Source of the DNA: Sphingomonas sp. Leaf407
Lineage (GTDB): Bacteria > Pseudomonadota > Alphaproteobacteria > Sphingomonadales > Sphingomonadaceae
DNA: 64,000 nt
Reading direction: 5' to 3'
Assembly (NCBI RefSeq): GCF_001425385.1
Contig: NZ_LMQO01000001.1
Location: 1,216,833-1,280,832, forward strand
In this document: piece by piece, positions 1-64,000 of the stretch
Numbering within the stretch: position 1 is the first letter of the stretch
Layout of the letters: every line of letters starts with the position of its first letter
Made by a program: the position numbers and the translations under genes
The notes under the pieces: model-generated
What the model saw: only the letters and a program-made list of their open reading frames with translations
Database searches by the model: none
Told to the model about the DNA's origin: nothing

Positions 1-335
1 AGGGGGACGGTGCGGAATGGCGTGTCCGGCAACGCGGCGAGGGCGGGCGCGGGGAAGCCGGCATCGCTGAGGACGAGGTCGGGACGGATGGCGAGCAGGT
101 CCTCGGCGGTGGCGTCGATGATCGGCAGGTGCGCGGCGCGCTTCGCGCCGGCGGACATGGCGGGGTCGCGCGACAGGCGTGTGAGACCGGCGATCTGATC
201 GTCGTCGGCGAGTGCCAGGAGTTGCTGGTCGGCGCACAGGTTGAGCGAGACGATGCGGCGTGGCGGGTCGTGGCGCGGCGGTGCTGGGGCGGCGGTGCAG
301 GCGGTGAGCAACAGGGGCAGGATCGCGAGACGCAT
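1..335 (-). CDS. ABC transporter substrate-binding lipoprotein, BtuF/FepB-like (3' end cut by window)
   Basis: The reading frame opens at an ATG at 335 on the minus strand and runs off the left edge, so only the first ~111 residues are present. The N-terminus is a lipoprotein signal: MRLAILPLLL followed by the lipobox LTAC. The mature part carries RRIVSLNLCADQ and a later DLLAIRPDLVLS, the pattern of helical-backbone periplasmic binding proteins for cobalamin, heme or Fe(III)-siderophore (BtuF/FepB family). It is divergent from the FecCD permease and ATPase that begin at 752, with which it most likely forms one importer. The substrate cannot be decided; no B12-box was seen upstream. Confidence 0.8.
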   Translation of the reverse strand, partial: MRLAILPLLLTACTAAPAPPRHDPPRRIVSLNLCADQQLLALADDDQIAGLTRLSRDPAMSAGAKRAAHLPIIDATAEDLLAIRPDLVLSDAGFPAPALAALPDTPFRTVP

Positions 336-408
336 CGCGCCATTGGCGGGGAATACGGCTTCGAGGCAAGCGGTAGGTGTTGGCTGGCGTCCAGGTGCGT
401 CGGCTTTG

Positions 409-598
409 CCCTCTCTCCTGACAAGGGGAGAGGGATACCGCAGCTTGCCAGCTTGCTGGCTAGCTGCGGTTGGGCGAGCCGAAGGCTCGCGCGCTCGCTG
501 GTACGAGCGCAGGCCCCTCTCCCAGCTTCGACTAGGCCCTTGCTATGCAAGGACCAAGTCTGCGCATCCCTCTCCCCCTGCCGGGGGCGAGGGAGGGG
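409..598. repeat. Array of short hairpins in the intergenic region
   Basis: The 415-base gap between the binding protein and the permease holds no gene. Instead several palindromes follow each other: CCCTCTC/GAGAGGG (409-434), CCGCAGCT/AGCTGCGG, GCGAGCC/GGCTCGC, GCGCTCG/CGAGCGC, and a CCCTC-CCCC/GGGG-GAGGG hairpin near 568-598. The CCCTCTCCC type is the same sequence family as the element inside murD near 30.1 kb. This looks like stacked repeat copies. A regulatory role for the transporter cannot be excluded. Confidence 0.55.
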
Positions 599-616
599 TG
601 TGCGTCGCTGCCTGCC

Positions 617-701
617 GTACCCCCGCGAAGGCGGGGGTCCAGGGCCGCAGGAAACTACGGCCCGTGGTTGTGGCTCTGGGTCCCCGCCTGCGCGGGGATA
701 C
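617..701. repeat. Palindromic repeat element, CCCCGCG-AGGCGGGG type
   Basis: Two arms, each itself a hairpin, face each other: GTACCCCCGCGAAGGCGGGG at the left and its near reverse complement ending CGCGGGGATAC at the right, separated by about 32 bases. Related two-armed elements lie at 12945-13042 and 24018-24113. The structure resembles REP/BIME or MITE-like intergenic repeats. Confidence 0.65.
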
Positions 702-751
702 GGTGAGGGCTTGAGGGTACGGAACCTCGGCAAGGGCGGGGGCCGTCGGAT

Positions 752-1726
752 GTGGTGATGCGGGTAGTCCTCATGCTGGCGGTAATCGCGGCGGCCGTGC
801 TGTCGCTGTGCGTCGGGCCGGTGGCGCTGGGCGTCGATCGCGTCGCGGCGGCGGTGGCGGGGCAGGATGCGACCGCCGCGACGATCCTGTTCCAGTTGCG
901 GCTGCCGCGTACCCTCGTGGCGCTGCTGGTGGGGGCGATGCTGGGGATCGGCGGGGCGGCGCTGCAAGGCTATCTGCGCAATCCGCTGGCCGAACCGGCG
1001 GTGCTGGGTGCGTCGAACGGCGCGGCGCTGGGCGCGGTCGTCGCGCTGTATTTCGGGTGGGCTGCGGCATGGCCACTGGCGTTGCCGGGGATGGCGATCG
1101 TCGGGGCGCTGGCGGCGCTGGTGCTGTTGTTCGCGCTCGCCGGGCGGGGGGAGAGTGCGCTGACGCTGATCCTCGGCGGGATCGCGGTGTCGATGCTGGC
1201 GGGCGCGGGGATCAGTCTGGCGCTGAACCTGTCGCCCAATCCGTTCGCGGCGATGGAGATCGCGACATGGCTGCTCGGCTCGATCGAGGATCGCTCGATG
1301 CAGCATGTGTGGATCGTGCTGCCCTGTGTCGCGATCGGCGCGGGGTTGCTGCTGGTCGATGCGCGCGCGCTCGATGCGTTGACGCTGGGCGAGGATGGCG
1401 CGCGGGCGCTGGGAGTCGATCTGGGGCGGGTGCGGCTGCGGTTGCTGGGCGGCATCGCGATCGGCGTCGGTGGCGCGGTGGCGGTGTCGGGGGCGATCGG
1501 CTTCATCGGGCTGATCGTGCCGCATTTCGTGCGGCCGTTCACCGACCGCTCGCCCTCGGCGACATTGGTGCCGTCGGCGCTGGCGGGCGCGGTGCTGCTG
1601 GTGCTGGCGGATAGCGCGGTGCGGCTGATCCCGACGCCGACCGAACTGAAGCTCGGCGTCGTCACCGCGCTGCTGGGGGTGCCGGTGTTCCTCGTCCACC
1701 TGTTGCGGGACCGGCGGCAATGGTGA
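752..1726 (+). CDS. FecCD/BtuC-family ABC transporter permease
   Basis: Inner-membrane permease of 324 residues, the normal size for the BtuC/FecCD/FhuB family that moves corrinoids, heme or ferric siderophores. Family motifs are clear: RLPRTLVALLVGAMLGIGG, LRNPLAEPAVLG, and GFIGLIVPHFVR near residue 250. The protein is almost entirely hydrophobic, consistent with about ten membrane helices. The start used is GTG 752; an ATG at 758 is equally possible. The ATPase gene follows with a 7-base overlap, so the two are translationally coupled. The binding protein on the opposite strand (1-335) is the probable partner. Confidence 0.9.
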   Translation: MVMRVVLMLAVIAAAVLSLCVGPVALGVDRVAAAVAGQDATAATILFQLRLPRTLVALLVGAMLGIGGAALQGYLRNPLAEPAVLGASNGAALGAVVALYFGWAAAWPLALPGMAIVGALAALVLLFALAGRGESALTLILGGIAVSMLAGAGISLALNLSPNPFAAMEIATWLLGSIEDRSMQHVWIVLPCVAIGAGLLLVDARALDALTLGEDGARALGVDLGRVRLRLLGGIAIGVGGAVAVSGAIGFIGLIVPHFVRPFTDRSPSATLVPSALAGAVLLVLADSAVRLIPTPTELKLGVVTALLGVPVFLVHLLRDRRQW

Positions 1727-2499
1727 CGATCGCGACCGACAAGCTGTCGGTGACGCTGGGCGGGCGGCGGGTGTTGCACGACGTCTCGGTGACGCTGACG
1801 CCTGGCAGCCTCGTCGGGGTGCTGGGGCCGAACGGGGCGGGCAAGTCGACGCTGGCGCGCGCGTTGCTCGGGCTGGTGCGTACCCAGGGGCGGGTGACGA
1901 TCGACGGGCGGGCGGACCTGCGTGCTGCGGAGATCGCGCGGCGGGTGGCGTATCTGCCGCAGGGGCAGGTGCTGCACTGGCCACTGTCGGTCGAGCGGGT
2001 GGTGGCGCTGGGGCGGTTGCCGCATCTGGCGCCGCTGTCGCGGATGGGGGACGACGATCGGGCGGCGGTCGAGGCGGCGATGGCGCGGGTCGATGTTGTG
2101 CGCCTGCGGAGCCGCGATGCGACGACGCTGTCGGGCGGCGAGCGGGCGCGGGTGCTGCTGGCGCGGGCGCTGGCGCAAGGGGGCACGGCGCTGGTGGTCG
2201 ACGAGCCGCTCGCGGCGCTCGATCCGCGCCACGGGCTCGAGGTCGCGGCGCTGCTGCGTGCCGAGGCGGAGGCGGGCACGCTGGTAGTGGCGGTGCTCCA
2301 CAATCTGGGGCTGGCGGCGCGGATGTGCGACCGGTTGCTGCTGCTCGACGAGGGCCGGCTGGTGGCCGACGGGTCGCCGGTCGAGGTGTTGACGCCGGCC
2401 AATCTGGCGGCGGTGTTCGGCATCCGCGCGTGGTTCGGGGAGAGTGCGGAGGGGCCGATGATCGTGCCGGTGGGCGTGCGGGGCGATCCGCCCCATTGA
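1720..2499 (+). CDS. ABC transporter ATPase, BtuD/HmuV/FecE-like
   Basis: Cytoplasmic ATPase of 259 residues that would power the adjacent FecCD-type permease. Walker A is GPNGAGKST (about residues 38-46), the signature is LSGGERARVLLARAL, Walker B is ALVVDEPLAALD, and the switch histidine is in VLHNL. The start overlaps the permease stop (ATGGTGA). The C-terminal region after the ABC core is short, as in BtuD/FecE. The cargo (cobalamin, heme or ferric siderophore) is not fixed by sequence alone; hemF lies downstream but this is weak evidence for heme. Confidence 0.9.
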   Translation: MVTIATDKLSVTLGGRRVLHDVSVTLTPGSLVGVLGPNGAGKSTLARALLGLVRTQGRVTIDGRADLRAAEIARRVAYLPQGQVLHWPLSVERVVALGRLPHLAPLSRMGDDDRAAVEAAMARVDVVRLRSRDATTLSGGERARVLLARALAQGGTALVVDEPLAALDPRHGLEVAALLRAEAEAGTLVVAVLHNLGLAARMCDRLLLLDEGRLVADGSPVEVLTPANLAAVFGIRAWFGESAEGPMIVPVGVRGDPPH

Positions 2500-2531
2500 C
2501 CCCCCTGCCCCCAGCCGCCACAGCGCTGGCC

Positions 2532-3374
2532 ATGAAGCCGCTCGACGAACAGCAAGCCGCCGCCCGTAGCTGGTTCGAACACTTGCGTGACCGGATCTGC
2601 GCCGCGTTCGAGGCGATCGAGCGCGAGGCGGGATCGGACGCCGGGTTCGTCTATACGCCGTGGGACCGGGTCGATCCGAGTGGCGAGCCCGGCGGTGGCG
2701 GTGTGCGCGGGGTGATGAAGGGCAAGGTGTTCGAAAAGGTCGGGGTGAATGTCTCGACCGTCGGCGGCACCTTCGAGGGCGAGTTCGCCAAGTCGATCCA
2801 TGGCGCGGGCGATGATCCGCGGTTCTTCGCGACCGGCATCAGCCTGGTGGCGCACATGGCGAATCCGCATGTGCCCGCCGTGCATATGAACACGCGGTTC
2901 CTGTGTACCACCAAACGCTGGTTCGGCGGCGGCGCGGACCTCAACCCGCCGATCCCCTATGACGCGGATACCGCCGACTTCCACGGTGCGATGCAGGCGG
3001 CGTGCGACGCGCATGACCCGGCGCATTACCCCCGGTTCAAACAATGGGCCGACGACTATTTCTACATCCCGCACCGGCAGGAGCATCGCGGCGTCGGCGG
3101 CATCTTCTACGATCATCTGTCGGACGACTGGGCGCGCGACTTCGCCTTTACCCGCGAGGTGGGCGAGGCGTTCCTGCGCATCTATCCCGAACTGGTGCGG
3201 CGGCGGATGGGGCGGGCGTTCGACGATGCCGATCGCGCGCGGCAACTGGAATGGCGCGGGCGCTATGCCGAGTTCAACCTCGTCTATGATCGCGGCACGC
3301 TGTTCGGGCTCAAGACCGGCGGCAATATCGACGCGATCCTGATGAGCCTGCCGCCGCTCGCCACATGGGCCTGA
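2532..3374 (+). CDS. hemF: Oxygen-dependent coproporphyrinogen-III oxidase
   Basis: Catalyses the O2-dependent oxidative decarboxylation of coproporphyrinogen III to protoporphyrinogen IX in heme synthesis. The 280-residue protein matches the family length. Recognisable blocks include GVMKGKVFEKVGVNVS, FFATGISLVAHMANPHVP, the CTTKRWFGGGADLNP block, FYIPHRQEHRGVGGIFYD, and EFNLVYDRGTLFGLKTGGN with the closing MSLPP. The ATG at 2532 was chosen because MKPLDEQQ starts the conserved region; an upstream in-frame extension overlaps the ABC gene and is not conserved-looking. It overlaps the following GNAT gene by 10 bases. Confidence 0.96.
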   Translation: MKPLDEQQAAARSWFEHLRDRICAAFEAIEREAGSDAGFVYTPWDRVDPSGEPGGGGVRGVMKGKVFEKVGVNVSTVGGTFEGEFAKSIHGAGDDPRFFATGISLVAHMANPHVPAVHMNTRFLCTTKRWFGGGADLNPPIPYDADTADFHGAMQAACDAHDPAHYPRFKQWADDYFYIPHRQEHRGVGGIFYDHLSDDWARDFAFTREVGEAFLRIYPELVRRRMGRAFDDADRARQLEWRGRYAEFNLVYDRGTLFGLKTGGNIDAILMSLPPLATWA

Positions 3375-3958
3375 TCCCGGTCGAACCGGGCGAGGTGGCG
3401 ACGATCGTCACCTCGCTGGAGATGACGCGGCGGCCGCACCCCGCGCCGATGCCGGAATCGCCGCTCAGACTGGTGCGGTGGGAGCGGCCGGGGGTCGATC
3501 GCTACCGCGCGTTGTTCCGCCGGGTGGGCGGGCCGTGGCTGTGGTTTTCGCGGCTGGTGATGGCCGATGACGCGCTGACGGCGATCCTGACCGATGCGAG
3601 GGTGCGCATCTGGGCGGTGGTCGACCGGGCGGGACTCGAGGTCGGGATGCTCGAACTCGATGATCGCAGCGCCGGTGCGTGCGAACTGTCCTATGTCGGG
3701 CTGATCCCCGAGCTGGCCGGACAGGGCCATGGCCGCTGGCTGATGGCGCACGCGCTGGCGCTGGCATGGGGGCCGGGGGTGACGCGGGTGTGGGTACATA
3801 CCTGCACGCTCGACCATCCGCGTGCGCTGGGCTTCTATCGGCGGTCGGGGTTCGTGGCCTATCAGCGGACGATCGAGACCTTCGCCGATCCGCGCGCGAC
3901 CGGCATCCTGCCGGCCGACGCGGCGCCGCATTATCCCTTGCTCGACAAGCGCCGGTAG
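3365..3958 (+). CDS. GNAT-family N-acetyltransferase
   Basis: A 197-residue protein with a GNAT acetyl-CoA binding segment, YVGLIPELAGQGHGRWLM (about residues 115-132), and the downstream HPRALGFYRRSGF block typical of the fold. The N-terminal stretch GLIPVEPGEVATIVTSLEM supports the ATG at 3365 over a later ATG at 3422. It overlaps the end of hemF by 10 bases, so it is probably co-translated, and its 3' end overlaps the convergent membrane protein gene by 28 bases. The acetyl acceptor is unknown. Confidence 0.85.
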   Translation: MGLIPVEPGEVATIVTSLEMTRRPHPAPMPESPLRLVRWERPGVDRYRALFRRVGGPWLWFSRLVMADDALTAILTDARVRIWAVVDRAGLEVGMLELDDRSAGACELSYVGLIPELAGQGHGRWLMAHALALAWGPGVTRVWVHTCTLDHPRALGFYRRSGFVAYQRTIETFADPRATGILPADAAPHYPLLDKRR

Positions 3959-4665
3959 ACGGTCGCGCGGACGAGGGTGAAGGCGACCGACATCGCCGCG
4001 CCGACCGCCGCGACCGCCGCCGACAGCATCGCCAGCGTCACCGGATTGCCCCCGCCCGACGAGATCGCCCCCGCCGTGCCGCTGAGCAGCAGCACGACCA
4101 GTTGCGCACCGAAATACAACAGCCCCGACAGCGCGAGCAGCGGCACGACCTGTCCCGCCGTCAGCGTGATCGCATGCTGCATCGCATCGCCGAAGCGGCG
4201 CTGCGGCTCGGCGATCAGCACCGGCAGCACCACGAACACCCGCCCGATCACGTAGAGCAGCGGCAGGACGAACAGCAGCAGCCCGGCAAGCTTCGCCGCG
4301 TAGATCAGCAGCATCGCGACGATCAGCAGCGGCAGGCGGCGGAACGCAGCCAGCAGCGCCTCGCGTACGCTTGGGCGGGCGGGATCGAGCACCAGCGCCA
4401 GCAGCGTCGCGATGCCGACCAGTTCGGCCACCGCCTGCAACACCAGCCAATGGGCGTTGCCGACCAGATAGGCCTGCAACGCATCGACCATCGCCTGCTG
4501 GTCGCCCGGCTGCGCGGCGGCCAGATCGTCGCCGCGCGACAGGAACAGCGCGAGCGCGAAATTGGGCAGGAAGAAAAAGACGCCCGACACCGCGACGATC
4601 ATGTCGCGGTCCCGCCGCCAGATGCCGAGCGCCTCGCGGCACGCGGCCCCAATATCAATTTTCAT
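3931..4665 (-). CDS. Hypothetical membrane protein, six predicted segments
   Basis: A 244-residue hydrophobic protein that I do not recognise as a named family. It begins [19 protein letters not shown] and then has long hydrophobic stretches (MIVAVSGVFFFLPNFAL, ATLLALVL, LLIVAMLLIYAA, VVPLLALSGLLYFGAQLVVLLL, AMLSAAVAAVGAAMSVAFTLV). It overlaps the upstream membrane protein gene by 4 bases (ATGA), so the two are a coupled pair and the products may act together. The architecture is reminiscent of bacterial DUF-type membrane proteins with scattered helices, but no function can be given. Confidence 0.75.
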   Translation of the reverse strand: MKIDIGAACREALGIWRRDRDMIVAVSGVFFFLPNFALALFLSRGDDLAAAQPGDQQAMVDALQAYLVGNAHWLVLQAVAELVGIATLLALVLDPARPSVREALLAAFRRLPLLIVAMLLIYAAKLAGLLLFVLPLLYVIGRVFVVLPVLIAEPQRRFGDAMQHAITLTAGQVVPLLALSGLLYFGAQLVVLLLSGTAGAISSGGGNPVTLAMLSAAVAAVGAAMSVAFTLVRATVYRRLSSKG

Positions 4666-5498
4666 GCAAAGACGTCCGCATCATCCTTCTCACCGACGAT
4701 GGCGCGGTACAGCTTGCCGATGAACACTGCCTGATAGAGTGCCAGCACCGCGCTGACCGCCGCCGTCGCGACGGCGACGGCGACATCGCCGATGCCGATC
4801 CCGCTGCCCGGCGTGGTGATGATGGCAAAGATCGCGCCGGTGACGAAGCGCGCCGCCGACACCGCGACCCCGGTGATGATGCCATAAAGGATCAGCAGGC
4901 CGATCAGTTTCAGCGCCATGCCCTTCGTCATCGCGAAGCCGCGCGCGATCGCGCCCAGCCCGCGCCGTTCCATCGCGACCACCGCATTGACGGTCAGCAA
5001 CCGCGCGAACACCCAGATCGCGACCAGCGCGAGCAGCGCAAAATAGAGGATCGCCGGACCCAGCGCGCCGTATTGCTCGGGCGTGAGCGTCGTACCGTTC
5101 ATCGCCGCGACGAAATCGAACCCGCTGGTCGCGCCCAGCACGATGCCGGGCAGCGCGAGGATGAAGAAGCCGACAAGCAGGATCAGCGACACGCCGATCA
5201 GCGGCAGGAACCGGCCCGTCGCGATCCGCCGCGCCTCCGCCGCCTGTTCGCGGCCGGTGGTCTGCGCGGCATAGCCGATCAGGTAGAGCGCCCCCCACAG
5301 CGCGATCAGCGTCGCGGCCAAGGTGACGATCCCGTACACCGCCGCCATGCCGCCGGTCGCCTCGCCACGCAGCCGTTCGAGGCTGCCGCTGACGACCGAG
5401 GGCGCGAATTGCGTCGCGAGCACCACCGCCGTCACCGAACCCAGATGGTCGCGAACGAAATCCACCGTCCTGTCCCAGACCGTGCCGATATTCACCAT
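4662..5498 (-). CDS. Hypothetical membrane protein, coupled to its downstream neighbour
   Basis: A 278-residue protein with about six hydrophobic segments, including [43 protein letters not shown] and [20 protein letters not shown]. It begins [18 protein letters not shown], which could be a short cytoplasmic amphipathic helix. Its stop overlaps the start of the next membrane protein (4 bases). It is divergent from lipB with about 55 bases between start codons. The family is not recognised; general resemblance to its neighbour suggests a paired membrane complex. Confidence 0.75.
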
Positions 5499-5554
5499 CG
5501 TTGCGCTCGCTCCCCGTTTGTCCGATTGGAGTGCTCTACCCGCGTCGAACCCGA

Positions 5555-6253
5555 ATGAAAATGGCTACCGATCCCCCTTCCCCACCGCCCCAATCGCCTC
5601 CCGCCGCCATCGAGTGGCGGGTCGCGCCCCGCCCGGTCGAATATCCCGACGCGCTGGCGACGATGGAGGCGCGCGCCACGGCGATCGCCGACGGCCAGGC
5701 GGGCGAGCTGATCTGGCTGCTCGAACATCCCGCACTCTATACCGCCGGGACCAGCGCCGATCCCGCCGAACTGCTCGATCCGCGGTTTCCGGTCCATGCC
5801 GCCGGGCGTGGCGGGCGCTATACCTATCACGGGCCGGGGCAACGCATCGGCTATCTGATGCTCGACCTGACCCGGCACGGGCGCGACGTGCGGCGCTTCG
5901 TCCACGCGGTCGAGGACTGGGTGATCGGTGCGCTTCGGACCTTCGACATCCATGCCTATGCCGTGCCCGATCGCATCGGCATCTGGACCGCCGACGGTGG
6001 CACCGAAGCCAAGATCGGCGCGATTGGCGTGCGGGTGCGGCGCTGGGCCACGCTGCACGGCTTCTCGGTCAATCTATCGCCCGATCTCAGTCACTTCGGC
6101 GGAATCGTGCCATGCGGCATCGCCGAATTTCCGGTGACGAGCGCGACCGCACTGGGCAAACCGGTCACGCCCGGGGCGTTCGATGCCGCATTGGCGCAAG
6201 GGTTTGCGGACTTCCTCGACCGGCTGTCCACGGTCGCCAAAAACGAGGCTTGA
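5555..6253 (+). CDS. lipB: Octanoyl-[acyl-carrier-protein]:protein N-octanoyltransferase
   Basis: LipB transfers octanoate from acyl-ACP to lipoyl domains, the first step of protein lipoylation. The family signature [12 protein letters not shown] is present, as are the catalytic lysine context [19 protein letters not shown] and the catalytic cysteine in GIVPCGI. Length is about 232 residues from the ATG at 5555; ATG 5561 is two codons later and cannot be excluded. The longer frame from 5501 overlaps the divergent promoter region and is not preferred. lipA is not in the window. Confidence 0.94.
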
Positions 6254-6341
6254 GGGCGGAGGGTCGTTCGACTAATGTCCGGCGCGGATTGGGTAATAAC
6301 GGTAGAAGATAGCCGCCTATCCATAGCTTAGGGAGCTTAAC

Positions 6342-6611
6342 ATGCGTGCATTCTCGAAGATTCTGACGGGTTCGATCGTCGCCGGCGCCGCGCTGGCCCT
6401 GTCGGCTTGCGGCGGCACCACCGAAACCGCTGCCGACAACACCACCATCACCGACCTGAACTCGACCGACATGATGGACGGCACGATGACCGACAACATG
6501 ACCGCCGTCGACGGCGCCATGGGCAACGACACCATGATGATGTCGAACGACACCATGATGTCGAACGACATGATGATGTCGAACGACATGGGCATGACCA
6601 ACGCCATGTAA
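6342..6611 (+). CDS. Small Met/Asn/Asp-rich lipoprotein
   Basis: An 89-residue lipoprotein: signal MRAFSKILTGSIVAGAALA, lipobox LSAC with Cys23, then a low-complexity tail. From residue 44 to the end 16 residues are methionine, in short repeats of the form MMSND (TMMMSND, TMMSND, MMMSND). A Shine-Dalgarno-like AGGGAGC lies just before the ATG. Met-rich periplasmic tails can bind Cu(I)/Ag(I) by thioether ligands, but that is only an analogy here. It stands alone between lipB and a secreted protein, with its own strong terminator. No family is recognised. Confidence 0.8.
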   Translation: MRAFSKILTGSIVAGAALALSACGGTTETAADNTTITDLNSTDMMDGTMTDNMTAVDGAMGNDTMMMSNDTMMSNDMMMSNDMGMTNAM

Positions 6612-6630
6612 TCAACCTTTCGAGGTTGAT
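6611..6630 (+). other. Perfect hairpin with UUCG tetraloop at the stop codon
   Basis: ATCAACCT-TTCG-AGGTTGAT forms an 8-bp perfect stem closed by a UUCG tetraloop, beginning at the last base of the lipoprotein stop codon. It sits directly in front of the terminator hairpin and may protect the mRNA 3' end. Confidence 0.6.
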
Positions 6631-6633
6631 GGG

Positions 6634-6675
6634 AAAGGGGCCGTCCGGGCGACCGGGCGGCCCCTTTTTTCTTTT
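6634..6675 (+). terminator. Rho-independent terminator of the Met-rich lipoprotein gene
   Basis: GGGGCCGTCCGG and CCGGGCGGCCCC form a strong GC stem around a short loop, followed by TTTTTTCTTTT. Confidence 0.9.
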
Positions 6676-6820
6676 GGGGGATGTCGCTCCGCTCCCCCGC
6701 CGATCGTTTCGGGTCCATGCGGCAAAACGTTACCGCAATGTAAAATTCGGCTTGGGCCACGGCGGAAAATTCCGTACCCCTCAACGCCATGAAGGCGCCG
6801 GCCCGCGCCCACGAGAGGAC

Positions 6821-7495
6821 ATGATGAGCGTAGTGCGTACCCTGGCCGTGGCCGTTGCCACAGCCGTTGCCGTCGCGGCGACCCCGGCGTCGGCCCAGTT
6901 CTTTCTCAAGCCCTATGACACCAGCGGCGAACGGGTGACGGGCGCCGAACCCGGCATCGCGACCCAGGCCCTGCCCGGCGCCACGCCCGAGGAATTGCGC
7001 GCCGCGCTGATGTGGAACCTGCGCGCCGGGCTGAACGTCGCCGCGCTCCAGTGCCAGTTCGAGCCGTCGCTCCTGACGCTCGGCAACTACAACGCGCTGC
7101 TCTTCAACCATGCCGACGAATTGAAGAAGGGCTATGACACGCTCGGCAAATATTTCGTCCGCACCGCCGGGTCGGCAAAGGCCGGGCAGACCGCGCTCGA
7201 CCAGTTCGGGACGCGGGTCTATTCGGGCTTCTCGACGGTATCGGCGCAGCTCGGCTTCTGTCAGGCGGCGGGTGAGATCGGCCAGGAAGCGATCTTCGTG
7301 CCGCGCGGGTATCTGGGTGAGTTTGCCGAGATGCGGATGCGCAAGCTGCGCAATTCGCTGGTGGCGTATGGCGAGCAGCAGTTCGGCCGCAACGTCAACT
7401 GGATGCGCCCGGTGCGGCTGTACGAGTTCGGCAACCCGAAGTGCTGGCGCAAGGGCCTGTGGCAGGTGAAGCGCTGCGGTGCCTTCCCGTCCTGA
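6821..7495 (+). CDS. Conserved-looking secreted protein of unknown function
   Basis: A 224-residue protein with a Sec signal peptide (MMSVVRTLAVAVATAVAVAA..PASAQ, cleavage predicted after ASA). The mature protein is soluble and contains four or five cysteines, including LQCQFE, GFCQAAGEIGQE, NPKCWRKGLWQVKRCG, which would suit disulfides in the periplasm. The start at 6821 has a GAGAGG ribosome site about 6 bases upstream; the much longer frame from 6407 overlaps the lipoprotein gene and is a shadow. The family is not recognised by name. Confidence 0.8.
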   Translation: MMSVVRTLAVAVATAVAVAATPASAQFFLKPYDTSGERVTGAEPGIATQALPGATPEELRAALMWNLRAGLNVAALQCQFEPSLLTLGNYNALLFNHADELKKGYDTLGKYFVRTAGSAKAGQTALDQFGTRVYSGFSTVSAQLGFCQAAGEIGQEAIFVPRGYLGEFAEMRMRKLRNSLVAYGEQQFGRNVNWMRPVRLYEFGNPKCWRKGLWQVKRCGAFPS

Positions 7496-7507
7496 ACGGC
7501 TGTTTGA

Positions 7508-7527
7508 AAACGCGCCGAAGCGCGTTT
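7508..7527 (+). terminator. Possible terminator hairpin after the secreted-protein gene
   Basis: AAACGCGC-CGAA-GCGCGTTT is a perfect 8-bp stem with a CGAA loop, 12 bases after the stop codon. Only three T residues end it, so termination would be weak. Confidence 0.45.
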
Positions 7528-7586
7528 CCCAATGGCATCCAGCGATAGCGAGTCGCACGTTTTCCAAGAAATATGCGATTTTTCCG

Positions 7587-7611
7587 GGAACCATCCGACC
7601 AACCTGCCGTT
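7587..7611 (+). promoter_or_regulatory. Consensus sigma-EcfG (general stress response) promoter
   Basis: GGAAC at 7587-7591 is followed after exactly 16 bases by CGTT at 7608-7611. GGAAC-N16/17-CGTT is the known alphaproteobacterial EcfG/SigT consensus. The predicted start (about 7617-7620) falls at the first base of the first hairpin of the putative small RNA. Confidence 0.75.
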
Positions 7612-7617
7612 GTGCCC

Positions 7618-7775
7618 TGTGGATAGCGAATTCAAGCCCCCCCGCTCTCGCTATCCAAGACAAAGGGTCCGGTCGGCGTGATCCCCTCCCCCCCCCGGTA
7701 GCGCCACCGGACCCGCATTCTGGTTTCCATCCTTTCGAGCCCGTCAGTTCCCCCAACTGGCGGGCTCAATTTTTT
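7618..7775 (+). ncRNA. Putative stress-induced small RNA with three C-rich loops (GsrN-like)
   Basis: No plausible protein is encoded here, but the stretch folds into three hairpins. Hairpin 1: TGGATAGCG (7620-7628) with CGCTATCCA (7649-7657), loop containing CCCCCCC. Hairpin 2: GGGTCCGGT (7665-7673) with ACCGGACCC (7706-7714), loop containing CCCCTCCCCCCCCC. Hairpin 3: GAGCCCGTCAGTT (7737-7749) with AACTGGCGGGCTC (7755-7767), loop CCCCC, followed by AATTTTTT, a Rho-independent terminator. All loops are anti-Shine-Dalgarno-like. A consensus EcfG promoter ends 6-9 bases upstream. The Caulobacter sRNA GsrN is also sigma-EcfG dependent and pairs with mRNA leaders through a C-rich loop; whether this is a homologue or an analogue is inference. 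Confidence 0.7.
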
Positions 7776-7799
7776 GATGCGGCGATGCGACACGCAGCC

Positions 7800-7824
7800 G
7801 GAACGAAACCGCAGGCCGGACATT
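7800..7824 (+). promoter_or_regulatory. Degenerate sigma-EcfG-like promoter before the entericidin gene
   Basis: GGAAC at 7800-7804, a 16-base spacer and CATT at 7821-7824, one mismatch from the CGTT -10 element. It lies about 40 bases before the entericidin-like start codon. Confidence 0.4.
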
Positions 7825-7865
7825 CCTTGCGCACAGCAAAAGTACCGCAATCAACGGAGACATCT

Positions 7866-8000
7866 ATGCGCAAGATCATCAGCCTGGCCGTCGTGGCCGG
7901 CGCACTGGCCATCAGCGCCTGCAACACCGTCGAAGGCGTCGGTCGCGACGTGTCGTCGGCGGGCGATGCGGTTGCCGGCGCGGCGAAGGATTCGAAGTAA
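7866..8000 (+). CDS. Entericidin A/B-family small lipoprotein
   Basis: A 44-residue lipoprotein: MRKIISLAVVAGALAI, lipobox ISAC, then NTVEGVGRDVSSAGDAVAGAAKDSK, the typical entericidin pattern of NTxxGxGxDxxxxGxAxxxAA. Entericidins are stress-linked membrane lipoproteins; EcnB was described as a bacteriolytic toxin with EcnA as antidote, but single copies in alphaproteobacteria have no proven toxin role. The ribosome site ACGGAGA precedes the ATG. Only one copy is present. It follows a degenerate EcfG-type promoter and ends in a strong terminator. Confidence 0.85.
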   Translation: MRKIISLAVVAGALAISACNTVEGVGRDVSSAGDAVAGAAKDSK

Positions 8001-8029
8001 TCCCCACTCCCGCCATGCGCGGGCGATGA

Positions 8030-8063
8030 GGGGCGGTTCGGTATGGCCGGGCCGCCCCTTTTT
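8030..8063 (+). terminator. Rho-independent terminator of the entericidin-like gene
   Basis: GGGGCGGTTCGG pairs with CCGGGCCGCCCC (two G-U pairs) around a 5-base loop, followed by TTTTT. Confidence 0.85.
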
Positions 8064-8155
8064 GCGCACCTTGGCCGCACAAGCGCAAGATCGGTCGCGC
8101 ATCGCGCCGGCGGGTGACGCATAGGCTGTTCCGGCATGGCGGAGGAGCGGCGGCG

Positions 8156-9034
8156 ATGACGGACCCGGTCGAACGATATACCGCACGGTTGCGCCGGGTG
8201 CTGGCGCATATCGACCGCCACCCGGATGCGCCGCTCGACCTCGACCGGCTGAGCGCGATCGCCGCCTTCTCCCCCTGTCACTTCCATCGCCAGTTCGGCG
8301 CGACCATCGGCCTGTCGCTGCACCGCTATGTGCAATTGTCGCGGATGGAGCGGGCGGCGCACGCCCTCGCCTTCCGGGGCGACGTGCGCGTCACCGATGT
8401 CGCGATCGACGCCGGCTATGACTCGCCCGATGCGTTCGCCCGCGCGTTTCGCCGGCGCTTCGGCCAGAGCCCGTCGGGCTTCCGCGCCGCGCCCGACTGG
8501 CGTGGCTGGGCCGCCACGCTACGCCCGTTCCACCAAGCCCGGAGCCAGATCATGACCATGGCCTTCACCCTCGACGACGTGACGATACGGACGGTCGACC
8601 CTGTTGCCGTCGCGATGATGCGCCATATCGGCGATCCGGCGACGATCGGCGACACGATCCGGCGCTTCATCGCGTGGCGGCAGGCCACCGGCACCACGCC
8701 GCCGGCCAGCGCGACCTACACCGTGTTCCACGACGATCCGCAGGTCACGCCGCCCGAGGCGTACCGGATGGATCTGTGCGCCGCGACCGGGCGGGCGATC
8801 GGCGCCGACGAGCCGGTGGCGGCGGGGACGATCCCCGGCGGGCGTTGCGCGGTGCTGCGGGTGGTTGGCGACACCCATGACCTCGAACCCGCCGCGCGGT
8901 TCCTCTATGGGACATGGTTGCCGCAGAGTGGCGAGCAGCTCCGCGATTTCCCGCTCTATTGCCAGCGGGTGCGGTTCTTCCCCGACGTGCCGGCGCAGGA
9001 AGCGATCGTCGACCTGTTCCTGCCGATTATCTAG
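8156..9034 (+). CDS. AraC-family regulator with GyrI-like effector domain
   Basis: A 292-residue regulator. Residues about 8-105 form two helix-turn-helix motifs of the AraC/XylS type (LDRLSAIAAFSPCHFHRQF, VTDVAIDAGYDSPDAFARAFRRRFGQSPSGFR). Residues about 135-292 match the GyrI-like small-molecule binding fold (VAMMRHIGDP, then YTVFHDDP, GGRCAVLRVVGD, FPLYCQRVRFFPDVPAQEAIVDLFLPI), as in Rob- and SoxS-associated regulators. The ATG 8156 follows GGAGGAGCGG. The gene ends in a 4-base convergent overlap with tatC. The ligand and targets are unknown. Confidence 0.9.
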   Translation: MTDPVERYTARLRRVLAHIDRHPDAPLDLDRLSAIAAFSPCHFHRQFGATIGLSLHRYVQLSRMERAAHALAFRGDVRVTDVAIDAGYDSPDAFARAFRRRFGQSPSGFRAAPDWRGWAATLRPFHQARSQIMTMAFTLDDVTIRTVDPVAVAMMRHIGDPATIGDTIRRFIAWRQATGTTPPASATYTVFHDDPQVTPPEAYRMDLCAATGRAIGADEPVAAGTIPGGRCAVLRVVGDTHDLEPAARFLYGTWLPQSGEQLRDFPLYCQRVRFFPDVPAQEAIVDLFLPII

Positions 9035-9804
9035 GCGGTTTCTTCCCCGGTGCTCGTCGGATCGCGCCGCACGCGGCGCTTCTCGGTGAACCAGATCGCG
9101 ATCAGCGCTAGTTCGTAGAGCAGGATCAGCGGCACCGCCAACAGGAACTGCGAGCCGATGTCGGGCGGCGTGGCGACGGCGGCGATCGCGAACGCGCCGA
9201 CGATCGCATAACGCCGCGCGCCGACCAGTTGCGCGCGGGTGACGATCCCCGCCAGTTCGAGCAGCATCAGCAGGACCGGCAGCAGGAAGGCGAGGCCGAA
9301 CGCGAACAGGAACTGCATCACGAACGACAGATAATTTTCGACCGAGGGCAGCGCTTCCTGTTCGACCCCGCCCAGATCGCCCTGATAGCCGAGCAGGAAA
9401 TGCAGCGCGACCGGGATGGTGACGTAATAGGCCAGCGCCGCGCCGGCGATGAACAGCACCGGCGTGGCGAGCAGGAACGGGAACAACGCGCGCTTCTCGT
9501 TACGGTACAGGCCGGGGGCGACGAACTGCCAGAGCTGGTTCGCGATCACCGGGAACGCCAGCATCATCGCGGCGAAGAACGCCACCTTGATCTGGACGAA
9601 GAACGCCTCGAAAATCTGGGTGAAGATCACGCGCTTCTGTCCCGCCGCCAGCAATGGCTGGACGAGGAACGAGAGAATCTGTTCGGAGAAATAGAAGCAC
9701 AGCGCGAAACAGACCGCGATCGCGGCGGCGGAATAGAGCAGGCGGCGGCGCAGTTCGATCAGATGATCGAGGAGCGGAGCCTGGCTGTCGTCGATCTCGC
9801 TCAT
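9031..9804 (-). CDS. tatC: Sec-independent protein translocase TatC
   Basis: TatC is the polytopic membrane receptor that, with TatB, recognises twin-arginine signal peptides. The 257-residue protein starts MSEIDDSQAPLLDHLIELRRRLL, the conserved N-terminus, and contains FTQIFEAFFVQIKVAFFAAMMLAFPVI and six hydrophobic segments ending YELALIAIWFTEKRR. The ATG at 9804 overlaps the tatB stop by 4 bases; the longer frame upstream lies inside tatB. The DUF2264 enzyme at 52992-54254 is a probable Tat substrate within this window. Confidence 0.96.
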   Translation of the reverse strand: MSEIDDSQAPLLDHLIELRRRLLYSAAAIAVCFALCFYFSEQILSFLVQPLLAAGQKRVIFTQIFEAFFVQIKVAFFAAMMLAFPVIANQLWQFVAPGLYRNEKRALFPFLLATPVLFIAGAALAYYVTIPVALHFLLGYQGDLGGVEQEALPSVENYLSFVMQFLFAFGLAFLLPVLLMLLELAGIVTRAQLVGARRYAIVGAFAIAAVATPPDIGSQFLLAVPLILLYELALIAIWFTEKRRVRRDPTSTGEETA

Positions 9805-10223
9805 GACGCGGCCTTGGTATCGGCGGCGGGGCCGGTGTCGTCGGTGCTCTCGCGCACCTGCGGGTGTTCGACGCTGACGTCGGGCTTGTCGAGCAGCACC
9901 GGGGCCGGCGTCAGGTCGGGCGGCGGCGGGGACGCCGCGTCGACCGGGTGGAACGCCGGTTCGACATGCGGCGGGGCGTCGGCATCGGCGGGATGCTCGC
10001 GCATGATCCGGGCGTTTTCCTCCGCCCATTTCTTTTCCATCTCGGCCAGTTCCGCCTCACGGACCATGGTGTCGAAGCCCGAGCGGAACTGCCGCGCGAC
10101 GCCGCGCGCCTTGCCGACCCAATGGCCGACGATGCGCATCGCCTTGGGCAAATCCTTGGGGCCGATGACGACGAGCGCGACAAGCGCGACGACCATCAAT
10201 TCGGTAGGGGCAATATCGAACAT
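9801..10223 (-). CDS. tatB: Sec-independent protein translocase subunit TatB
   Basis: A 140-residue protein with the TatB layout: N-terminal MFDIAPTELMVVALVALVVIGPKDLPKAM membrane helix ending in the conserved GP-DLP, an amphipathic helix (VGHWVGKARGVARQFRSGFDTMVREAEL) and a long Pro/Ala/Asp-rich tail. The conserved Glu in the membrane segment (PTELM) distinguishes TatB from TatA. It is coupled to tatC by an ATGA overlap and lies 60 bases after tatA. Confidence 0.93.
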   Translation of the reverse strand: MFDIAPTELMVVALVALVVIGPKDLPKAMRIVGHWVGKARGVARQFRSGFDTMVREAELAEMEKKWAEENARIMREHPADADAPPHVEPAFHPVDAASPPPPDLTPAPVLLDKPDVSVEHPQVRESTDDTGPAADTKAAS

Positions 10224-10283
10224 CGGTGCTCGGGGTCGGGCGCGCGTCCAGCGGGACGCGCGCCTGGCATCAACAGGTGCGGA

Positions 10284-10562
10284 TCAACGATCGCCGTGCG
10301 GGCGATCGGCGTCGCGCGGCGGTTCGGCGCGCAGCGGCTCGCGCGGCGCGGGATCGCGATCGTACCCGGTGTCGAGCGGACGCTGCTGCAGCCGGTCGTT
10401 CGGGCGCGCCGGCGGCACGTCGTCATCCTCGGCCATGCCCTTCTTGAAGCTTTTCAGCCCCTTGGCCACATCACCCATCATGTCGGAAAACCGTCCCTTG
10501 CCAAACAGCAACAGAACGATGACGCCGACGATCAGCCAGTGCCAAATGCTAAGACCACCCAT
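10284..10562 (-). CDS. tatA: Sec-independent protein translocase subunit TatA
   Basis: A 92-residue pore-forming Tat subunit. It has the short membrane helix [25 protein letters not shown] and the amphipathic helix [16 protein letters not shown], with the conserved FG hinge and Phe-Lys-Lys, then a charged tail. It is located between scpB (stop codon side 37 bases away) and tatB, the usual alphaproteobacterial order scpA-scpB-tatA-tatB-tatC. Confidence 0.94.
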
Positions 10563-10599
10563 CGACCAGACTCCAAGCGAAACACGTTACGACGTGCAT

Positions 10600-11166
10600 C
10601 TAGTCGCTATCGCTCCCGCTTTCCAGCGCGCTTGCAAGCGCATCGGCGATTAGCTCGAGCAGGCCGGCGGCGCGCAGGTCGTCGATCCCCGGCAGATCGC
10701 GGCGGCTGGCGAGGCCGAAATGGGTGAGAAAGCCGGGGGTGGTGGCATAGAGCAGCGGGCGGCCGGGCACTTCGCGCCGCCCCGCCGGGCGGACCCAGCC
10801 GGTGGCGAGCAGCACGTCGATCGTGCCTTTCGCGATCTGAACCCCGCGGATCGATTCGATGTCGGCGCGGGTGACGGGTTCCTGATAGGCGATGATCGCC
10901 AGCGTCTCGATCGCGGCGCGCGACAGGCGGCGGGGTTCCTCGCGGTCGCGGCGCAACAGATGGGCGAGATCGGGCGCGGTCTGGAAATGCCAATGGTCGC
11001 CGCGCCGGACGAGTTCGAAGCCGCGGCCTGCGCACGCCGCCTCGATCGCGTGGAGGGCGGCGCGGATGTCGCCGTCGCCGACATGGGTTTCGATCATCGC
11101 CGGGGTGAGCGGCATGTCGCTGGCGAACAGCACCGCCTCGACCGCGCGGACCAGCGGATCGATCAT
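10600..11166 (-). CDS. scpB: Segregation and condensation protein B
   Basis: ScpB (188 residues) forms the condensin-like SMC complex with ScpA and SMC for chromosome segregation. It shows the paired winged-helix pattern: VRAVEAVLFASDMPLT at the start, then LSRAAIETLAIIAYQEPVTRADIESIRGVQ, the most conserved block, and GRPLLYATTPGFLTHFGL. The start overlaps the scpA stop by 4 bases. smc is not in this window. Confidence 0.95.
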   Translation of the reverse strand: MIDPLVRAVEAVLFASDMPLTPAMIETHVGDGDIRAALHAIEAACAGRGFELVRRGDHWHFQTAPDLAHLLRRDREEPRRLSRAAIETLAIIAYQEPVTRADIESIRGVQIAKGTIDVLLATGWVRPAGRREVPGRPLLYATTPGFLTHFGLASRRDLPGIDDLRAAGLLELIADALASALESGSDSD

Positions 11167-11894
11167 GGCAGCCGCCGGAGTTCGATCGGGCCGAATGCGT
11201 GTTCCTGACGGAGCGCGATCCGCCCCTGTCGCGCCAGTTCGAGCGTGGCGAGAAAGGTGGAGGCGAGCGCCGAGCGGCGATAGCGTTCGTCCAGATCCAC
11301 CGGCAGGAACTCGACGATCGCGGTCCAGTCGATCCGGGTGCCGAGCAGCTCGCCGACGCGGGCGAGCGCCGCCTCCAGCGTCATCACCGGACGGGTCGCG
11401 ACGACGTGCAGCACCGGGCGACGCCGCGCGCTGATCCGGCCATAGGCGGCGATGACGTCGTATAGATCGGCCTGCCAGCGGTTATGGCGGGTGGTGCGCA
11501 GCCCCTCCGGGTTGCCGCGCGCGAACACGTCGCGCCCCATCCGGTCGCGCGCCATCAGCCGGGCGCCGCCCTCGCGCATCGCGTCCAGCCGTTCGAGGCG
11601 CAGTTGCAGGCGCAGCGCTAGTTCTTCGGGGTCGGGGTCCATCTCCGGTTCGCGAGGCAACAGCAGCGCCGATTTGAGATAGGCGAGCCATGCCGCCATC
11701 ACGAGGAAGTCGGCGGCGAGTTCGAGCCGGAGTGCTGCCGCGCGGTCGATCCATGCGAGATATTGCGTGGTCAGTTGGCGAATCGAAAGCTGGCGCAGAT
11801 CGACCTTCTGCGTGCGGGCGAGCGCCAGCAGCACGTCGAGCGGCCCTTCCCACCCGTCGAGCGCGATGGTCAGCGGCGGCGGATCGCCGTCCAT
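11163..11894 (-). CDS. scpA: Segregation and condensation protein A
   Basis: The kleisin subunit of the SMC complex, 243 residues. The N-terminal signature FDGPLDLLL-like appears as LDGWEGPLDVLLALARTQKVDL, followed by YLAWIDRAAALRLELAADFLVMAAWLAYLKSALLLP; the C-terminal winged helix is near residues 160-243. The ATG at 11894 overlaps the nagZ stop codon by one base (TGATG). The longer frame to 12671 runs through nagZ in another frame and is a shadow. It is coupled to scpB downstream. Confidence 0.95.
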   Translation of the reverse strand: MDGDPPPLTIALDGWEGPLDVLLALARTQKVDLRQLSIRQLTTQYLAWIDRAAALRLELAADFLVMAAWLAYLKSALLLPREPEMDPDPEELALRLQLRLERLDAMREGGARLMARDRMGRDVFARGNPEGLRTTRHNRWQADLYDVIAAYGRISARRRPVLHVVATRPVMTLEAALARVGELLGTRIDWTAIVEFLPVDLDERYRRSALASTFLATLELARQGRIALRQEHAFGPIELRRLP

Positions 11895-12898
11895 CAGGTG
11901 AGCGCGAGCAGTTCGTCGCGCCGGGCGACGAGCGCGGCGAAGGGGGTGGCATCGGCCGGGCGGAGCGTCGCCATCGCCCGGTCGAGCCGGTCGCGCGAAC
12001 CGGGCGCGATCGAGTCCAGTGCTGCGGCGATGGCGACCATCTCGTCCATGCGTGCCCAGCAGTCGAGCACCACGTCGCAGCCGGCGGCGATCGCGGCGGC
12101 GGCCTTTTGCGCCGGGGTGCCCGACAGCGCCTTCATGTCGATGTCGTCGGTCATCAACAGCCCGTCGAAGCCGATGCGGGTGCGGATGATGTGTTCGATG
12201 ACGGTCGGCGACAGGGTGGCGGGGTTGCCCGCGTCCCATGCCTCGAACACGACATGCGCGGTCATGGCGAGCGGGGCGGACGCCAGCGTGCGGAACGGGG
12301 CTAGATCGGTTTCCAGCGCGTCGGCGGATGCGGCGACGCGCGGCAGTTCGAGGTGGCTGTCGACCCGTGCGCGGCCGTGCCCCGGCATATGCTTGACGAT
12401 GCCGAGCACGCCCGCCGCCGCCAGTCCGTCGAGCGTGGCGCGGCCGAGGGCGGCGACCTGCATCGCATCGCTGCCGAAGCTGCGGTCGCCGATCGCCGCC
12501 GTCATGTCGCCCTGCGCGACGTCGAGCAGCGGCAGCGCGTCGACGTTGACGCCGACCTCCGCCAGCATGGTGCCGATCGCCTGCGCATTGGCCTTTGCCG
12601 CCGCGATCGCCGAGGACGGCGCGCGGGTGTAGAGCGCGGCGAAGGCGGCGGGCGGCGGAAAGGCGGGCCACTCGGGCGGACGCATCCGCGCGACCCGGCC
12701 GCCTTCCTGATCGATCAGGATCGGCAGGTCGTCGCGCCCCGACAGCGCACGCAGTGAATCGGTGAGCGCGCGCATCTGCGCCCGGTCGATGCAGTTGCGG
12801 CCGAACAGGATGTAGCCGAGCGGATCGGCGTCGCGGAAGAAGGCGGTTTCGTCCGGGGTCAGGACCGGACCGGACAGGCCGAAGATGACAGGCTTCAT
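11894..12898 (-). CDS. nagZ: Beta-N-acetylhexosaminidase (GH3), peptidoglycan recycling
   Basis: NagZ removes GlcNAc from GlcNAc-anhydroMurNAc muropeptides in the cytoplasm. The 334-residue protein has the GH3 features: LPILIDQEGGRVARM, the KHMPGHGRARVDSH loop carrying the catalytic histidine, and the nucleophile aspartate in LLMTDDIDMKAL. The ATG at 12898 (MKPVIFGLSGP) was chosen over the 12997 frame start, which would run back into the palindromic repeat at 12945-13042. It leads the nagZ-scpA-scpB-tat string. Confidence 0.94.
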   Translation of the reverse strand: MKPVIFGLSGPVLTPDETAFFRDADPLGYILFGRNCIDRAQMRALTDSLRALSGRDDLPILIDQEGGRVARMRPPEWPAFPPPAAFAALYTRAPSSAIAAAKANAQAIGTMLAEVGVNVDALPLLDVAQGDMTAAIGDRSFGSDAMQVAALGRATLDGLAAAGVLGIVKHMPGHGRARVDSHLELPRVAASADALETDLAPFRTLASAPLAMTAHVVFEAWDAGNPATLSPTVIEHIIRTRIGFDGLLMTDDIDMKALSGTPAQKAAAAIAAGCDVVLDCWARMDEMVAIAAALDSIAPGSRDRLDRAMATLRPADATPFAALVARRDELLALT

Positions 12899-12944
12899 GA
12901 CCGTTGGTCTAGAGCGTGGTGTGGGTCGGGACAACCATGCCGCC

Positions 12945-13042
12945 GTCGTCATTGCCGCGACGGCGGGAATCCATAGGCGCTGACGTTGCGGCACCATCGC
13001 GGGCGTCAGCGTCTATGGGTCCCCGCCTGCGCGGGGACGACG
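12945..13042. repeat. Two-armed palindromic repeat element
   Basis: Left arm GTCGTCATTGCCGCGACGGCGGGAATCCATAGG, right arm CTATGGGTCCCCGCCTGCGCGGGGACGAC, with an inner perfect 8-bp inverted repeat CGCTGACG/CGTCAGCG. The whole element can fold into one long hairpin. It fills the space between nagZ and the SPOR gene and belongs to the same family as 24018-24113. Confidence 0.75.
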
Positions 13043-13056
13043 AGGATGTGGTGGAT

Positions 13057-13785
13057 TTACCGGGCGATGAAGCAGTTCTCGCCGGCCAGCTTCAGCTTGC
13101 CGCACAGGTCGGTCGCCTGGTTGGCGCTGCCGGCGTTGACGCGCAGGCGATAGACGGTGCGGCCCTTCACTTCGGCCGCCTGCACCGATTTGCCGAGCGG
13201 CGCGAGATAGCCGAAGCGGCGCGACAACTGGTTCCACGCGGCGTTGGCGGCCCCCTCGGCGGGGAAGGAGCCGAGCTGAACGACCGAGCCCCCCGCCCCG
13301 GCGGCGGCAGCAGCGGGGGCGGCGGTAGCCGGTGCGCGCGCTTCGAGGCGCGTGGTGGCGCTCGGCACTGCCGCTTCGACACGGGCGGTGCCGTTGGTCG
13401 CCGCCTTGGGCTGGGCGGCCGGGCGCGAATCGACCGGCGTTTCGGGCACGGCACCGAGATTGACCGAGGCGTTGCCGGTCGCTCCCTCGCTCGTCGCGAT
13501 GGCGGTGTCGCTGTTGCCGGCGACCTGCATCCCGTCGGTGCCCTGCGGGCGGGTCTTGTACGGTTCGGCGGGCGCGGCGATCAGATCACCGGTGCCGCTG
13601 GCGGTCGGTGTCGTCTGATGACGCAGCAGCGCGAAGGCGATCGCGGCGACGCTCAGCAGGCCGATCAGCACCAGCAACACCGTGCGCCAGATGGGTGCGG
13701 CGGGTTCCGGTTCGGGATCGGCGCTTTCTAGCCATGGCAGGCGATCCTGATCCTGATCGCCCCCCGGCGCGAACGTATCGGCCAT
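13057..13785 (-). CDS. SPOR-domain membrane protein
   Basis: A 242-residue bitopic protein: cytoplasmic N-terminus rich in Asp/Pro, one membrane segment (TVLLVLIGLLSVAAIAFALL, about residues 36-55), an Ala/Pro/Thr-rich linker, and a C-terminal SPOR domain (GGSVVQLGSFPAEGAANAAW.., GRTVYRLRVNAG, AGENCFIAR). SPOR domains bind denuded septal peptidoglycan. The start codon overlaps the argS stop by one base (TAATG). Its closeness to a second SPOR protein two genes upstream and to the dcw cluster fits a cell-division role. Confidence 0.9.
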   Translation of the reverse strand: MADTFAPGGDQDQDRLPWLESADPEPEPAAPIWRTVLLVLIGLLSVAAIAFALLRHQTTPTASGTGDLIAAPAEPYKTRPQGTDGMQVAGNSDTAIATSEGATGNASVNLGAVPETPVDSRPAAQPKAATNGTARVEAAVPSATTRLEARAPATAAPAAAAAGAGGSVVQLGSFPAEGAANAAWNQLSRRFGYLAPLGKSVQAAEVKGRTVYRLRVNAGSANQATDLCGKLKLAGENCFIAR

Positions 13786-15512
13786 TACTTCATCTCCTCG
13801 ACCGCCTGAACGCCCATGATAGCCAGACCATTGTTAATAATCTGCCCGATCGCACGCGCAAGGAACAGCCGTGCCTGCGTCAGCGCCGGATCGTCGATCT
13901 GGAGATAGCGGCGCGACGGATCGTCGTTGCCGAGGTTCCACGCCGCGTGAAACTCCGCCGCCAAGTCATAGAGATAAAAAGCGATCCGGTGCGGCTCACG
14001 CGCCACTGCCGCGCTTTCGATCACGCGCGGGAATTGCGCCGCGCGCTTCACCAGCGCCAGTTCGACCGTATCGAGACGGGACAGGTCGGCCGCCGGATCG
14101 AACGCGATTCCCGCCTCGGCGGCGCGGCGCACCAGCGAATGAACGCGGGCATGGGCGTATTGCACGTAGAAGACCGGATTGTCCTTCGACGCCTCGACCA
14201 CCTTGGCGAAGTCGAAATCCATCTGCGCATCGGCCTTGCGCGTCAGCATGGTGAAGCGGACGACGTCCTTGCCGACCTCGTTCACGACATCGGCGAGCGT
14301 CACGAAATTGCCGGCGCGCTTCGACATCTTCACCGGCTCGCCGCCACGCAACAGGCGGACCATCTGCACCAGCTTCACGTCGAAACGGGTCTTGCCTTCG
14401 GTCAGCGCCTGCACCGCCGCGACGATGCGCTTGACGGTGCCGCCATGGTCCGCGCCCCAGATGTCGATGAGCTGGTCGGCGGTTTGCGCCTTCTGGAAAT
14501 GATAGGCGAGGTCAGCGCCGAAATAGGTCCAGCTTCCGTTCGACTTGCGGATCGGCCGGTCCTGATCGTCGCCGAATTTCGTCGAGCGGAACAGCGGCAG
14601 TTCGACCGGCTCCCAGTCGTCGGGCACCTCGCCCTTCGGCGCTTCGAGGACGCCGTCGTAGACGAGGTCGCGCGCGCGCAGCCAGGCTTCCGCCGCCTCG
14701 GGCTTGCCCGCCGCCTGCAACTCAGCCTCGGAGGCGAAGATGTCATGCTCGATGCCGAGCAGCTTCAGGTCGGCGCGGATCATCTCGAGCATTGCCGCGA
14801 CGGTACGGGTGCGGAACAGCACCAGCCACTCGCTCTCGGGCGCATCGACGTACCGGTCGCCGAATTCGGCGGCGAGCGCCTGCCCCACCGGTACGAGGTA
14901 ATCGCCGGGATACAGGCCTTCGGGGATCGTCACGGCTTCGCCCAGCGCCTCGCGGTAGCGCAGATGCGCCGAGCGGGCGAGCACGGCAACCTGCCCGCCG
15001 GCATCGTTGACGTAATATTCGCGGATGACCTTCGCGCCGTTCCATTCGAGCAGCGACGCGAGCGCATCGCCGACCACCGCACCGCGGCAATGGCCCATGT
15101 GCATCGGCCCCGTCGGATTCGCCGAGACATATTCGATGTTTACGACCGATCCTTCACCAGCGGTCGAACGGCCATAGGCAGCGCCCGCCTCGGCGATGGC
15201 GCTCAGTTCGCCGCGCCACGTATCGTCGGTCAGCGTCAGGTTGATGAAGCCCGGGCCGGCGACCGATACGCTCGCCACTTCGGGCAGGTCGCGCAGTTCG
15301 GCGACGAGCAGTTCGGCCAGCACGCGCGGGTTGGTCTTGGCGGGCTTGGCCAGCACCATCGCCGCGTTGGTCGACAGGTCGCCATGCGTCGTGTCGCGCG
15401 GCGGTTCGACGGTGATCGCGCGTCGCTCGAGTCCCGCCGGCAGGTCGCCGCGCGCGACGATGCTGTCGAGCGCGCGGTCGAGATGGGCGAAGAAACGGGG
15501 ATACAGCGTCAT
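13785..15512 (-). CDS. argS: Arginyl-tRNA synthetase
   Basis: Class I synthetase of 575 residues. The HIGH signature reads SANPTGPMHMGHCRGAVVGD, preceded by the ArgS N-terminal Add-1 domain, and the KMSKR signature is VKMSKRAGNFVTLADVV. The C-terminal DALR anticodon-binding domain (YVQYAHARVHSLVRRA.., ending LAIMGVQAVEEMK) is complete. ATG 15512 (MTLYPRFFAHLDRAL) fits the conserved start. It lies 72 bases after dgt and is coupled to the SPOR gene downstream. Confidence 0.96.
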   Translation of the reverse strand: MTLYPRFFAHLDRALDSIVARGDLPAGLERRAITVEPPRDTTHGDLSTNAAMVLAKPAKTNPRVLAELLVAELRDLPEVASVSVAGPGFINLTLTDDTWRGELSAIAEAGAAYGRSTAGEGSVVNIEYVSANPTGPMHMGHCRGAVVGDALASLLEWNGAKVIREYYVNDAGGQVAVLARSAHLRYREALGEAVTIPEGLYPGDYLVPVGQALAAEFGDRYVDAPESEWLVLFRTRTVAAMLEMIRADLKLLGIEHDIFASEAELQAAGKPEAAEAWLRARDLVYDGVLEAPKGEVPDDWEPVELPLFRSTKFGDDQDRPIRKSNGSWTYFGADLAYHFQKAQTADQLIDIWGADHGGTVKRIVAAVQALTEGKTRFDVKLVQMVRLLRGGEPVKMSKRAGNFVTLADVVNEVGKDVVRFTMLTRKADAQMDFDFAKVVEASKDNPVFYVQYAHARVHSLVRRAAEAGIAFDPAADLSRLDTVELALVKRAAQFPRVIESAAVAREPHRIAFYLYDLAAEFHAAWNLGNDDPSRRYLQIDDPALTQARLFLARAIGQIINNGLAIMGVQAVEEMK

Positions 15513-15584
15513 GGCGGTTCCGGTCGGTTGATGGGAAGCGCGCCGCTTAGCCGAAAGGGAGGCGGTAGGCAAAGCTTGGGAAGA

Positions 15585-16748
15585 TCAGAACCCTTCGGGC
15601 AGATCGATCGGGCCGACGACCTCGCGGTAGCGGCGTACCGCGTAGCGATCGGTCATGCCGGCGATATAGTCGGCGATGTGGCGGCTGCGCTCGGGCTCGC
15701 CCTCGGGCAACGTCGCACGCCAGCCGTCGTGCATCGTCGCCGGATCGGCGTGATAGGCGGCGAACAGGCCGGCCACCACCTGCTGCGCGGTTGCCGCCGC
15801 CTCCAACTGGCGCGGGTGGTGATATAGGTTGGCGTACATGAAGCGCTTCAGGGTGCGTTCCTGCTCGGCCATCTCGGGTGAGAAATGCGCGAGGCAGCGG
15901 CCGGCGGTGCGGACGTCGGCCACGGTTTCGACGCGGGCATCGGCGATGCGGGCGGTGGTTTCGGCGATCAGGTCGTTGACCATCGCCCCGATCTGCGACC
16001 GGGTGAGTTCGCCGACCAACCGTCCGACCGGCACGTCGGGAAAACGCGCGCGCACCGCGTCCCAACCGGCGGCGACGAACGGTACGGCGAGCAACTGGTC
16101 GAGCGTCAGCAGCCCGGCGCGCAGGCCATCGTCAATGTCGTGATTGTCATAGGCGATGTCGTCGGCGATCGCCGCGATCTGTGCTTCAAGCGAGGGCCAT
16201 TCGGTCAGGCGCAGGGCGTGCGCGGCATCGGCAGCGGCGAGTGCCCAGCCGGGCGACGCGATCGGGCCATTGTGCTTGGCCAGCCCCTCCAGCATGTCCC
16301 ACGTCAGGTTGAGGCCACGCCAGCACGGATAGGGGCTGTCGAGCCACGTCAGCGTGCGCAGCGTCTGGCCATTATGGTCGAAGCCGCCCTGCCCGGCCAT
16401 CGCCGCTTCCAGCGCATCCTCGCCGGCATGGCCGAACGGGGGGTGGCCGATGTCGTGCGCGAGGCACAGCCCTTCGGTCAGATCCTCGTTCAGCCCGAGC
16501 GTGCGTGCGACGGCGCGACCGATCTGCGCGACTTCGAGGCTGTGGGTCAGGCGGACGCGGAAATGGTCGCCGTCGGGGGCCATGAACACCTGCGTCTTGT
16601 GGCGCAGGCGGCGGAAGCTGATCGAATGGATGATCCGGTCGCGGTCGCGCTGAAACGCATCGCGCGGCCCGCGCGAAGCGTCGCCCGGTTCGGGGTGCAG
16701 CCGGCCGCCATGGGCGAGCGGATCGGCGGCATAAGCGGCGCGGCTCAC
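15585..16748 (-). CDS. dgt: dGTP triphosphohydrolase-like HD-domain protein
   Basis: A 387-residue HD-domain phosphohydrolase, the usual length of type 2 dGTPases that hydrolyse dNTPs to nucleosides and triphosphate. Motifs: [38 protein letters not shown], and [16 protein letters not shown] containing the HD metal site; [16 protein letters not shown] carries later ligands. I choose GTG 16748 ([11 protein letters not shown]) because it overlaps the TPR/SPOR stop as GTGA. The frame continuing to 17003 is inside the upstream gene. Confidence 0.9.
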
Positions 16749-18694
16749 GAGGTCGGGACCTTCACGACCTTCTGCCCCGCCGGGCTGGTGAAGGCGAAGG
16801 CGGGCAATCCGGCCTTGCCGAGCGTGTTGACGAATGCCTGTGCCTCGGCATCGGTCTTGAACGGGCCGGTCAGCAGACGGTTGGTGAAGCGCAGCGGCGT
16901 GGTCCACGCCTGCCGGCCTTTCAGCGGCGGGGCCTTGGCGGAGAGCAGGCGCCATGCGGCGGGCAGGCCGGCGATGTTCGCCCCGCCCGCGATCTGGACC
17001 CAATGGCGTTCGGGATCGGCCTTCAGCAGTGCAGCGGCACGCTTGGCCTCGGCGGCTTCCTCGGCCTTTTTGGCATCGGCGAGGCGTTTGGCGTCGGCGG
17101 CCTTTTTGACGTCGGCGGCTTTCTTCGCGTCGGCTGCCTTCTTGTCGGCGGCGACCTTGGCAGTGCGGGCTTCGGCGGCGCGGTCCACCGCCTCGCGCGC
17201 GGCGGCGGCGTCACGGGCGGCCTTCGCGTCGGCGGCCTGTGCGGCGGCGTCGAGGATCGCCGGGGCCGGGGTCGGCGGGGCCACGCCCAGTTCGGCGGCG
17301 GGCACGTCGAGGTTGCGGATGATCCGGGCGAGGACGTCGTCGTTGGTCGGGGCGCGGGCGGCGACCGTCGCGGCGGCGCCGGACGCGGCGGGGACGGCGG
17401 TGTCGGCGCTGAAACCGGGGGCGGGCGGCGGGGCGGCGGCCGTCGGTTCGGCGACAGGTGCTGCGGCGACCGGTTCGGGTGGCGGAGCGGTGGCAGCGGC
17501 GACCTGAGTCGGGGCGGCGACCGGTGCCGCTGCGGCGGCGAGGCGGCGTTCCTCCGCCTGACGCGCGGCGACGCGCTCCCCTTCAATCCGGGTGGCTTCG
17601 GCGAGGCGGGCCTGTTCGGCCTGCTGCGCGGCGAGTTGCTGCGCGTCGCGCAGCCGCTGCGCCTCGGCGGCCTGTGCCTGCGCGAGTGCGGTGCGCCGGG
17701 CGAGTTCGTCGGCCTGTGCCTTCGCGAGTTGCGCGGCACGGGCATCGGCGACGCGCTTCGCCTCCGCCAGTTGCGCCTGACGGGCGACCTCCACCTGACG
17801 GCGCTGTTCGGCGCGGCGCTCGGCAAAAGTCGGTGCGCGGCGAGCGGACGTCGTCGCCGTGGGGGCCGATGCGGCGGCGACCGCGACCGGCGCGGCGCGG
17901 GGCACGGGAATGACCTGCGGCGCGAGGCGGGCGTCGGCGATCCGGTCCGGCGTCGGGGCGAGCCGGCCGAAATGGACCGCGAACGCACGGTCGGCGGCGG
18001 AAAGCTGGGGCAGGCGGCGGAAGAACGGCGCGAGGCTCGGCCCGAACCCCGGCAGCATCGACGCCGCGATCCGGTCGGCCCCCGCCGCATCGCCCGCCAT
18101 CGCGAGGATACAGGCGCGCACCCGCCATGCCGCCCGGTCGTTGCGCCGCAGCAGCGGGTCGAGCAGCGCGGTGGCCCCGGCCACGTCGCCCTCGATCCCC
18201 ATCGACAGCGCGAGGCGGCGGGTCACTTCGTCGTCCGCCCCCTGCGCCAGCGCAAGGCGATAGTCGCGCTGCGCATTGGACGCATAGCCGAGCAGGTCAT
18301 AGGCCAGACCGCGATCGGCGGCATAGTCGGCCATCGGCAGTCCGGCCCGCTCGGCAGTGGCGAACAGCGCCAGCGCCTGCCCCGGCCGTTCCATATTGAC
18401 CAGCGTCGCGGCGCGGGCCGCCGGAATGCGCGGATCGGTGGGCGATACCCGTTCGGCGCGCGCCAGCAACTGCATCGCCGCGTCGAAATCGCCGAGCTTG
18501 CCGCTCAATCGCCCCGCCTCGACCAGTGCCGACAGGTCGTTGGGACTGCGCCCGAGCGTGCGCATCACGTCGGACAGACGATCGGCGTTGGGGGTGAGCG
18601 GCTGGACGAGCGGACCGCTCTGCGCGACGGCGGGCAGCGGCGATGCGGCGGCGAGCAGGAACGCGGTAACGCGCAGCGGGGTAAATCGAGTCAT
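16745..18694 (-). CDS. TPR-repeat and SPOR-domain secreted protein with Ala/Lys-rich coiled linker
   Basis: A 649-residue exported protein. Residues 1-24 are a signal peptide (ending PAVAQ). Residues about 40-200 contain TPR-like helices ([39 protein letters not shown]). A very long Ala-rich, charged middle region (about 290-580) has coiled-coil character and a TolA-like repeat [26 protein letters not shown]. The last ~75 residues form a SPOR domain ([33 protein letters not shown]). The stop overlaps the dgt start. Likely periplasmic and septal; the precise job is unknown. Confidence 0.88.
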
Positions 18695-19234
18695 GGGCGC
18701 AGTCGCTTAACCATGCGGCGGACGAAGGGGGAATGTCGTTGCGCGCACACGGCGACGAAGCGAGCGGTGGCGGCGACGAACGGCGTGGGGCTGGGCCAAA
18801 GTTTACAAAGTTGACACTAGCGGCGGGTTTGCTGACCGATGCTCCAGCGTCGGTCGAGGCAGTCGATCAATACCGACGATCGTTGCAAGGTCGGGACGAG
18901 TAGGAAAGTCCCGAGGCGACTTCGCCGTCGCAAAAGGCGCCGCATCTCGCGGCATCGTGTAGCCCGGCACGGGCGGGGTACGCACCGCTTTAGCGAATTC
19001 GCGCGACTTACGCGGTGGTATCGCGATGGCCAACGGCCGCATCCGATCGGCATTTCGCTCTGACCGGCGCACGATGCTGTGTTGGGGTTGAACGCACGAT
19101 CCATTCGGTCACCCCGGACTCGTTCCGGGGTCTACGGTGCGGCGATCGGTGTAGCCCAGGCTTCGGGCAGCAGCGTTCGCGGCTGGGTGGACCCCGGAAC
19201 AAGTCCGGGGTGACGAAGAAACCCGACTGGACGC
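18695..19234. other. Intergenic stretch without a convincing gene
   Basis: About 540 bases between the TPR/SPOR gene and the ftsZ terminator. Short ORFs on both strands (around 18803-19104) are Arg-rich and without ribosome sites, so I do not call them. The only clear structure is the palindromic element at 19109-19213. A TTGACA at 18803-18808 has no recognisable -10 partner. Confidence 0.5.
19109..19213. repeat. Palindromic repeat element, TCACCCCGGA type
   Basis: Left arm TCACCCCGGACTCGTTCCGGGGTC (19109-19132) and right arm GACCCCGGAACAAGTCCGGGGTGA (19190-19213) are nearly exact reverse complements, each also a small hairpin. This second sequence family differs from the CCCGCG-AGGCGGG elements. 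Confidence 0.7.
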
Positions 19235-19259
19235 GACCGGCCTCCTTGGGAGGCCGGTC
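19235..19259 (-). terminator. Probable ftsZ terminator hairpin
   Basis: GACCGGCCTCC and GGAGGCCGGTC form a perfect 11-bp stem with a 3-base loop, ten bases after the ftsZ stop on the minus strand. The following T-run is weak (GGGTTTCTT further on), so it may act with Rho or as an mRNA end stabiliser. Confidence 0.6.
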
Positions 19260-19268
19260 GGCCGTAAC

Positions 19269-20759
19269 TTACTGGTTATTCTGGCGGTGGAGGAAGCGCG
19301 GGATGTCGAGCGGTTCCTTGTCGTCGCCGCCGCGCGCCGGGGCGCGGCCGGCATTGGCCATGCGTTCGAACAGGGTGCCGCCGGGCTTGCGCGCCGGGGG
19401 AGCCTCCTCGCGCGCCGGTTCGGCCGGGGTTTCCGGGTTCAGCCAACGGCGGCGGCCTTCGCTCGGGCTGGCGCCGAAGTCGCTGGCGGGTGCCGGAGCT
19501 GGCGTGGGCACCGGCGTGGCGGCCTCTGCCCCCAGGACCAGTTCGTCCTCGTCGACATGGGGCGGCGGTGCGTCATAGGTCGAATGCGGCACGGCCCGTT
19601 CCGACACCGATGGCTGCACGATGCCCTGCGGGAACCGCTCGATCGGTGCGGGGGCCGGCGCTTCCTGCAGATGCTCGGCGGCGGCACCGCTCGGCGCGAC
19701 CGGCGCGGCGGCCGGACGGCGTGGCGCGTTGAAGGTGAAGGCGCGGGTCGGTTCGGCCTGTGCCGGGGCCGGCACCGCCTTCGACGGGGCCTCATCCTCG
19801 ATGCCCGTTGCCACGACCGACACGCGGATCTTGCCTTCCAGATCGCTGTTGAACGCCGAACCCCAGATGATGTTGGCGTCGTCGTCGACCAGCTCGCGGA
19901 TGTGGTTGGCCGCCTCGTCGACTTCGAGCAGGCGCATGTCGTCGCCGCCGGTGATCGAGACGATCACGCCCTTGGCGCCGTTCAGCGACACGCCGTCGAG
20001 CAGCGGGTTGGCGATCGCCTGCTGCGCCGCCTCGATCGCGCGATTGTCGCCCTCGGCCTCGCCGGTGCCCATCATCGCCTTGCCCATCTCCTGCATCACC
20101 GACCGCACGTCGGCGAAATCGAGGTTGATGAGGCCGGGCATGACCATCAGGTCGGTGATGCCGCGCACGCCCTGCTGCAACACTTCATCGGCCATCTCGA
20201 AGGCCTGCTTGAAGGTCGTGTTGGCGTTGGCGATCAGGAACAGGTTCTGGTTGGGAATGACGATGAGCGTATCGACGTACTTCTGGAGTTCCTCGATACC
20301 GGCATCGGCCGATTTGGCGCGGCGCTTGCCCTCGAACGCGAACGGGCGCGTCACGACGCCGACGGTCAGGATGCCCATCTCGCGCGCGGCCTTGGCGATC
20401 ACCGGGGCGGCCCCGGTGCCGGTGCCGCCGCCCATGCCGGCGGCGATGAAGCACATGTGCGCGCCTTCGAGGCTTTTCTGGACCGACTCGATCGTCTCCT
20501 CGGCGGCGGCGCGGCCGATTTCGGGACGGCTGCCGGCGCCCAGCCCCTGGGTGATCTTGGCCCCCAACTGAATCCGCTGCGGCGCGGACGACTGTTTCAG
20601 TGCCTGCGCATCGGTATTGGCGACGAGGAATTCGACCCCCTGCACCTCGGCGCGGATCATGTTGGCGATGGCATTGCCACCCGCCCCGCCGACGCCGATC
20701 ACGGTGATCCGGGGGGTGAGCTCATCCACGTCGGGGGCCAGAAATTCGATGCTCATCAC
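19269..20759 (-). CDS. ftsZ: Cell division GTPase FtsZ
   Basis: The tubulin homologue that forms the Z-ring. The 496-residue protein has the GTP-binding core (residues ~15-330): [13 protein letters not shown], the tubulin signature [12 protein letters not shown], and [11 protein letters not shown] for the T7 loop. A long Pro/Ala-rich linker (about 335-480) is typical of alphaproteobacteria, and the C-terminal peptide [12 protein letters not shown] would bind FtsA and other partners. It is the last gene of the dcw cluster, 105 bases after ftsA. It is followed by a GC hairpin. Confidence 0.97.
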
Positions 20760-20864
20760 TCGGTCTCCCTGTCCCGGTCGGCACCGGGCGCAATTCCAAA
20801 AAAGGGTTGTGCATCAAGCGGGCAGACGATCCTAGTCCCCCACCGGTCAAATCAGCGCAAAAAG

Positions 20865-22124
20865 TCAATAGTTCGTGCGAAAGGCGGTCAGAAGTCGTTG
20901 AAACAACGCGCCGGTGGTCGGCCGCGCCACCATCTGCCCGGACGACGGCAGCGCGCGCAGATCGACCGGATTGGAGGCGGCGAACATGGCGAGCCCGGCA
21001 AGCGTCGCGAATCCGGGGCCGGAATGCGCTTCGGGCAGCGCGGTCAGGCCACGCGCGCGTCCGACGCGGACCGGGCGGCCGAGCGCCTGTTGCGCGTAAT
21101 CGGCGATGCCCTTCAGTTCCGCGCCGCCGCCGGTCAGCACCACCTGTCGCCCGACCGGATCGTCGAAATTCAGCCGGCGCAGTTCCTTGCCGATCTCCGC
21201 CACCAGCCGGTCGAGTCGCTGGCGAATCACCGCGATCAGTTGCGCGCGGGTGATGCGGGTCCCTTCCGAATCCTCGTCGGTGCGCACCGGGGCGACATCG
21301 ATCATGTCGTGATTGTCGCGCGGGGACATGTTGGCCGAGCCGAAGAAGCATTTCAGCCGTTCGGCCTGCGCGCGGTTGGTGCCGAAGGCGGAGGCGACGT
21401 CGTCGGTGATGTCGCTCGCGCCCATCGCGATCGAGGCGAGGCCGGTCAGCACGCCATTGGCGAACACCGAGACGTTGGTGATCCCCGCGCCGATCTCGAC
21501 CAGCGCGACGCCCAGTTCGCGCTCTTCCTCCGACAGACAGGCAAGGCCGGTCGCGACCGGGGCCGCCACGATCGATTTGGTTTCGAGATGCGCGGAACGC
21601 ACGCACAGGTCGAGGTTGCGGACCGGCGAGCCTTCGGTCGCGACGACGTGGATTTCCACCCCCAGCCGATCGGCGTGGAGGCCCTTGGGTTCCTTGACGC
21701 CACCAAGGCCATCGAGCGTGTAGCGCATCGGCTGCGCGTGCAGCACCATGCGCTGCCCCGGATCGATCGCGTTGCGGCCGGCCTTGAGCAACGCATCAAT
21801 ATCCGATTGCTCGACACGGTGGCCGCCCAAATCGACTTCCAGCTTGACGATGTCGGACACGAGGCCGCCGGCCGAAAAACTGACCCACACATCCTCGATA
21901 TTGAAGCCGGCGATGCGTTCGGCCTGCTCCACCGCTTCGCGGACCGCCGTCTCGGTCGCTTTCATGTCGGCGATGTAGCCGCGCTTGACGCCGCGACTCT
22001 CGCGCTGGCCGGTGCCGAGCACGATCAATTCGCCGCCTTCGCCCGGTCTGGCGATCAGCGCCGACACCTTCGACGTGCCGATGTCGAGCGCGGTGATGAC
22101 GCCTTCCGGTGCTGCCTTCGCCAT
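20865..22124 (-). CDS. ftsA: Cell division protein FtsA
   Basis: Actin-like membrane tether of the Z-ring, 419 residues. Actin-fold motifs: VITALDIGTSKVSALIA (phosphate 1), the 1C domain region VKRGYIADMKATETAVREAVEQAERIAG, VALVEIGAGITNVSVFANG (phosphate 2) and QVVLTGGGAELKGI (adenosine). The C-terminal amphipathic membrane anchor is the final GALFQRLLTAFRTNY. ATG 22124 follows AGGGGGGAC, a good ribosome site; the frame start at 22172 is not used. It lies 16 bases after ftsQ. Confidence 0.96.
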   Translation of the reverse strand: MAKAAPEGVITALDIGTSKVSALIARPGEGGELIVLGTGQRESRGVKRGYIADMKATETAVREAVEQAERIAGFNIEDVWVSFSAGGLVSDIVKLEVDLGGHRVEQSDIDALLKAGRNAIDPGQRMVLHAQPMRYTLDGLGGVKEPKGLHADRLGVEIHVVATEGSPVRNLDLCVRSAHLETKSIVAAPVATGLACLSEEERELGVALVEIGAGITNVSVFANGVLTGLASIAMGASDITDDVASAFGTNRAQAERLKCFFGSANMSPRDNHDMIDVAPVRTDEDSEGTRITRAQLIAVIRQRLDRLVAEIGKELRRLNFDDPVGRQVVLTGGGAELKGIADYAQQALGRPVRVGRARGLTALPEAHSGPGFATLAGLAMFAASNPVDLRALPSSGQMVARPTTGALFQRLLTAFRTNY

Positions 22125-22140
22125 ATGTCCCCCCTGGCGG

Positions 22141-23070
22141 TTATCCGACGTCGGGCGGGATCGCCGCCGCATTGATGGTCGCCTCGTCCGCTTCGCCCGC
22201 GTCGTTCGGGGTGGCCGACTTCATCCGCACGACCAGCTTGGACGGATCGCGCAGGTCGAAGCGTTCATAGCCCTTGCCGAGCAGTCCCAGCGTTCCGTCG
22301 AGCTGGGCGAACTTGACCAGCGCGCGCGCCGAATCATCCTCCCCTTCGGGCAGGATCAGACGTTCTCCCGTCTGAAACACCAGATCCCATCTTCGGTTCC
22401 CGACCCAGACCGCCGCTTTGACCACCGGCTTCAACGCGGGCGCCGCGCCCATCAGCTTGCGATAAGCCGGTTCCTGGGCATTGGCCCCCTCCCCGATCAC
22501 CAGCGGCAGGCGCGGCATCCGGCCCGGCTGCACCCCGTCGAGCAGCACGCCGCCCGAATCGATCAGCATCAGTCGGCCCTTGTTCTGCCACACCGCCGCC
22601 GGATCGCGTTCGACCACGTCGACAACCAGCGTATCGGGCAGGCGGCGCGAGACGCGGGCGTCGGCGATCCAGCCATAGTCGAGCAGCTTCTGCCGCGTGG
22701 CGTCGAGATCGACCAGCGGCATCGCGCGCGAGCGCTGGTCGAGCGCCACGGCATAGACCGAGGTGGCGTCCATCCGCTTCAATCCGGTCACTTCGATCTG
22801 TTCGACGCGAAAGCCCGCCGCGCCGACCGCCTCGGCCGCGCCGATGCCGATCGCGCCGAACAGGCCGAACCAGTTGGCCAGCGCCAGCGCGATCGCGCCG
22901 GCCCCGGCGGTGAGGCTCCAGCCGACGATCCTGCGCGCGGTCGCGGCGCCACCGGGCAGCGCCGCCACCGCCTGATCCAGCACCGACGCGCGGACCGGGC
23001 GCTTGGGCTGGACCCGACGTTTGGGCTTGACGGTGCGGGTCTGCGAGACGCGGCGCGTGGTCTGGGTCAT
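22141..23070 (-). CDS. ftsQ: Cell division protein FtsQ
   Basis: A 309-residue bitopic divisome protein. The N-terminal cytoplasmic part is very basic (TVKPKRRVQPKRPVRAS), followed by a membrane segment (WSLTAGAGAIALALANWFGLFG), a POTRA domain (FRVEQIEVTGLKRMDATSVYAVA) and the FtsQ beta domain (YGWIADARVSRRLPDTLVVDVVERDPAAVWQ). Its start overlaps the ddl stop by 4 bases. It would link FtsB/FtsL with the septal synthase. Confidence 0.94.
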   Translation of the reverse strand: MTQTTRRVSQTRTVKPKRRVQPKRPVRASVLDQAVAALPGGAATARRIVGWSLTAGAGAIALALANWFGLFGAIGIGAAEAVGAAGFRVEQIEVTGLKRMDATSVYAVALDQRSRAMPLVDLDATRQKLLDYGWIADARVSRRLPDTLVVDVVERDPAAVWQNKGRLMLIDSGGVLLDGVQPGRMPRLPLVIGEGANAQEPAYRKLMGAAPALKPVVKAAVWVGNRRWDLVFQTGERLILPEGEDDSARALVKFAQLDGTLGLLGKGYERFDLRDPSKLVVRMKSATPNDAGEADEATINAAAIPPDVG

Positions 23071-23990
23071 CGCATCGCCTCCGCGACGATCCAGCCGACC
23101 AGTTCCTCGTACGACATGCCGATGTGGCGCGCCTGTTCGGGAACGAGGCTCAGGGGGGTCATCCCCGGCTGGGTATTGGTTTCGAGGACGAACAGCCCGT
23201 CCAGCCCACGCTCGTCATCCCAGCGGAAGTCGGTGCGCGAGGCACCCTTGCAGCCGAGGACACGGTGGGCGGTGACGGCATAGGCCATGCACGCCTGCGC
23301 GACATCGTCGGGGATGTCGGCGGGGCAGACATGTTCGGTCATGCCGTCGGTATATTTGCTGTCGTAATCGTAGAAGCCGGTCTTGGGCTTCAACTCGGTG
23401 ACGCCGAGCGCGCGGTCGCCGAGGACGGCGGTGGTCAGTTCGCGGCCACGGATGAACGGTTCGGCAAGCAGTTCGTCGAACTCGCCCCATGGCCCCTTCG
23501 CATCGCGCGCGATCGGGTTGCCGTAGTTGCTCTCGTCGGTGACGATCGCGACGCCGACCGACGATCCTTCGCTGACCGGTTTGAGGACATAGGGGCGCGG
23601 CAGCGGGTCGCGCTCGAACAGTTCCTCGGACTTGACGACACGGCCGCCGGGCATCGGCACGCCGGCGGGAACCAGCGCCTGCTTGGTCAGCACCTTGTCG
23701 ATCGCGATGACCGAAGTGGCGAGGCCGCTGTGGGTGTAGCGGATGCCCATCAGGTCCATCATGCCCTGCACCGTGCCGTCCTCGCCCGGCGATCCGTGGA
23801 GCGCGTTGAACACGAGGTCGGGCTTCGCCTCGGTCAACCGCGCGGCGATGTTGCGGTCCATGTCGATGCGGGTAACGCGGTGGCCGAGCGATTCCAGTGC
23901 GGCGGCGACGCCCGCGCCCGACATCAGCGAGACTTCGCGTTCGGACGACCAGCCCCCCATGAGGACGACGATGTTGAGGGGGTCGGTCAC
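23067..23990 (-). CDS. ddl: D-alanine--D-alanine ligase
   Basis: ATP-grasp ligase of 307 residues that makes the D-Ala-D-Ala dipeptide for MurF. Motifs: VLMGGWSSEREVSLMSG at the N-terminus, NALHGSPGEDGTVQG, YVLKPVSEGSSVGV for the ATP-grasp loop, and VLETNTQPGMTPLSLVPEQA at the metal site. It is separated from murB by the palindromic repeat at 24018-24113, the one place in the downstream half of the dcw cluster where the tight gene overlap is interrupted. Confidence 0.96.
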   Translation of the reverse strand: MTDPLNIVVLMGGWSSEREVSLMSGAGVAAALESLGHRVTRIDMDRNIAARLTEAKPDLVFNALHGSPGEDGTVQGMMDLMGIRYTHSGLATSVIAIDKVLTKQALVPAGVPMPGGRVVKSEELFERDPLPRPYVLKPVSEGSSVGVAIVTDESNYGNPIARDAKGPWGEFDELLAEPFIRGRELTTAVLGDRALGVTELKPKTGFYDYDSKYTDGMTEHVCPADIPDDVAQACMAYAVTAHRVLGCKGASRTDFRWDDERGLDGLFVLETNTQPGMTPLSLVPEQARHIGMSYEELVGWIVAEAMR

Positions 23991-24017
23991 GCTGGTGTCT
24001 CCAAGGTATCGAATGGT

Positions 24018-24113
24018 TCGTCATTCCCGCGCAGGCGGGAATCCATTGCCGCAACGGTCGGGGCAGGATCGCGGCGGTTGCGTGTATGGGTTCCCGCCTT
24101 CGCGGGAACGACG
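24018..24113. repeat. Two-armed palindromic repeat element between murB and ddl
   Basis: Left arm TCGTCATTCCCGCGCAGGCGGGAATCCAT and right arm ATGGGTTCCCGCCTTCGCGGGAACGACGG, about 38 bases apart, near-perfect inverted repeats and each a hairpin. It belongs to the same family as 12945-13042 and has inserted into the otherwise tightly packed dcw cluster. Confidence 0.8.
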
Positions 24114-24126
24114 GAGCATGGAATCC

Positions 24127-25011
24127 TCACGCCCGGCCCACCCGCTGGATTTCCCATTCGAGCGTCACGCCGGATTGCGCCAGCACCCTCGTGCGGACTT
24201 CCTCGCCCAAGGCCTCGATCTCGGCGCTGGTGGCGGCACCGGTGTTGAGCAGGAAGTTGCAGTGTTTTTCTGATACTTGCGCGTCACCCTTGCGAAACCC
24301 TCTGCACCCCGCCGCGTCGACCAGCGCCCATGCCTTGTGGCCGTCCGGGTTCTTGAAGGTCGAGCCGCCGGTCTTGCTGCGTAAGGGCTGCGAGGCTTCG
24401 CGGGCCGCAGCGATGCGGTCCATTTCGGTCTGGATCGTGGCGGGGTCGCCGGCTTGCCCACGGAACGTCGCCGCGACGACGATCGCGCCGTCGGGCAGGT
24501 CGCTGTGGCGGTAGCGGTAGTTGAGGTCGGCGTTCGACAGGGTGACGAGGGTGCCGTCGCGCGTCACCACCTGCGCTGTGACCAGCACGTCGGCGACCTC
24601 GCGGCCATAGGCGCCGCCGTTCATGCGGACGAAACCGCCGACCGTGCCGGGGATCGAGCGCAGGAACTCGACGCCCGCGACCCCGGCATCGCGCGCGGTC
24701 GAGGAGACGAGGATGCCGCTCGCCCCGCCGCCGCAGGTCAGCGTCAGCCCATCGGCAACGACCTTCGCGAAGGGCTTGCCGAGGCGGACGACGACGCCGG
24801 GGACGCCGCCATCGCGGACGATCAGGTTCGAGCCGAGGCCAAGGCCCATCACCGGCACGCTTGGGTCGAGGTCGCGCAGGAAAGCGCACAGATCGTCGAC
24901 ATCGGCCGGTTCGAAGAGCCAGTCGGCCGCCCCGCCCGCCTTGAACCACACCAGCGGCGCGAGTGGCGCGTTGGCGGTCAGCCGACCCCGGACGGACGGC
25001 AGGCCGGTCAT
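24127..25011 (-). CDS. murB: UDP-N-acetylenolpyruvoylglucosamine reductase
   Basis: FAD-dependent reductase that forms UDP-MurNAc. The 294-residue protein shows APLVWFKAGGAADWLFEP, VMGLGLGSNLIVRDGGVPGVVVRLG (FAD binding), FLRSIPGTVGGFVRMNGGAYGREVAD, SKTGGSTFKNPDGHKAW with the catalytic serine, and the closing QVSEKHCNFLLNTGAATS. This is the type lacking the extra C-terminal domain of E. coli MurB. ATG 25011 overlaps the stop of the 64-residue gene by 4 bases. Confidence 0.96.
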   Translation of the reverse strand: MTGLPSVRGRLTANAPLAPLVWFKAGGAADWLFEPADVDDLCAFLRDLDPSVPVMGLGLGSNLIVRDGGVPGVVVRLGKPFAKVVADGLTLTCGGGASGILVSSTARDAGVAGVEFLRSIPGTVGGFVRMNGGAYGREVADVLVTAQVVTRDGTLVTLSNADLNYRYRHSDLPDGAIVVAATFRGQAGDPATIQTEMDRIAAAREASQPLRSKTGGSTFKNPDGHKAWALVDAAGCRGFRKGDAQVSEKHCNFLLNTGAATSAEIEALGEEVRTRVLAQSGVTLEWEIQRVGRA

Positions 25012-25202
25012 TTTCCCACACCCCAGAAGCGCGCCCATGCGGTCCATGCTTCCGCCTGCGCGTCGGCCGCCTGTTTGCCGATCGCCGACAGGTCTTTCGC
25101 TTCGGCGCTGTCGAGCAGCTTCTGCGCCGCTTCGATCTGTGCCTTTTGCGCGCGCAGGATCTCGCGCTGCATCTCGACGGCGGTGGAGAACCAGTCGCTC
25201 AT
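25008..25202 (-). CDS. Small helical protein translationally coupled inside the dcw cluster
   Basis: A 64-residue protein. Start and stop both overlap the neighbours by ATGA (murC upstream, murB downstream), which argues strongly that it is a real, translated gene. The sequence [20 protein letters not shown] is followed by a heptad-like amphipathic helix ([23 protein letters not shown]) and an aromatic end [12 protein letters not shown]. It has no signal or membrane segment. It vaguely resembles the helical core of phasins. I do not recognise a named family and no function can be assigned. Confidence 0.8.
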
Positions 25203-26605
25203 GCCAGCCGCTCCGCGATGGCGGCGGGCAGGCCGGCAGCGATCTTGGTGATGTCGCCCGCACCCAGACAGACGATCAGGTCGCCGTCGTGGCCCTCCGC
25301 CGCCAGCGCGGCGGCCAGCGCCTCCTTGTCGGGCGCGACCTGTGCCGATCGATGGCCGCGCAGGCGGATGCCGTCAACCAGCGCCTCGGCGCTGACGCCG
25401 TCGACCGGGGTTTCACCGGCGGCGTAGACCGGCAGGACATGGACCGCATCGGCATCGTTGAACGCCTGCGCGAACTCGTCCATCAGCGCGCCCAGCCGTG
25501 AAAAACGGTGTGGCTGGACCACGGCGATCACCCGCCCGCCGGTCGCCTCACGCGCGGCGGAGAGCACCGCGCGGATTTCGACCGGGTGGTGGCCGTAGTC
25601 GTCGATCACGGTCATGCCCGCCACCTCGCCGACCTTGGTGAAGCGGCGCTTGACCCCGCCGAACTTGGCGAACCCTTGCGCGATCGTAGCATCGTCCAGC
25701 CCCAGCTCGACCGCGACGGCGATGGCGGCCAGCGCGTTCTGGACGTTGTGGCGTCCGGCCATCGGCAGGTGGATGCCGGCGATCGTGCGGGCATTGCCGT
25801 CGCGGTCGCGCACCACGCAGTCGAAACGGTTGCCGTCACGCCCCGCCACCACGTCGACGCCGCGAATATCGGACTGGGCGGAAAAGCCATAGGTCACGAT
25901 CCGCCGGTCGCGGATGCGCGGGATCAGCGCCTGCACTTCGGGGTGGTCGAGGCAGAGGACCGCCGCGCCATAGAAGGGCACATTCTCGATGAACTCGACA
26001 TAGGCGTCCTTGGCGCGATCGAAGCTGCCATAATGGTCGAGATGTTCGGGATCGATATTGGTGACGACCGCGATCGTCCCGTCGAGGCGCAGGAAGCTGC
26101 CGTCGCTCTCATCCGCCTCGACCACCATCCAGTCGGACGCGCCCAATCGTGCGTTCGAGCCATAGGAGTTGATGATGCCGCCGTTGATGACGGTCGGGTC
26201 GACTCCGCCGGCATCGAGCAGCGCCGCGATCAGCGAGGTCGTGGTGGTCTTGCCATGCGTGCCGGCAACCGCGACGGTGGATTTGAGGCGCATCAGCTCG
26301 GCCAGCATTTCCGCGCGGCGCACCACCGGAATGCGTTTGGCCAGCGCATGGTCGCGTTCGGGATTGCCCGGGCGGATCGCGGTGGAGGTGACGACCACCG
26401 CCACGCCCTCGACATTCTCGGCGCGGTGGCCGATCTGCACGTCGATGCCGCGTGCGCGCAGTCCGTCGATGACATAGCCCTCGGCCACGTCCGACCCCTG
26501 CACCTTGTAGCCGAGGTTGTGCATCACCTCGGCGATGCCCGACATGCCGATGCCGCCGATGCCGACGAAATGGATCGTGCCGATGTCGGTCGCAACGCCC
26601 TTCAC
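25199..26605 (-). CDS. murC: UDP-N-acetylmuramate--L-alanine ligase
   Basis: Cytoplasmic Mur ligase of 468 residues that adds L-Ala to UDP-MurNAc. Motifs: [22 protein letters not shown], the ATP loop [45 protein letters not shown], and [14 protein letters not shown] in the C-terminal domain. It is coupled to murG upstream and to the 64-residue gene downstream by 4-base overlaps. Confidence 0.97.
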
Positions 26606-27747
26606 GCGAAAGCCTCCTGAGTTCGGTTAGTAGGGGTGGTCTTGCCCACTTTGGCCTTGGGTGCGTCGATGCTCTCGACCAGATCGGCCAAGTCGCGCAC
26701 CGCGAACGGGCGGCCGCAGCTTCGCGCGCGGGCCGCCGCATTGGTCAGCGCCGCCGGATCGAGCCCCAGTTTCTGAATTTGCTTGGCGAGTTCGGCGGCG
26801 GTGAACGCGCTTTGCGGGATCGAGCGGCCACCGCCGGCATTCACGATCTCGCGGCAGTTCGCGGTCTGGTGATCGTCGGTCGCCGACGGCAGCGGCACGA
26901 GGATCGCCGGACGGCCGGCGGCGGTCAGCTCGGCGATGGTCGAGGCGCCGGCGCGGGCGATCACGACATGCGCCCATGCCAGCCGGTCGGGCAGATCGGG
27001 CAGATAGGTCGCGATCTCGGCGGGAATCGCGTGTTCGGCATATTTGGCGCGCACCGAATCGATGTCCTCGATCCGCGCCTGATGCGTCACCTGCATCCGC
27101 CGGCGGAATGCGAGCGGCAGGAGCGCGAGGCCGTCGGGAACGACCTGGCTCAGGATGCTCGCCCCCTGGCTGCCGCCGGTGACGAGGACGCGGAAGATGC
27201 CATCCTCGTCCGCCGCCGGATAGGGCCGGTCGCGCAGGGCGAGGACGCTCTCGCGCACCGGATTGCCGACCAGATGGGTTCTGGGGACGTATTTGTCCTT
27301 CAGCCGCTCGACCCGTTCATAGCTGGTGGCGATGCCGGCGACGCTGCCCGCGACCAGCCGGTTGACCCGGCCGAGCACGGCATTCTGTTCGTGGATGATC
27401 GTCGGCACCTTCTGCGCGAACGCACCGAGCAGCGCCGGGAGCGCCGGATAGCCGCCAAAGCCGATGACGGCGGCGGGTCGGAACGTCTTGTAGAGTTCGA
27501 TCGCCATCGCACGACCCGCCAGCATCTGCCGTGCCGCCTTCACCCAGCCGATCGGCCCCCCGCTCAGCCGCCCGGCGGGGAGGACGTGCGTCTGCACCCC
27601 GTCGAACAGGTCGGGGAAGCGCACGCCGCGTTCGTCGCTGACCAGCGCGACGCGGTGGCCGCGCCGCATGAGTTCGGTCGCCAGCGCGGCGGCGGGGACC
27701 ATGTGGCCGCCGGTACCCCCTGCTGCCAGGACATAATGCTTGCTCAT
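26602..27747 (-). CDS. murG: Lipid II synthase (UDP-GlcNAc:undecaprenyl-PP-MurNAc-pentapeptide transferase)
   Basis: Peripheral membrane GT-B glycosyltransferase (381 residues) that adds GlcNAc to lipid I. The N-terminal G-loop [17 protein letters not shown] and second loop [22 protein letters not shown] are conserved, as is the C-domain G-loop [17 protein letters not shown] and the UDP-GlcNAc site [23 protein letters not shown]. It overlaps ftsW and murC by 4 bases each. Confidence 0.96.
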
Positions 27748-28955
27748 TTCGCTCCGCTCCAGCGCTGCGGTCCATAGGGAGAGCGGGTCAGATACGGGTT
27801 CCGGCGGGTGAAAGCGAGCAGAAGGCCCATGCCGATCGACAGCGCGATCATCGACGACCCGCCATAGGAGATGAACGGCAGCGTCATCCCCTTCGACGGC
27901 GCGATGCCGACGTTGACCGCCATGTTGATGAGCGCCTGCGCGCCGAACTGCACGGCCAAGCCGGCGGCGGCGAGCAGCTTGAACGCATCCTCCTCGTCCA
28001 GCAGACGCACGAACACGCGCACGACGATGGCGAGGAAGATGAGCGCGATGATAGCGCAGGCGATCAGGCCGAATTCCTCACCGACGACGGCGAAGATATA
28101 GTCGGTATGTGCCTCGGGCAGCTTGAACTTGATCCGCCCGCCGCCCGGCCCCGTCCCGGTGACGCCACCAGCGGTCAGCACGGCATGCGCCATGTCGACC
28201 TGATAGCTGTCGGTCGCCGATTTTTCGGGATCGGGAAACAGGAAGCCGTCGATCCGCACGCGCGCGGTGCCGTAAAAGGTATAGGCGGCGGCGAGCAGTC
28301 CGACCCCTGCGGCAGCGAGCAGCGCCATCACCCGGATCGGAATGCCCGAGATGACGAGCAAGGCCGCCCACACGCTGCAAAAGATTACCGTCTGCCCGAA
28401 ATCGGGCTGGAGCATCAGGCATGCGGCAATCAGCGCGGTGAGCGCGCCCGTCACCCACAGCATCGGCAATTGCGGGTCCTTCGCGCGCAGCGACAGCAGC
28501 CACGCGGTCGTGACGATGAACATGGGTTTCAGGAATTCGGACGGCTGGAACTGGCCGACGCCGAGATTGACCCAACGCCGCGCGCCATTCGCCTCCACGC
28601 CCACGAACGGCGTCGCGGCGAGCGCGACAATCAGCAGCGCGGAGCCGACGAGACACAGGCGACGGGCGAGCGTGACCGGCAGCATCGACACGACGATCAT
28701 CACCGGAAAGGCAAGGCCGATCCATCCCGCCTGCCGCCAGAAATACATCATCGGCGGCACCGTCACGTCGCCGCCCGAATAGCGCACCGCCGAAGCCGGC
28801 GAGGCGGCGGCGACCGCGACCAGCCCGATCGCGATCAGCGTCATCGCGATCAGCAGCAGCACGCGGTCGACCTCGCGGAACCACGCGCCGATCGGCGAGC
28901 GGGTGGTGCGGCCCTGCAACGTATCGACCCGCTGGCGGACGCTGGGTGCACTCAT
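27744..28955 (-). CDS. ftsW: Septal peptidoglycan glycosyltransferase FtsW
   Basis: SEDS-family polytopic membrane protein of 403 residues that polymerises lipid II at the septum with FtsI. About ten membrane segments are present. Typical blocks are GANGARRWVNLGVGQFQPSEFLKP, LLMLQPDFGQTV and the C-terminal IAPSKGMTLPFISYGGSSMIALSIGMGLLLAFTRR; GEEFGLIAC carries a conserved periplasmic-loop segment. It overlaps murD and murG by 4 bases. Confidence 0.96.
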   Translation of the reverse strand: MSAPSVRQRVDTLQGRTTRSPIGAWFREVDRVLLLIAMTLIAIGLVAVAAASPASAVRYSGGDVTVPPMMYFWRQAGWIGLAFPVMIVVSMLPVTLARRLCLVGSALLIVALAATPFVGVEANGARRWVNLGVGQFQPSEFLKPMFIVTTAWLLSLRAKDPQLPMLWVTGALTALIAACLMLQPDFGQTVIFCSVWAALLVISGIPIRVMALLAAAGVGLLAAAYTFYGTARVRIDGFLFPDPEKSATDSYQVDMAHAVLTAGGVTGTGPGGGRIKFKLPEAHTDYIFAVVGEEFGLIACAIIALIFLAIVVRVFVRLLDEEDAFKLLAAAGLAVQFGAQALINMAVNVGIAPSKGMTLPFISYGGSSMIALSIGMGLLLAFTRRNPYLTRSPYGPQRWSGAK

Positions 28956-30283
28956 CGCAAGGACTCCACGGCGACGGCGAAGGCGCGGCCGCGCGCTTCG
29001 TAATCGCTGAACTGGTCGAACGAGGCGCAGGCCGGCGACAGCAGTACGGTGTCGCCGGCGCGCGCCTGTGTCGCGGCCGATCGTACCGCCGCGTCCAGCG
29101 TGCCGGCGTTCTCGACCGCCATGTCGGGGCCGAGCAGTTCGGCGAAACGATCGGCAGCATCGCCGATCGTATAGGCGCGCACGACGTTGCCGAAGCCGGG
29201 GCGGCAGGCGTCGAGGTCGTCGCCCTTGGCCAGACCGCCGACGATCCAGTGGATGCGCGCAAAGGCATTCAGCGCGGGCGCGGTGGATTCGGGGTTGGTC
29301 GCCTTGCTGTCGTCGACATACGCCACGCCCGCGACGTCGGCGACATGCGCCATCCGGTGCGGGAGCGCGCGATAGGTCCGAAGGGCGGCGTCGATGGTCG
29401 CGCGGTCCAGCCCAAGTGCCTCGCAGGTGGCGATGGCGGTCAGCGCGTTCTGGGCGTTATGCGGGCCGGCGAGTGCAGGGCCGAACGCCGGCAGGTCATC
29501 GGGCACGGCGATGCGGATCGCGCGGTTGCCGAGGGTTTCGGCGATGGCGCGGGAGGGCGCGTCGCCGGTGCCGATGATCGCGGTGTGGGTGGCCGACTGC
29601 ATCGCGAACAGCCGGGCCTTCGATGCGGCATAGGCATCGAACCCGGCATAGCGGTCGAGATGGTCCGGCGTGATGTTGAGCAGCACCGCGACGTCGCAGT
29701 CGAGGCGGTAGGTCAGGTCGATCTGGTAGCTCGACAGTTCGAGGACGTAGACGCCGCCGGCCGGCAGCGGGTCCTGTTCGAGAATCGGCAGGCCGATGTT
29801 GCCGCCCATCCGTGCGGGAATACCGGCGGCGCACAGGATATGATGGATCAGCGCAGTGGTGGTCGACTTGCCGTTGGTGCCGGTGATGCCGACGACCTTG
29901 TGCGGCGGGAGATCGGCGCGGGCCTGTGCGAAGAGTTCGATGTCGCCGAGGATCGGCACGCTGCCGGCGTGGGCGACGATCGGGTGGCGGTTGAGCGGGA
30001 CACCGGGCGACACGACGACGCCGTCGAACCCGGCGAGGTCGATCGCCAACGGATCGGCGAAAACTAGCGTTGGGAGAGGGGAAGTCGCGGGCGCTGCCGT
30101 AGAAGAAGGCCCCTCTCCCCGACCCTCTCCCCGCAAGCGGAGAGAGGGAGAGCGTTTGGCTTCGTCGTTGTCCCATGCGGTTACTTCCGCGCCGCTCGCC
30201 AGCAGCGCACGCACCGTCGCCGCGCCGGAGCGGGCGAGGCCCAGCACTGCATAGCGCTTCCCCGCCCAGGCGGTGGCCATCAT
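28952..30283 (-). CDS. murD: UDP-N-acetylmuramoyl-L-alanine--D-glutamate ligase with internal repeat-encoded insert
   Basis: Mur ligase of 443 residues that adds D-Glu. Conserved parts: YAVLGLARSGAATVRALLASG, VVVSPGVPLNRHPI, the ATP loop VGITGTNGKSTTTALIHHIL, MGGNIGLPIL, LNITPDHLDRY, and VAYVDDSKATNPES. Between residues about 43 and 71 an Arg/Gly/Ser/Pro-rich stretch (KRSPSLRLRGEGRGEG and on) breaks the N-terminal domain. It is encoded by an inserted CCCTCTCCCC palindromic repeat (30072-30157) that keeps the frame. All catalytic motifs follow intact, so the enzyme is presumably functional. The start overlaps the mraY stop by one base. Confidence 0.95.
   Translation of the reverse strand: MMATAWAGKRYAVLGLARSGAATVRALLASGAEVTAWDNDEAKRSPSLRLRGEGRGEGPSSTAAPATSPLPTLVFADPLAIDLAGFDGVVVSPGVPLNRHPIVAHAGSVPILGDIELFAQARADLPPHKVVGITGTNGKSTTTALIHHILCAAGIPARMGGNIGLPILEQDPLPAGGVYVLELSSYQIDLTYRLDCDVAVLLNITPDHLDRYAGFDAYAASKARLFAMQSATHTAIIGTGDAPSRAIAETLGNRAIRIAVPDDLPAFGPALAGPHNAQNALTAIATCEALGLDRATIDAALRTYRALPHRMAHVADVAGVAYVDDSKATNPESTAPALNAFARIHWIVGGLAKGDDLDACRPGFGNVVRAYTIGDAADRFAELLGPDMAVENAGTLDAAVRSAATQARAGDTVLLSPACASFDQFSDYEARGRAFAVAVESLR
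30072..30157. repeat. Palindromic repeat inserted in frame within murD
   Basis: GGGAGAGGGG (30072-30081) is the exact reverse complement of CCCCTCTCCC (30110-30119). A second hairpin follows: CCCTCTCCCCGC (30123-30134) with GCGGAGAGAGGG (30137-30148). The same CCCTCTCCC motif occurs in the intergenic array at 409-598. Here it is translated as part of MurD without a stop or frameshift. Confidence 0.8.
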
Positions 30284-31353
30284 CACCGCAGCTTCAACGT
30301 CGACAGGCCGGCCAGCGCCAGTACGAACGCCACGATCCAGAAACGGATGACGACGGTCGCCTCCGCCCAGCCGAGCTGTTCGAAATGATGGTGGATCGGC
30401 GCCATGCGGAAGATGCGGCGACCGGTGCGCTTGAACCAGAACACCTGGATGATGACGCTCAGCGCCTCGACAACGAACAGCCCGCCGATGATGCCGAGCA
30501 CGATCTCGTGATGCGACGACACCGCGATCGTGCCCAGCGCGCCGCCCAAGGCAAGGCTGCCGGTATCGCCCATGAACACCGCCGCCGGCGGCGCATTGTA
30601 CCACAGGAACGCCAGCCCCGCCCCGACGATCGCGCCGCAGAACAACGCGAGGTCGCCAGCACCGGGCACATGTGGGATGCCGAGATAGGCGGCGAACTTC
30701 GCGTTGCCGACCATATAGACGATCAGCATGAACGCGACCGAGGCGATGATGACCGGCATCGTCGCGAGGCCGTCCAGACCGTCGGTCAGGTTCACCGCAT
30801 TGCCGAACGACACGATCGTGAAGGCGGCGAACAGGATATAGACTGGCCCCAGATCGATCGCGACGCCCGAGAAGAACGGCACGTAGAGCATCGTCCCCGT
30901 CTGGCGGATGATGATCCAGCTCGCGATGCCCGCGATCAGGAATTCGAGCAGCAGCCGGGTGCGGCCCGAGACGCCCGCCGTGCTGGCCTTGCGCACCTTG
31001 TCATAGTCGTCGAGGAAACCGATCGCCGCGAACCCCAAGGTCACGAACAGGCATGCCCAGACGAACGGATTCGACAGATCCATCCACAGCAGCACCGCCG
31101 AGGCCAGCGCGGTGAGGATCATCAGCCCGCCCATCGTCGGCGTGCCGCGCTTGGCGAGGTGGGTCTGCGGACCGTCCAAGCGGATCGGCTGGCCCTTGCC
31201 CTGCCGCACGCGCAGCCAGCCGATGAACTTCGGCCCGATGATGAGGCCGATGAACAAGGCGGTCGCCGTCGCCGCACCTGTGCGGAACGACAGATAGCGA
31301 AAGAGATTGAGGACACCCGGAAAGCCCAGATATTCCGCGAGTTCGTACAACAT
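30283..31353 (-). CDS. mraY: Phospho-N-acetylmuramoyl-pentapeptide-transferase
   Basis: Polytopic membrane enzyme (356 residues) that makes lipid I. Signature blocks: [25 protein letters not shown] with the catalytic aspartates, [33 protein letters not shown], and [20 protein letters not shown] near the C-terminus. About ten membrane helices. One-base overlaps (TGATG) join it to murF upstream and murD downstream. Confidence 0.97.
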
Positions 31354-32750
31354 CAGCCCTGCCCCGGCGCCTTTTGCGCGATCAGGGAGGCGACGACACG
31401 CGCCAGCCCCACCCCGTTCGATCCCTTCACGAGTACCGCGTCACCGGGCGCCAGCAGGTCGGCGAGGACCCAGGCGGCGGCGGCGGCATCGGGCACATGG
31501 ACGGTTTCGATCCGCCCCTCAAGCGCTCTCGCGAGCGGGAGCATCCCCTGCCCCACCAGCACGGCGCGCGAAACGCCCGCTTCGTCGATCGGCACCGCCA
31601 GCGCGGCATGATAGGCGTCGGACGCCTCGCCCAGCTCGCGCATTTCGCCCAGCACGGCGACGCGGCGATCGGCGCGTTCGGCGGCGAGGACCTTGAGCGT
31701 CGCGCGCATCGAGGCGGGGTTGGCATTGTAGCTCTCGTCGATCAGCAGCGCGTCGCCGCCCGTGACCGCGATGGTGGTGCGGGCACCGCGTCCGGCGAGG
31801 CCCTCCAGATCGGCGAGCGCGAGGCCGGCGACGCCAAGATCGCCGCCAATCGCATCGACCGCCGCGAGGACGGCGAGCGAATTGGCCACCCAATGGTCGC
31901 CCGGCGGGCCAAGCGTATAACTGATCTCGCGCGTGCCGATGCGCGCGGTGACGAAGCTGCCGCCGCCGGGCAGGCGGGCATGTTCGATCGCCTGCACATC
32001 GGCGCCGTCGCGCAGGCCGAAGGTGACGATCCGTCCGGCATGGCCGGTCGCCGCCTGCTGCAAGGTGCCGAGATGCGGGCTGTCGAACGGTACGATCGCG
32101 GTGCCGCCGGGGGTCAGCCCCTCGAAAATCTCGCCCTTGGCGCGGGCGATGGCATCCTCGCCGGTGAAGAATTCGGTGTGCGCCGGCGCGATGGTGGTGA
32201 CGATCGCGACGTCGGGGCGGACCAGCCGGGTCAGTTGCGCCAGTTCGCCGGCATGGTTCATGCCCATTTCGAACACCGCCGCCTGCGCCCGTGCGGGCAT
32301 CCGGGCGAGGCTCAAGGGCACGCCGGTATGGTTGTTGTAGCTCTTGACCGAGCGGTGCGCGTGCCCGTGAGTGACGCGGTCGAGCGCGGCGAACAGCGCT
32401 TCCTTGGTCCCGGTCTTGCCGACCGATCCGGTAACGCCAATCACCTTCGCCTGGCTGCGCGCGCGCGACGCCTTGGCCAGCAAATCGAGCGCGACGGTGG
32501 TGTCGGCGACCAGCACGTGCGGCCCGTCGACGGCGCGCGATACCAGCGCGCCGGCGGCACCCTGCGCATAGGCCTGTTCGACGAAACGGTGGCCGTCGGT
32601 CGCCTCGCCCGACAAGGCAACGAACAGGTCGCCGGGGCCGACCTCGCGGCTGTCGAAGGCGACGCCGCCGACCGCGAAGTCTGCGGAGGCGGTGCCGCCC
32701 GTCGCCGCAGCGATGGCGGCGGCGGTCCAGAGATCAGCGGGCACAGTCAC
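31353..32750 (-). CDS. murF: UDP-N-acetylmuramoyl-tripeptide--D-alanyl-D-alanine ligase
   Basis: Mur ligase of about 465 residues that adds D-Ala-D-Ala. Motifs: [17 protein letters not shown], the ATP loop [64 protein letters not shown] choose GTG 32750 ([10 protein letters not shown]), which lies inside the last 17 bases of murE; GTG 32744 is an alternative. The frame start at 32810 would overlap murE much more and lacks family similarity. Confidence 0.95.
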
Positions 32751-34149
32751 GTGCCACCTGTACGTCGTCGAATGGCAGGACCATGTCACCGACGATCTGC
32801 CCCTGTTCATGCCCCTTGCCGGCGATCAGCACGATGTCGCCGGCCTGTGCCATCGCGCAGGCGGCGCGGATCGCCTCGCGCCGGTCGCCGATCTCGGTCG
32901 CGCCGATCGCGCCTTCCAATACCTGCGCGCGGATCGCGGCGGCGTCTTCGGTGCGGGGATTGTCGTCGGTGACGATCGCCACGTCGGCGCGGGTGACGGC
33001 TACCTCGCCCATCGGCGCGCGCTTGCCGGTGTCACGGTCGCCGCCCGCGCCGAACACAACGATCAGGCGGTTGTCGGCATGCGGCCGCAGCGCCGCGATC
33101 GCCGCTTCGAGCGCGTCTGGGGTATGGGCATAGTCGACATAGACCGGCGCGCCGTTTTCGAGGATCACCGCGCGTTCCAGCCGGCCGCGCACCGGTTGCA
33201 ACCGGGCGAGCCCGGCGAGCGTCGCCGCAAGATCGCCGCCGGTGGCGAGCACCAGCCCGGCGGCGGTGAGCGCGTTCGCCGCCTGATACGCGCCGATCAG
33301 CGGCAGCTTGACGGTGTGCGCCCTGCCCTCCGCCTCGATCGTCAGCGTCTGGCCCAGCAGGCTGGGATCGCGGCCGACCAGTTTCAGCGTCTCGCCATGT
33401 TCGCCGACGGTGATGAGCGCGTTGCCGCGTACCCGTGCCAGATCGATCACCCGGTCGGCATGCGGATCGTCGACCCACACCACCGCCACCCCGTCGTCGG
33501 CCAGCACTTCGGCGAACAGACGCAGCTTGGCGGTCAGATAGCGCGCCATGTCGCCGTGATAGTCGAGGTGGTCGCGGCTGAGGTTGGTGAAGGCGGCGGC
33601 GCGGACCGGCAGCCCTTCGGTGCGGTACTGCGACAGGCCGTGGCTCGACGCCTCGAACGCCAGATGGCTGACGCCTTCGCGCGCCAAGCCGGCGACGTTC
33701 GACAGGAAGGTGACGACGTCGGGCGTGGTCAGCCCGGTCGTCACCCGCTCGTCGGCGGTGGTGACACCCAGCGTCCCGATCGAGGCGGCGTGGTGGCCCT
33801 GCATCCGCCAGAGCTGGCGGACCATCTCGACCGTGCTGGTCTTGCCGTTGGTGCCGGTGACGGCGACGCAGGTCGGCGGGAACGGCGCGAAGAAGGTGGC
33901 GGCGGCGCGGGCGAATGCCTCGCGCGGATCGTCGGCGGCGATGTGCAGCGCGCCCTCGACCAGCGCGCCCGGCCGGGCGACGACCGCGATCGCGCCGCTG
34001 GCGATGGCGGCGGGGATATAGTCCTCACCGTTCACGCGCGCCCCTTCGAACGCGCCGAAGATGGTGCCGGGGGCGACCTTGCGATGATCGATCGCAAAGC
34101 CCGTCACCACCGCCGCTTCGTCGCCACCCGTGATCTGTCCCAGTCTCAT
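32734..34149 (-). CDS. murE: UDP-MurNAc-L-Ala-D-Glu--2,6-diaminopimelate ligase
   Basis: Mur ligase of 471 residues that adds meso-diaminopimelate. Conserved blocks: TGFAIDHRKVAPGTIFGAFEG, the ATP loop VAVTGTNGKTSTVEMVRQLW, TTGLTTPD, FEASSHGLSQYR, NLSRDHLDYHGDM, and VFGAGGDRDTGKR. The DNPR motif that selects diaminopimelate is present in VTDDNPRTEDAAAI. It overlaps ftsI by 4 bases and murF by 17. Confidence 0.96.
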   Translation of the reverse strand: MRLGQITGGDEAAVVTGFAIDHRKVAPGTIFGAFEGARVNGEDYIPAAIASGAIAVVARPGALVEGALHIAADDPREAFARAAATFFAPFPPTCVAVTGTNGKTSTVEMVRQLWRMQGHHAASIGTLGVTTADERVTTGLTTPDVVTFLSNVAGLAREGVSHLAFEASSHGLSQYRTEGLPVRAAAFTNLSRDHLDYHGDMARYLTAKLRLFAEVLADDGVAVVWVDDPHADRVIDLARVRGNALITVGEHGETLKLVGRDPSLLGQTLTIEAEGRAHTVKLPLIGAYQAANALTAAGLVLATGGDLAATLAGLARLQPVRGRLERAVILENGAPVYVDYAHTPDALEAAIAALRPHADNRLIVVFGAGGDRDTGKRAPMGEVAVTRADVAIVTDDNPRTEDAAAIRAQVLEGAIGATEIGDRREAIRAACAMAQAGDIVLIAGKGHEQGQIVGDMVLPFDDVQVARDCAR

Positions 34150-35861
34150 TCCGCGTTCGCCGCCACTTTCTTGCTACCCGGCGCATGCCATAGCAGGCTG
34201 CGGAGTGGCGTCATGTCGATATCGGCATTCGCATCGGGAATCACGCCCAGCAGCGGGCCGGTGCGCGAAATCACCCGGCTGACGACCGGGGCGGCGGTCC
34301 ATGCGGCGGTGGTGAAGCCGAAGGTTTCCTTGGTGCCCTTCGGACTGTCGAGCATCGCGATCACGACATAGCGCGGCCGGTCCATCGGGAACACGGCGGC
34401 GAAGGTCGAGACGTTGACCTTCTTCGAATAGCCGCCGCCCGCGCCCACCGTTTCGGCGGTGCCGGTCTTGCCGCCGACGCGGAAGCCCGGCGCTTCGGCC
34501 TTGCGGCCGGTGCCGTCGGTGACGATCAGCCTGAGCAGCCCGCGCATCTTGGCGCTGGTATCCTCCGAAAACACGCGGCGGCCGGCCGGCGCCTGCCCGG
34601 GCCGCAGTTTCAGCATCGTCGCGGGCCGCCAGATGCCGCCGTTGACCAGCGCGGCATAGGCGCTGGCGAGGTGCAGCGGGGTGACGGCAATGCCATGGCC
34701 ATAGGCGGTCGTCATCGTCGTGGTTCGCGCCCAGAAATGCGGCCAGATCGGCCGGGCCTTTTCCAGTTCGATGTCGGGCGCGGTATCGAAATGGAGCGAG
34801 CGGAACAGCTTCGCCATCCGCTCCGGCCCCATTTCGTCGGCGATGCGCGCGGTGGCGATGTTCGACGAATGGACCAGCGTCTCGGGGATGTTCAGCCAGC
34901 GCTTCTGCGCATGGTCGTCGCGGATGCGAAAACCCCCGATGAACAAGGGCTGGGTCGCGTCATAGCGTTTGGCGAGCGACGGGGCGACGCCGGTATCGAG
35001 TGCTGCGGCCATCGTCAGCGGCTTGAACGCCGATCCGAGTTCGTACACCCCCTGCGTCACCGTGTTCATCTGCCCGGTGTTGGCGGTGACGGCGTTCGGA
35101 TTGAACGTCGGCAGCGAGGTCATGGCGATGACCTCGCCGGTATCGCTGTCGAGCACTACGCCGCCGGCCCCGCGCGCCTGGAACACCGCCATCGCATTGG
35201 CGAGTTCGCTCTCCAGCGCGGCCTGCACGCGCAGGTCGAGGCTGAGCGCCACCGCATGGCCGCGCTCGCCCGGATTCATCAACCGGGCGTTGAGGAATTT
35301 CTCCATGCCGCGCACGCCGCGACCATCCATGTCGAGATAGCCCAGCGCATGCGCCGCCATCGCGCTTTGCGGGTAGAGCCGTTCGGGCTCGCGGCCGAGC
35401 GCGATGCCCGGTTCGCCGAGCGCATTGACCGCCTGCACCAGTTGCGGCAGCGCGCGGCGTTTCAGATAGACGAAGCCGCGATCCGCCATGAGCTGCGCAT
35501 AATAATAGGCGGCATTCTGTTCGGGCATCAGTTCGGCGAGACGATTGGCCAGCTCGCGCTTGTCGCCGATCACCTTGTCGGGGCGGACCGCGATCGACCA
35601 CGCATCGATGGTGCGGGCGAGCGGCGCGCCGTTGCGATCGACTAGATCGCCACGCAACGGCACCAGCGCCGCTTCGGCGGCGATCGCCGAATGCGGTTCG
35701 GCGGCGATTCCGAGCATCGCGAGACGCCCGAGCACCACCGCGACGCCGGCGGCGAACAGCAGCATGAGCACCATGAGCCGGTAATGGGCAATGCCCACCA
35801 GCGACTGGCGCGTGCCGTCGGAACGTTGCTGGTGCAGCGGCGGGGCCACGACAACGATCAC
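34146..35861 (-). CDS. ftsI: Septal peptidoglycan transpeptidase (class B PBP) FtsI
   Basis: Class B penicillin-binding protein of about 571 residues that cross-links septal peptidoglycan. One N-terminal membrane segment (LMVLMLLFAAGVAVVLGRLAML), a pedestal domain, then the transpeptidase: SxxK in YELGSAFKPLTMAA, SxN in LVHSSNIATAR, and KTG in VGGKTGTAETVG. GTG 35861 overlaps the ftsL stop as GTGA; this is preferred to any start in the long upstream shadow frame. It overlaps murE by 4 bases at the end. Confidence 0.94.
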   Translation of the reverse strand: MIVVVAPPLHQQRSDGTRQSLVGIAHYRLMVLMLLFAAGVAVVLGRLAMLGIAAEPHSAIAAEAALVPLRGDLVDRNGAPLARTIDAWSIAVRPDKVIGDKRELANRLAELMPEQNAAYYYAQLMADRGFVYLKRRALPQLVQAVNALGEPGIALGREPERLYPQSAMAAHALGYLDMDGRGVRGMEKFLNARLMNPGERGHAVALSLDLRVQAALESELANAMAVFQARGAGGVVLDSDTGEVIAMTSLPTFNPNAVTANTGQMNTVTQGVYELGSAFKPLTMAAALDTGVAPSLAKRYDATQPLFIGGFRIRDDHAQKRWLNIPETLVHSSNIATARIADEMGPERMAKLFRSLHFDTAPDIELEKARPIWPHFWARTTTMTTAYGHGIAVTPLHLASAYAALVNGGIWRPATMLKLRPGQAPAGRRVFSEDTSAKMRGLLRLIVTDGTGRKAEAPGFRVGGKTGTAETVGAGGGYSKKVNVSTFAAVFPMDRPRYVVIAMLDSPKGTKETFGFTTAAWTAAPVVSRVISRTGPLLGVIPDANADIDMTPLRSLLWHAPGSKKVAANAE

Positions 35862-36472
35862 CGGAGCGTCGCTTCCCTGCGGGCGGAACGGGACAGGTCG
35901 CCGAGCGTGGAGTCGCTCAGCAGCGTGCGGTCGAGCATCGCCACCGCGCGCGCCTTGGCATGGGCGACGGCGGCGGTCTGGACCGGTCCGGTCGGGCGCG
36001 GCGCGGCCCTGGCGGCGGGCGCGGGGGTGGTGGCCCTGGGGCTGACGGCCGGGGTAGCGGCGACCGACGTGGCAACGGCAGGCGTCGTCACCGGGGCGGC
36101 GGCCGGTTCGGTCGGAGCAGGGATATATTCCATCGGTGCGGCGGGCACGACATAGGCGAGCGCGACATTGCCGCCTTCGGTCCGGCCGGGCAGCGACGCC
36201 AGTTGATGTTCGCCGCCGACATATTGTTCGGCGCGCGGCGAGGCGAGCGCCAGCACGTCGCCGTTCCAGCGTTCGAGCTGCGCCAGGTTGGCGCGGGTAT
36301 CGAACTCGGTTTCTAGGTCGCGAATCTCCTTGCGCGCCTGCACGATCGATCGCTCGACCGCCTCGACGCGCGCGCGCTCCGCCGCCCCTTGCGAAATCAC
36401 CAGATAGAAGGCCGGGGCCATGATCCCGACCATCACCAGTTTCCCGAGCGTTCCGAACCCGAACGTCCCCAT
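35858..36472 (-). CDS. ftsL: FtsL-like divisome protein with long Ala/Pro-rich tail
   Basis: Position between rsmH and ftsI identifies it. The first ~70 residues fit FtsL: a membrane segment (LVMVGIMAPAFYLVISQG) and a coiled-coil (AERARVEAVERSIVQARKEIRDLETEFDTRANLAQLERWN). At 204 residues it is about twice the usual FtsL length; the extra C-terminal part is rich in Ala, Pro, Thr and Val and probably disordered in the periplasm. It would bind FtsB/FtsQ and activate FtsWI. Confidence 0.85.
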   Translation of the reverse strand: MGTFGFGTLGKLVMVGIMAPAFYLVISQGAAERARVEAVERSIVQARKEIRDLETEFDTRANLAQLERWNGDVLALASPRAEQYVGGEHQLASLPGRTEGGNVALAYVVPAAPMEYIPAPTEPAAAPVTTPAVATSVAATPAVSPRATTPAPAARAAPRPTGPVQTAAVAHAKARAVAMLDRTLLSDSTLGDLSRSARREATLR

Positions 36473-36478
36473 CGCACC

Positions 36479-37423
36479 CTAACTCCCGTTCGAACTCCAC
36501 GGCGCCGCCGCCGTGCGAATGGCCGCGCGCAAGGTCGCTGAACGCGCGCGCGGATTGATACTCGTTTCTTCGTCGCTTGGCCGCACCGCCTTGGCGATGT
36601 GGCCGAAGGTCGCATCCGGCCCCTGCACCACCAGCGGGCGGTGGCGCGATCCGGCCGGCATCGCCCCACCGCGTTCCCGCAGGAAGCGCTTGACGATCCG
36701 GTCCTCCAGACTGTGGAAGCTGACCACCGACAGCCGCCCGCCGGTCCGCAACACCCGCTCCGCCGCGCCCAGCCCGGCGGTCAGTTCGCCCAGCTCGTCG
36801 TTCAGATGGATGCGGATCGCCTGGAACGCGCGGGTCGCCGGGTCCTTCTTCTCGTGCGGACGGTGGCCGAGCGCGCGGCGGACGACGGCGGCAAGTTCGC
36901 CGGTCCGCGCGAACGGGCGCGCGCCGACGATGAAGCTGGCGACGCGGCGGTGGCGCGGTTCCTCGCCATAGCGGTCGAGCACGTCGGAAATCTCGGCCTC
37001 GGCGGCCTCGTTGAGCCATTCGGCGGCGGTCTGCCCCTCGCGGCTCATCCGCATGTCGAGCGGCCCGTCATACTGGAACGAGAAGCCGCGATCGGCTTGG
37101 TCGAGCTGCATCGACGATACGCCGATGTCCATCACCACGCCGTCGACCTGGTCGATCCCGCGCGCCGCCAGCTCGCCCGCCATCGCCGAGAACGGCGCCT
37201 CGATCAGCGTCAGCCGATCGCCGGCCTCCGCCAGCAGCGGCGCGGCGGCGGCATGGGCGGTCGGATCGCGATCGAACGCGATCACGTTTGCGCCGGCGGC
37301 CAGCATCGTGCGGGTATAGCCGCCCGCGCCGAAGGTGGCGTCCACATGGACCTCGCCCGGCTGGATCGCCAGCGCGGCGACCGCTTCGGCCAGCAGGACC
37401 GGGATATGCGGAGCGGCGGTCAT
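36479..37423 (-). CDS. rsmH: 16S rRNA m4C1402 methyltransferase
   Basis: SAM-dependent methyltransferase (MraW), 314 residues, that N4-methylates C1402 of 16S rRNA. The family start [13 protein letters not shown] is followed by the SAM loop [51 protein letters not shown], and [20 protein letters not shown] 37423 overlaps the mraZ stop by 4 bases. It ends 6 bases before ftsL. Confidence 0.96.
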
Positions 37424-37890
37424 TGCAGCCCCTTTTCTTCCATCAGGAATTCGCACAGCTCGCGCGTGTCGCCGTCGATGCCCTCGTCGGCGATCAGCGT
37501 GAACGGGTCCCAGATGTTGAAGGTATCGCCGCGCCCGTGGAAGAACGCCCATTTGTCGATGTTGGAACGGCGACGATAGAAGGTCGGCAGGACGAACCGC
37601 CCGGCGCTGTCGAACGGCGCGGTTTCGAGATTGCCGAACGCCTTGCCGGCGACGTTATAGTCGGTGTCGACGTCCTCGTCGCTGCCCTGCGGCGCGCGCG
37701 AATACAGGATCTTGGGCCAGGCGGCGTCGAACGCGCTGAGGCAGGCATGTTTGGCGTGGCGTTTGATGAGCAGTTCGCGGGAGTCGGCGTTCTTCTCCAG
37801 CACCGAGCGCAGCTTGGCAGGAACCGCGACGCGACCCTTCGCGTCGACCGCCTGAAGCCCATAGCTCAGGTAGAGTTCCCTGTCCGACAC
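37420..37890 (-). CDS. mraZ: Transcriptional regulator MraZ
   Basis: A 156-residue protein with two SpoVT/AbrB-like halves: [21 protein letters not shown] and [19 protein letters not shown]. In E. coli MraZ represses the dcw operon through TGGG-containing repeats upstream of its own gene. The start is GTG 37890 with AGGGG five bases upstream. It is the first gene of the cluster. Four TGGG repeats at 10-base spacing lie 120-160 bases upstream (38013-38046). Confidence 0.94.
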
Positions 37891-38245
37891 GTAGCCCCTG
37901 TTCGGTTACGCAGGACACCCGTCTCGTCCGACCAAATACACGCCGCACGATTGAAAATGACGATCGCAGGACCTGCCCCCTGTGACGCATACGGACGTAT
38001 CAAAAACATGATTGGGCAACAATGGGCAAAATTGGGCAGAAATGGGAGAAAGCGCCAAAAGGATGAAAACAAATGGGATGTACTTGGTTTGTTCTATGGC
38101 AAGTCGCATCATTTGCCGGGGGTATTTATGGGAGGAGCCCCCACCCGCCGATTACCGCCGCCCGAACGCACGACGTGATTGGCGGAAAACTGCGGATAAT
38201 CTGGATCAGTAAACGCCCATGGGCGGCGGGCCGACCGGGACGGCG
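37891..38245. other. Upstream region of the dcw cluster
   Basis: This 355-base stretch between mraZ and the small membrane protein holds no gene. It contains the MraZ-type repeats and is A-rich relative to its surroundings (38035-38080), fitting the dcw promoter region. No -35/-10 pair was assigned. Confidence 0.6.
38013..38046 (-). promoter_or_regulatory. MraZ operator: four TGGG repeats at 10-base spacing
   Basis: TGGG occurs at 38013, 38023, 38033 and 38043, each within ATTGGGCA/AATGGGCA/AATGGGAG, exactly one helical turn apart. E. coli MraZ recognises TGGGN repeats separated by 5 bases, also a 10-base period. A further TGGG at 38074 is slightly out of phase. Confidence 0.8.
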
Positions 38246-38536
38246 TTATCGCGCGGGCGCGGGTGCCGCTGCATTGCCCGGCGCGACACCCGGCGACACG
38301 CCGAGTTCGGCCAGCGGCTCATCCGGGTTGGCCGACGGGGCGGCATCGACGACCGCCGCGTTCGCGGCTTCGTTGAGCAGCGCGGCGTCGTCGCCGATCG
38401 GGGCTTCGTCGATCGCCGAGCGGAACAGCGCGCTCGCCAGCACGATCAGCAGCACGACGAGCACGAGCCCGGTCGCGCCGACGCGCAGTCGCTGCAATAT
38501 CTGGGACTGGTCGGTTCGCGGCACCATCGCGCGCAA
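38246..38536 (-). CDS. Small single-span membrane protein, unknown function
   Basis: A 96-residue protein with an N-terminal basic part (TDQSQILQRLRVGATG), one membrane segment (LVLVVLLIVLASALF, about residues 27-41) and an acidic, Ala/Pro-rich outer tail. It starts only 3 bases after the cysK stop, so it is probably co-transcribed with it. The family is not recognised. Confidence 0.7.
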   Translation of the reverse strand: MRAMVPRTDQSQILQRLRVGATGLVLVVLLIVLASALFRSAIDEAPIGDDAALLNEAANAAVVDAAPSANPDEPLAELGVSPGVAPGNAAAPAPAR

Positions 38537-38539
38537 CGG

Positions 38540-39532
38540 TTACGCCGAAGCGGCCGCGCTGTCGACCGCCAACCCCTTGGCCGCCAGCCATTCGGGGTTG
38601 TACAGCGTCGAGAGGTAGCGAAAGCCGGTATCGCACAGGATCGTCACGACCCGGCTGCCCGGCCCCAGTTGCCGCGCCAGCCGCACCGCGCCGGCGACGT
38701 TGATCCCCGACGACAGGCCAAGACACAACCCCTCCTCGGCGAGCAGGCGGCGGACCCATTCCATGCCTTCCGCGTCCGATACGCGGAACTGGGTATCGAT
38801 CGGCGCGCCTTCGAGGTTGGCGGTGATCCGCCCCTGCCCGATCCCTTCCGCGACCGACGATCCTTCGGAGCGCAGCTCGCCATGAGCATAATAGTCGTAC
38901 AGTGCCGCGCCATGCGGATCGGTGAGCGCGATACGGACGCGCTCGTCCTTCTCCTTGAGGCCGAGGCCGACGCCGGCGATCGTCCCCCCGGTCCCGGCGG
39001 CGCAGGTGAAGCCGTCGATCCGTCCGTCCATCTGTTCCCAGATTTCGGGCGCGGTGCCGACGATGTGCGCGCGGCGGTTGGCGATATTGTCGAACTGGTT
39101 CGCCCAGATCGCGTTGGGCGTCTCCTCGGCGATCCGCCTGCTAGTGTGGACGAAATGACCGGGGTTCGAATAGGGCGCGGCGGGCACCAGTACCAGCTCG
39201 GCGCCCAGCGCGCGCAGCGTGTCCATCTTCTCGCGGCTCTGCGTCTCGGGCATGACGATGATCGTCCTGTAGCCCTTGGCATTGGCGACGAGCGCCAGGC
39301 CGATACCGGTGTTGCCGGCGGTCCCCTCGACGATCGTGCCGCCGGGCTGGATGGCCCCGCGCGCCTCGGCATCCTCGACGATGAACAACGCCGCGCGATC
39401 CTTCACGCTGGCGCCGGGATTGGCGAATTCGCACTTGGCGAAGATTTCCGCCCCCGCCGCCTCGCTCGGCCCCTTGAGGCGGACGAGCGGGGTATTGCCG
39501 ATGAGGGCGAGCGTGTCGGTGGCAGTGTGCAT
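38540..39532 (-). CDS. cysK: Cysteine synthase A (O-acetylserine sulfhydrylase)
   Basis: PLP-dependent beta-family enzyme of 330 residues. The PLP lysine is in FANPGASVKDRAALFIV, the substrate loop is EGTAGNTGIGLALVA, the PLP phosphate loop CAAGTGGTIAGVGLGL, and the C-terminal GLSSGINVAGAVRLA. ATG 39532 (MHTATDTLALIGNTPLVRLKG) matches the family start. It makes cysteine from O-acetylserine and sulfide; metZ further upstream handles sulfide for homocysteine. Confidence 0.92.
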   Translation of the reverse strand: MHTATDTLALIGNTPLVRLKGPSEAAGAEIFAKCEFANPGASVKDRAALFIVEDAEARGAIQPGGTIVEGTAGNTGIGLALVANAKGYRTIIVMPETQSREKMDTLRALGAELVLVPAAPYSNPGHFVHTSRRIAEETPNAIWANQFDNIANRRAHIVGTAPEIWEQMDGRIDGFTCAAGTGGTIAGVGLGLKEKDERVRIALTDPHGAALYDYYAHGELRSEGSSVAEGIGQGRITANLEGAPIDTQFRVSDAEGMEWVRRLLAEEGLCLGLSSGINVAGAVRLARQLGPGSRVVTILCDTGFRYLSTLYNPEWLAAKGLAVDSAAASA

Positions 39533-39623
39533 GAAGGTCAGATGGCGTAGCCGGCGCGTCTCGGCAAGGCGGGCGTGGGGTAGAATGGGTTGGCGGGGTG
39601 CAACGGGGGCTTTGGCTGGTACG

Positions 39624-39908
39624 TCACACCCGGCGTCGACGCAGCGCATTCGCCCGCCGGTACGGCCAGGCGGCGGCGACGGTTGCCAGTGTCCATGTCG
39701 CCGCGTGGATCATCCATGTTACGACATCCGGCCCGATCTCGCCGTTCCCGCCGTCCTTATAATAGGCCGTCGGCATGGCGTAGCGAGCAGAGCTGTATTG
39801 AAAGAACAGTACAAGACCGAACCACGTCGAAACTGCACCAAAAAGGCCAAAGCGGGCGATGCCGATGATGGCGGCGACAAGCAGCAGCGCCAGTCCGGTC
39901 CACCACAT
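39624..39908 (-). CDS. Small membrane protein, unknown function
   Basis: About 94 residues from ATG 39908 (MWWTGLALLLVAAIIGIARFG), with three hydrophobic segments and a basic end (RRANALRRRRV). It begins 5 bases after the LysR-type gene and is therefore likely the last gene of the metZ-apaG-lysR string. The family is not recognised. Confidence 0.65.
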   Translation of the reverse strand: MWWTGLALLLVAAIIGIARFGLFGAVSTWFGLVLFFQYSSARYAMPTAYYKDGGNGEIGPDVVTWMIHAATWTLATVAAAWPYRRANALRRRRV

Positions 39909-39913
39909 GGCGA

Positions 39914-40705
39914 TCACCCCACCAACGCATCCACCAGCGCCTTGACCTTCGCCTGCCGCCATTGCGGCAGCGGTGCGACCAGCCAGTAGCCGAGCCGCCC
40001 GGCCTTCGGTTCGCCGACCACGACCAGCCGGCCGGCGGCGATGTCGTCGCGGGCGAGGAGTTCGGGGACGGTCGCGCGGCCCAGCCCCGCCGCCGCCGCG
40101 TCGATCGCGAGGCCGGCATCAGCGACGCGGACCAGCGCCGTCGCGTCCTCGGGCGAGCAGCCGGGCCAGCCGATGCGGGTGTCCGCACCGCCACCGGCAC
40201 GCTCGACCGTCACCATGCCGTCCGATTCGAGCGCCTCGCCTTCCTGCGCGCCCGGCCCCTCGCCCCAACGCACGGCGAGGTCGAGGTTGGCTTCGGTGAA
40301 GTCGACCGCGTCGTCGGCGGCGACCAGCGCGAAGCGGAGTTCGCCGTCCGCAGCGGCGATGCGCGACAGGCGCGGCAGCAGCCACTTCTGGGTCACGTCG
40401 CGCGGCGCGGCGATGGTCAGCGACTTGGACGACTGGCCCGCCTGCATCGCGCGGACCGCTTCCTCGAATTGCAGGAACCCGCCGCGCAGCGCCGCCAGTC
40501 CCGCCTCGCCCTCGGGCGTCAGTTCCAGCCCGCGCGTGGTGCGGCGGAACAGGACGACGCCCAGCGTATCCTCGAGCGCACGGACCTGCTGCCCGACGGC
40601 GGCGGGCGTCACCGCCAGTTCGTCGGCGGCGCGGGTGAACGACAGGTGGCGCGCGGCGGCGTCGAGCACGCGCAGGCCATTCAGCGGCAGGTGCGTGCGC
40701 TTCAT
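39914..40705 (-). CDS. LysR-family transcriptional regulator, GcvA-like
   Basis: A 263-residue regulator with the N-terminal LysR helix-turn-helix LRVLDAAARHLSFTRAADELAVTPAAVGQQVRALEDTLG and a substrate-binding domain. The opening LPLNGLRVLDAAARH and the domain pattern (RDVTQKWLLPRL, DLAVRWGEG) match the GcvA/AmpR subgroup. It overlaps apaG by 4 bases. Its effector domain is slightly short. The targets are unknown. Confidence 0.88.
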   Translation of the reverse strand: MKRTHLPLNGLRVLDAAARHLSFTRAADELAVTPAAVGQQVRALEDTLGVVLFRRTTRGLELTPEGEAGLAALRGGFLQFEEAVRAMQAGQSSKSLTIAAPRDVTQKWLLPRLSRIAAADGELRFALVAADDAVDFTEANLDLAVRWGEGPGAQEGEALESDGMVTVERAGGGADTRIGWPGCSPEDATALVRVADAGLAIDAAAAGLGRATVPELLARDDIAAGRLVVVGEPKAGRLGYWLVAPLPQWRQAKVKALVDALVG

Positions 40706-41103
40706 GCGCCGACCGCCGGGGCCAGCAGGTTGAAGCGCGGGATCGCCACGTCGAAGGTCGTGCCGTCGTCCGCCAGCATATGATAGCTCCCCTGCATCGC
40801 GCCGGTCGGCGTCGTCAGCGGACAGCCCGATACATAATTAAAGCTCCCGCCCGGCTCGATCACCGGCTGTTCGCCGATCACCCCTTCGCCCTCGACGCTG
40901 TGGCGCTCGCCGCGACCGTCGGTGATGATCCAGTGGCGGGTGAGCAACTGCACCGTGCGGTCGGAGCCGTTCTCGATACGGATGTGATACGCCCAGAACC
41001 AGCGCCCGGATTGCGGCTGCGACTGTTCGGGCAGATAGGTCGCCGATACCCGCACGGCGATTCCCGCCGTCGTCGCCTCGTGCGGGAACAGCGCCTTCAT
41101 CAT
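40702..41103 (-). CDS. apaG: ApaG-family protein
   Basis: A 133-residue ApaG domain: VRVSATYLPEQSQP.., WAYHIRIENGSDRTVQLLTRHWIITDG, VEGEGVIGEQPVIEPGGSFNYVSGCPLTTPTGAMQGSYHM. ApaG is an immunoglobulin/FN3-like fold of uncertain cellular role, linked with Ap4A metabolism in E. coli by gene context. The ATG pair at 41103/41100 overlaps the metZ stop; it overlaps the LysR gene downstream. Confidence 0.94.
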   Translation of the reverse strand: MMKALFPHEATTAGIAVRVSATYLPEQSQPQSGRWFWAYHIRIENGSDRTVQLLTRHWIITDGRGERHSVEGEGVIGEQPVIEPGGSFNYVSGCPLTTPTGAMQGSYHMLADDGTTFDVAIPRFNLLAPAVGA

Positions 41104-42308
41104 AGCGACACCGCGCGGAGCGCCTGATCGAGATCGGCGATCAGGTCGGCCGGGTCTTCCAGCCCGACGTTGATGCGGATCATCCCCTCGCCAATGCCCA
41201 TCTCCAACCGTTTGTCCTCGGCCAGCCCCGAATGGGTGGTCGAGGCGGGGTGGGTCATCAACGAGCGCGAATCGCCGATGTTGTTCGAGATGTCGATCAG
41301 TTGCAGCGCGTCGAGCAGCCCGTGCGTCTGGGTACGCCCGCCATCCAGCTCGAACGAGAAGATCGGCCCGGCCTTCTTCATCTGCCGCATCGCGAGGTCG
41401 TGCTGTGGATGGCTCGGCAGGCCGGGGAAGTTGATCTTCGGCACGCGGCCTTCGAGGAAGCGGCCGACCTCCAGCGCATTGTCCGACTGGCGCATCACGC
41501 GCAGGTCGAGCGTCTCCAAGCCCTTCAGCACGACCCACGCATTGAACGCGCTGAGCGTCGGGCCGGTGTTGCGGGTAAACGGCAGCAGCACATCGTTGAT
41601 GAAGGCGCTCGTCCCGCAGACCGCCCCGGCGAGGACGCGGCCCTGCCCTTCCATCAGCTTGGTCGCGCTATAGGCGACCACGTCGGCACCGAAATCCATC
41701 GGCCGTTGCAGCGCGGGGCTGGCGAAGGCGTTGTCGACCACGGTCGTGATCCCGCGTTCGCGTGCCGCCGCGCAGATCGCGGTCAGATCGGCCACGTCCA
41801 TCGTCGGATTGGCCGGCGTCTCGAAGAACCAGACTTTCGTGTTGGGCCGGCTGGCGTCGATGAACGCCTGCGTGTCGCGCGCATCGACGACGGTCGTCTC
41901 GATCCCGAACTTCGGGAGCAGCGTGTCGGTCAGCCAGCGGCACGACCCGAAGGCGGCGCGGCCGCCGACGAGGTGATCGCCTGCCGACAACTGGCACAGC
42001 AGCGACGCGGTCATCGCCGCCATGCCGCTGGCCATCGTCCGGCACGCCTCGGCTCCTTCGAGGAGCGCGATGCGCTCTTCGAGCATCTCGACGGTCGGGT
42101 TCTGGAGCCGCGAATAGGTCATGCCCGCCTGTTCGCCGGCGAAGCGCGCGGCGGCATCGCCCGCGCAGTCATAGGCATAGCCCGAGGTCAGGAACAGCGC
42201 TTCCGACGTCTCGCCATATTCGCTGCGCGCGGTGCCGCCGCGCACGGCCTGCGTTGCGGGACGCCAGTGGGCGGTGATGCTGCGGTCTTGTCCGGTCTTG
42301 CGCTTCAT
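41100..42308 (-). CDS. metZ: O-succinylhomoserine sulfhydrylase
   Basis: PLP enzyme of the Cys/Met metabolism family, 402 residues, that makes homocysteine from O-succinylhomoserine and sulfide. The PLP lysine lies in VVAYSATKLMEGQGRVLAGAV; other blocks are TYSRLQNPTVEMLEERIALLEGAEA, ASGMAAMTASLL, and HPASTTHSGLAEDKRLEMGIGEGMIRINVGLED. The signature fits MetZ better than cystathionine gamma-synthase. It is divergent from recJ. The short leader shows only a small CCTCTGG/CCGGGGG hairpin. Confidence 0.9.
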   Translation of the reverse strand: MKRKTGQDRSITAHWRPATQAVRGGTARSEYGETSEALFLTSGYAYDCAGDAAARFAGEQAGMTYSRLQNPTVEMLEERIALLEGAEACRTMASGMAAMTASLLCQLSAGDHLVGGRAAFGSCRWLTDTLLPKFGIETTVVDARDTQAFIDASRPNTKVWFFETPANPTMDVADLTAICAAARERGITTVVDNAFASPALQRPMDFGADVVAYSATKLMEGQGRVLAGAVCGTSAFINDVLLPFTRNTGPTLSAFNAWVVLKGLETLDLRVMRQSDNALEVGRFLEGRVPKINFPGLPSHPQHDLAMRQMKKAGPIFSFELDGGRTQTHGLLDALQLIDISNNIGDSRSLMTHPASTTHSGLAEDKRLEMGIGEGMIRINVGLEDPADLIADLDQALRAVSL

Positions 42309-42387
42309 GGGAAACGCCTTTGCGCCCTTCGCCCCCGGATTTCCAGAGGGAGATGACAGCGGGGCCGCGTGCGCCTAGGTGAGGGCG

Positions 42388-44151
42388 ATGCGTCCCGTCC
42401 TCGATGTGCATCGCTCGATCCTTGGCCAGCCGTGGCGCTGGCGCGGCCTTGAAGGCGATGTGTGCGACGACGGGTTCGTCGCCGACGACCTCGTCACCCG
42501 TATCCTGCTGGCGCGCGGCTGTCCGCGCGACGCGCTGGAGGCGCACAAAGCCCCCAGTATCCGCGGCTTCATGCCCGATCCGTCGATCTTCCGCGACATG
42601 GACCGCGCCGCCGACCGGCTGGCGCAGGCGGTCGTTTCGGGCGAACAGGTCGCGATCTTCGGCGATTATGACGTTGACGGCGCGACGTCGGCGGCATTGC
42701 TGTTGCGGTTGCTGCGCGACATGGGGCTGGCACCCCGCGCCTATATCCCCGACCGGCAACTGGAAGGCTATGGCCCGACCGCCGGCGCGATGCTGCGGTT
42801 GCAGGCGGAGGGGGCGACGCTGATCGTCACCGTCGATTGCGGCGCGCAGGCGTTCGAGGCGCTCGAAGCCGCGCGCGATGCAGGCGTCGAGGTGCTGGTG
42901 GTCGATCATCACCAATGCACCACCGCCCTGCCCCCGGCGCTGGCGGTGGTGAACCCCAACCGGCTCGACGAGGGCGAGGGCGCGGCACACGGCCATCTGG
43001 CAGCGGTGGGCGTGGCGTTCCTGCTCGGCGCGGCGCTGCTCAGGACGCTGCGGGCGCGGGGGTATTTCGCGGACCGAGCGGAGCCGAAACTGCTCGACCT
43101 GCTCGATCTCGTCGCGCTCGGCACCGTCGCCGATGTCGCGCAGTTGCGCGGGCTGAACCGGGCGTTCGTTGCGCAGGGGTTGAAGGTGATGGCGCGGCGG
43201 CAGAATATCGGCATCGCCGCGCTGATCGAGGCGTCGCGCCTGACCCGCGCGCCGACCGCGACCGATCTGGGCTTTGCGCTGGGGCCACGGATCAACGCAG
43301 GAGGGCGCGTTGGCAAGTCCGATCTGGGCGTCCGGCTGCTGACGACGCGGGACCCTGACGAAGCCCGGACGCTGGCGATCGAGCTCGACCGGCTGAACGA
43401 CGAGCGCCGCCTGATCGAAGGCGACGTCCAGTCCACCGCCGACCTGCTGGCCGCCGGACAGGAGAGGCGCGGCTGCGTGGTCGTCGCCAGCCGGGGCTGG
43501 CATCCGGGTGTTATCGGCATCGTCGCCGGACGGTTGAAGGAACGGCTCGGCCGGCCGGTGCTGGTGCTGGCGATCGACGAACACGGCGTGGCCAAGGGAT
43601 CGGCACGCTCGATCCCCGGCGTCGACATCGGCGCAGCGATCCTTGCCGCCAAGGAGATCGGCCTGATCGTCGCGGGCGGCGGCCATGCGGCGGCGGGCGG
43701 AGTCACCGTCGCCGAGGACGGGATCGCCGCGCTCGGCGATTTCCTGCACGACCGGTTGCACGCGGGGGTGGAGCGTGCGCGCGAGGACCGGGCATTGCTG
43801 GTCGACGCGGTGCTGGCCCCCGGCGGGCTCAACCCGCTGCTGATCGACGCGCTGGCGGTCGGCGGGCCGTACGGCGTGGGCTGGCCGCAGCCGCGCGTCG
43901 CGGCGGGGCCGGTGCGAATCGTCAAGGCGGACATCGTCGGCAACGGCCATGTCCGCGCGATCGTGAGCGGCGACGACGGGCGCGGGTTCAAGGGTGTCGC
44001 CTTCCGCGCCGCCGACACCGACCTCGGCCGCGCGCTGCTGGGCGCACCCAAGCACCGCCGCCTGTGGCTCGCCGGTCGTGCGAAGCTCGACGACTGGGGC
44101 AGCCGCCCGGCGGCGGAACTGCATATCGACGACCTCGCCTGGGCCGATTGA
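42388..44151 (+). CDS. recJ: Single-stranded-DNA-specific exonuclease RecJ
   Basis: A 5'-3' single-strand exonuclease of about 587 residues. DHH-family motifs are intact: VAIFGDYDVDGATSAALL (motif I), VTVDCGA, VVDHHQC (DHH), LGTVADVAQL, and GGGHAAAGG in DHHA1. GFALGPRINAGGRVGKSDLGVRLL is the RecJ core signature. ATG 42388 follows AGGTGAGG; GTG 42379 is an alternative. A C-terminal OB-like domain completes the protein. Confidence 0.95.
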   Translation: MRPVLDVHRSILGQPWRWRGLEGDVCDDGFVADDLVTRILLARGCPRDALEAHKAPSIRGFMPDPSIFRDMDRAADRLAQAVVSGEQVAIFGDYDVDGATSAALLLRLLRDMGLAPRAYIPDRQLEGYGPTAGAMLRLQAEGATLIVTVDCGAQAFEALEAARDAGVEVLVVDHHQCTTALPPALAVVNPNRLDEGEGAAHGHLAAVGVAFLLGAALLRTLRARGYFADRAEPKLLDLLDLVALGTVADVAQLRGLNRAFVAQGLKVMARRQNIGIAALIEASRLTRAPTATDLGFALGPRINAGGRVGKSDLGVRLLTTRDPDEARTLAIELDRLNDERRLIEGDVQSTADLLAAGQERRGCVVVASRGWHPGVIGIVAGRLKERLGRPVLVLAIDEHGVAKGSARSIPGVDIGAAILAAKEIGLIVAGGGHAAAGGVTVAEDGIAALGDFLHDRLHAGVERAREDRALLVDAVLAPGGLNPLLIDALAVGGPYGVGWPQPRVAAGPVRIVKADIVGNGHVRAIVSGDDGRGFKGVAFRAADTDLGRALLGAPKHRRLWLAGRAKLDDWGSRPAAELHIDDLAWAD

Positions 44152-44182
44152 TGCGATTGATGCGATAGTCGCAATTTTTCGG

Positions 44183-44211
44183 TTGACCGATCGGCGGGCC
44201 TCCCCTAACCG
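44183..44211 (+). promoter_or_regulatory. Possible promoter for tRNA-Glu
   Basis: TTGACC at 44183-44188 and, 17 bases later, TAACCG at 44206-44211. The -35 is good and the -10 is poor; it would start about 10 bases before the tRNA. Confidence 0.35.
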
Positions 44212-44228
44212 GCCCTCCACGCCTTCAA

Positions 44229-44303
44229 GGCCCCTTCGTCTAGCGGTTAGGACGCGGCCCTTTCACGGCTGAAGCACGGGTTCGATTCCCGTAGGGGTCA
44301 CCA
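44229..44303 (+). tRNA. tRNA-Glu (anticodon UUC)
   Basis: A 75-base cloverleaf: acceptor GGCCCCT/AGGGGTC, D-arm with TCTAGCGGTTAGGAC, anticodon stem CGGCC/GGCTG with loop CTTTCAC (anticodon TTC), T-arm ACGGG-TTCGATT-CCCGT, and an encoded CCA end (44301-44303). Confidence 0.97.
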
Positions 44304-45016
44304 GCGCAAGCATCAGCCATATATGCCTGCCGGTGACGAGGTTTTCTCTCATCAGTTGACGCGACCCTGTTATCGGTCGCTTTGTCCGCAAACGGCCGAT
44401 GCCGTCGAAGGACAGCAACCACCGCGTCCACAATGGTCGACACCGTCGGATGCGAGGCCTTCGGACCGGCCGGCATATCCCTCGACCACCGTTCGCTTAG
44501 TTCCCTTGGCGACGGCCTTCCGGTTGATACCGCGCCGCTTCACCAGCACCTTCGGTCTCTCCTGACGATGCTATGCCGTATCGCCCGCCCGGCGAAGGTC
44601 GGGGATCGCCGATGTCGACCGGGTCCTCGCGTGTAGAACCTGTCCCATCATGTATTCTTGGTGCTTGCGCCGATGCTGTACCAGCAACTGCCAGGATCAA
44701 AGACCCGACATTCATGGATCAAATTCTATCGAGTGCGTCTTCTTCGCAGTCGAGAGGGCCGACCGCTATTCTTACTTATCCAGTAATAAATACTTTTATA
44801 TTGTTACAGAATGTTTCTGAAACCTGTATCTTGATTAGCTGTGTAACTATAAAGACACAATCCGTGACGAATACATCTTGTTCCCCTTCCGCCGGTTGCG
44901 ATTGGTCAGGGTAGTTGATCTAGTGACGACCAGGGGCCGGCAGACCGCACAATGCCACGCAGGCCCTTTGATGCGCAGACGCTGCGCATCGGAAAAACAA
45001 CAGGGGAACATCCTAC
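44304..45016. other. 713-base non-coding region with an AT-rich core
   Basis: No convincing gene. Short ORFs on either strand lack ribosome sites and family features. From about 44740 to 44880 the sequence turns strongly AT-rich (for example TAATAAATACTTTTATATTG), very unlike the rest of the window. This may be the promoter region of the receptor gene or the scar of an element at the 3' end of the tRNA. I saw no second copy of the tRNA 3' end in the window. Confidence 0.5.
44970..44990 (+). promoter_or_regulatory. Perfect hairpin in the leader of the receptor gene
   Basis: GATGCGCAG-ACG-CTGCGCATC, a 9-bp perfect stem with a 3-base loop, 27 bases before the receptor ATG. No T-run follows. It could modulate translation or mRNA stability; it does not match a riboswitch that I know. 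Confidence 0.5.
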
Positions 45017-48000
45017 ATGGTAGCATTTCGCTCGCGATTGCTGACGACCACCGTATTCGCCGGCGCGGCGATCGCGCTGACGTCGCCGGCACAGGCGCAG
45101 GTCGCCGAACCGACGGTCGGCACCGGGCTGCAACAGGAAGCCGGCACCGGCGACGGATCGGGCGACGAGACGATCGTCGTCACCGGATCGCGCATCCAGC
45201 GGCGTGACCTGACCTCGCCCAGCCCGATCGCGGTCGTGTCGGCCGAAGAGTTCCAGTTGACCGGCGCGATCAACGTCGAACAGGTCATCAACACGCTGCC
45301 GCAGGCGGTGCCCGGCACCACCGGCTTTTCGAACAATCCCGGCAGCGGCGCAGCGACGCTCAACCTGCGCAACCTGGGGGCCACGCGCACGCTGGTGCTG
45401 GTCAACGGTCGCCGCTGGATGTCGTACGACACCAACCAGATCGTCGATCTGAACACCATTCCCCAGTTCATGCTCCAGAACGTCGAGGTGCTGACCGGCG
45501 GCCAGTCGGCGACCTACGGGTCGGACGCGATCGCCGGCGTGGTCAACTTCAATCTTCGCCAGGACCTGAACGGCGCGATCATCGGCGGGCAATATGCGCT
45601 GACCGAACAGGGCGACGGCGCGCGCTATGACGTCAATTTCGCGGTCGGATCGAAGTTCGCCGACGGCCGGGGATCGGTGACGGTCTATGCCAACTACACC
45701 CGCCGCGAACCGATTTTCCAGGACGCGCGCGGCTTCTCGCGCAACGCGGCGGGCGATGGCTGCATCGTTCCCGGATCGACCAATTCGACCACCGGCATCG
45801 GCACCAATTTCGGTGGGGTGCTCGCGACCTGCGCATCGCGCGGCGGCGAAGTCGGCCTGATCCCGCAGGGTTCGGCGTCGACCCCGCTTGCCACCCTGCC
45901 CGGCATCACCACCGGCGGCGCGTCGCTCGGCTATGTGTTCAATCCGACCGGCGGCGGCACGCGCGCGTTCAACGATCCGGCCGATCTCTACAATTTCGCG
46001 CCCGACAACTATCTGATGCTGCCGCAGGAGCGCTATCTGCTCGGCGGCTATGGCAGCTATGAACTGGCCGACAACATCACCGGCTATACCGAAGTCGGTT
46101 TCGTCAAGAATTCGGTGCCGCAGGAACTGGCGCCGACCCCGATCGGCCAGGCGCTGAACCTGCAGATCGCCAGCCCGTGGTTCAACGAACAGACGCGCGG
46201 CCTGCTGCGTCCGCTCGACACCGACAACGACGGGTATGTCACCACCAACGTCAACTTCCGCTTCAACCAGTCCGGCCCGCGCAACGTCGATGCCAGCCGC
46301 ACCGCGTTCCGCCTGCTCGGCGGCCTGCGTGGCAACATCACCGACAATCTGCGCTTCGACGTATACTATATGTACGCCCGGACCGAGAATCAGCAGTATC
46401 AGCAGGGCAATATCTCGCGCAGCCGCTTCGCGGCGGCGACCGAGACGGAAATCGTCAACGGCACCCTGCGCTGCCGTGCCGCCGCAGCGCGGACCGCTGG
46501 CTGCGTTCCGCTCAACGTCTTCGGGCTCGGCCTCGCCGATCCGGCGGCGATCCGCTACGTCACGGTCAATTCGACCAACCTCGAACGTTCGGACATCCGC
46601 AACTTCGTCGCGTCGGTGAACGGCGACCTCTTCACAGTCGGCAACAGCGTCGATCCGGTCGCCTTTGCCGCCGGTGTCGAATATCGCGGCATGTCGGCGA
46701 GCTATCGTCCCGACACTTTCCTGTCGTCGGGCGATGTCGCGGGCTTCAACGCGGGTCAGCCGACCAGCGGCGAATATGACGTGCGCGAAGTGTTCGGCGA
46801 ACTGCGCGTGCCGCTGGTGAGCGAAGGCTTCATCCACAAGCTCGAACTGACCGGCAACGCGCGCTATTCGGACTATTCGCTCGACGCTGTCGGTGGCGTG
46901 TGGACCTACGCCGGCGGTGCGCAGCTTTCGCCGATCCGCGACATCACGCTGCGCGGTCAATATGCCCGTGCGGTGCGTGCGCCGAACGTGCAGGACCTGT
47001 TCGGTGGCAACTCGACCGGCTTCCCCGCCGCGCAGGACCCCTGTTCGGATCGTGGCGCGGCCGGCAACCGGACCGAAGCGGTCCGCCAGCTCTGCATCGC
47101 CAACGGCGTGCCGGCGGCCAACGTCTTTACCCGCGCGGTACAGCCGAACGCGCAGATCCAGGCCAATTTCGGCGGCGATCCCAACCTGTCGGAAGAAACG
47201 TCGGACACCTACACCGCCGGTGTCGTGTTCCGTCCGAGCTTCATCCCGCGGCTGAACGTGACGGTCGATTATTTCAACATCAAGGTCGAGGATACGATCG
47301 CGACCTTCGGCGGTGGCCTGAACGACGCGCTGTCGCTCTGCTTCACCGTCGCGCAGAACCTGACCAACCCGATCTGTTCGATCTTCCAGGGCGTGCGCAA
47401 CACCACGACCGGGGCGATCGGCGAAACGTCGGGCGGGCGTAACCCGAACGTGCTGTCGGCCAATATCGCGACGCTCAAGACCTCGGGCATCGACGTTGCC
47501 GCCGATTATTCGCTGCCGGTCGATTTCTCGATCACCGGCGGGGATCGCTCGAACGTCAGCGTCTCGTTCCTCGGCACCTATCTCGACAAGTTCCGCAGCA
47601 CGTCGGTGGCGGCGATTCCGGAGCGCGAGACGATCGGCGAAGGATCGGTGCCGAACGTACCGACGCTCAACCCGATGCCGAAGTGGGTTCATACCGCCCG
47701 CCTGAGCGTCTCGGACGGGCCGATGGTGTTGTCGTTGCGCTGGCGCTACCGGGGTTCGGTCAAGGACCGTCGCCTCGACAACACCTTCGTCGGACTGGTG
47801 CGCACGCCGCAGGACCCGGCATTGTTCCCCAACGCCCGGATCGGCGCGGTGAACTATTTCGACCTGTCGACCGCGTTCAAGGCGACCGACCGGTTGCAGA
47901 TCACGATCGGCGTCAACAACCTGACCAACCAGAAGCCCGAAGTGCTCGGATCGCTTCAGGAACAGGCGAACACCTTCCCCGGCACCTATGACGTGCTGGG

Positions 48001-48037
48001 TCGCGACTTCTTCGTGGGTGCGCGGCTTCAGTTCTGA
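45017..48037 (+). CDS. TonB-dependent outer-membrane receptor
   Basis: A 1006-residue receptor with a signal peptide (ending PAQAQ), an N-terminal TonB box/plug region (DETIVVTGSRIQRRDL, then SPSPIAVVSAEEFQLTGAINVEQVINTLPQ and LNLRNLGATRTLVLVNGRR, SATYGSDAIAGVVNFNLRQD), and a 22-strand barrel ending in a C-terminal phenylalanine (DFFVGARLQF). It carries several Cys pairs in extracellular loops. The plug type (TLVLVNGRR) is common in sphingomonad and Caulobacter receptors for sugars or peptides rather than in classical siderophore receptors. The ligand is unknown. The three oxygenase genes follow it. Confidence 0.95.
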   Translation: MVAFRSRLLTTTVFAGAAIALTSPAQAQVAEPTVGTGLQQEAGTGDGSGDETIVVTGSRIQRRDLTSPSPIAVVSAEEFQLTGAINVEQVINTLPQAVPGTTGFSNNPGSGAATLNLRNLGATRTLVLVNGRRWMSYDTNQIVDLNTIPQFMLQNVEVLTGGQSATYGSDAIAGVVNFNLRQDLNGAIIGGQYALTEQGDGARYDVNFAVGSKFADGRGSVTVYANYTRREPIFQDARGFSRNAAGDGCIVPGSTNSTTGIGTNFGGVLATCASRGGEVGLIPQGSASTPLATLPGITTGGASLGYVFNPTGGGTRAFNDPADLYNFAPDNYLMLPQERYLLGGYGSYELADNITGYTEVGFVKNSVPQELAPTPIGQALNLQIASPWFNEQTRGLLRPLDTDNDGYVTTNVNFRFNQSGPRNVDASRTAFRLLGGLRGNITDNLRFDVYYMYARTENQQYQQGNISRSRFAAATETEIVNGTLRCRAAAARTAGCVPLNVFGLGLADPAAIRYVTVNSTNLERSDIRNFVASVNGDLFTVGNSVDPVAFAAGVEYRGMSASYRPDTFLSSGDVAGFNAGQPTSGEYDVREVFGELRVPLVSEGFIHKLELTGNARYSDYSLDAVGGVWTYAGGAQLSPIRDITLRGQYARAVRAPNVQDLFGGNSTGFPAAQDPCSDRGAAGNRTEAVRQLCIANGVPAANVFTRAVQPNAQIQANFGGDPNLSEETSDTYTAGVVFRPSFIPRLNVTVDYFNIKVEDTIATFGGGLNDALSLCFTVAQNLTNPICSIFQGVRNTTTGAIGETSGGRNPNVLSANIATLKTSGIDVAADYSLPVDFSITGGDRSNVSVSFLGTYLDKFRSTSVAAIPERETIGEGSVPNVPTLNPMPKWVHTARLSVSDGPMVLSLRWRYRGSVKDRRLDNTFVGLVRTPQDPALFPNARIGAVNYFDLSTAFKATDRLQITIGVNNLTNQKPEVLGSLQEQANTFPGTYDVLGRDFFVGARLQF

Positions 48038-48059
48038 CGCCGCCGTCAACGACGAACGA

Positions 48060-48097
48060 AAAGGGGGCATCCGCGGCAACGCGGGTGCCCCTTTTTT
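48060..48097 (+). terminator. Rho-independent terminator between the receptor and the oxygenase genes
   Basis: GGGGCATCCGCG (48064-48075) pairs with CGCGGGTGCCCC (48080-48091) around GCAA, followed by six Ts. The A-run on the other side also allows function for the convergent gene. Confidence 0.9.
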
Positions 48098-48101
48098 CGT
48101 G

Positions 48102-49754
48102 TCAGCGCGGGCCCACGTCGAAGGCGACGGTCATCCGCTTGCCCGTCGCGATCGGGCGGGTGCCATGAAACAGGGTGCTGGGAAACAGCACGCAATGCCC
48201 GACACGCGGGACGATGGTGCGCAGCGGTGGCAGGTCGAGCCGCAGGTTGGCGGGTGGCCGACCCAGTTCGAGCACACCGGGATCGCCCTCGGGCACCGCG
48301 AAATAGGCCGCCGACGACAATAGCCCATGGGGATGGACGTGGGGCGCGTGCCGCCCCGCCCCGCTCAGGCGGATCGACCAGCTTCCGGCGACACGCCACG
48401 GTGCATCGCGCGATCGCAGCAGCGGATGGGCAGAATGGGCATCCGGCAGGGCATGCCGATAGCGTTCGATTGCCCGGTCGACCGCTTGCGCCACCGCCCG
48501 CACCGCCGGTTCGTCCCGCTGGAACAGGGCGCCGCGCGTCTGGCTGCCGAGCTTGACCGACTGGCCGATCGGCATCGCCGCGCGGTCGTGCAGCGTGTCG
48601 AGCATGGTAACGGCGGCGGCGTGCGCATCGTGCGACAGGTCGAGCAGACGTTCCTGCACCAGCACCGGATCGCCGTGCAGCCAGAGGTGGCGCGGATCGT
48701 CCATCACCCGCCACGCCAGGTCGCGCAGGCTCCATGCCATCACATCGTCCGGGCGTACGCCAAGCGCCTGCGCCAGCAACGCTTCGGCCACATCGGGCCG
48801 GGCGGTGCGCAGCGCCTGTCGCGCCGCCGCGATCTGCCAGTCGGGTGTGGCGGGAGGCGCGATCGCGAAGATCGCCGCCGCGCCGGCATCGTCCCCCGCT
48901 TCGCCGCGATAGACCGCCTCGTCGAGCAACAGCGGATCGCGCGCGCCGATCCGTGCCCGGCTGCGCGCCAGTATCTCGGCCGCCGCCGCGTGGCGATCGA
49001 CGCCGGCCAGCATCGCCGCCCACGACCGCTCGGCTGCGCCATCGGCATGGTGCGGCACCGCTGCCGGATAATGATCGCAAAATTCCGCCCGGTCGCCCGC
49101 CGCCCAGCGCAGCGTGGCATGGAGTTCGAGCGCGTCGATCCACTGCGGAAGCTGCCCCGCCAGTTGCGCCGACAGCGCGAGCGCGCCGGCCCGGTCGCCC
49201 GCCGCCTCCAGCGCCTGTGCCAGTCCGTGGAGCAGCCACGGGTCGCCCGGCGTCACGGCCAGCGCCGCGTCATACCATGCGACCGCGCCGTCATCCCCCC
49301 GGTCGAGCGCGGTGCGCGCGCGGCCGTGGAGCGCACGGCGGTTGCCGGGATCGCGGCGCAATTGTTCGGCATGGCTGGCGGCGGCGGCGCGAAGATTGCC
49401 GCCCGCAGTTTCGGCGGCGGCCCGCGTCGTCCAGTAACGCGGCATGGCGGCGAGCGTCGCCTGACGCGCGGTCAGCGCGGCGGCCGCCTCGTCCGCCCGG
49501 CCGAGACGGGTGAGGACCACCGCGCGGTTGATCGCCGCCTCCCCCAGCGCCGGATCGAGTGCCAGCGCGCGATCGAACAGCGCCAGCGCCTCGGCGGGGC
49601 GGCCCGCCCCGGCATGGAAATTGCCCGCGCTGTTGAGCAGCGCGGCGTCGCCCGGAAACGCCGCCACCGCCTGTGCGAAGCCGCGCGCGGCGGCGGCATC
49701 GTCGCCCCGTGCCGCCGCCGCCAGCGCCGCCGAGCGGAGCATTGCCGCGCTCAC
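48102..49754 (-). CDS. TPR protein with C-terminal 2OG-Fe(II) oxygenase domain
   Basis: A 550-residue cytoplasmic protein. Residues 1 to about 330 are TPR-like helix pairs (GDDAAAARGFAQAVAAFPGDAALLNSAG, PAEALALFDRALALDPALGEAAINRA). The C-terminal ~170 residues match the TPR-linked 2-oxoglutarate oxygenase type (2OG-FeII_Oxy_5): WSIRLSGAGRHAPHVHPHGLLSSAAYFAVPEG.. and VLFPSTLFHGTRPI..KRMTVAFDV, which give the iron histidines and the 2OG arginine. It is coupled by 4 bases to the next oxygenase gene upstream. The substrate is unknown. Confidence 0.85.
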   Translation of the reverse strand: MSAAMLRSAALAAAARGDDAAAARGFAQAVAAFPGDAALLNSAGNFHAGAGRPAEALALFDRALALDPALGEAAINRAVVLTRLGRADEAAAALTARQATLAAMPRYWTTRAAAETAGGNLRAAAASHAEQLRRDPGNRRALHGRARTALDRGDDGAVAWYDAALAVTPGDPWLLHGLAQALEAAGDRAGALALSAQLAGQLPQWIDALELHATLRWAAGDRAEFCDHYPAAVPHHADGAAERSWAAMLAGVDRHAAAAEILARSRARIGARDPLLLDEAVYRGEAGDDAGAAAIFAIAPPATPDWQIAAARQALRTARPDVAEALLAQALGVRPDDVMAWSLRDLAWRVMDDPRHLWLHGDPVLVQERLLDLSHDAHAAAVTMLDTLHDRAAMPIGQSVKLGSQTRGALFQRDEPAVRAVAQAVDRAIERYRHALPDAHSAHPLLRSRDAPWRVAGSWSIRLSGAGRHAPHVHPHGLLSSAAYFAVPEGDPGVLELGRPPANLRLDLPPLRTIVPRVGHCVLFPSTLFHGTRPIATGKRMTVAFDVGPR

Positions 49755-50479
49755 CGGTCGCGGAACCAGCCGGTGATCGAATAGCGTCCGACCGGCGCGA
49801 ACGGCGGGACATAGCTCACCGCATGGGGGCTGGGCACCGCGAACAGGCTGAGCGCGTTGAACCGTGGTCGATAGCCGGCGACGATGTCGCCATCATCGTC
49901 AAGGAACTGGAGATAGCCGCCCCAGTCGGGCCGCCAGTCGAGCGCGCACAACGACAGGACATAGGCGATGCGCCATCCCTCGCCGACATGGCTGTCGCTG
50001 TGTTCGGCAAGGAACTGGCCCGGCGCGAACAGCGTCGCCTGCGCATCGGCCTTGCGCAATTCGGGAATGCCGGTGACGCCGCGCACCAGATCGAGGAACG
50101 GCGTATCGTTGATATGTTCGAGCAGGATGTCGTGCCCCCCGCCCGGCGCCCATTGGCCGAGATAGGCGTCGAGGACCGGGTAGCGCGCATAGGAAAAGCC
50201 ATAGTCCCGCCCGCGCATCGCCGTATCGATCGCTTCGCGGATGGCACCGCGTTCGCGCGCGTCGAGCGCGGCGAATTCGGCGGCGGTCAGGCCGACCGGT
50301 TTTCCCGCCCCTACCCCATAGGCGATGCCCCATGGCGTCTGTTCGGCGATCAGCCGGTGGAGCGCGCGCGCCGATGCGTCGGTCAGCACGTCGCGAATCT
50401 GCACGCGTCCGGCGGCGGCGAATTGCGCGGCCAGCGCCGGCCGGTCGAGCAAGGGGTTGAGCGCGAGCAGCTCGATCAT
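49751..50479 (-). CDS. 2OG-Fe(II) oxygenase, prolyl-4-hydroxylase-like
   Basis: A 242-residue oxygenase. The iron triad is visible: H160 and D162 in FLAEHSDSHVGEGW and H219 in PSPHAVSYV, with the 2OG-binding arginine R232 in GRYSITGWF. DWRPDWGGYLQFLDDDG is the typical strand before the second half of the jelly roll. ATG 50479 (MIELLALNPL) was chosen; the frame to 51337 overlaps the divergent paralogue. It is a paralogue of the protein at 50582-51313 and is coupled to the TPR-oxygenase downstream. Confidence 0.88.
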   Translation of the reverse strand: MIELLALNPLLDRPALAAQFAAAGRVQIRDVLTDASARALHRLIAEQTPWGIAYGVGAGKPVGLTAAEFAALDARERGAIREAIDTAMRGRDYGFSYARYPVLDAYLGQWAPGGGHDILLEHINDTPFLDLVRGVTGIPELRKADAQATLFAPGQFLAEHSDSHVGEGWRIAYVLSLCALDWRPDWGGYLQFLDDDGDIVAGYRPRFNALSLFAVPSPHAVSYVPPFAPVGRYSITGWFRDR

Positions 50480-50581
50480 GCGGAACGACGGGTAATGGTG
50501 GACCGGGTTTCGCGCAAGCGGCGCGACGGTGCAAGGCGCGAGCGTCCGATACGGGACTTCTTTCGCGGGCCGATCGATGCC

Positions 50582-51313
50582 ATGCCACCGGCACCGATGT
50601 TCACGCTCGACCCCGCTCTCGACCTCGCCGCGCTTGCCGACGCCTATCGCCGCGACGGGCGGGTGGTGATCGATCATCCGTTGCCCGCAGAAACCGCACT
50701 GCTGCTTGCTGCGCATCTGCGGCAGCGCGGCGACTGGCGAAAACTGGTGCTGAGCGGCGAGCGGGTGGCCGAATTCGACCGCGCCGGATGGGCGGCGATC
50801 CCGGCGGACCGTGCCGAAGCGCTGAACCTCGCGGTCTATGCCGCCGCCCGCGCGGGATTCCAGTTCCGTTTCGACAGCATCCGCCTGTCCGATGCGCGGC
50901 GTGACCGTGACGCCGACGATACCCCGCTCGGCGGCTTCGCGCGCTGGATGTCGTCGCCATCGATGCTCGCGGCGTTGCGGACGATCACCGGCGCCGACGA
51001 TGTGCGCTTCGCCGATGCGCAGGCGACGGCCTATGCCCCGGGCGATTTCCTGACGGTCCATGACGATGCGGTGACGGGCAAGCACCGCCGCGCCGCCTAT
51101 GTGTTCGGGCTGACCCCGCAGTGGCGGCCCGAATGGGGCGGGTTGCTGCTGTTCCATCGCAAGGACGGCGACCTGCGCGCGGTGGCGCCGGGGTTCAACC
51201 GGCTGACGCTGTTCGCGGTGCCGCAGGACCATAGTGTCAGCGAAGTGACGCGCGCCGCGCCGACGCGACGCTATTCGATAACGGGCTGGCTGCGCGCCGA
51301 ACAGCAGCCCTGA
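50582..51313 (+). CDS. 2OG-Fe(II) oxygenase, paralogue of its divergent neighbour
   Basis: A 243-residue oxygenase with H160/D162 in FLTVHDDAVTGKH, H217 in PQDHSVSEV and R230 in RRYSITGWL, the same positions as in the divergent gene. The N-terminal segments also align (LDPALDLAALADAYRRDGRVVI against LNPLLDRPALAAQFAAAGRVQI). ATG 50582 (MPPAPMFTLD) or ATG 50597 may be the true start. The two genes are divergent with about 100 bases between, so they may share a control region. The substrate is unknown. Confidence 0.88.
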   Translation: MPPAPMFTLDPALDLAALADAYRRDGRVVIDHPLPAETALLLAAHLRQRGDWRKLVLSGERVAEFDRAGWAAIPADRAEALNLAVYAAARAGFQFRFDSIRLSDARRDRDADDTPLGGFARWMSSPSMLAALRTITGADDVRFADAQATAYAPGDFLTVHDDAVTGKHRRAAYVFGLTPQWRPEWGGLLLFHRKDGDLRAVAPGFNRLTLFAVPQDHSVSEVTRAAPTRRYSITGWLRAEQQP

Positions 51314-51360
51314 TCCGGCGCACCTCGCCACGGCCACGCTTCGTGGATAGGATGCCGGCG

Positions 51361-52998
51361 ATGAAAGCCTTGCTCACCGTCGCCGCCCTGCCGCTCCTCG
51401 CTGCCGCGCCAGCGCCCGATCCGGTATCGCCCGCCGCGCTGTCGGCCGATGTGAAGGTCCTCGCCAGCGATGCGTTCGGCGGCCGCGCACCCGGCACGCC
51501 GGGCGAGACGAAAACGATCGACTGGCTGATCGCGCAGTTCAAGGCGGCCGGGCTGCAACCGGGGGGACCCGAGGGTAGCTGGACGCAGGCGGTGCCGCTG
51601 GTCCGCACCCGGATCGGTGAGGGCACGGTGCGCGCCAACGGCGTCGACTGGACGCCGGGCAAGGACGTCTATCTCTCGACCGTCCGGCCGGTCGACCGCG
51701 CCGTCCTGCAAAAGGCTCCGCTGGTGTTCGTCGGTTACGGCGTCCATGCCCCCGAGCGCGGCTGGGACGATTTCAAGGGCGTCGACCTTAGGGGCAAGGT
51801 CGCGGTGTTCCTCGTCAACGATCCCGATTTCGAGGCCTCGGCAGCCGACGACGCCAAGGGCAGGTTCGGCGACCGGCGGATGACCTATTATGGCCGCTGG
51901 ACCTACAAGTTCGAGGAAGCAGCCCGGCGCGGTGCGGTGGCGGCGCTGATCGTCCATGATACGCCGGGAGCGGGCTATGGCTGGGCGACCGTCACCGCGC
52001 CGGCGGGCGAGAATTACGACGTCGCCCGTCCCCCCGCCCCGCGCGTGATGCTGCAAGGCTGGATCGAGGGGAGCGCGGCCACGCGCCTGTTCGCCGCCGC
52101 CGGGCTCGACCTCGCGCAGCAGCGCGCGGCGGCGCGGCGATCGGATTTCCGTCCCGTCGCGCTGTCGGGCGAAGGCTTCTCCGCCGACCTGCCGGTCACG
52201 GTCACGCGCGCGACGAGCCGCAACGTGCTGGCCAAGCTGCCGGGGCGGACCCGCCCGGACGAGATCGTGATGTACGGCGCGCATTGGGATGCCTATGGCG
52301 AAGGTGCGCCCGATGCGCAGGGCCGCCGTATCCGCCCCGGTGCCAACGACGATGCGCTGGGTACGGCGGGCGTCCTCGCCATCGCGCGCGCCGCCGCGCG
52401 GGGGAAACCGGCGGCGCGGACGCAGGTGTTCGCGCTGTGGACCGGCGAGGAGCGTGGGTTGCTGGGGTCGGAAACCTATGCCGCCAACCCGGTCTATCCG
52501 GTCGCCACGACGGTCGCGAACCTAACGCTCGACATTCTCCAGACCGCCGGACCGGCGCGCGACGTGCTGCTGGTCGGCGATGGGCAGAACACGCTGGAGG
52601 AGTCGCTCGCCGCCGCCGCGAAGGTGCAGGGCCGGGTGGTCACGCCCGAGGCCTTGCCCGAGCGCGGGCTGTTCTACCGCGCCGATCACTTCTCGCTCGC
52701 GCGGCGCGGCGTGCCGACGCTGTTGCTGATGGCGATCAGCGGCGCGCCCGATCTAGTCGCGGGCGGGCGCGCCGCCGGACAGGCATGGCTCGACGGCTAT
52801 ATGCGCTGCTATCACCAGACGTGCGATGCGTGGTCGGCCGACTGGGATCTGCGCGGCGCGGCGGCGGATGTCGATCTCGTCCGCCGGATCGGCTTCGACC
52901 TGGCGAACGGCGCGGCATGGCCGCAGTGGCGCAGGGAATCGGAATTCGCCGCTGTCCGCAATGCCACCGCGTCGCAGCGGCGGTCGCGCGCTCAATAG
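51361..52998 (+). CDS. Secreted M28-family zinc peptidase
   Basis: A 545-residue exported peptidase. Signal peptide MKALLTVAALPLLAAAPA; a protease-associated (PA) domain at about residues 115-240 (LVFVGYGVHAPERGWDDFKGVDLRGKVAVFLVNDPDF); and the M28 catalytic domain from about 270: YGAHWDAYGEG, GANDDALGTAGVLAIARA, ALWTGEERGLLGSETYA, DHFSLARRGVPTLLL, the zinc ligands of co-catalytic M28 enzymes. ATG 51361 is preferred to 51343 because it gives a normal signal peptide. It ends 7 bases inside the convergent DUF2264 gene. Confidence 0.9.
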   Translation: MKALLTVAALPLLAAAPAPDPVSPAALSADVKVLASDAFGGRAPGTPGETKTIDWLIAQFKAAGLQPGGPEGSWTQAVPLVRTRIGEGTVRANGVDWTPGKDVYLSTVRPVDRAVLQKAPLVFVGYGVHAPERGWDDFKGVDLRGKVAVFLVNDPDFEASAADDAKGRFGDRRMTYYGRWTYKFEEAARRGAVAALIVHDTPGAGYGWATVTAPAGENYDVARPPAPRVMLQGWIEGSAATRLFAAAGLDLAQQRAAARRSDFRPVALSGEGFSADLPVTVTRATSRNVLAKLPGRTRPDEIVMYGAHWDAYGEGAPDAQGRRIRPGANDDALGTAGVLAIARAAARGKPAARTQVFALWTGEERGLLGSETYAANPVYPVATTVANLTLDILQTAGPARDVLLVGDGQNTLEESLAAAAKVQGRVVTPEALPERGLFYRADHFSLARRGVPTLLLMAISGAPDLVAGGRAAGQAWLDGYMRCYHQTCDAWSADWDLRGAAADVDLVRRIGFDLANGAAWPQWRRESEFAAVRNATASQRRSRAQ

Positions 52999-54254
52999 GC
53001 CACCGGATAGTCCTTGCGGAAATCCTGCCCGGCATAGGCGCGGCGCATCGTCCATGGCAGCGCCGGCGCGGTCCAATAGGGGTCGCTCGCCGGCAGGCCG
53101 AGCGCGACCAGCCCTTCGGACGCGATATACATGCTGCCGGCATTGGAATACCAGTCGCCCAGCGTCGGCTGCGCGCGGGTGAAGCCGATCGTCAGATAGC
53201 CGTTCGCATCGAAATTACCCGGATCGGCGAACACCCGCCGCGCGGCGGCGAGCGTCGCCGCGCGCACCTGCCCGCCAGGCAGCGTTTCGGGCAGCCAGCC
53301 GCGCCATGCCAGCACCCCCAGCACCTGATGCGCGGCGATGCGATAGGTCAGCGACCGGCCGATCGCGGCATAGGCCCCGTCGGGTCCGATCATCCGTTCG
53401 AGATGTTCGCCGAAGCGCTGCATCCGTTTCAGCGCCCGGTCGAATTCGGCCTGCGGCTTCAGATTGTTGAAACTCGCGCCGCCTTTGGCCAGCACGTCGA
53501 GTATCTGCACCATCATCGGATGGATGACGTAGCTGTTGTAATAATCGAAGTGGAAGCCCGCGCCGTCGTTGTACCAGCCGTCACCGGCATACCATTCGCC
53601 CGCGAACAGCTTGATCGTCATGTCGATTCGCATCGGGTCCCAGTCCTCGCCGATCGAGAACAGGAACGCTTCGTTCATGCAGGCGAACAACAGCCAGTTC
53701 TGGTACGGCGGCGATACCGATCGCTGCCGTTTGATCGCCTCGACGATCCGTCGTTTGGTGGCGGTATCGAGCGGGTCCCACAATGCCCTGGGCGCGCGTA
53801 GCAGCGCGCTGGTGAAATAGGCGCTGTCGACCAATGTCTGCCCGCCGATGTCCCAGCCGAGCCGGTCGGGGCTGTTCGGATCGACCGAGCGGGCAAAGGC
53901 GTCGAGCGCCTGGTCGCGCAGCCGCCGCCGCAACCGCCCTTCCGCGTTGTCGCTGTCGGGCAGCGCCAGCCACGGGGCGATCCCGTCGACCAGCCGCGCG
54001 AAGGCTTCGAGATAGGCGACCTTGAGCGGGCGGCCGTCCCATGTCGGACTGACCGCCGGCGTCCATGTCCGCTGGAGTTGCCCGCGCGACATCGGCCCGA
54101 GGATCGGCGTCGCCATCCGGTCGAGCAGGGCGAGCAGCCAGGCGCGGTCGTCGCGTCCGGTCGGCAGCGTCCCGCCGGGTTGCGCGGCGGCACCGGGAGC
54201 CAGCGCCGCCGCCCCGCCGCCTGCCAACGCTCCTAGAAAGCCGCGCCGTTCCAT
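52992..54254 (-). CDS. DUF2264 protein with twin-arginine signal (probable glycoside hydrolase)
   Basis: A 420-residue protein. The N-terminus MERRGFLGALAGGGAAALAPGAAA is a Tat signal peptide (RRGFLG). The mature protein has the DUF2264 pattern of an alpha/alpha-barrel: GWDIGGQTLVDSAYFTSALLRAP, YQNWLLFACMNEAFL, WYAGDGWYNDGAGFHFDYYNSYVIHPMMVQILDVL, GPDGAYAAIGRSLTYRIAAHQVL. DUF2264 proteins have been associated with CAZy family GH154 (exo-glucuronidases). It starts 12 bases after the GH105 gene, so they form one unit. Export through the TatABC genes at 9-10.5 kb is plausible. Confidence 0.82.
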   Translation of the reverse strand: MERRGFLGALAGGGAAALAPGAAAQPGGTLPTGRDDRAWLLALLDRMATPILGPMSRGQLQRTWTPAVSPTWDGRPLKVAYLEAFARLVDGIAPWLALPDSDNAEGRLRRRLRDQALDAFARSVDPNSPDRLGWDIGGQTLVDSAYFTSALLRAPRALWDPLDTATKRRIVEAIKRQRSVSPPYQNWLLFACMNEAFLFSIGEDWDPMRIDMTIKLFAGEWYAGDGWYNDGAGFHFDYYNSYVIHPMMVQILDVLAKGGASFNNLKPQAEFDRALKRMQRFGEHLERMIGPDGAYAAIGRSLTYRIAAHQVLGVLAWRGWLPETLPGGQVRAATLAAARRVFADPGNFDANGYLTIGFTRAQPTLGDWYSNAGSMYIASEGLVALGLPASDPYWTAPALPWTMRRAYAGQDFRKDYPVAY

Positions 54255-54265
54255 GCGTTCCGTCC

Positions 54266-55417
54266 TCAGCGAGTTACGCGGTCGAGCGCGGCGATCTGCG
54301 TCGCCGCCAGCAGGAAGCCGCCGACGCCGTAGAACTGCGTATCGTCGGCCTGCACGCTTTCGGGCCGGTCGCTGACCTGCTGTACCCAGCCCAAGCGGCC
54401 ATCGGGGCGGATCGACCGTTCGAGCGCCGCCCAGCCCGCCCGCGCGACCGGGGCATAGTCGGCGCGGGGCAGCAGCCCGGCATTGACCCCCCATGCCATG
54501 CCATAGGTGTAGAAGGCGGTGCCACTCGATTCGGGTGGCGAATCCTCGGGCGCGAGCAGCGAGGGCGCCCAATAGCCGTCGGGCTTCTGCACGCGCTTCA
54601 GCTTCGCCGCCATCGCGCGGAACAGCGCTTCCATCCGCACCCGGTCGGCGCTGCCCTTCGCCAGCAGCGGAATGGTCCGCGCCATGCCGGCAAAGACCCA
54701 GCCGTTGCCACGGCTCCAAAACTGCTTGCGCTGTTTCGCGTCGCGACGTTCAAAGAAGCGGCTGTCGCGGTAATAAAGCTGCTCGACCGGATCGAGCAGG
54801 AAGTCGGTCGTCGCCCAGAACTCGCGCAACGCGAAGTCGCGATATTTGGGATTGCCGGTCTGGCGCGACAGCTCGGCCAGCGCGGGCGGCGCCATGAACA
54901 GCGCATCGCACCAGCACCAGCGCGTCAGGCATTCGGTATCGCCATAGCCCGATGGCGGCACCGCGAAGGCGAGCGTGGTGACGGCGGGCCGATCGACGAT
55001 ATGGTCGAACGTCGCGGTGGCGGGACCGCGCGCCGCCGGCCCCGCGCCATGCGCCGCGGCCCACAGATAGCTTTGGGTGATGGCGTGATCGTCGGCGAAA
55101 TAGGGCTTCTCGCCCGGCGTCCAGTCATTGGCGCGGCCCATCGCCAGAATCGCGTCGCGGACACGCGGCGGCGCGCCGGCATCGACCAGCGCGGTCATCC
55201 CGACCCAGAACACCGCCTGTTCCCAGGCGCGCGGTTTGCGCGTCTCGCCGGTCGCGCGGCTGACATGCGCCGCGTCGTTCATCCGCGCGAGCTGCCAGTC
55301 GGCCAGCGCCACCGCCCGCGCCAGCGGGGCTGCGCGCTGGTCGGCCGGCGCCACGGCCGGCGGGGGTGCGGCGGAAGCGGCGGGCGATGCGAGGGCGGCG
55401 AGGAAGAGAGCGATCAT
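54266..55417 (-). CDS. GH88/GH105-family unsaturated uronyl hydrolase
   Basis: A 383-residue exported enzyme of the unsaturated rhamnogalacturonyl or glucuronyl hydrolase type that removes the 4,5-unsaturated uronate left by polysaccharide lyases. Signal peptide MIALFLAALASPAASA. Family blocks: RWCWCDALFMAPPALAELSR with the catalytic aspartate, FWSRGNGWVFAGMARTIPLL, PESSGTAFYTYGMAWGVNAGLL and DDTQFYGVGGFLLAATQI. Upstream lies a TTGTCATACAA palindrome. The DUF2264 gene follows in the same operon. Confidence 0.9.
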   Translation of the reverse strand: MIALFLAALASPAASAAPPPAVAPADQRAAPLARAVALADWQLARMNDAAHVSRATGETRKPRAWEQAVFWVGMTALVDAGAPPRVRDAILAMGRANDWTPGEKPYFADDHAITQSYLWAAAHGAGPAARGPATATFDHIVDRPAVTTLAFAVPPSGYGDTECLTRWCWCDALFMAPPALAELSRQTGNPKYRDFALREFWATTDFLLDPVEQLYYRDSRFFERRDAKQRKQFWSRGNGWVFAGMARTIPLLAKGSADRVRMEALFRAMAAKLKRVQKPDGYWAPSLLAPEDSPPESSGTAFYTYGMAWGVNAGLLPRADYAPVARAGWAALERSIRPDGRLGWVQQVSDRPESVQADDTQFYGVGGFLLAATQIAALDRVTR

Positions 55418-55424
55418 CAAGGAA

Positions 55425-55435
55425 TTGTCATACAA
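55425..55435 (-). promoter_or_regulatory. Operator-like palindrome before the GH105 gene
   Basis: TTGT-CAT-ACAA, a perfect 4+4 palindrome eight bases before the GH105 start. TTGT..ACAA sites are typical of FadR-type GntR regulators of uronate genes such as UxuR/ExuR. The regulator is not in the window. Confidence 0.4.
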
Positions 55436-55542
55436 GACGGGATGGCAGTCAATTGCATCGCGTCCGCCCTCCCCCTGCTGGCACATTCGCCCGATGTCGG
55501 CGTATCGTGCCGGTGGGACGATCGACGGCGGGGAGCGGGCGG

Positions 55543-56448
55543 ATGGCGGATTGGACATACGGGCTGGCGATCCTGCCGCTGCTGGTCGCCGGCGGCAGCG
55601 GATCGGCGCAGGTCCCGCCCGGTGGCTATGCCGCGCGGATGATCGACGCACCGCCGCCCGCGCTGAACCTCGATCCCTTCTATCGCCGCCACATCGACGC
55701 GGGCGGCATCCCGATCCTCTCGTCGGCGGCGGTGCCCGACGAGGCGCTGTTGCTGGCGCGCGACATCGCGGTGGCGATGGTCGCCGACCGGCCCGACCTG
55801 CGCCGGGCGATGATCGCCTCGGGCCTTCGCGTGGCGATCATGGGCGTCGACGAAGGCACGCTCGACCTGCCCGAACAGCGCGACTGGAAGAAACCGGCGA
55901 TCGACGATCCGCGCCTGACGATCTGCGAACGCAAGCTCTACCCCGACCGGATCGGCCGGCTGAGCGACCGCGACTATTGGAACAACCGGGCGCGCGGCAT
56001 GGGCGGGCAACTGACCAGCGCCGCGACCGAGAATCTGCTCGGGACGCCCGGCACGCGCTATTATGGCGAGAACATCTTCGTCCATGAATTCTCGCACGCG
56101 ATCCTCGCCGCCGCGCGGACGGCCGATCCGGCGTTCTACGGGCGGGTCGAGGCGGCCTATCGATCGGCGATGGCGAAGGGCATGTGGAAGGGCGAATATG
56201 CCGCCGTCACGCTCGACGAATATTGGGCGGAAGGCACGCAGACCTGGTTCAATTCCAACCGGCTGGCGGTGATCGACGGGCGACGCATCCTGTCACACGA
56301 CGATCTGGCCACCTATGACGTGGCGCTCTTCAACGTGCTGGGCGAGGTCTATGGCACGCGCCACCGCCTGCCCGGCGACGTGTTCTACCAGCATCCGGCG
56401 CGCACCCCGCCGGGGCCGGTCCCCGCCTCGACCGCCGAGGTCTGCTGA
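55543..56448 (+). CDS. Secreted HExxH zinc metalloprotein of unknown family
   Basis: A 301-residue protein with an N-terminal signal (MADWTYGLAILPLLVAGG..SAQ). The zinc site is HEFSH (residues 181-185) in ENIFVHEFSHAILAAA, and a third ligand is probably E226 or E230 in LDEYWAEGTQTWF, the gluzincin arrangement. A GERYYGENIF-like context (TRYYGENIF) precedes it. The ribosome site GGGAGCGGGCGG supports ATG 55543. It is convergent with the GH43 gene (4 bases apart). It is not a peptidase family that I can name; similar HExxH proteins occur in polysaccharide-utilisation loci. Confidence 0.8.
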   Translation: MADWTYGLAILPLLVAGGSGSAQVPPGGYAARMIDAPPPALNLDPFYRRHIDAGGIPILSSAAVPDEALLLARDIAVAMVADRPDLRRAMIASGLRVAIMGVDEGTLDLPEQRDWKKPAIDDPRLTICERKLYPDRIGRLSDRDYWNNRARGMGGQLTSAATENLLGTPGTRYYGENIFVHEFSHAILAAARTADPAFYGRVEAAYRSAMAKGMWKGEYAAVTLDEYWAEGTQTWFNSNRLAVIDGRRILSHDDLATYDVALFNVLGEVYGTRHRLPGDVFYQHPARTPPGPVPASTAEVC

Positions 56449-56452
56449 CCGC

Positions 56453-58039
56453 TCAGCCGCACGCCGGGCTGTCGCCGACCGGCGGCGGTGGCGGTGCGGC
56501 GCGCGGAGCAAGCGCCTCCCATTCCTCGACTGCCAGCCCGGCATGGCGATCCGCCGTGCCCGACGCGACAAGCACCGCGCGCAGGCAGCGGGTGGTGACG
56601 GGCGCAAAGCGCACCGACTGCCATTCGCCGGCGCGGGCGGCGGGCAAGGCGGCGGCGATCCGCTGCCAGCCGTCCCGCCAATATTCCAGGTGCCATGCGG
56701 CCGGCGGAGCCACCCCCTCGACCGCGCCGGCCGGACGATCCGCCCAGAACCGGATGCGGCTGCCATCCAGCGTCACCGCCCGTGGCCAGCGATATTCGAT
56801 CCAGTGCCGTGGCGCGCCGTCCGCGGCCGCGCTGCCCCACAGGTCGGGCGGCAACGGCGCGGCGCGGACGATCCCGTCGTTCAGCGCGCGCAGCCAGTAG
56901 CGCACCGGCACCGGCTCGTTCGACGCATGCGGAGCCGCCCCGCCCGCGATATTGCGCGTCGGCCGGGGCGGCGGGAGCGGCCGCCGGGTCGGCCGGACCG
57001 GACGGATCGCGGCGGGTGTGACGCTGTCGTCCCAGGTCATCCGGTCGATCGCGACGCTGCGCTGGAAATGCCCGCCGCCCACCGCATCGGCGGTGTGATA
57101 GGTCAGATACCATCGCCCCTTGAACGCGACCGCACCGGCATGGCTGGTGGTCGAGCTGACCGGGCGCAGCACGATCCCGCGATAGGTCCATGGCCCGAGC
57201 GGCGTCGGCGCGCTGCCATAGGCGATGCAGGCATGATACAGCGTCGGCGTGCAGGGCGACCCCGGCCCGGCGTTGTTCGCCGCATAGAGCAGATAATAGG
57301 TGCCGCGCCGCTTCATCAGCCACGGCGCCTCGAAGAAGCCGGTAAGCGACGATACCGCGACCGGCGAGCCGATCGGCGTCACCATGTCCGCCGCCAGCTC
57401 GACGCCGCGCAACTGGCCGAAGGTCCCCCAATACAGGAACACCCGCCCGTCGTCATCGACCAGCACCGTCGGATCGATGTTCTGGATGGTATTGGCCACC
57501 GGCAGCGCCTGCGACACGATCGGCCCGGTCGGGTGTGCGTCGCGCCATGGCCCCGGCATCCGATCGGCCACCGCGACGCCGATCGCGAACCGGTCGCGCA
57601 GCGCCGCGTCGCGGGTTTCGACCGGGGCATAGAGATAGAAGCGCCCGTCGCGCCCCTTCACCACCTGCCCGGCATAGGCCCGCCCCGGCATCGCCCAGGC
57701 GAAGACCGCCTCGGGCCGCGCGATCGCCGGATAATGCGTCCAGCGGCCCGACGCCGGATCGCGGGTGGCGAGCGCCTGCCATTCGTTCATGATGAAATCA
57801 TTGACCCCGGGCGGAGCCTCATCACGCCCGGCCCATATCCACAACCGGTCGCCATCGACCAGCGGCGCCGGATCGGTCGAATAGGTCCGTCCATCGGCAA
57901 GGATCGGATTGCCCGGCGCGACCACCGGCCGGGCGGTTTGCGCCGCCAGTCCGGCCGGTAGCAGCATCGCCGTCGCCATGGCCCGGTACCAGCCGGTGTG
58001 CGCGCGCCTTGGCGCAGCTCGATCGATAGCCTGTGTCAC
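56453..58039 (-). CDS. GH43-family glycoside hydrolase with C-terminal accessory domain
   Basis: A ~528-residue exported five-bladed beta-propeller enzyme. Three catalytic carboxylates fit GH43: D in NPILADGRTYSTDPAPLV, D in TIQNIDPTVLVDDDGRVFLYWG, E in LTGFFEAPWLMKRRGTYYLLYA. An accessory beta-sandwich-like domain (about 395-528: YWLRALNDG.., WIEYRWPRAVTLDGSRIRFWAD.., WHLEYWRDGWQRIA) follows a Pro-rich linker. GH43 enzymes are mostly arabinosidases, xylosidases or galactosidases. GTG 58039 has GAGGGGGAG upstream and gives a full signal peptide; ATG 57979 is an alternative. Confidence 0.88.
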   Translation of the reverse strand: MTQAIDRAAPRRAHTGWYRAMATAMLLPAGLAAQTARPVVAPGNPILADGRTYSTDPAPLVDGDRLWIWAGRDEAPPGVNDFIMNEWQALATRDPASGRWTHYPAIARPEAVFAWAMPGRAYAGQVVKGRDGRFYLYAPVETRDAALRDRFAIGVAVADRMPGPWRDAHPTGPIVSQALPVANTIQNIDPTVLVDDDGRVFLYWGTFGQLRGVELAADMVTPIGSPVAVSSLTGFFEAPWLMKRRGTYYLLYAANNAGPGSPCTPTLYHACIAYGSAPTPLGPWTYRGIVLRPVSSTTSHAGAVAFKGRWYLTYHTADAVGGGHFQRSVAIDRMTWDDSVTPAAIRPVRPTRRPLPPPRPTRNIAGGAAPHASNEPVPVRYWLRALNDGIVRAAPLPPDLWGSAAADGAPRHWIEYRWPRAVTLDGSRIRFWADRPAGAVEGVAPPAAWHLEYWRDGWQRIAAALPAARAGEWQSVRFAPVTTRCLRAVLVASGTADRHAGLAVEEWEALAPRAAPPPPPVGDSPACG

Positions 58040-58070
58040 CCGGTTCGCTCCCCCTCGCCAGACCGGTGTA

Positions 58071-58090
58071 GTTCTGTATACGATATAAGG
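58071..58090. promoter_or_regulatory. Divergent promoter/operator region between the GH43 and DUF5695-like genes
   Basis: GTTCTGTATACGATATAAGG includes the palindrome GTATAC and resembles the TTGTCATACAA site of the GH105 gene. It is AT-rich within a 100-base divergent gap and would suit a shared uronate-responsive operator or a -10 element. Only sequence similarity supports this. Confidence 0.4.
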
Positions 58091-58140
58091 AAAGCTGGTG
58101 CGGGTTGATTCGGCCCCGGCCCAAGGGGAAAAGGGTTCCG

Positions 58141-60903
58141 ATGAACATGCTCCGGTCATCGACATGCGCGATGCTGCTGCTGACCGCCGCCGTCCTGCCC
58201 GGTTCGGCGGCGATGGTTGCGGCGCAGGAGCGTGCGGCAACGCCGGTCCATCCGCCGGTCGCCACCACCCCCTATCGCATCGGCAACTTCGCGGTGCGGT
58301 TGCGCAGCGACACGCAGACGCTGGCCAGCCTGCGCCCCGACGCCGATCCGGCGTTCGACTTCGTACCCGCCGCTCGCGAGGCGGAACGGGCGGGTGACGG
58401 CTATGTCCATATCGGCGACCTGCATCTGCGGTTGCGGACGGCAAACGGCGAATGGCGCGATTTCGCCTCGGCCAAGGCACGCCGGCCGATCCATGCGCTG
58501 CCCCTTGCCCCCGGCGTGGTCGCGGCGGCGGACATCACCGCGACCATGGGCGAAGGCATCCCGCTCACCGTCGAACGCCAGTGGATCGATGCCGGTGGCA
58601 TGCTGGTGCTGCGCTTCACGCTCGCCAACCCCGGCACGGTCCCGGTCGAGGTCGGCGCGATGGGCATGCCAATGGTGTTCGACAACATCATCACCGATCG
58701 CAGCCTCGACGAAGCGCATGCGCAGGCCAGTTTCGTCGACCCCTATATCGGGCGTGACGCGGGCTATCTTCAGGTCACGCGGCTGAACGGTGCCGGCCCC
58801 GCTCTGCTCGTCCTGCCCGAAGCCGGCACGCCGCTGGAAGCATGGCGGCCGATCCCGAGCGAAAAGGAGGCGAAGGGCCAGTCGTTCACCGACCGCAGCC
58901 CGCGCGGGCAAACCTCCGAAGGCTTCTACGACTGGACGGTCGCCAGCGCCGCCTATGCGAGCCGCGAATGGGCAAAGGCGGACGACCAATGGAACCGGCC
59001 GACCGGCTTCACCCTTGCGCCCGGCGAACGGCGCAGCTTCGGCGTGCGGCTGGTCCAGTCGCCGACGATCCGCGCGATCGAGACGACGCTTGCCGCCAAC
59101 GCACGGCCGGTGGCGATCGGCGTGCCGGGCTATGTCGTGCCGACCGACCTCGACGCCAGCCTGTTCGTGAAGGCGCCGCAGCCGATCGCGCGGATCACGG
59201 TCGAACCGGCCGATGCGATGACGCTCACCCGCGCCGGCGAGGTGAACGGGTGGCAACGGCTTGCCGTGCGCGGGACCGGCTGGGGCCGGGCGCGGGTGTC
59301 GATCGGCTATGCCGACGGGTCGGTGCAGACGGTCAGCTATTTCGTCACCAAGCCGCTGGATCGGACGATGGCCGATCTCGGCCGCTTCGCGACGACGAAA
59401 CAATGGTTCGAGGGCACGGGCGACCCGTTCGGCCGATCGCCGGCGATCCTGACCTATGACAATGATGCCAAGGCGATCGTGCGCCAGGAACCGCGCGTCT
59501 GGATCGCGGGGATGAGCGACGAGGGCGGCGGCGGAAGCTGGGTCGCGGCGATGATGAAACAGCTCGACCACCCCGACATGGCCGAGGTCGCTAAGCTGGA
59601 ACGGATGGTCGACGAAACCGTGGCCGGCCGGTTGCAGGTCGAGGGCGGCTCGACCGACGGCGCGGTGCGCAAGAGCCTGTTCTATTATGATCCGGCGCTG
59701 CATCCCGGCGCCTATGACCCGGCGGCGAACTGGACGACGTGGACGTCGTGGTCGAAGAAGGATGCGAACGACCTCGGCCGCGCCTATAATTATCCGCATG
59801 TCGCGATCGGCCATTGGGTGCTGTATCGCACCGCGCGCAACCATCCGGGGCTGGTGACGCGGCACGACTGGCGCTGGTATCTCGAGCGCGCCTACGCGAC
59901 GACGGTGGCGATGATGCGCGACGCGCCGCATTACGCCCAGTTCGGGCTGATGGAAGGCGACGTGTTCCTCGACATCCTCCACGACCTGAAGCGCGAGGGG
60001 ATGAGCGTTCAGGCGACCGCGATGGAAGCGCTGATGCGGGGCCGCGCCGATCACTGGAAAACGCTGAAATATCCCTTTGGCAGCGAAATGGCGTGGGATT
60101 CGACCGGCCAGCCCGAAGTCTATGCGTGGATGCGCTATTTCGGACACCAGCCGCAGGCGGATACGACGCGCGAGGTGATCCTCGGTTATGATCCGACGAT
60201 CCCGCACTGGGGCTATAACGGCAATGCCCGGCGCTATTGGGACTTTCTCTATGGCGGCAAGGTGCCCCGGATCGAACGACAGATCCATCATTACGGATCG
60301 ACGCTGAACGCGGTGCCGCTGTTCGATGCGTTCCGGGCGGACCCGGCCGACCTGCACCTGCTGCGCGTCGCCTATGGCGGGTTGATGGGCGGGATCACCA
60401 ACATCGATCGCGACGGCTTTTCGTCCGCCGCCTTCCATGCCGCACCCGACATGCTGAAATGGGACGCCTATTCGGGCGACTATGGCATGGGCCTCTATGG
60501 TCACGCGATCGCGGCGGCGACCTATGTCGTCAACGATCCGACCTTCGGCTGGCTCGCCTATGGCGGCAATCTTGCGCAGGCAAACGGCGCGCTGACGGTC
60601 ACGCCGAAGGACGGCGCGCGCAGCCGGTTGTTCATCGCGCCGGCGAAGGCATGGATCACGCTGGCGGCGGGCAAGATCGCCTCGGCGCGCTATGTGCCCG
60701 CGACCGGGGCGATCACGCTGACGCTCGACCCGGCCGATGCCCATACTCCGGCGGCGCGGCTGATGGTGGAGGCGACCGCACCCGACGCCCTGCCCTATCG
60801 CCCGGTACGCGGTGTGCCGGAGCGCGGCGGCTACACCATCGCGCTCGGCCGGGGCACGACGACCGTGGAACTGCGGACCGGGGCACGCCGCAAAGCCCGT
60901 TGA
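58141..60903 (+). CDS. Large secreted DUF5695-like protein, probable carbohydrate-active enzyme
   Basis: A 920-residue exported protein (signal MNMLRSSTCAMLLLTAAVLPGSAA). The N-terminal half is a beta-rich domain (YRIGNFAVRLRSDTQTLASLRP, FDNIITDRSLDEAHAQASFVDPYIG, DAGYLQVTRLNGAGPALLVLPE). The C-terminal half is helical (HVAIGHWVLYRTARNHPG, WRWYLERAYATTVAMM, WDSTGQPEVYAWMRYFG, YNGNARRYWDFLYGGK, DAYSGDYGMGLYGHA), like an alpha/alpha-toroid. I associate this layout with DUF5695, with moderate certainty. It is divergent from the GH43 gene. A role in polysaccharide breakdown is inferred from its neighbours. Confidence 0.78.
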   Translation: MNMLRSSTCAMLLLTAAVLPGSAAMVAAQERAATPVHPPVATTPYRIGNFAVRLRSDTQTLASLRPDADPAFDFVPAAREAERAGDGYVHIGDLHLRLRTANGEWRDFASAKARRPIHALPLAPGVVAAADITATMGEGIPLTVERQWIDAGGMLVLRFTLANPGTVPVEVGAMGMPMVFDNIITDRSLDEAHAQASFVDPYIGRDAGYLQVTRLNGAGPALLVLPEAGTPLEAWRPIPSEKEAKGQSFTDRSPRGQTSEGFYDWTVASAAYASREWAKADDQWNRPTGFTLAPGERRSFGVRLVQSPTIRAIETTLAANARPVAIGVPGYVVPTDLDASLFVKAPQPIARITVEPADAMTLTRAGEVNGWQRLAVRGTGWGRARVSIGYADGSVQTVSYFVTKPLDRTMADLGRFATTKQWFEGTGDPFGRSPAILTYDNDAKAIVRQEPRVWIAGMSDEGGGGSWVAAMMKQLDHPDMAEVAKLERMVDETVAGRLQVEGGSTDGAVRKSLFYYDPALHPGAYDPAANWTTWTSWSKKDANDLGRAYNYPHVAIGHWVLYRTARNHPGLVTRHDWRWYLERAYATTVAMMRDAPHYAQFGLMEGDVFLDILHDLKREGMSVQATAMEALMRGRADHWKTLKYPFGSEMAWDSTGQPEVYAWMRYFGHQPQADTTREVILGYDPTIPHWGYNGNARRYWDFLYGGKVPRIERQIHHYGSTLNAVPLFDAFRADPADLHLLRVAYGGLMGGITNIDRDGFSSAAFHAAPDMLKWDAYSGDYGMGLYGHAIAAATYVVNDPTFGWLAYGGNLAQANGALTVTPKDGARSRLFIAPAKAWITLAAGKIASARYVPATGAITLTLDPADAHTPAARLMVEATAPDALPYRPVRGVPERGGYTIALGRGTTTVELRTGARRKAR

Positions 60904-60954
60904 GCTTTCCGGCATCCAGCCTATCATTGTGCGACACGAAGGTCCGGGGGTGGC

Positions 60955-62328
60955 GTGGCGATCGACTTGAAGGCGGTGGAAGGGCTTGCCACCGATCAGC
61001 CGTCGCTGAAGGCCGCCGCCGGGCTCGTCAAACCCGGCAAATGGTCGGGCGTGGGCATAAGCGACGATGGCGCGCTGATCTGGGGCGAATGCGCTGGATC
61101 GGGCGCGAACCCGTACCGGGTGATGGCCGACCTGCGTGACCTCGGCAACAAATGCACCTGCCCGTCGCGCAAATTCCCGTGCAAACACAGCCTCGCGCTG
61201 CTGTGGCTCCATGCCGAGGCGATCGTCCCCTTTCCCACCGCCGAGACCCCCGACTGGGTCGGCGACTGGCTGGCCCGGCGACGCGCCCCCTCGACAAAAA
61301 CCGCCGCACCCGCTGCCCCCAAGGACCTCCATGCCGCCCGCACCGTCGACCCCGAACCGGTCGAGGACGCCAGGGCTGATGCGAAGCGCGAGGCCGCCGC
61401 CGTCAAGCGCGCCGGGGATACCGAACGCGCGATCCTCGACGCGCTCGATGCGCTGGAGGGATGGGTCGGCGACCAGTTGCGCCTCGGGCTGGGCGGGTTC
61501 GTCGATGAGGTGACGACGCGCTGTCGCCGGATCGGCGCACGGCTGGTCGACGGCAAGGCGGCAGCGCTCGCCGGCCATATCGACGAACTGCCCGCGCGGC
61601 TGCTGGCGCTGCAACCGGGCGACCGGGTGCGCGGGGCGACGGTCGAGCTTGCGCGGCTGGTGCTGCTCGCCCGCGCCGCTCGCGCGGCTCCGCACGATCC
61701 CGAACTGCGCCGTGCCGTCGCCACCGCCGAGAATCGCGAAACGCTGCTCGCCGACCCGTCCGCGCCGCGCGTGTCGAGCGTGTGGGAAGTCCTCGCCGAG
61801 CGGGTCCACACCCGCCGCGACGGGCTGGTGTCGCAGACGACATGGCTGCTGAACCTTGGCGGCAGCCCGCGCTTCGCGATGCTGCTCGATTTCTTTCCGG
61901 CCAGCGTCGGCCGTCGTGGATCGGTGTTCACGCCGGGCGAGCAATTCCCCGCCGAACTGGTGTTCTATCCGGCGCGCTCGCCACTGCGCGCGCTGCTGCT
62001 CCGGCGCGAGGCCACGCTGATCGACGGTCCGCCGCTCGACTGGCCCGCGATCGACGGCCCGCTCGCCGCCACGCTGACCGACCCGCTGCTCGCCGAGCCA
62101 TGGGCGACCGAACGTCCGGTCCTGCTCCCGCCCGGCCGCATCGGGTTCGACCGGGCCGGCACCGCGTGGTGGCGACAGCGGGATGGCGACCTCTGCCTGC
62201 CGCTCGCCGGCGACGCCGACGGGCTGATCGCCGGCACCGACCTGACCGGTGCCGCCGCGCTATGGTCGGGCAGCCGGATCGATCTGCTGGCGACGCGGAC
62301 GCCATGGGGACGGGTCGATCATGGCTGA
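60955..62328 (+). CDS. SWIM zinc-finger protein
   Basis: A 457-residue cytoplasmic protein. The SWIM motif CxC-x(n)-CxH is NKCTCPSRKFPCKHSLALLWLH (about residues 66-86). A PDWVGDWLARR segment and a long helical part follow, without recognised catalytic motifs. The start is GTG 60955. It overlaps the DUF5691 gene by 8 bases, which itself overlaps an AAA ATPase gene by 4, giving a tight three-gene module. SWIM-DUF5691-MoxR gene sets occur in other bacteria; their function is not established. Confidence 0.88.
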   Translation: MAIDLKAVEGLATDQPSLKAAAGLVKPGKWSGVGISDDGALIWGECAGSGANPYRVMADLRDLGNKCTCPSRKFPCKHSLALLWLHAEAIVPFPTAETPDWVGDWLARRRAPSTKTAAPAAPKDLHAARTVDPEPVEDARADAKREAAAVKRAGDTERAILDALDALEGWVGDQLRLGLGGFVDEVTTRCRRIGARLVDGKAAALAGHIDELPARLLALQPGDRVRGATVELARLVLLARAARAAPHDPELRRAVATAENRETLLADPSAPRVSSVWEVLAERVHTRRDGLVSQTTWLLNLGGSPRFAMLLDFFPASVGRRGSVFTPGEQFPAELVFYPARSPLRALLLRREATLIDGPPLDWPAIDGPLAATLTDPLLAEPWATERPVLLPPGRIGFDRAGTAWWRQRDGDLCLPLAGDADGLIAGTDLTGAAALWSGSRIDLLATRTPWGRVDHG

Positions 62329-63694
62329 CGATATTCTCGACACGCTGGGGCCGGTACTCACCCGCTGGACGATGGGTGGCAGCGCGGCATCGGTCGCGCC
62401 GGACGCATGGCGCGACCTGCTCGGGCAGGACCCGGCCGAAGCCGAATTGCGCCTGCTCGCGCTGTCCGGCCAGTATCTCGGTACGCTCGCCATCGCCGAA
62501 CCCGTGGGCGGGGTCCAACCGCGCGGCGACATCCCGCAACTCGCGCAGCCACCGCTGGCCGATTCGCTGCGGCCGCGCGCGCGGCGGCTGCTCCAGCAAT
62601 TGCGCGACCCGATGCGGCGGCACCTGCTCGACTTCCTCGACGCGCGCGGCCGGACGCTGCATCCCAGCGACTGGTTGCCCAGACCGGGCGACGACGTGCC
62701 CGCCGTCTATGCACCGTGGCAGGACTGGGCATCCGACGCGACGACCGCCGCCGACGGGCTGGACGCCGCAAGCTGGGACCGGCTCGGCCCCGCCGCACGC
62801 CGCGCCGCCTTCACCACGCTGCGCCAGCGCGATCCCGCCGCCGCGACCGCGCTGCTCGCGCAGAAGCTTGGTCAGGAAATCGCCGACCACCGCGTCCGCC
62901 TGATCGAGACGCTGGCGACCGGCCTGTCCGATTCCGACCGGCCGCTGCTCGAAAGCCTCGCCACCGACCGCGCGCCGCGCGTGAAGGCGCTCGCCGCATC
63001 GTTGCTCGCCCGCATGGGGCACGGCGTGACCGGTGGCGAGGATGCCGCTGAACTGGCCGCCTTCCATTCGGTCCAGACGAAGGGGCTGCTGCGTCGGACC
63101 AGAATAGTGGTGCCGCAACCGATCAAGACCCCGGCGCAGTCGACCCGCCGGAGCAATCTGTTCGATCTGGTCGCATTCGACGCCTTTGCCGATGCGCTCG
63201 CCCTGACCGCCGACGGACTGGCCGCGGCATGGGTCTGGCGTGACAACCACCGCAACGATTATGGCTTCGCGTCGATGATCGCCCGCTCCGCCCCCGACCC
63301 GATCATCGTCGCGGTTGTCGACGCGCTGACGACGCCAGACGATATTCATCTGCTGACGGCGCTGTTGCCGCGTCTCGACCAGCGTCAACGCCATGCCATC
63401 GCCACGCGATGGTTACGCACGACGGCCACGAGCTTCATGACCACGCTGTCGATCGCCGGCGGCTGCGGCGCGATCGACGATCCGATGACCACCCCCGCCG
63501 GCACCGCGCTGCTTGCCGCGATCGACGGTGGCGATCCCGCCGCCGAACTGCTGGCGCTCGGCCTGCTCGCGTCGCGCGACGGGGCGGTCCGGGCGCTCGA
63601 CCGACTGGGCCGGGCGGGGCTGATCGCGTCCGACCCCCGGCTCGACATGCTGCGGCTGAACGCCGCGCTCGATGACAGGAGACTGCCCCGATGA
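62321..63694 (+). CDS. DUF5691-family protein
   Basis: A 457-residue protein with HEAT-like alpha-helical character (RRHLLDFLDARGRTLHPSDWLP, LGQEIADHRVRLIETLATGLSDSDRPLLESLATDRAPRVKALAASLLARMGH). The RTLHPSDWLP and HRVRLIETLATGLSD..DRAPRVKALA blocks fit the DUF5691 proteins found beside SWIM and MoxR genes. It has no signal or membrane segment. ATG 62321 overlaps the SWIM gene end; its stop overlaps the ATPase start (ATGA). No enzymatic motif is seen; a scaffold role is inferred. Confidence 0.82.
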   Translation: MADDILDTLGPVLTRWTMGGSAASVAPDAWRDLLGQDPAEAELRLLALSGQYLGTLAIAEPVGGVQPRGDIPQLAQPPLADSLRPRARRLLQQLRDPMRRHLLDFLDARGRTLHPSDWLPRPGDDVPAVYAPWQDWASDATTAADGLDAASWDRLGPAARRAAFTTLRQRDPAAATALLAQKLGQEIADHRVRLIETLATGLSDSDRPLLESLATDRAPRVKALAASLLARMGHGVTGGEDAAELAAFHSVQTKGLLRRTRIVVPQPIKTPAQSTRRSNLFDLVAFDAFADALALTADGLAAAWVWRDNHRNDYGFASMIARSAPDPIIVAVVDALTTPDDIHLLTALLPRLDQRQRHAIATRWLRTTATSFMTTLSIAGGCGAIDDPMTTPAGTALLAAIDGGDPAAELLALGLLASRDGAVRALDRLGRAGLIASDPRLDMLRLNAALDDRRLPR

Positions 63695-64000
63695 GCGAAA
63701 CGCTGCGCCTGCCCGCCGAGACGACCTATGCCGGTGAGCTGGCCGCGCTGGCGGCCGGCGATACCGATCGCCGCCCGCCCGGCTGGTCACTCTCGCCGAA
63801 ACTGGTCGTCACCTATCTGATGGGCGGCCATGCCGCCGACGGGACGGTCATCACCCCCAAATACGTCGGCGACCAGCGGCTGATCGAAACGGCGGTGGCG
63901 ACGCTGGCCACCGATCGCGCGCTGTTGCTGCTGGGCGTGCCGGGCACCGCCAAATCCTGGGTATCGGAGCATCTGGCCGCCGCGATCACCGGCGATTCGA
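63691..64000 (+). CDS. MoxR-type AAA+ ATPase (3' end cut by window)
   Basis: The frame opens at ATG 63691 and runs off the right edge; 103 residues are present. It begins MSETLRLPAETTYAGELAAL and reaches the Walker A loop in ALLLLGVPGTAKSWVSEHLA, preceded by VGDQRLIETAVATLATDRA. This is the MoxR/RavA pattern, an ATPase that remodels partner complexes, often with a VWA-domain protein encoded nearby. The 4-base overlap with DUF5691 indicates a shared operon. Walker B and sensors lie outside the window. Confidence 0.85.
   Translation, partial: MSETLRLPAETTYAGELAALAAGDTDRRPPGWSLSPKLVVTYLMGGHAADGTVITPKYVGDQRLIETAVATLATDRALLLLGVPGTAKSWVSEHLAAAITGDS

Follow-up and report, generated by a model that had tools for sequence, protein, structure and literature searches.

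An EcfG-type promoter precedes a conserved RNA with C-rich loops in the Sphingomonadaceae, a likely small RNA of the general stress response

The locus described here lies in a stretch of 64,000 nucleotides of Sphingomonas sp. Leaf407, referred to below as the window, and all of its features are given on the + strand. An exact EcfG-type promoter, GGAAC-N16-CGTT, occupies positions 7587–7611 (GGAAC at 7587–7591, CGTT at 7608–7611) and directly precedes a non-coding segment, as the original prediction had proposed. Folding of this segment gave hairpin 1, the 5' hairpin, at 7620–7657, with seven C in its loop at 7637–7643; hairpin 2 at 7665–7714, with the loop CCCCTCCCCCCCCC at 7683–7696; and hairpin 3 at 7737–7767, with the loop CCCCC at 7750–7754, which together with a TTTTTT tract at 7770–7775 extends over 7737–7775. 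All three C-loop hairpins were present where they had been predicted. They are followed by a second stress-type promoter, GGAAC-N16-CATT, at 7800–7824 and by a gene for a lipoprotein of the entericidin EcnA/B family at 7866–8000 (PF08085, 30.6 bits against a cut-off of 23.3).

The region 7618–7774 has a minimum free energy of -71.6 kcal/mol compared to a shuffled mean of -43.5 (z = -7.7), and none of 200 shuffles folded as well; with the promoter included (7587–7800) the z score is -5.7. Hairpin 1 begins 9 bases past the last base of the -10 box, and transcription would plausibly start near the first base of its stem. GGAAC-N16-CGTT occurs once in the whole 64 kb window, and 32 of 100 shuffles contained at least one such match. 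The promoter match alone is therefore not significant, and the weight of the argument rests on conservation.

Relatives of the same genus contain the segment in 34 of 36 cases, the two exceptions being genomes that are less than 85% complete, while 24 genomes that belong to other families of this order gave no match. Twenty-eight same-genus loci, aligned without the window and without being fitted to a model, form two helices in which 96.7% of the cells are paired, and their covariation score is 0.213 against 0.124 in shuffled alignments (reached by 0 of 500 shuffles). From these 28 loci, with the window and the promoter excluded, a covariance model (R1) was built. R1 matches the window at 7616–7725, the conserved family core, with 85.1 bits (E = 2.5e-19). 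Within the family it found matches at E ≤ 0.01 in 111 of 298 genomes and 40 of 96 genera, or 104 genomes and 35 genera once rejected matches below 34 bits, on which seven genomes and five genera solely rest, are removed; these counts are lower bounds because the filters were strict. In an alignment of 88 diverse sequences, window included, all 25 modelled pairs show double-sided changes (9/9 in hairpin 1 and 16/16 in hairpin 2), although this alignment was fitted to the model and the pair counts therefore lean towards it. The covariation score over the 88 sequences is 0.486 compared to 0.172 in shuffled alignments, with 0 of 500 shuffles reaching it. The stems are conserved in relatives, with the compensatory changes that the original prediction called for, and the covariance search that it suggested yielded a two-hairpin RNA family with conserved C-loops. 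The element represents an RNA family conserved within the Sphingomonadaceae, and this conservation puts it far beyond chance.

A second model, R2, built from the 88 sequences, matched 133 of 396 genomes of the order at E ≤ 0.001, weak matches included, and all but one of these belong to the same family. In a class-wide sample 12 of 385 genomes matched, strongly only in the genome under study and in one other of the same genus; outside the genus the matches in this sample were weak (best 37 bits) and had no promoter, and none outside the family was convincing. These class-wide matches outside the genus and nine family matches below 34 bits, all without the promoter, were dropped as other hairpins. 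Following up R2, seven full-length matches of at least 40 bits were obtained, with the promoter in five (L311, L307, L297, L299 and L298) and absent from L301 and L302; L310 and L300 (39 and 37 bits) have it. Two distant two-hairpin candidates, L308 and L316, carry GGAAC-N-NGTT displaced upstream by about 10 nt relative to its place in the family. Two genomes each contain two diverged promoter-bearing copies (L310 and L116 in G065; L079 and L131 in G284), and therefore paralogues exist. A pattern scan of titled genome contigs returned at least 120 stretches. Among the matches listed, 75 of 80 titles name sphingomonads and the other five carry no such name; those named include Sphingomonas, Sphingosinicella, Stakelama, Hephaestia, Pacificimonas, Parasphingopyxis, Sphingorhabdus and family- or order-level MAGs. 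Because the promoter was part of the scan pattern, these matches do not test it.

R1 was built without the promoter, and the sequence upstream of its matches could be examined separately. All 30 same-genus loci, the window's own included, have GGAAC-N16-NGTT (25 CGTT, 4 TGTT and 1 GGTT), located 47–50 bases ahead of the conserved C-run. A further 109 matches were examined, 100 of at least 40 bits and nine below 34 bits; the 100 include four from the same genus, one genome contributes two, and neither the R1 matches in G290, G265 and G082 nor the R2 follow-up matches are counted among them. GGAAC-N16/17-NGTT was found 28–32 bases before the model start in 99 of the 100 stronger matches, compared to 138 of 294,650 control windows from the same loci and strand (about 0.05%), and in none of the nine weak matches. 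Across the 99 sites most spacer positions hold little information, the box letters being fixed by the search pattern, and GGAAC is followed by C in 88. A near-consensus EcfG promoter directly upstream, one of the features of GsrN-type RNAs, is thus found in the window, in the same genus and across the family.

The C-rich loops are equally a property of the family. One locus (L027) is cut off within the RNA by the end of its contig and for that reason was left out of the alignments and of the loop counts. Loop 1 contains a run of at least six C in 128 of 129 RNAs, mostly C6 to C9, and loop 2 a run of at least four C in all 129, with CCUCCCCCC-like sequences; the mean predicted probability that these runs are unpaired is 0.89 and 0.97, respectively. 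In 104 of the 129, the C-run of loop 1 is preceded by TTG or ATG and followed by GCTC. The loops had been proposed to be anti-Shine-Dalgarno sequences, and this gained no support: the anti-Shine-Dalgarno core CCTCC is found in 83 of 129 RNAs only, and in the first half of just nine, whereas the C-run itself is conserved. Five loci of one genus (L120, L123, L126, L127 and L128) have a diverged loop 1 (AAG-C run-TCCA), a different locus and a different downstream gene, and retain the same promoter and two C-loops.

The number of hairpins differs between the window and the family. Three C-loops hold for the window, as proposed, but not for the family, whose core has two. Of 130 loci scanned, three have a third hairpin whose loop is C5 or C6, namely the window and two loci (L108 and L110) of one other genus, and L081 has one with a C4 loop. 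Judged from the sequences compared, hairpin 3 is a lineage-specific addition of the window's species, where, together with the T6 tract, it is the probable terminator. In the relatives a T-rich stretch comes after hairpin 2, which for this reason is probably their terminator; the same stretch is degenerate in the window. The RNA is most likely about 105 nt long in most relatives and about 155 nt in the window's species, as predicted from these putative ends. An exposed 5' C-loop, a length of about 100 nt and a 3' terminator hairpin, as in GsrN, agree with the predicted structure and the covariation.

The genomic position of the RNA ties it to the general stress response locus. Among 18 same-genus relatives searched, nepR or the RNA was not found in two; in all 16 in which both were found, the two share a strand and the RNA lies 1.7–1.8 kb downstream of nepR. 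Of 70 genomes from 36 other genera that carry the RNA, 48 have nepR no more than about 3 kb away, on the same strand in 45 and on the opposite strand in three, with 3 of the 48 linkages resting on nepR matches below the Pfam cut-off. The remaining 22 have no close linkage, carry the two on different contigs or gave no nepR match. Proximity to the ecfG/nepR/phyR locus is thus a feature that the family shares with GsrN-type RNAs. The gene order in one relative (G010) is ecfG, phyR, nepR, a HisKA_2 kinase gene, the RNA, entericidin and tatC (the last named by eye), and we regard its kinase gene as PhyT-like, by comparison with PhyT of Sphingomonas melonis Fr1 as presented in the excerpts of PMC5898713.

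In the genome that contains the window, the RNA does not lie near this locus: nepR is at 175 kb and the RNA at 1,224 kb of the same contig. The ecfG, phyR, nepR and kinase genes stand about 1 Mb away from the RNA, beside queE (L366, 5621–9363; all but nepR named by eye), while the RNA is still accompanied by entericidin and tatC, between which stands an AraC-type gene. A rearrangement with a breakpoint just upstream of the RNA, around position 7500, is probable. The gene immediately upstream (6824–7495, 223 amino acids as read) occupies the place of the kinase gene of G010 and has no Pfam match at E 0.001. In five loci of one genus (L045, L048, L049, L051 and L054) the 3' part of the RNA is overlapped in antisense by a tatC-like frame, and the RNA could therefore also touch tatC mRNA in that genus.

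In 107 of 130 loci the RNA is followed on its own strand by an entericidin homologue. This arrangement is what would be expected if the RNA were the 5' leader or attenuator of the entericidin gene, its hairpins controlling read-through from the EcfG promoter. We consider such a role unlikely, since the entericidin gene has a stress-type promoter of its own, GGAAC-N15-17-NRTT, in 91 of the 107 loci (78 with CATT), compared to 34 of 7,043 control windows (about 0.5%); stress promoters of Sphingopyxis granuli include CATT as a variant -10 box, according to the excerpts of PMC7083833. Moreover, the RNA is present in 23 of the 130 loci without an entericidin gene, one of them cut by a contig end, and in 13 of these 23 a tatC-like gene, identified by eye, is convergent with the RNA or extends into it in antisense; in L002 the end of this gene is about 40 nt beyond hairpin 2, and in L083 it is 10 nt beyond the model match. 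The entericidin gene with its promoter is probably a unit separate from the RNA.

Two other readings would deny the segment a function as an RNA regulator. Terminator-like hairpins with CUCCCCCUCCCCC-type loops and no EcfG promoter do occur elsewhere in the family, in L132, L133, L136 and L138, where similar sequence (TCGGCAAGATCTAA or close) lies nearby. C-loops may be common in sphingomonad terminators, and C-loops alone are therefore not diagnostic. That the segment is a mere strong terminator for its neighbouring genes, with C-loops as a sphingomonad terminator habit, is nevertheless very improbable, given the contrast between weak matches and members of at least 40 bits in carrying the promoter and the conservation of hairpin 1, loop sequence included, ahead of the presumed terminator. 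An open frame at 7479–8000 also spans the segment, and at least one open frame is present in 122 of 129 RNAs, as happens in GC-rich DNA; but no frame is open in all members (best 93 of 129), the lengths are spread over all three classes modulo 3 and the changes in the stems are compensatory, and we give hardly any credence to the segment being part of a protein-coding gene.

The element has no gathering-score match in Rfam 15, the sole match in the window being one tRNA elsewhere. Members of the alphaproteobacterial ar14 family have anti-Shine-Dalgarno loops, and one of them is linked to osmotic stress. The model of this family (RF02344) gave a sub-threshold match to hairpins 2 and 3 (24.8 bits compared to a gathering score of 58.8) and reached 35.7 bits in one of 20 relatives, matching 2 of 21 sequences tried overall; these scores are far below the curated 58.8 and do not support membership in ar14. 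The Rfam suhB family, which we take to be RF00519, has no gathering-score match in the window and none in 7550–7850 at E values up to 5. SuhB of Sphingopyxis granuli, which appears as an entry in the reference list of PMC7083833, is likewise a sphingomonad small RNA.

The closest parallel is GsrN. Erythrobacter litoralis, which bears on the comparison, is a relative of the sphingomonads. In Caulobacter crescentus, GsrN base-pairs through its 5' C-loop to the katG leader, and KatG increases as a result (excerpts of PMC5869019). Tien et al. (2018) found homologues by BLAST in the Caulobacteraceae only and predicted further ones, including in the Rhizobiaceae, through locus position, promoter and some transcription data, with no apparent gsrN-like gene in the outgroup E. 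litoralis (same excerpts). As far as those excerpts describe GsrN, the sphingomonad RNA resembles it in its EcfG/SigT promoter, predicted length of about 100 nt, 5' C-loop (six C in GsrN) and 3' terminator hairpin. Both are usually located beside core stress regulators, the exceptions being C. crescentus itself and the genome studied here. Unlike GsrN, the RNA has a second loop that is also C-rich and, in the window, a third C-loop, and pairing with katG gained no support in the loci searched. The likeness drawn here is one of published features, and we therefore classify the element as an EcfG-driven C-loop small RNA and not as a proven GsrN. By analogy, the most likely reading is that sphingomonads have in it their counterpart of GsrN, an EcfG-dependent riboregulator. 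In this respect the original prediction of a GsrN-like general-stress RNA gains support from the promoter, the structure and the conserved C-loops.

Target searches were negative or weak, and no target is named. A G-run of at least five within -90 to +12 of katG was found in 0 of 25 loci (of 30 katG loci), with start codons assigned automatically and one locus without ATG; this search could overlook shorter sites at the tip of the mRNA. In the window's own genome G6-N3-10-ATG occurs 149 times, G6-N15-22-ATG 110 times and the reversed pattern 40 times, a spacing effect too weak to claim. The exact 10-mer complement of loop 1, GAGCGGGGGG, is rarer than its reversed control (151 versus 259 sites in 19 genomes) and exceeds it in two genomes only, G001 and G038. 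DNA comparison of 40 of the 54 GAGCGGGGGG sites outside the small RNA in six genomes revealed no shared target; seven short matches joined loci of different genomes, none of them aligned at the site.

The lack of a target, and the conservation of the letters flanking the C-run of loop 1 beyond the need of generic pairing to G-runs, would suit a real EcfG-dependent RNA that acts otherwise, by binding a protein or by titrating Hfq or another RNA. Architecture and locus, however, match those of GsrN, whose C-loop pairs with katG (excerpts of PMC5869019), and we hold a different route of action to be improbable, if worth keeping in mind. We consider it likely that the segment is the gene of a small RNA that acts in trans in the general stress response, is driven by EcfG and pairs with G-rich leaders through its C-loops. 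EcfG-RNA polymerase would initiate near 7618–7620, and the transcript would end at the terminator hairpin, presumably hairpin 2 in most relatives and hairpin 3 in the window's species. The stable hairpins would expose unpaired C-runs as seed regions, which may pair in trans with G-rich stretches of mRNA leaders, by analogy with GsrN, and this pairing would alter the translation or stability of the mRNAs, as in Caulobacter.

A more speculative extension, to which we attach a low probability, is that the RNA is multivalent, each hairpin being an independent G-run binder and lineages tuning the valency by adding hairpins. Such addition seems to have been separate in the window's species and in the genus of L108 and L110. 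If the RNA were multivalent, it would act less by regulating a single target than by broadly braking or buffering, under stress, mRNAs whose ribosome sites are rich in G.

EcfG, NepR, PhyR and PhyT are well-studied parts of the sphingomonad stress response, and a post-transcriptional arm is absent from the literature searched. That search, by titles and the beginnings of abstracts and mostly of open-access papers, returned no EcfG-dependent small RNA of sphingomonads. The main text of the Fr1 transcriptome paper (PMC6599016) contains none of the terms sRNA, non-coding and intergenic, PMC5898713 does not use the term sRNA, and in PMC7083833 there is no mention of sRNA or small RNA and the term non-coding occurs in the reference list only. 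Genetic manipulation is on record for two sphingomonads, Sphingomonas melonis Fr1 and Sphingopyxis granuli. Located shortly downstream of nepR in most relatives examined, the RNA is a candidate for the post-transcriptional arm of this response. It also suggests a design general to the alphaproteobacteria, an EcfG-driven C-loop RNA encoded near the stress locus whose sequence is little conserved from one order to another.
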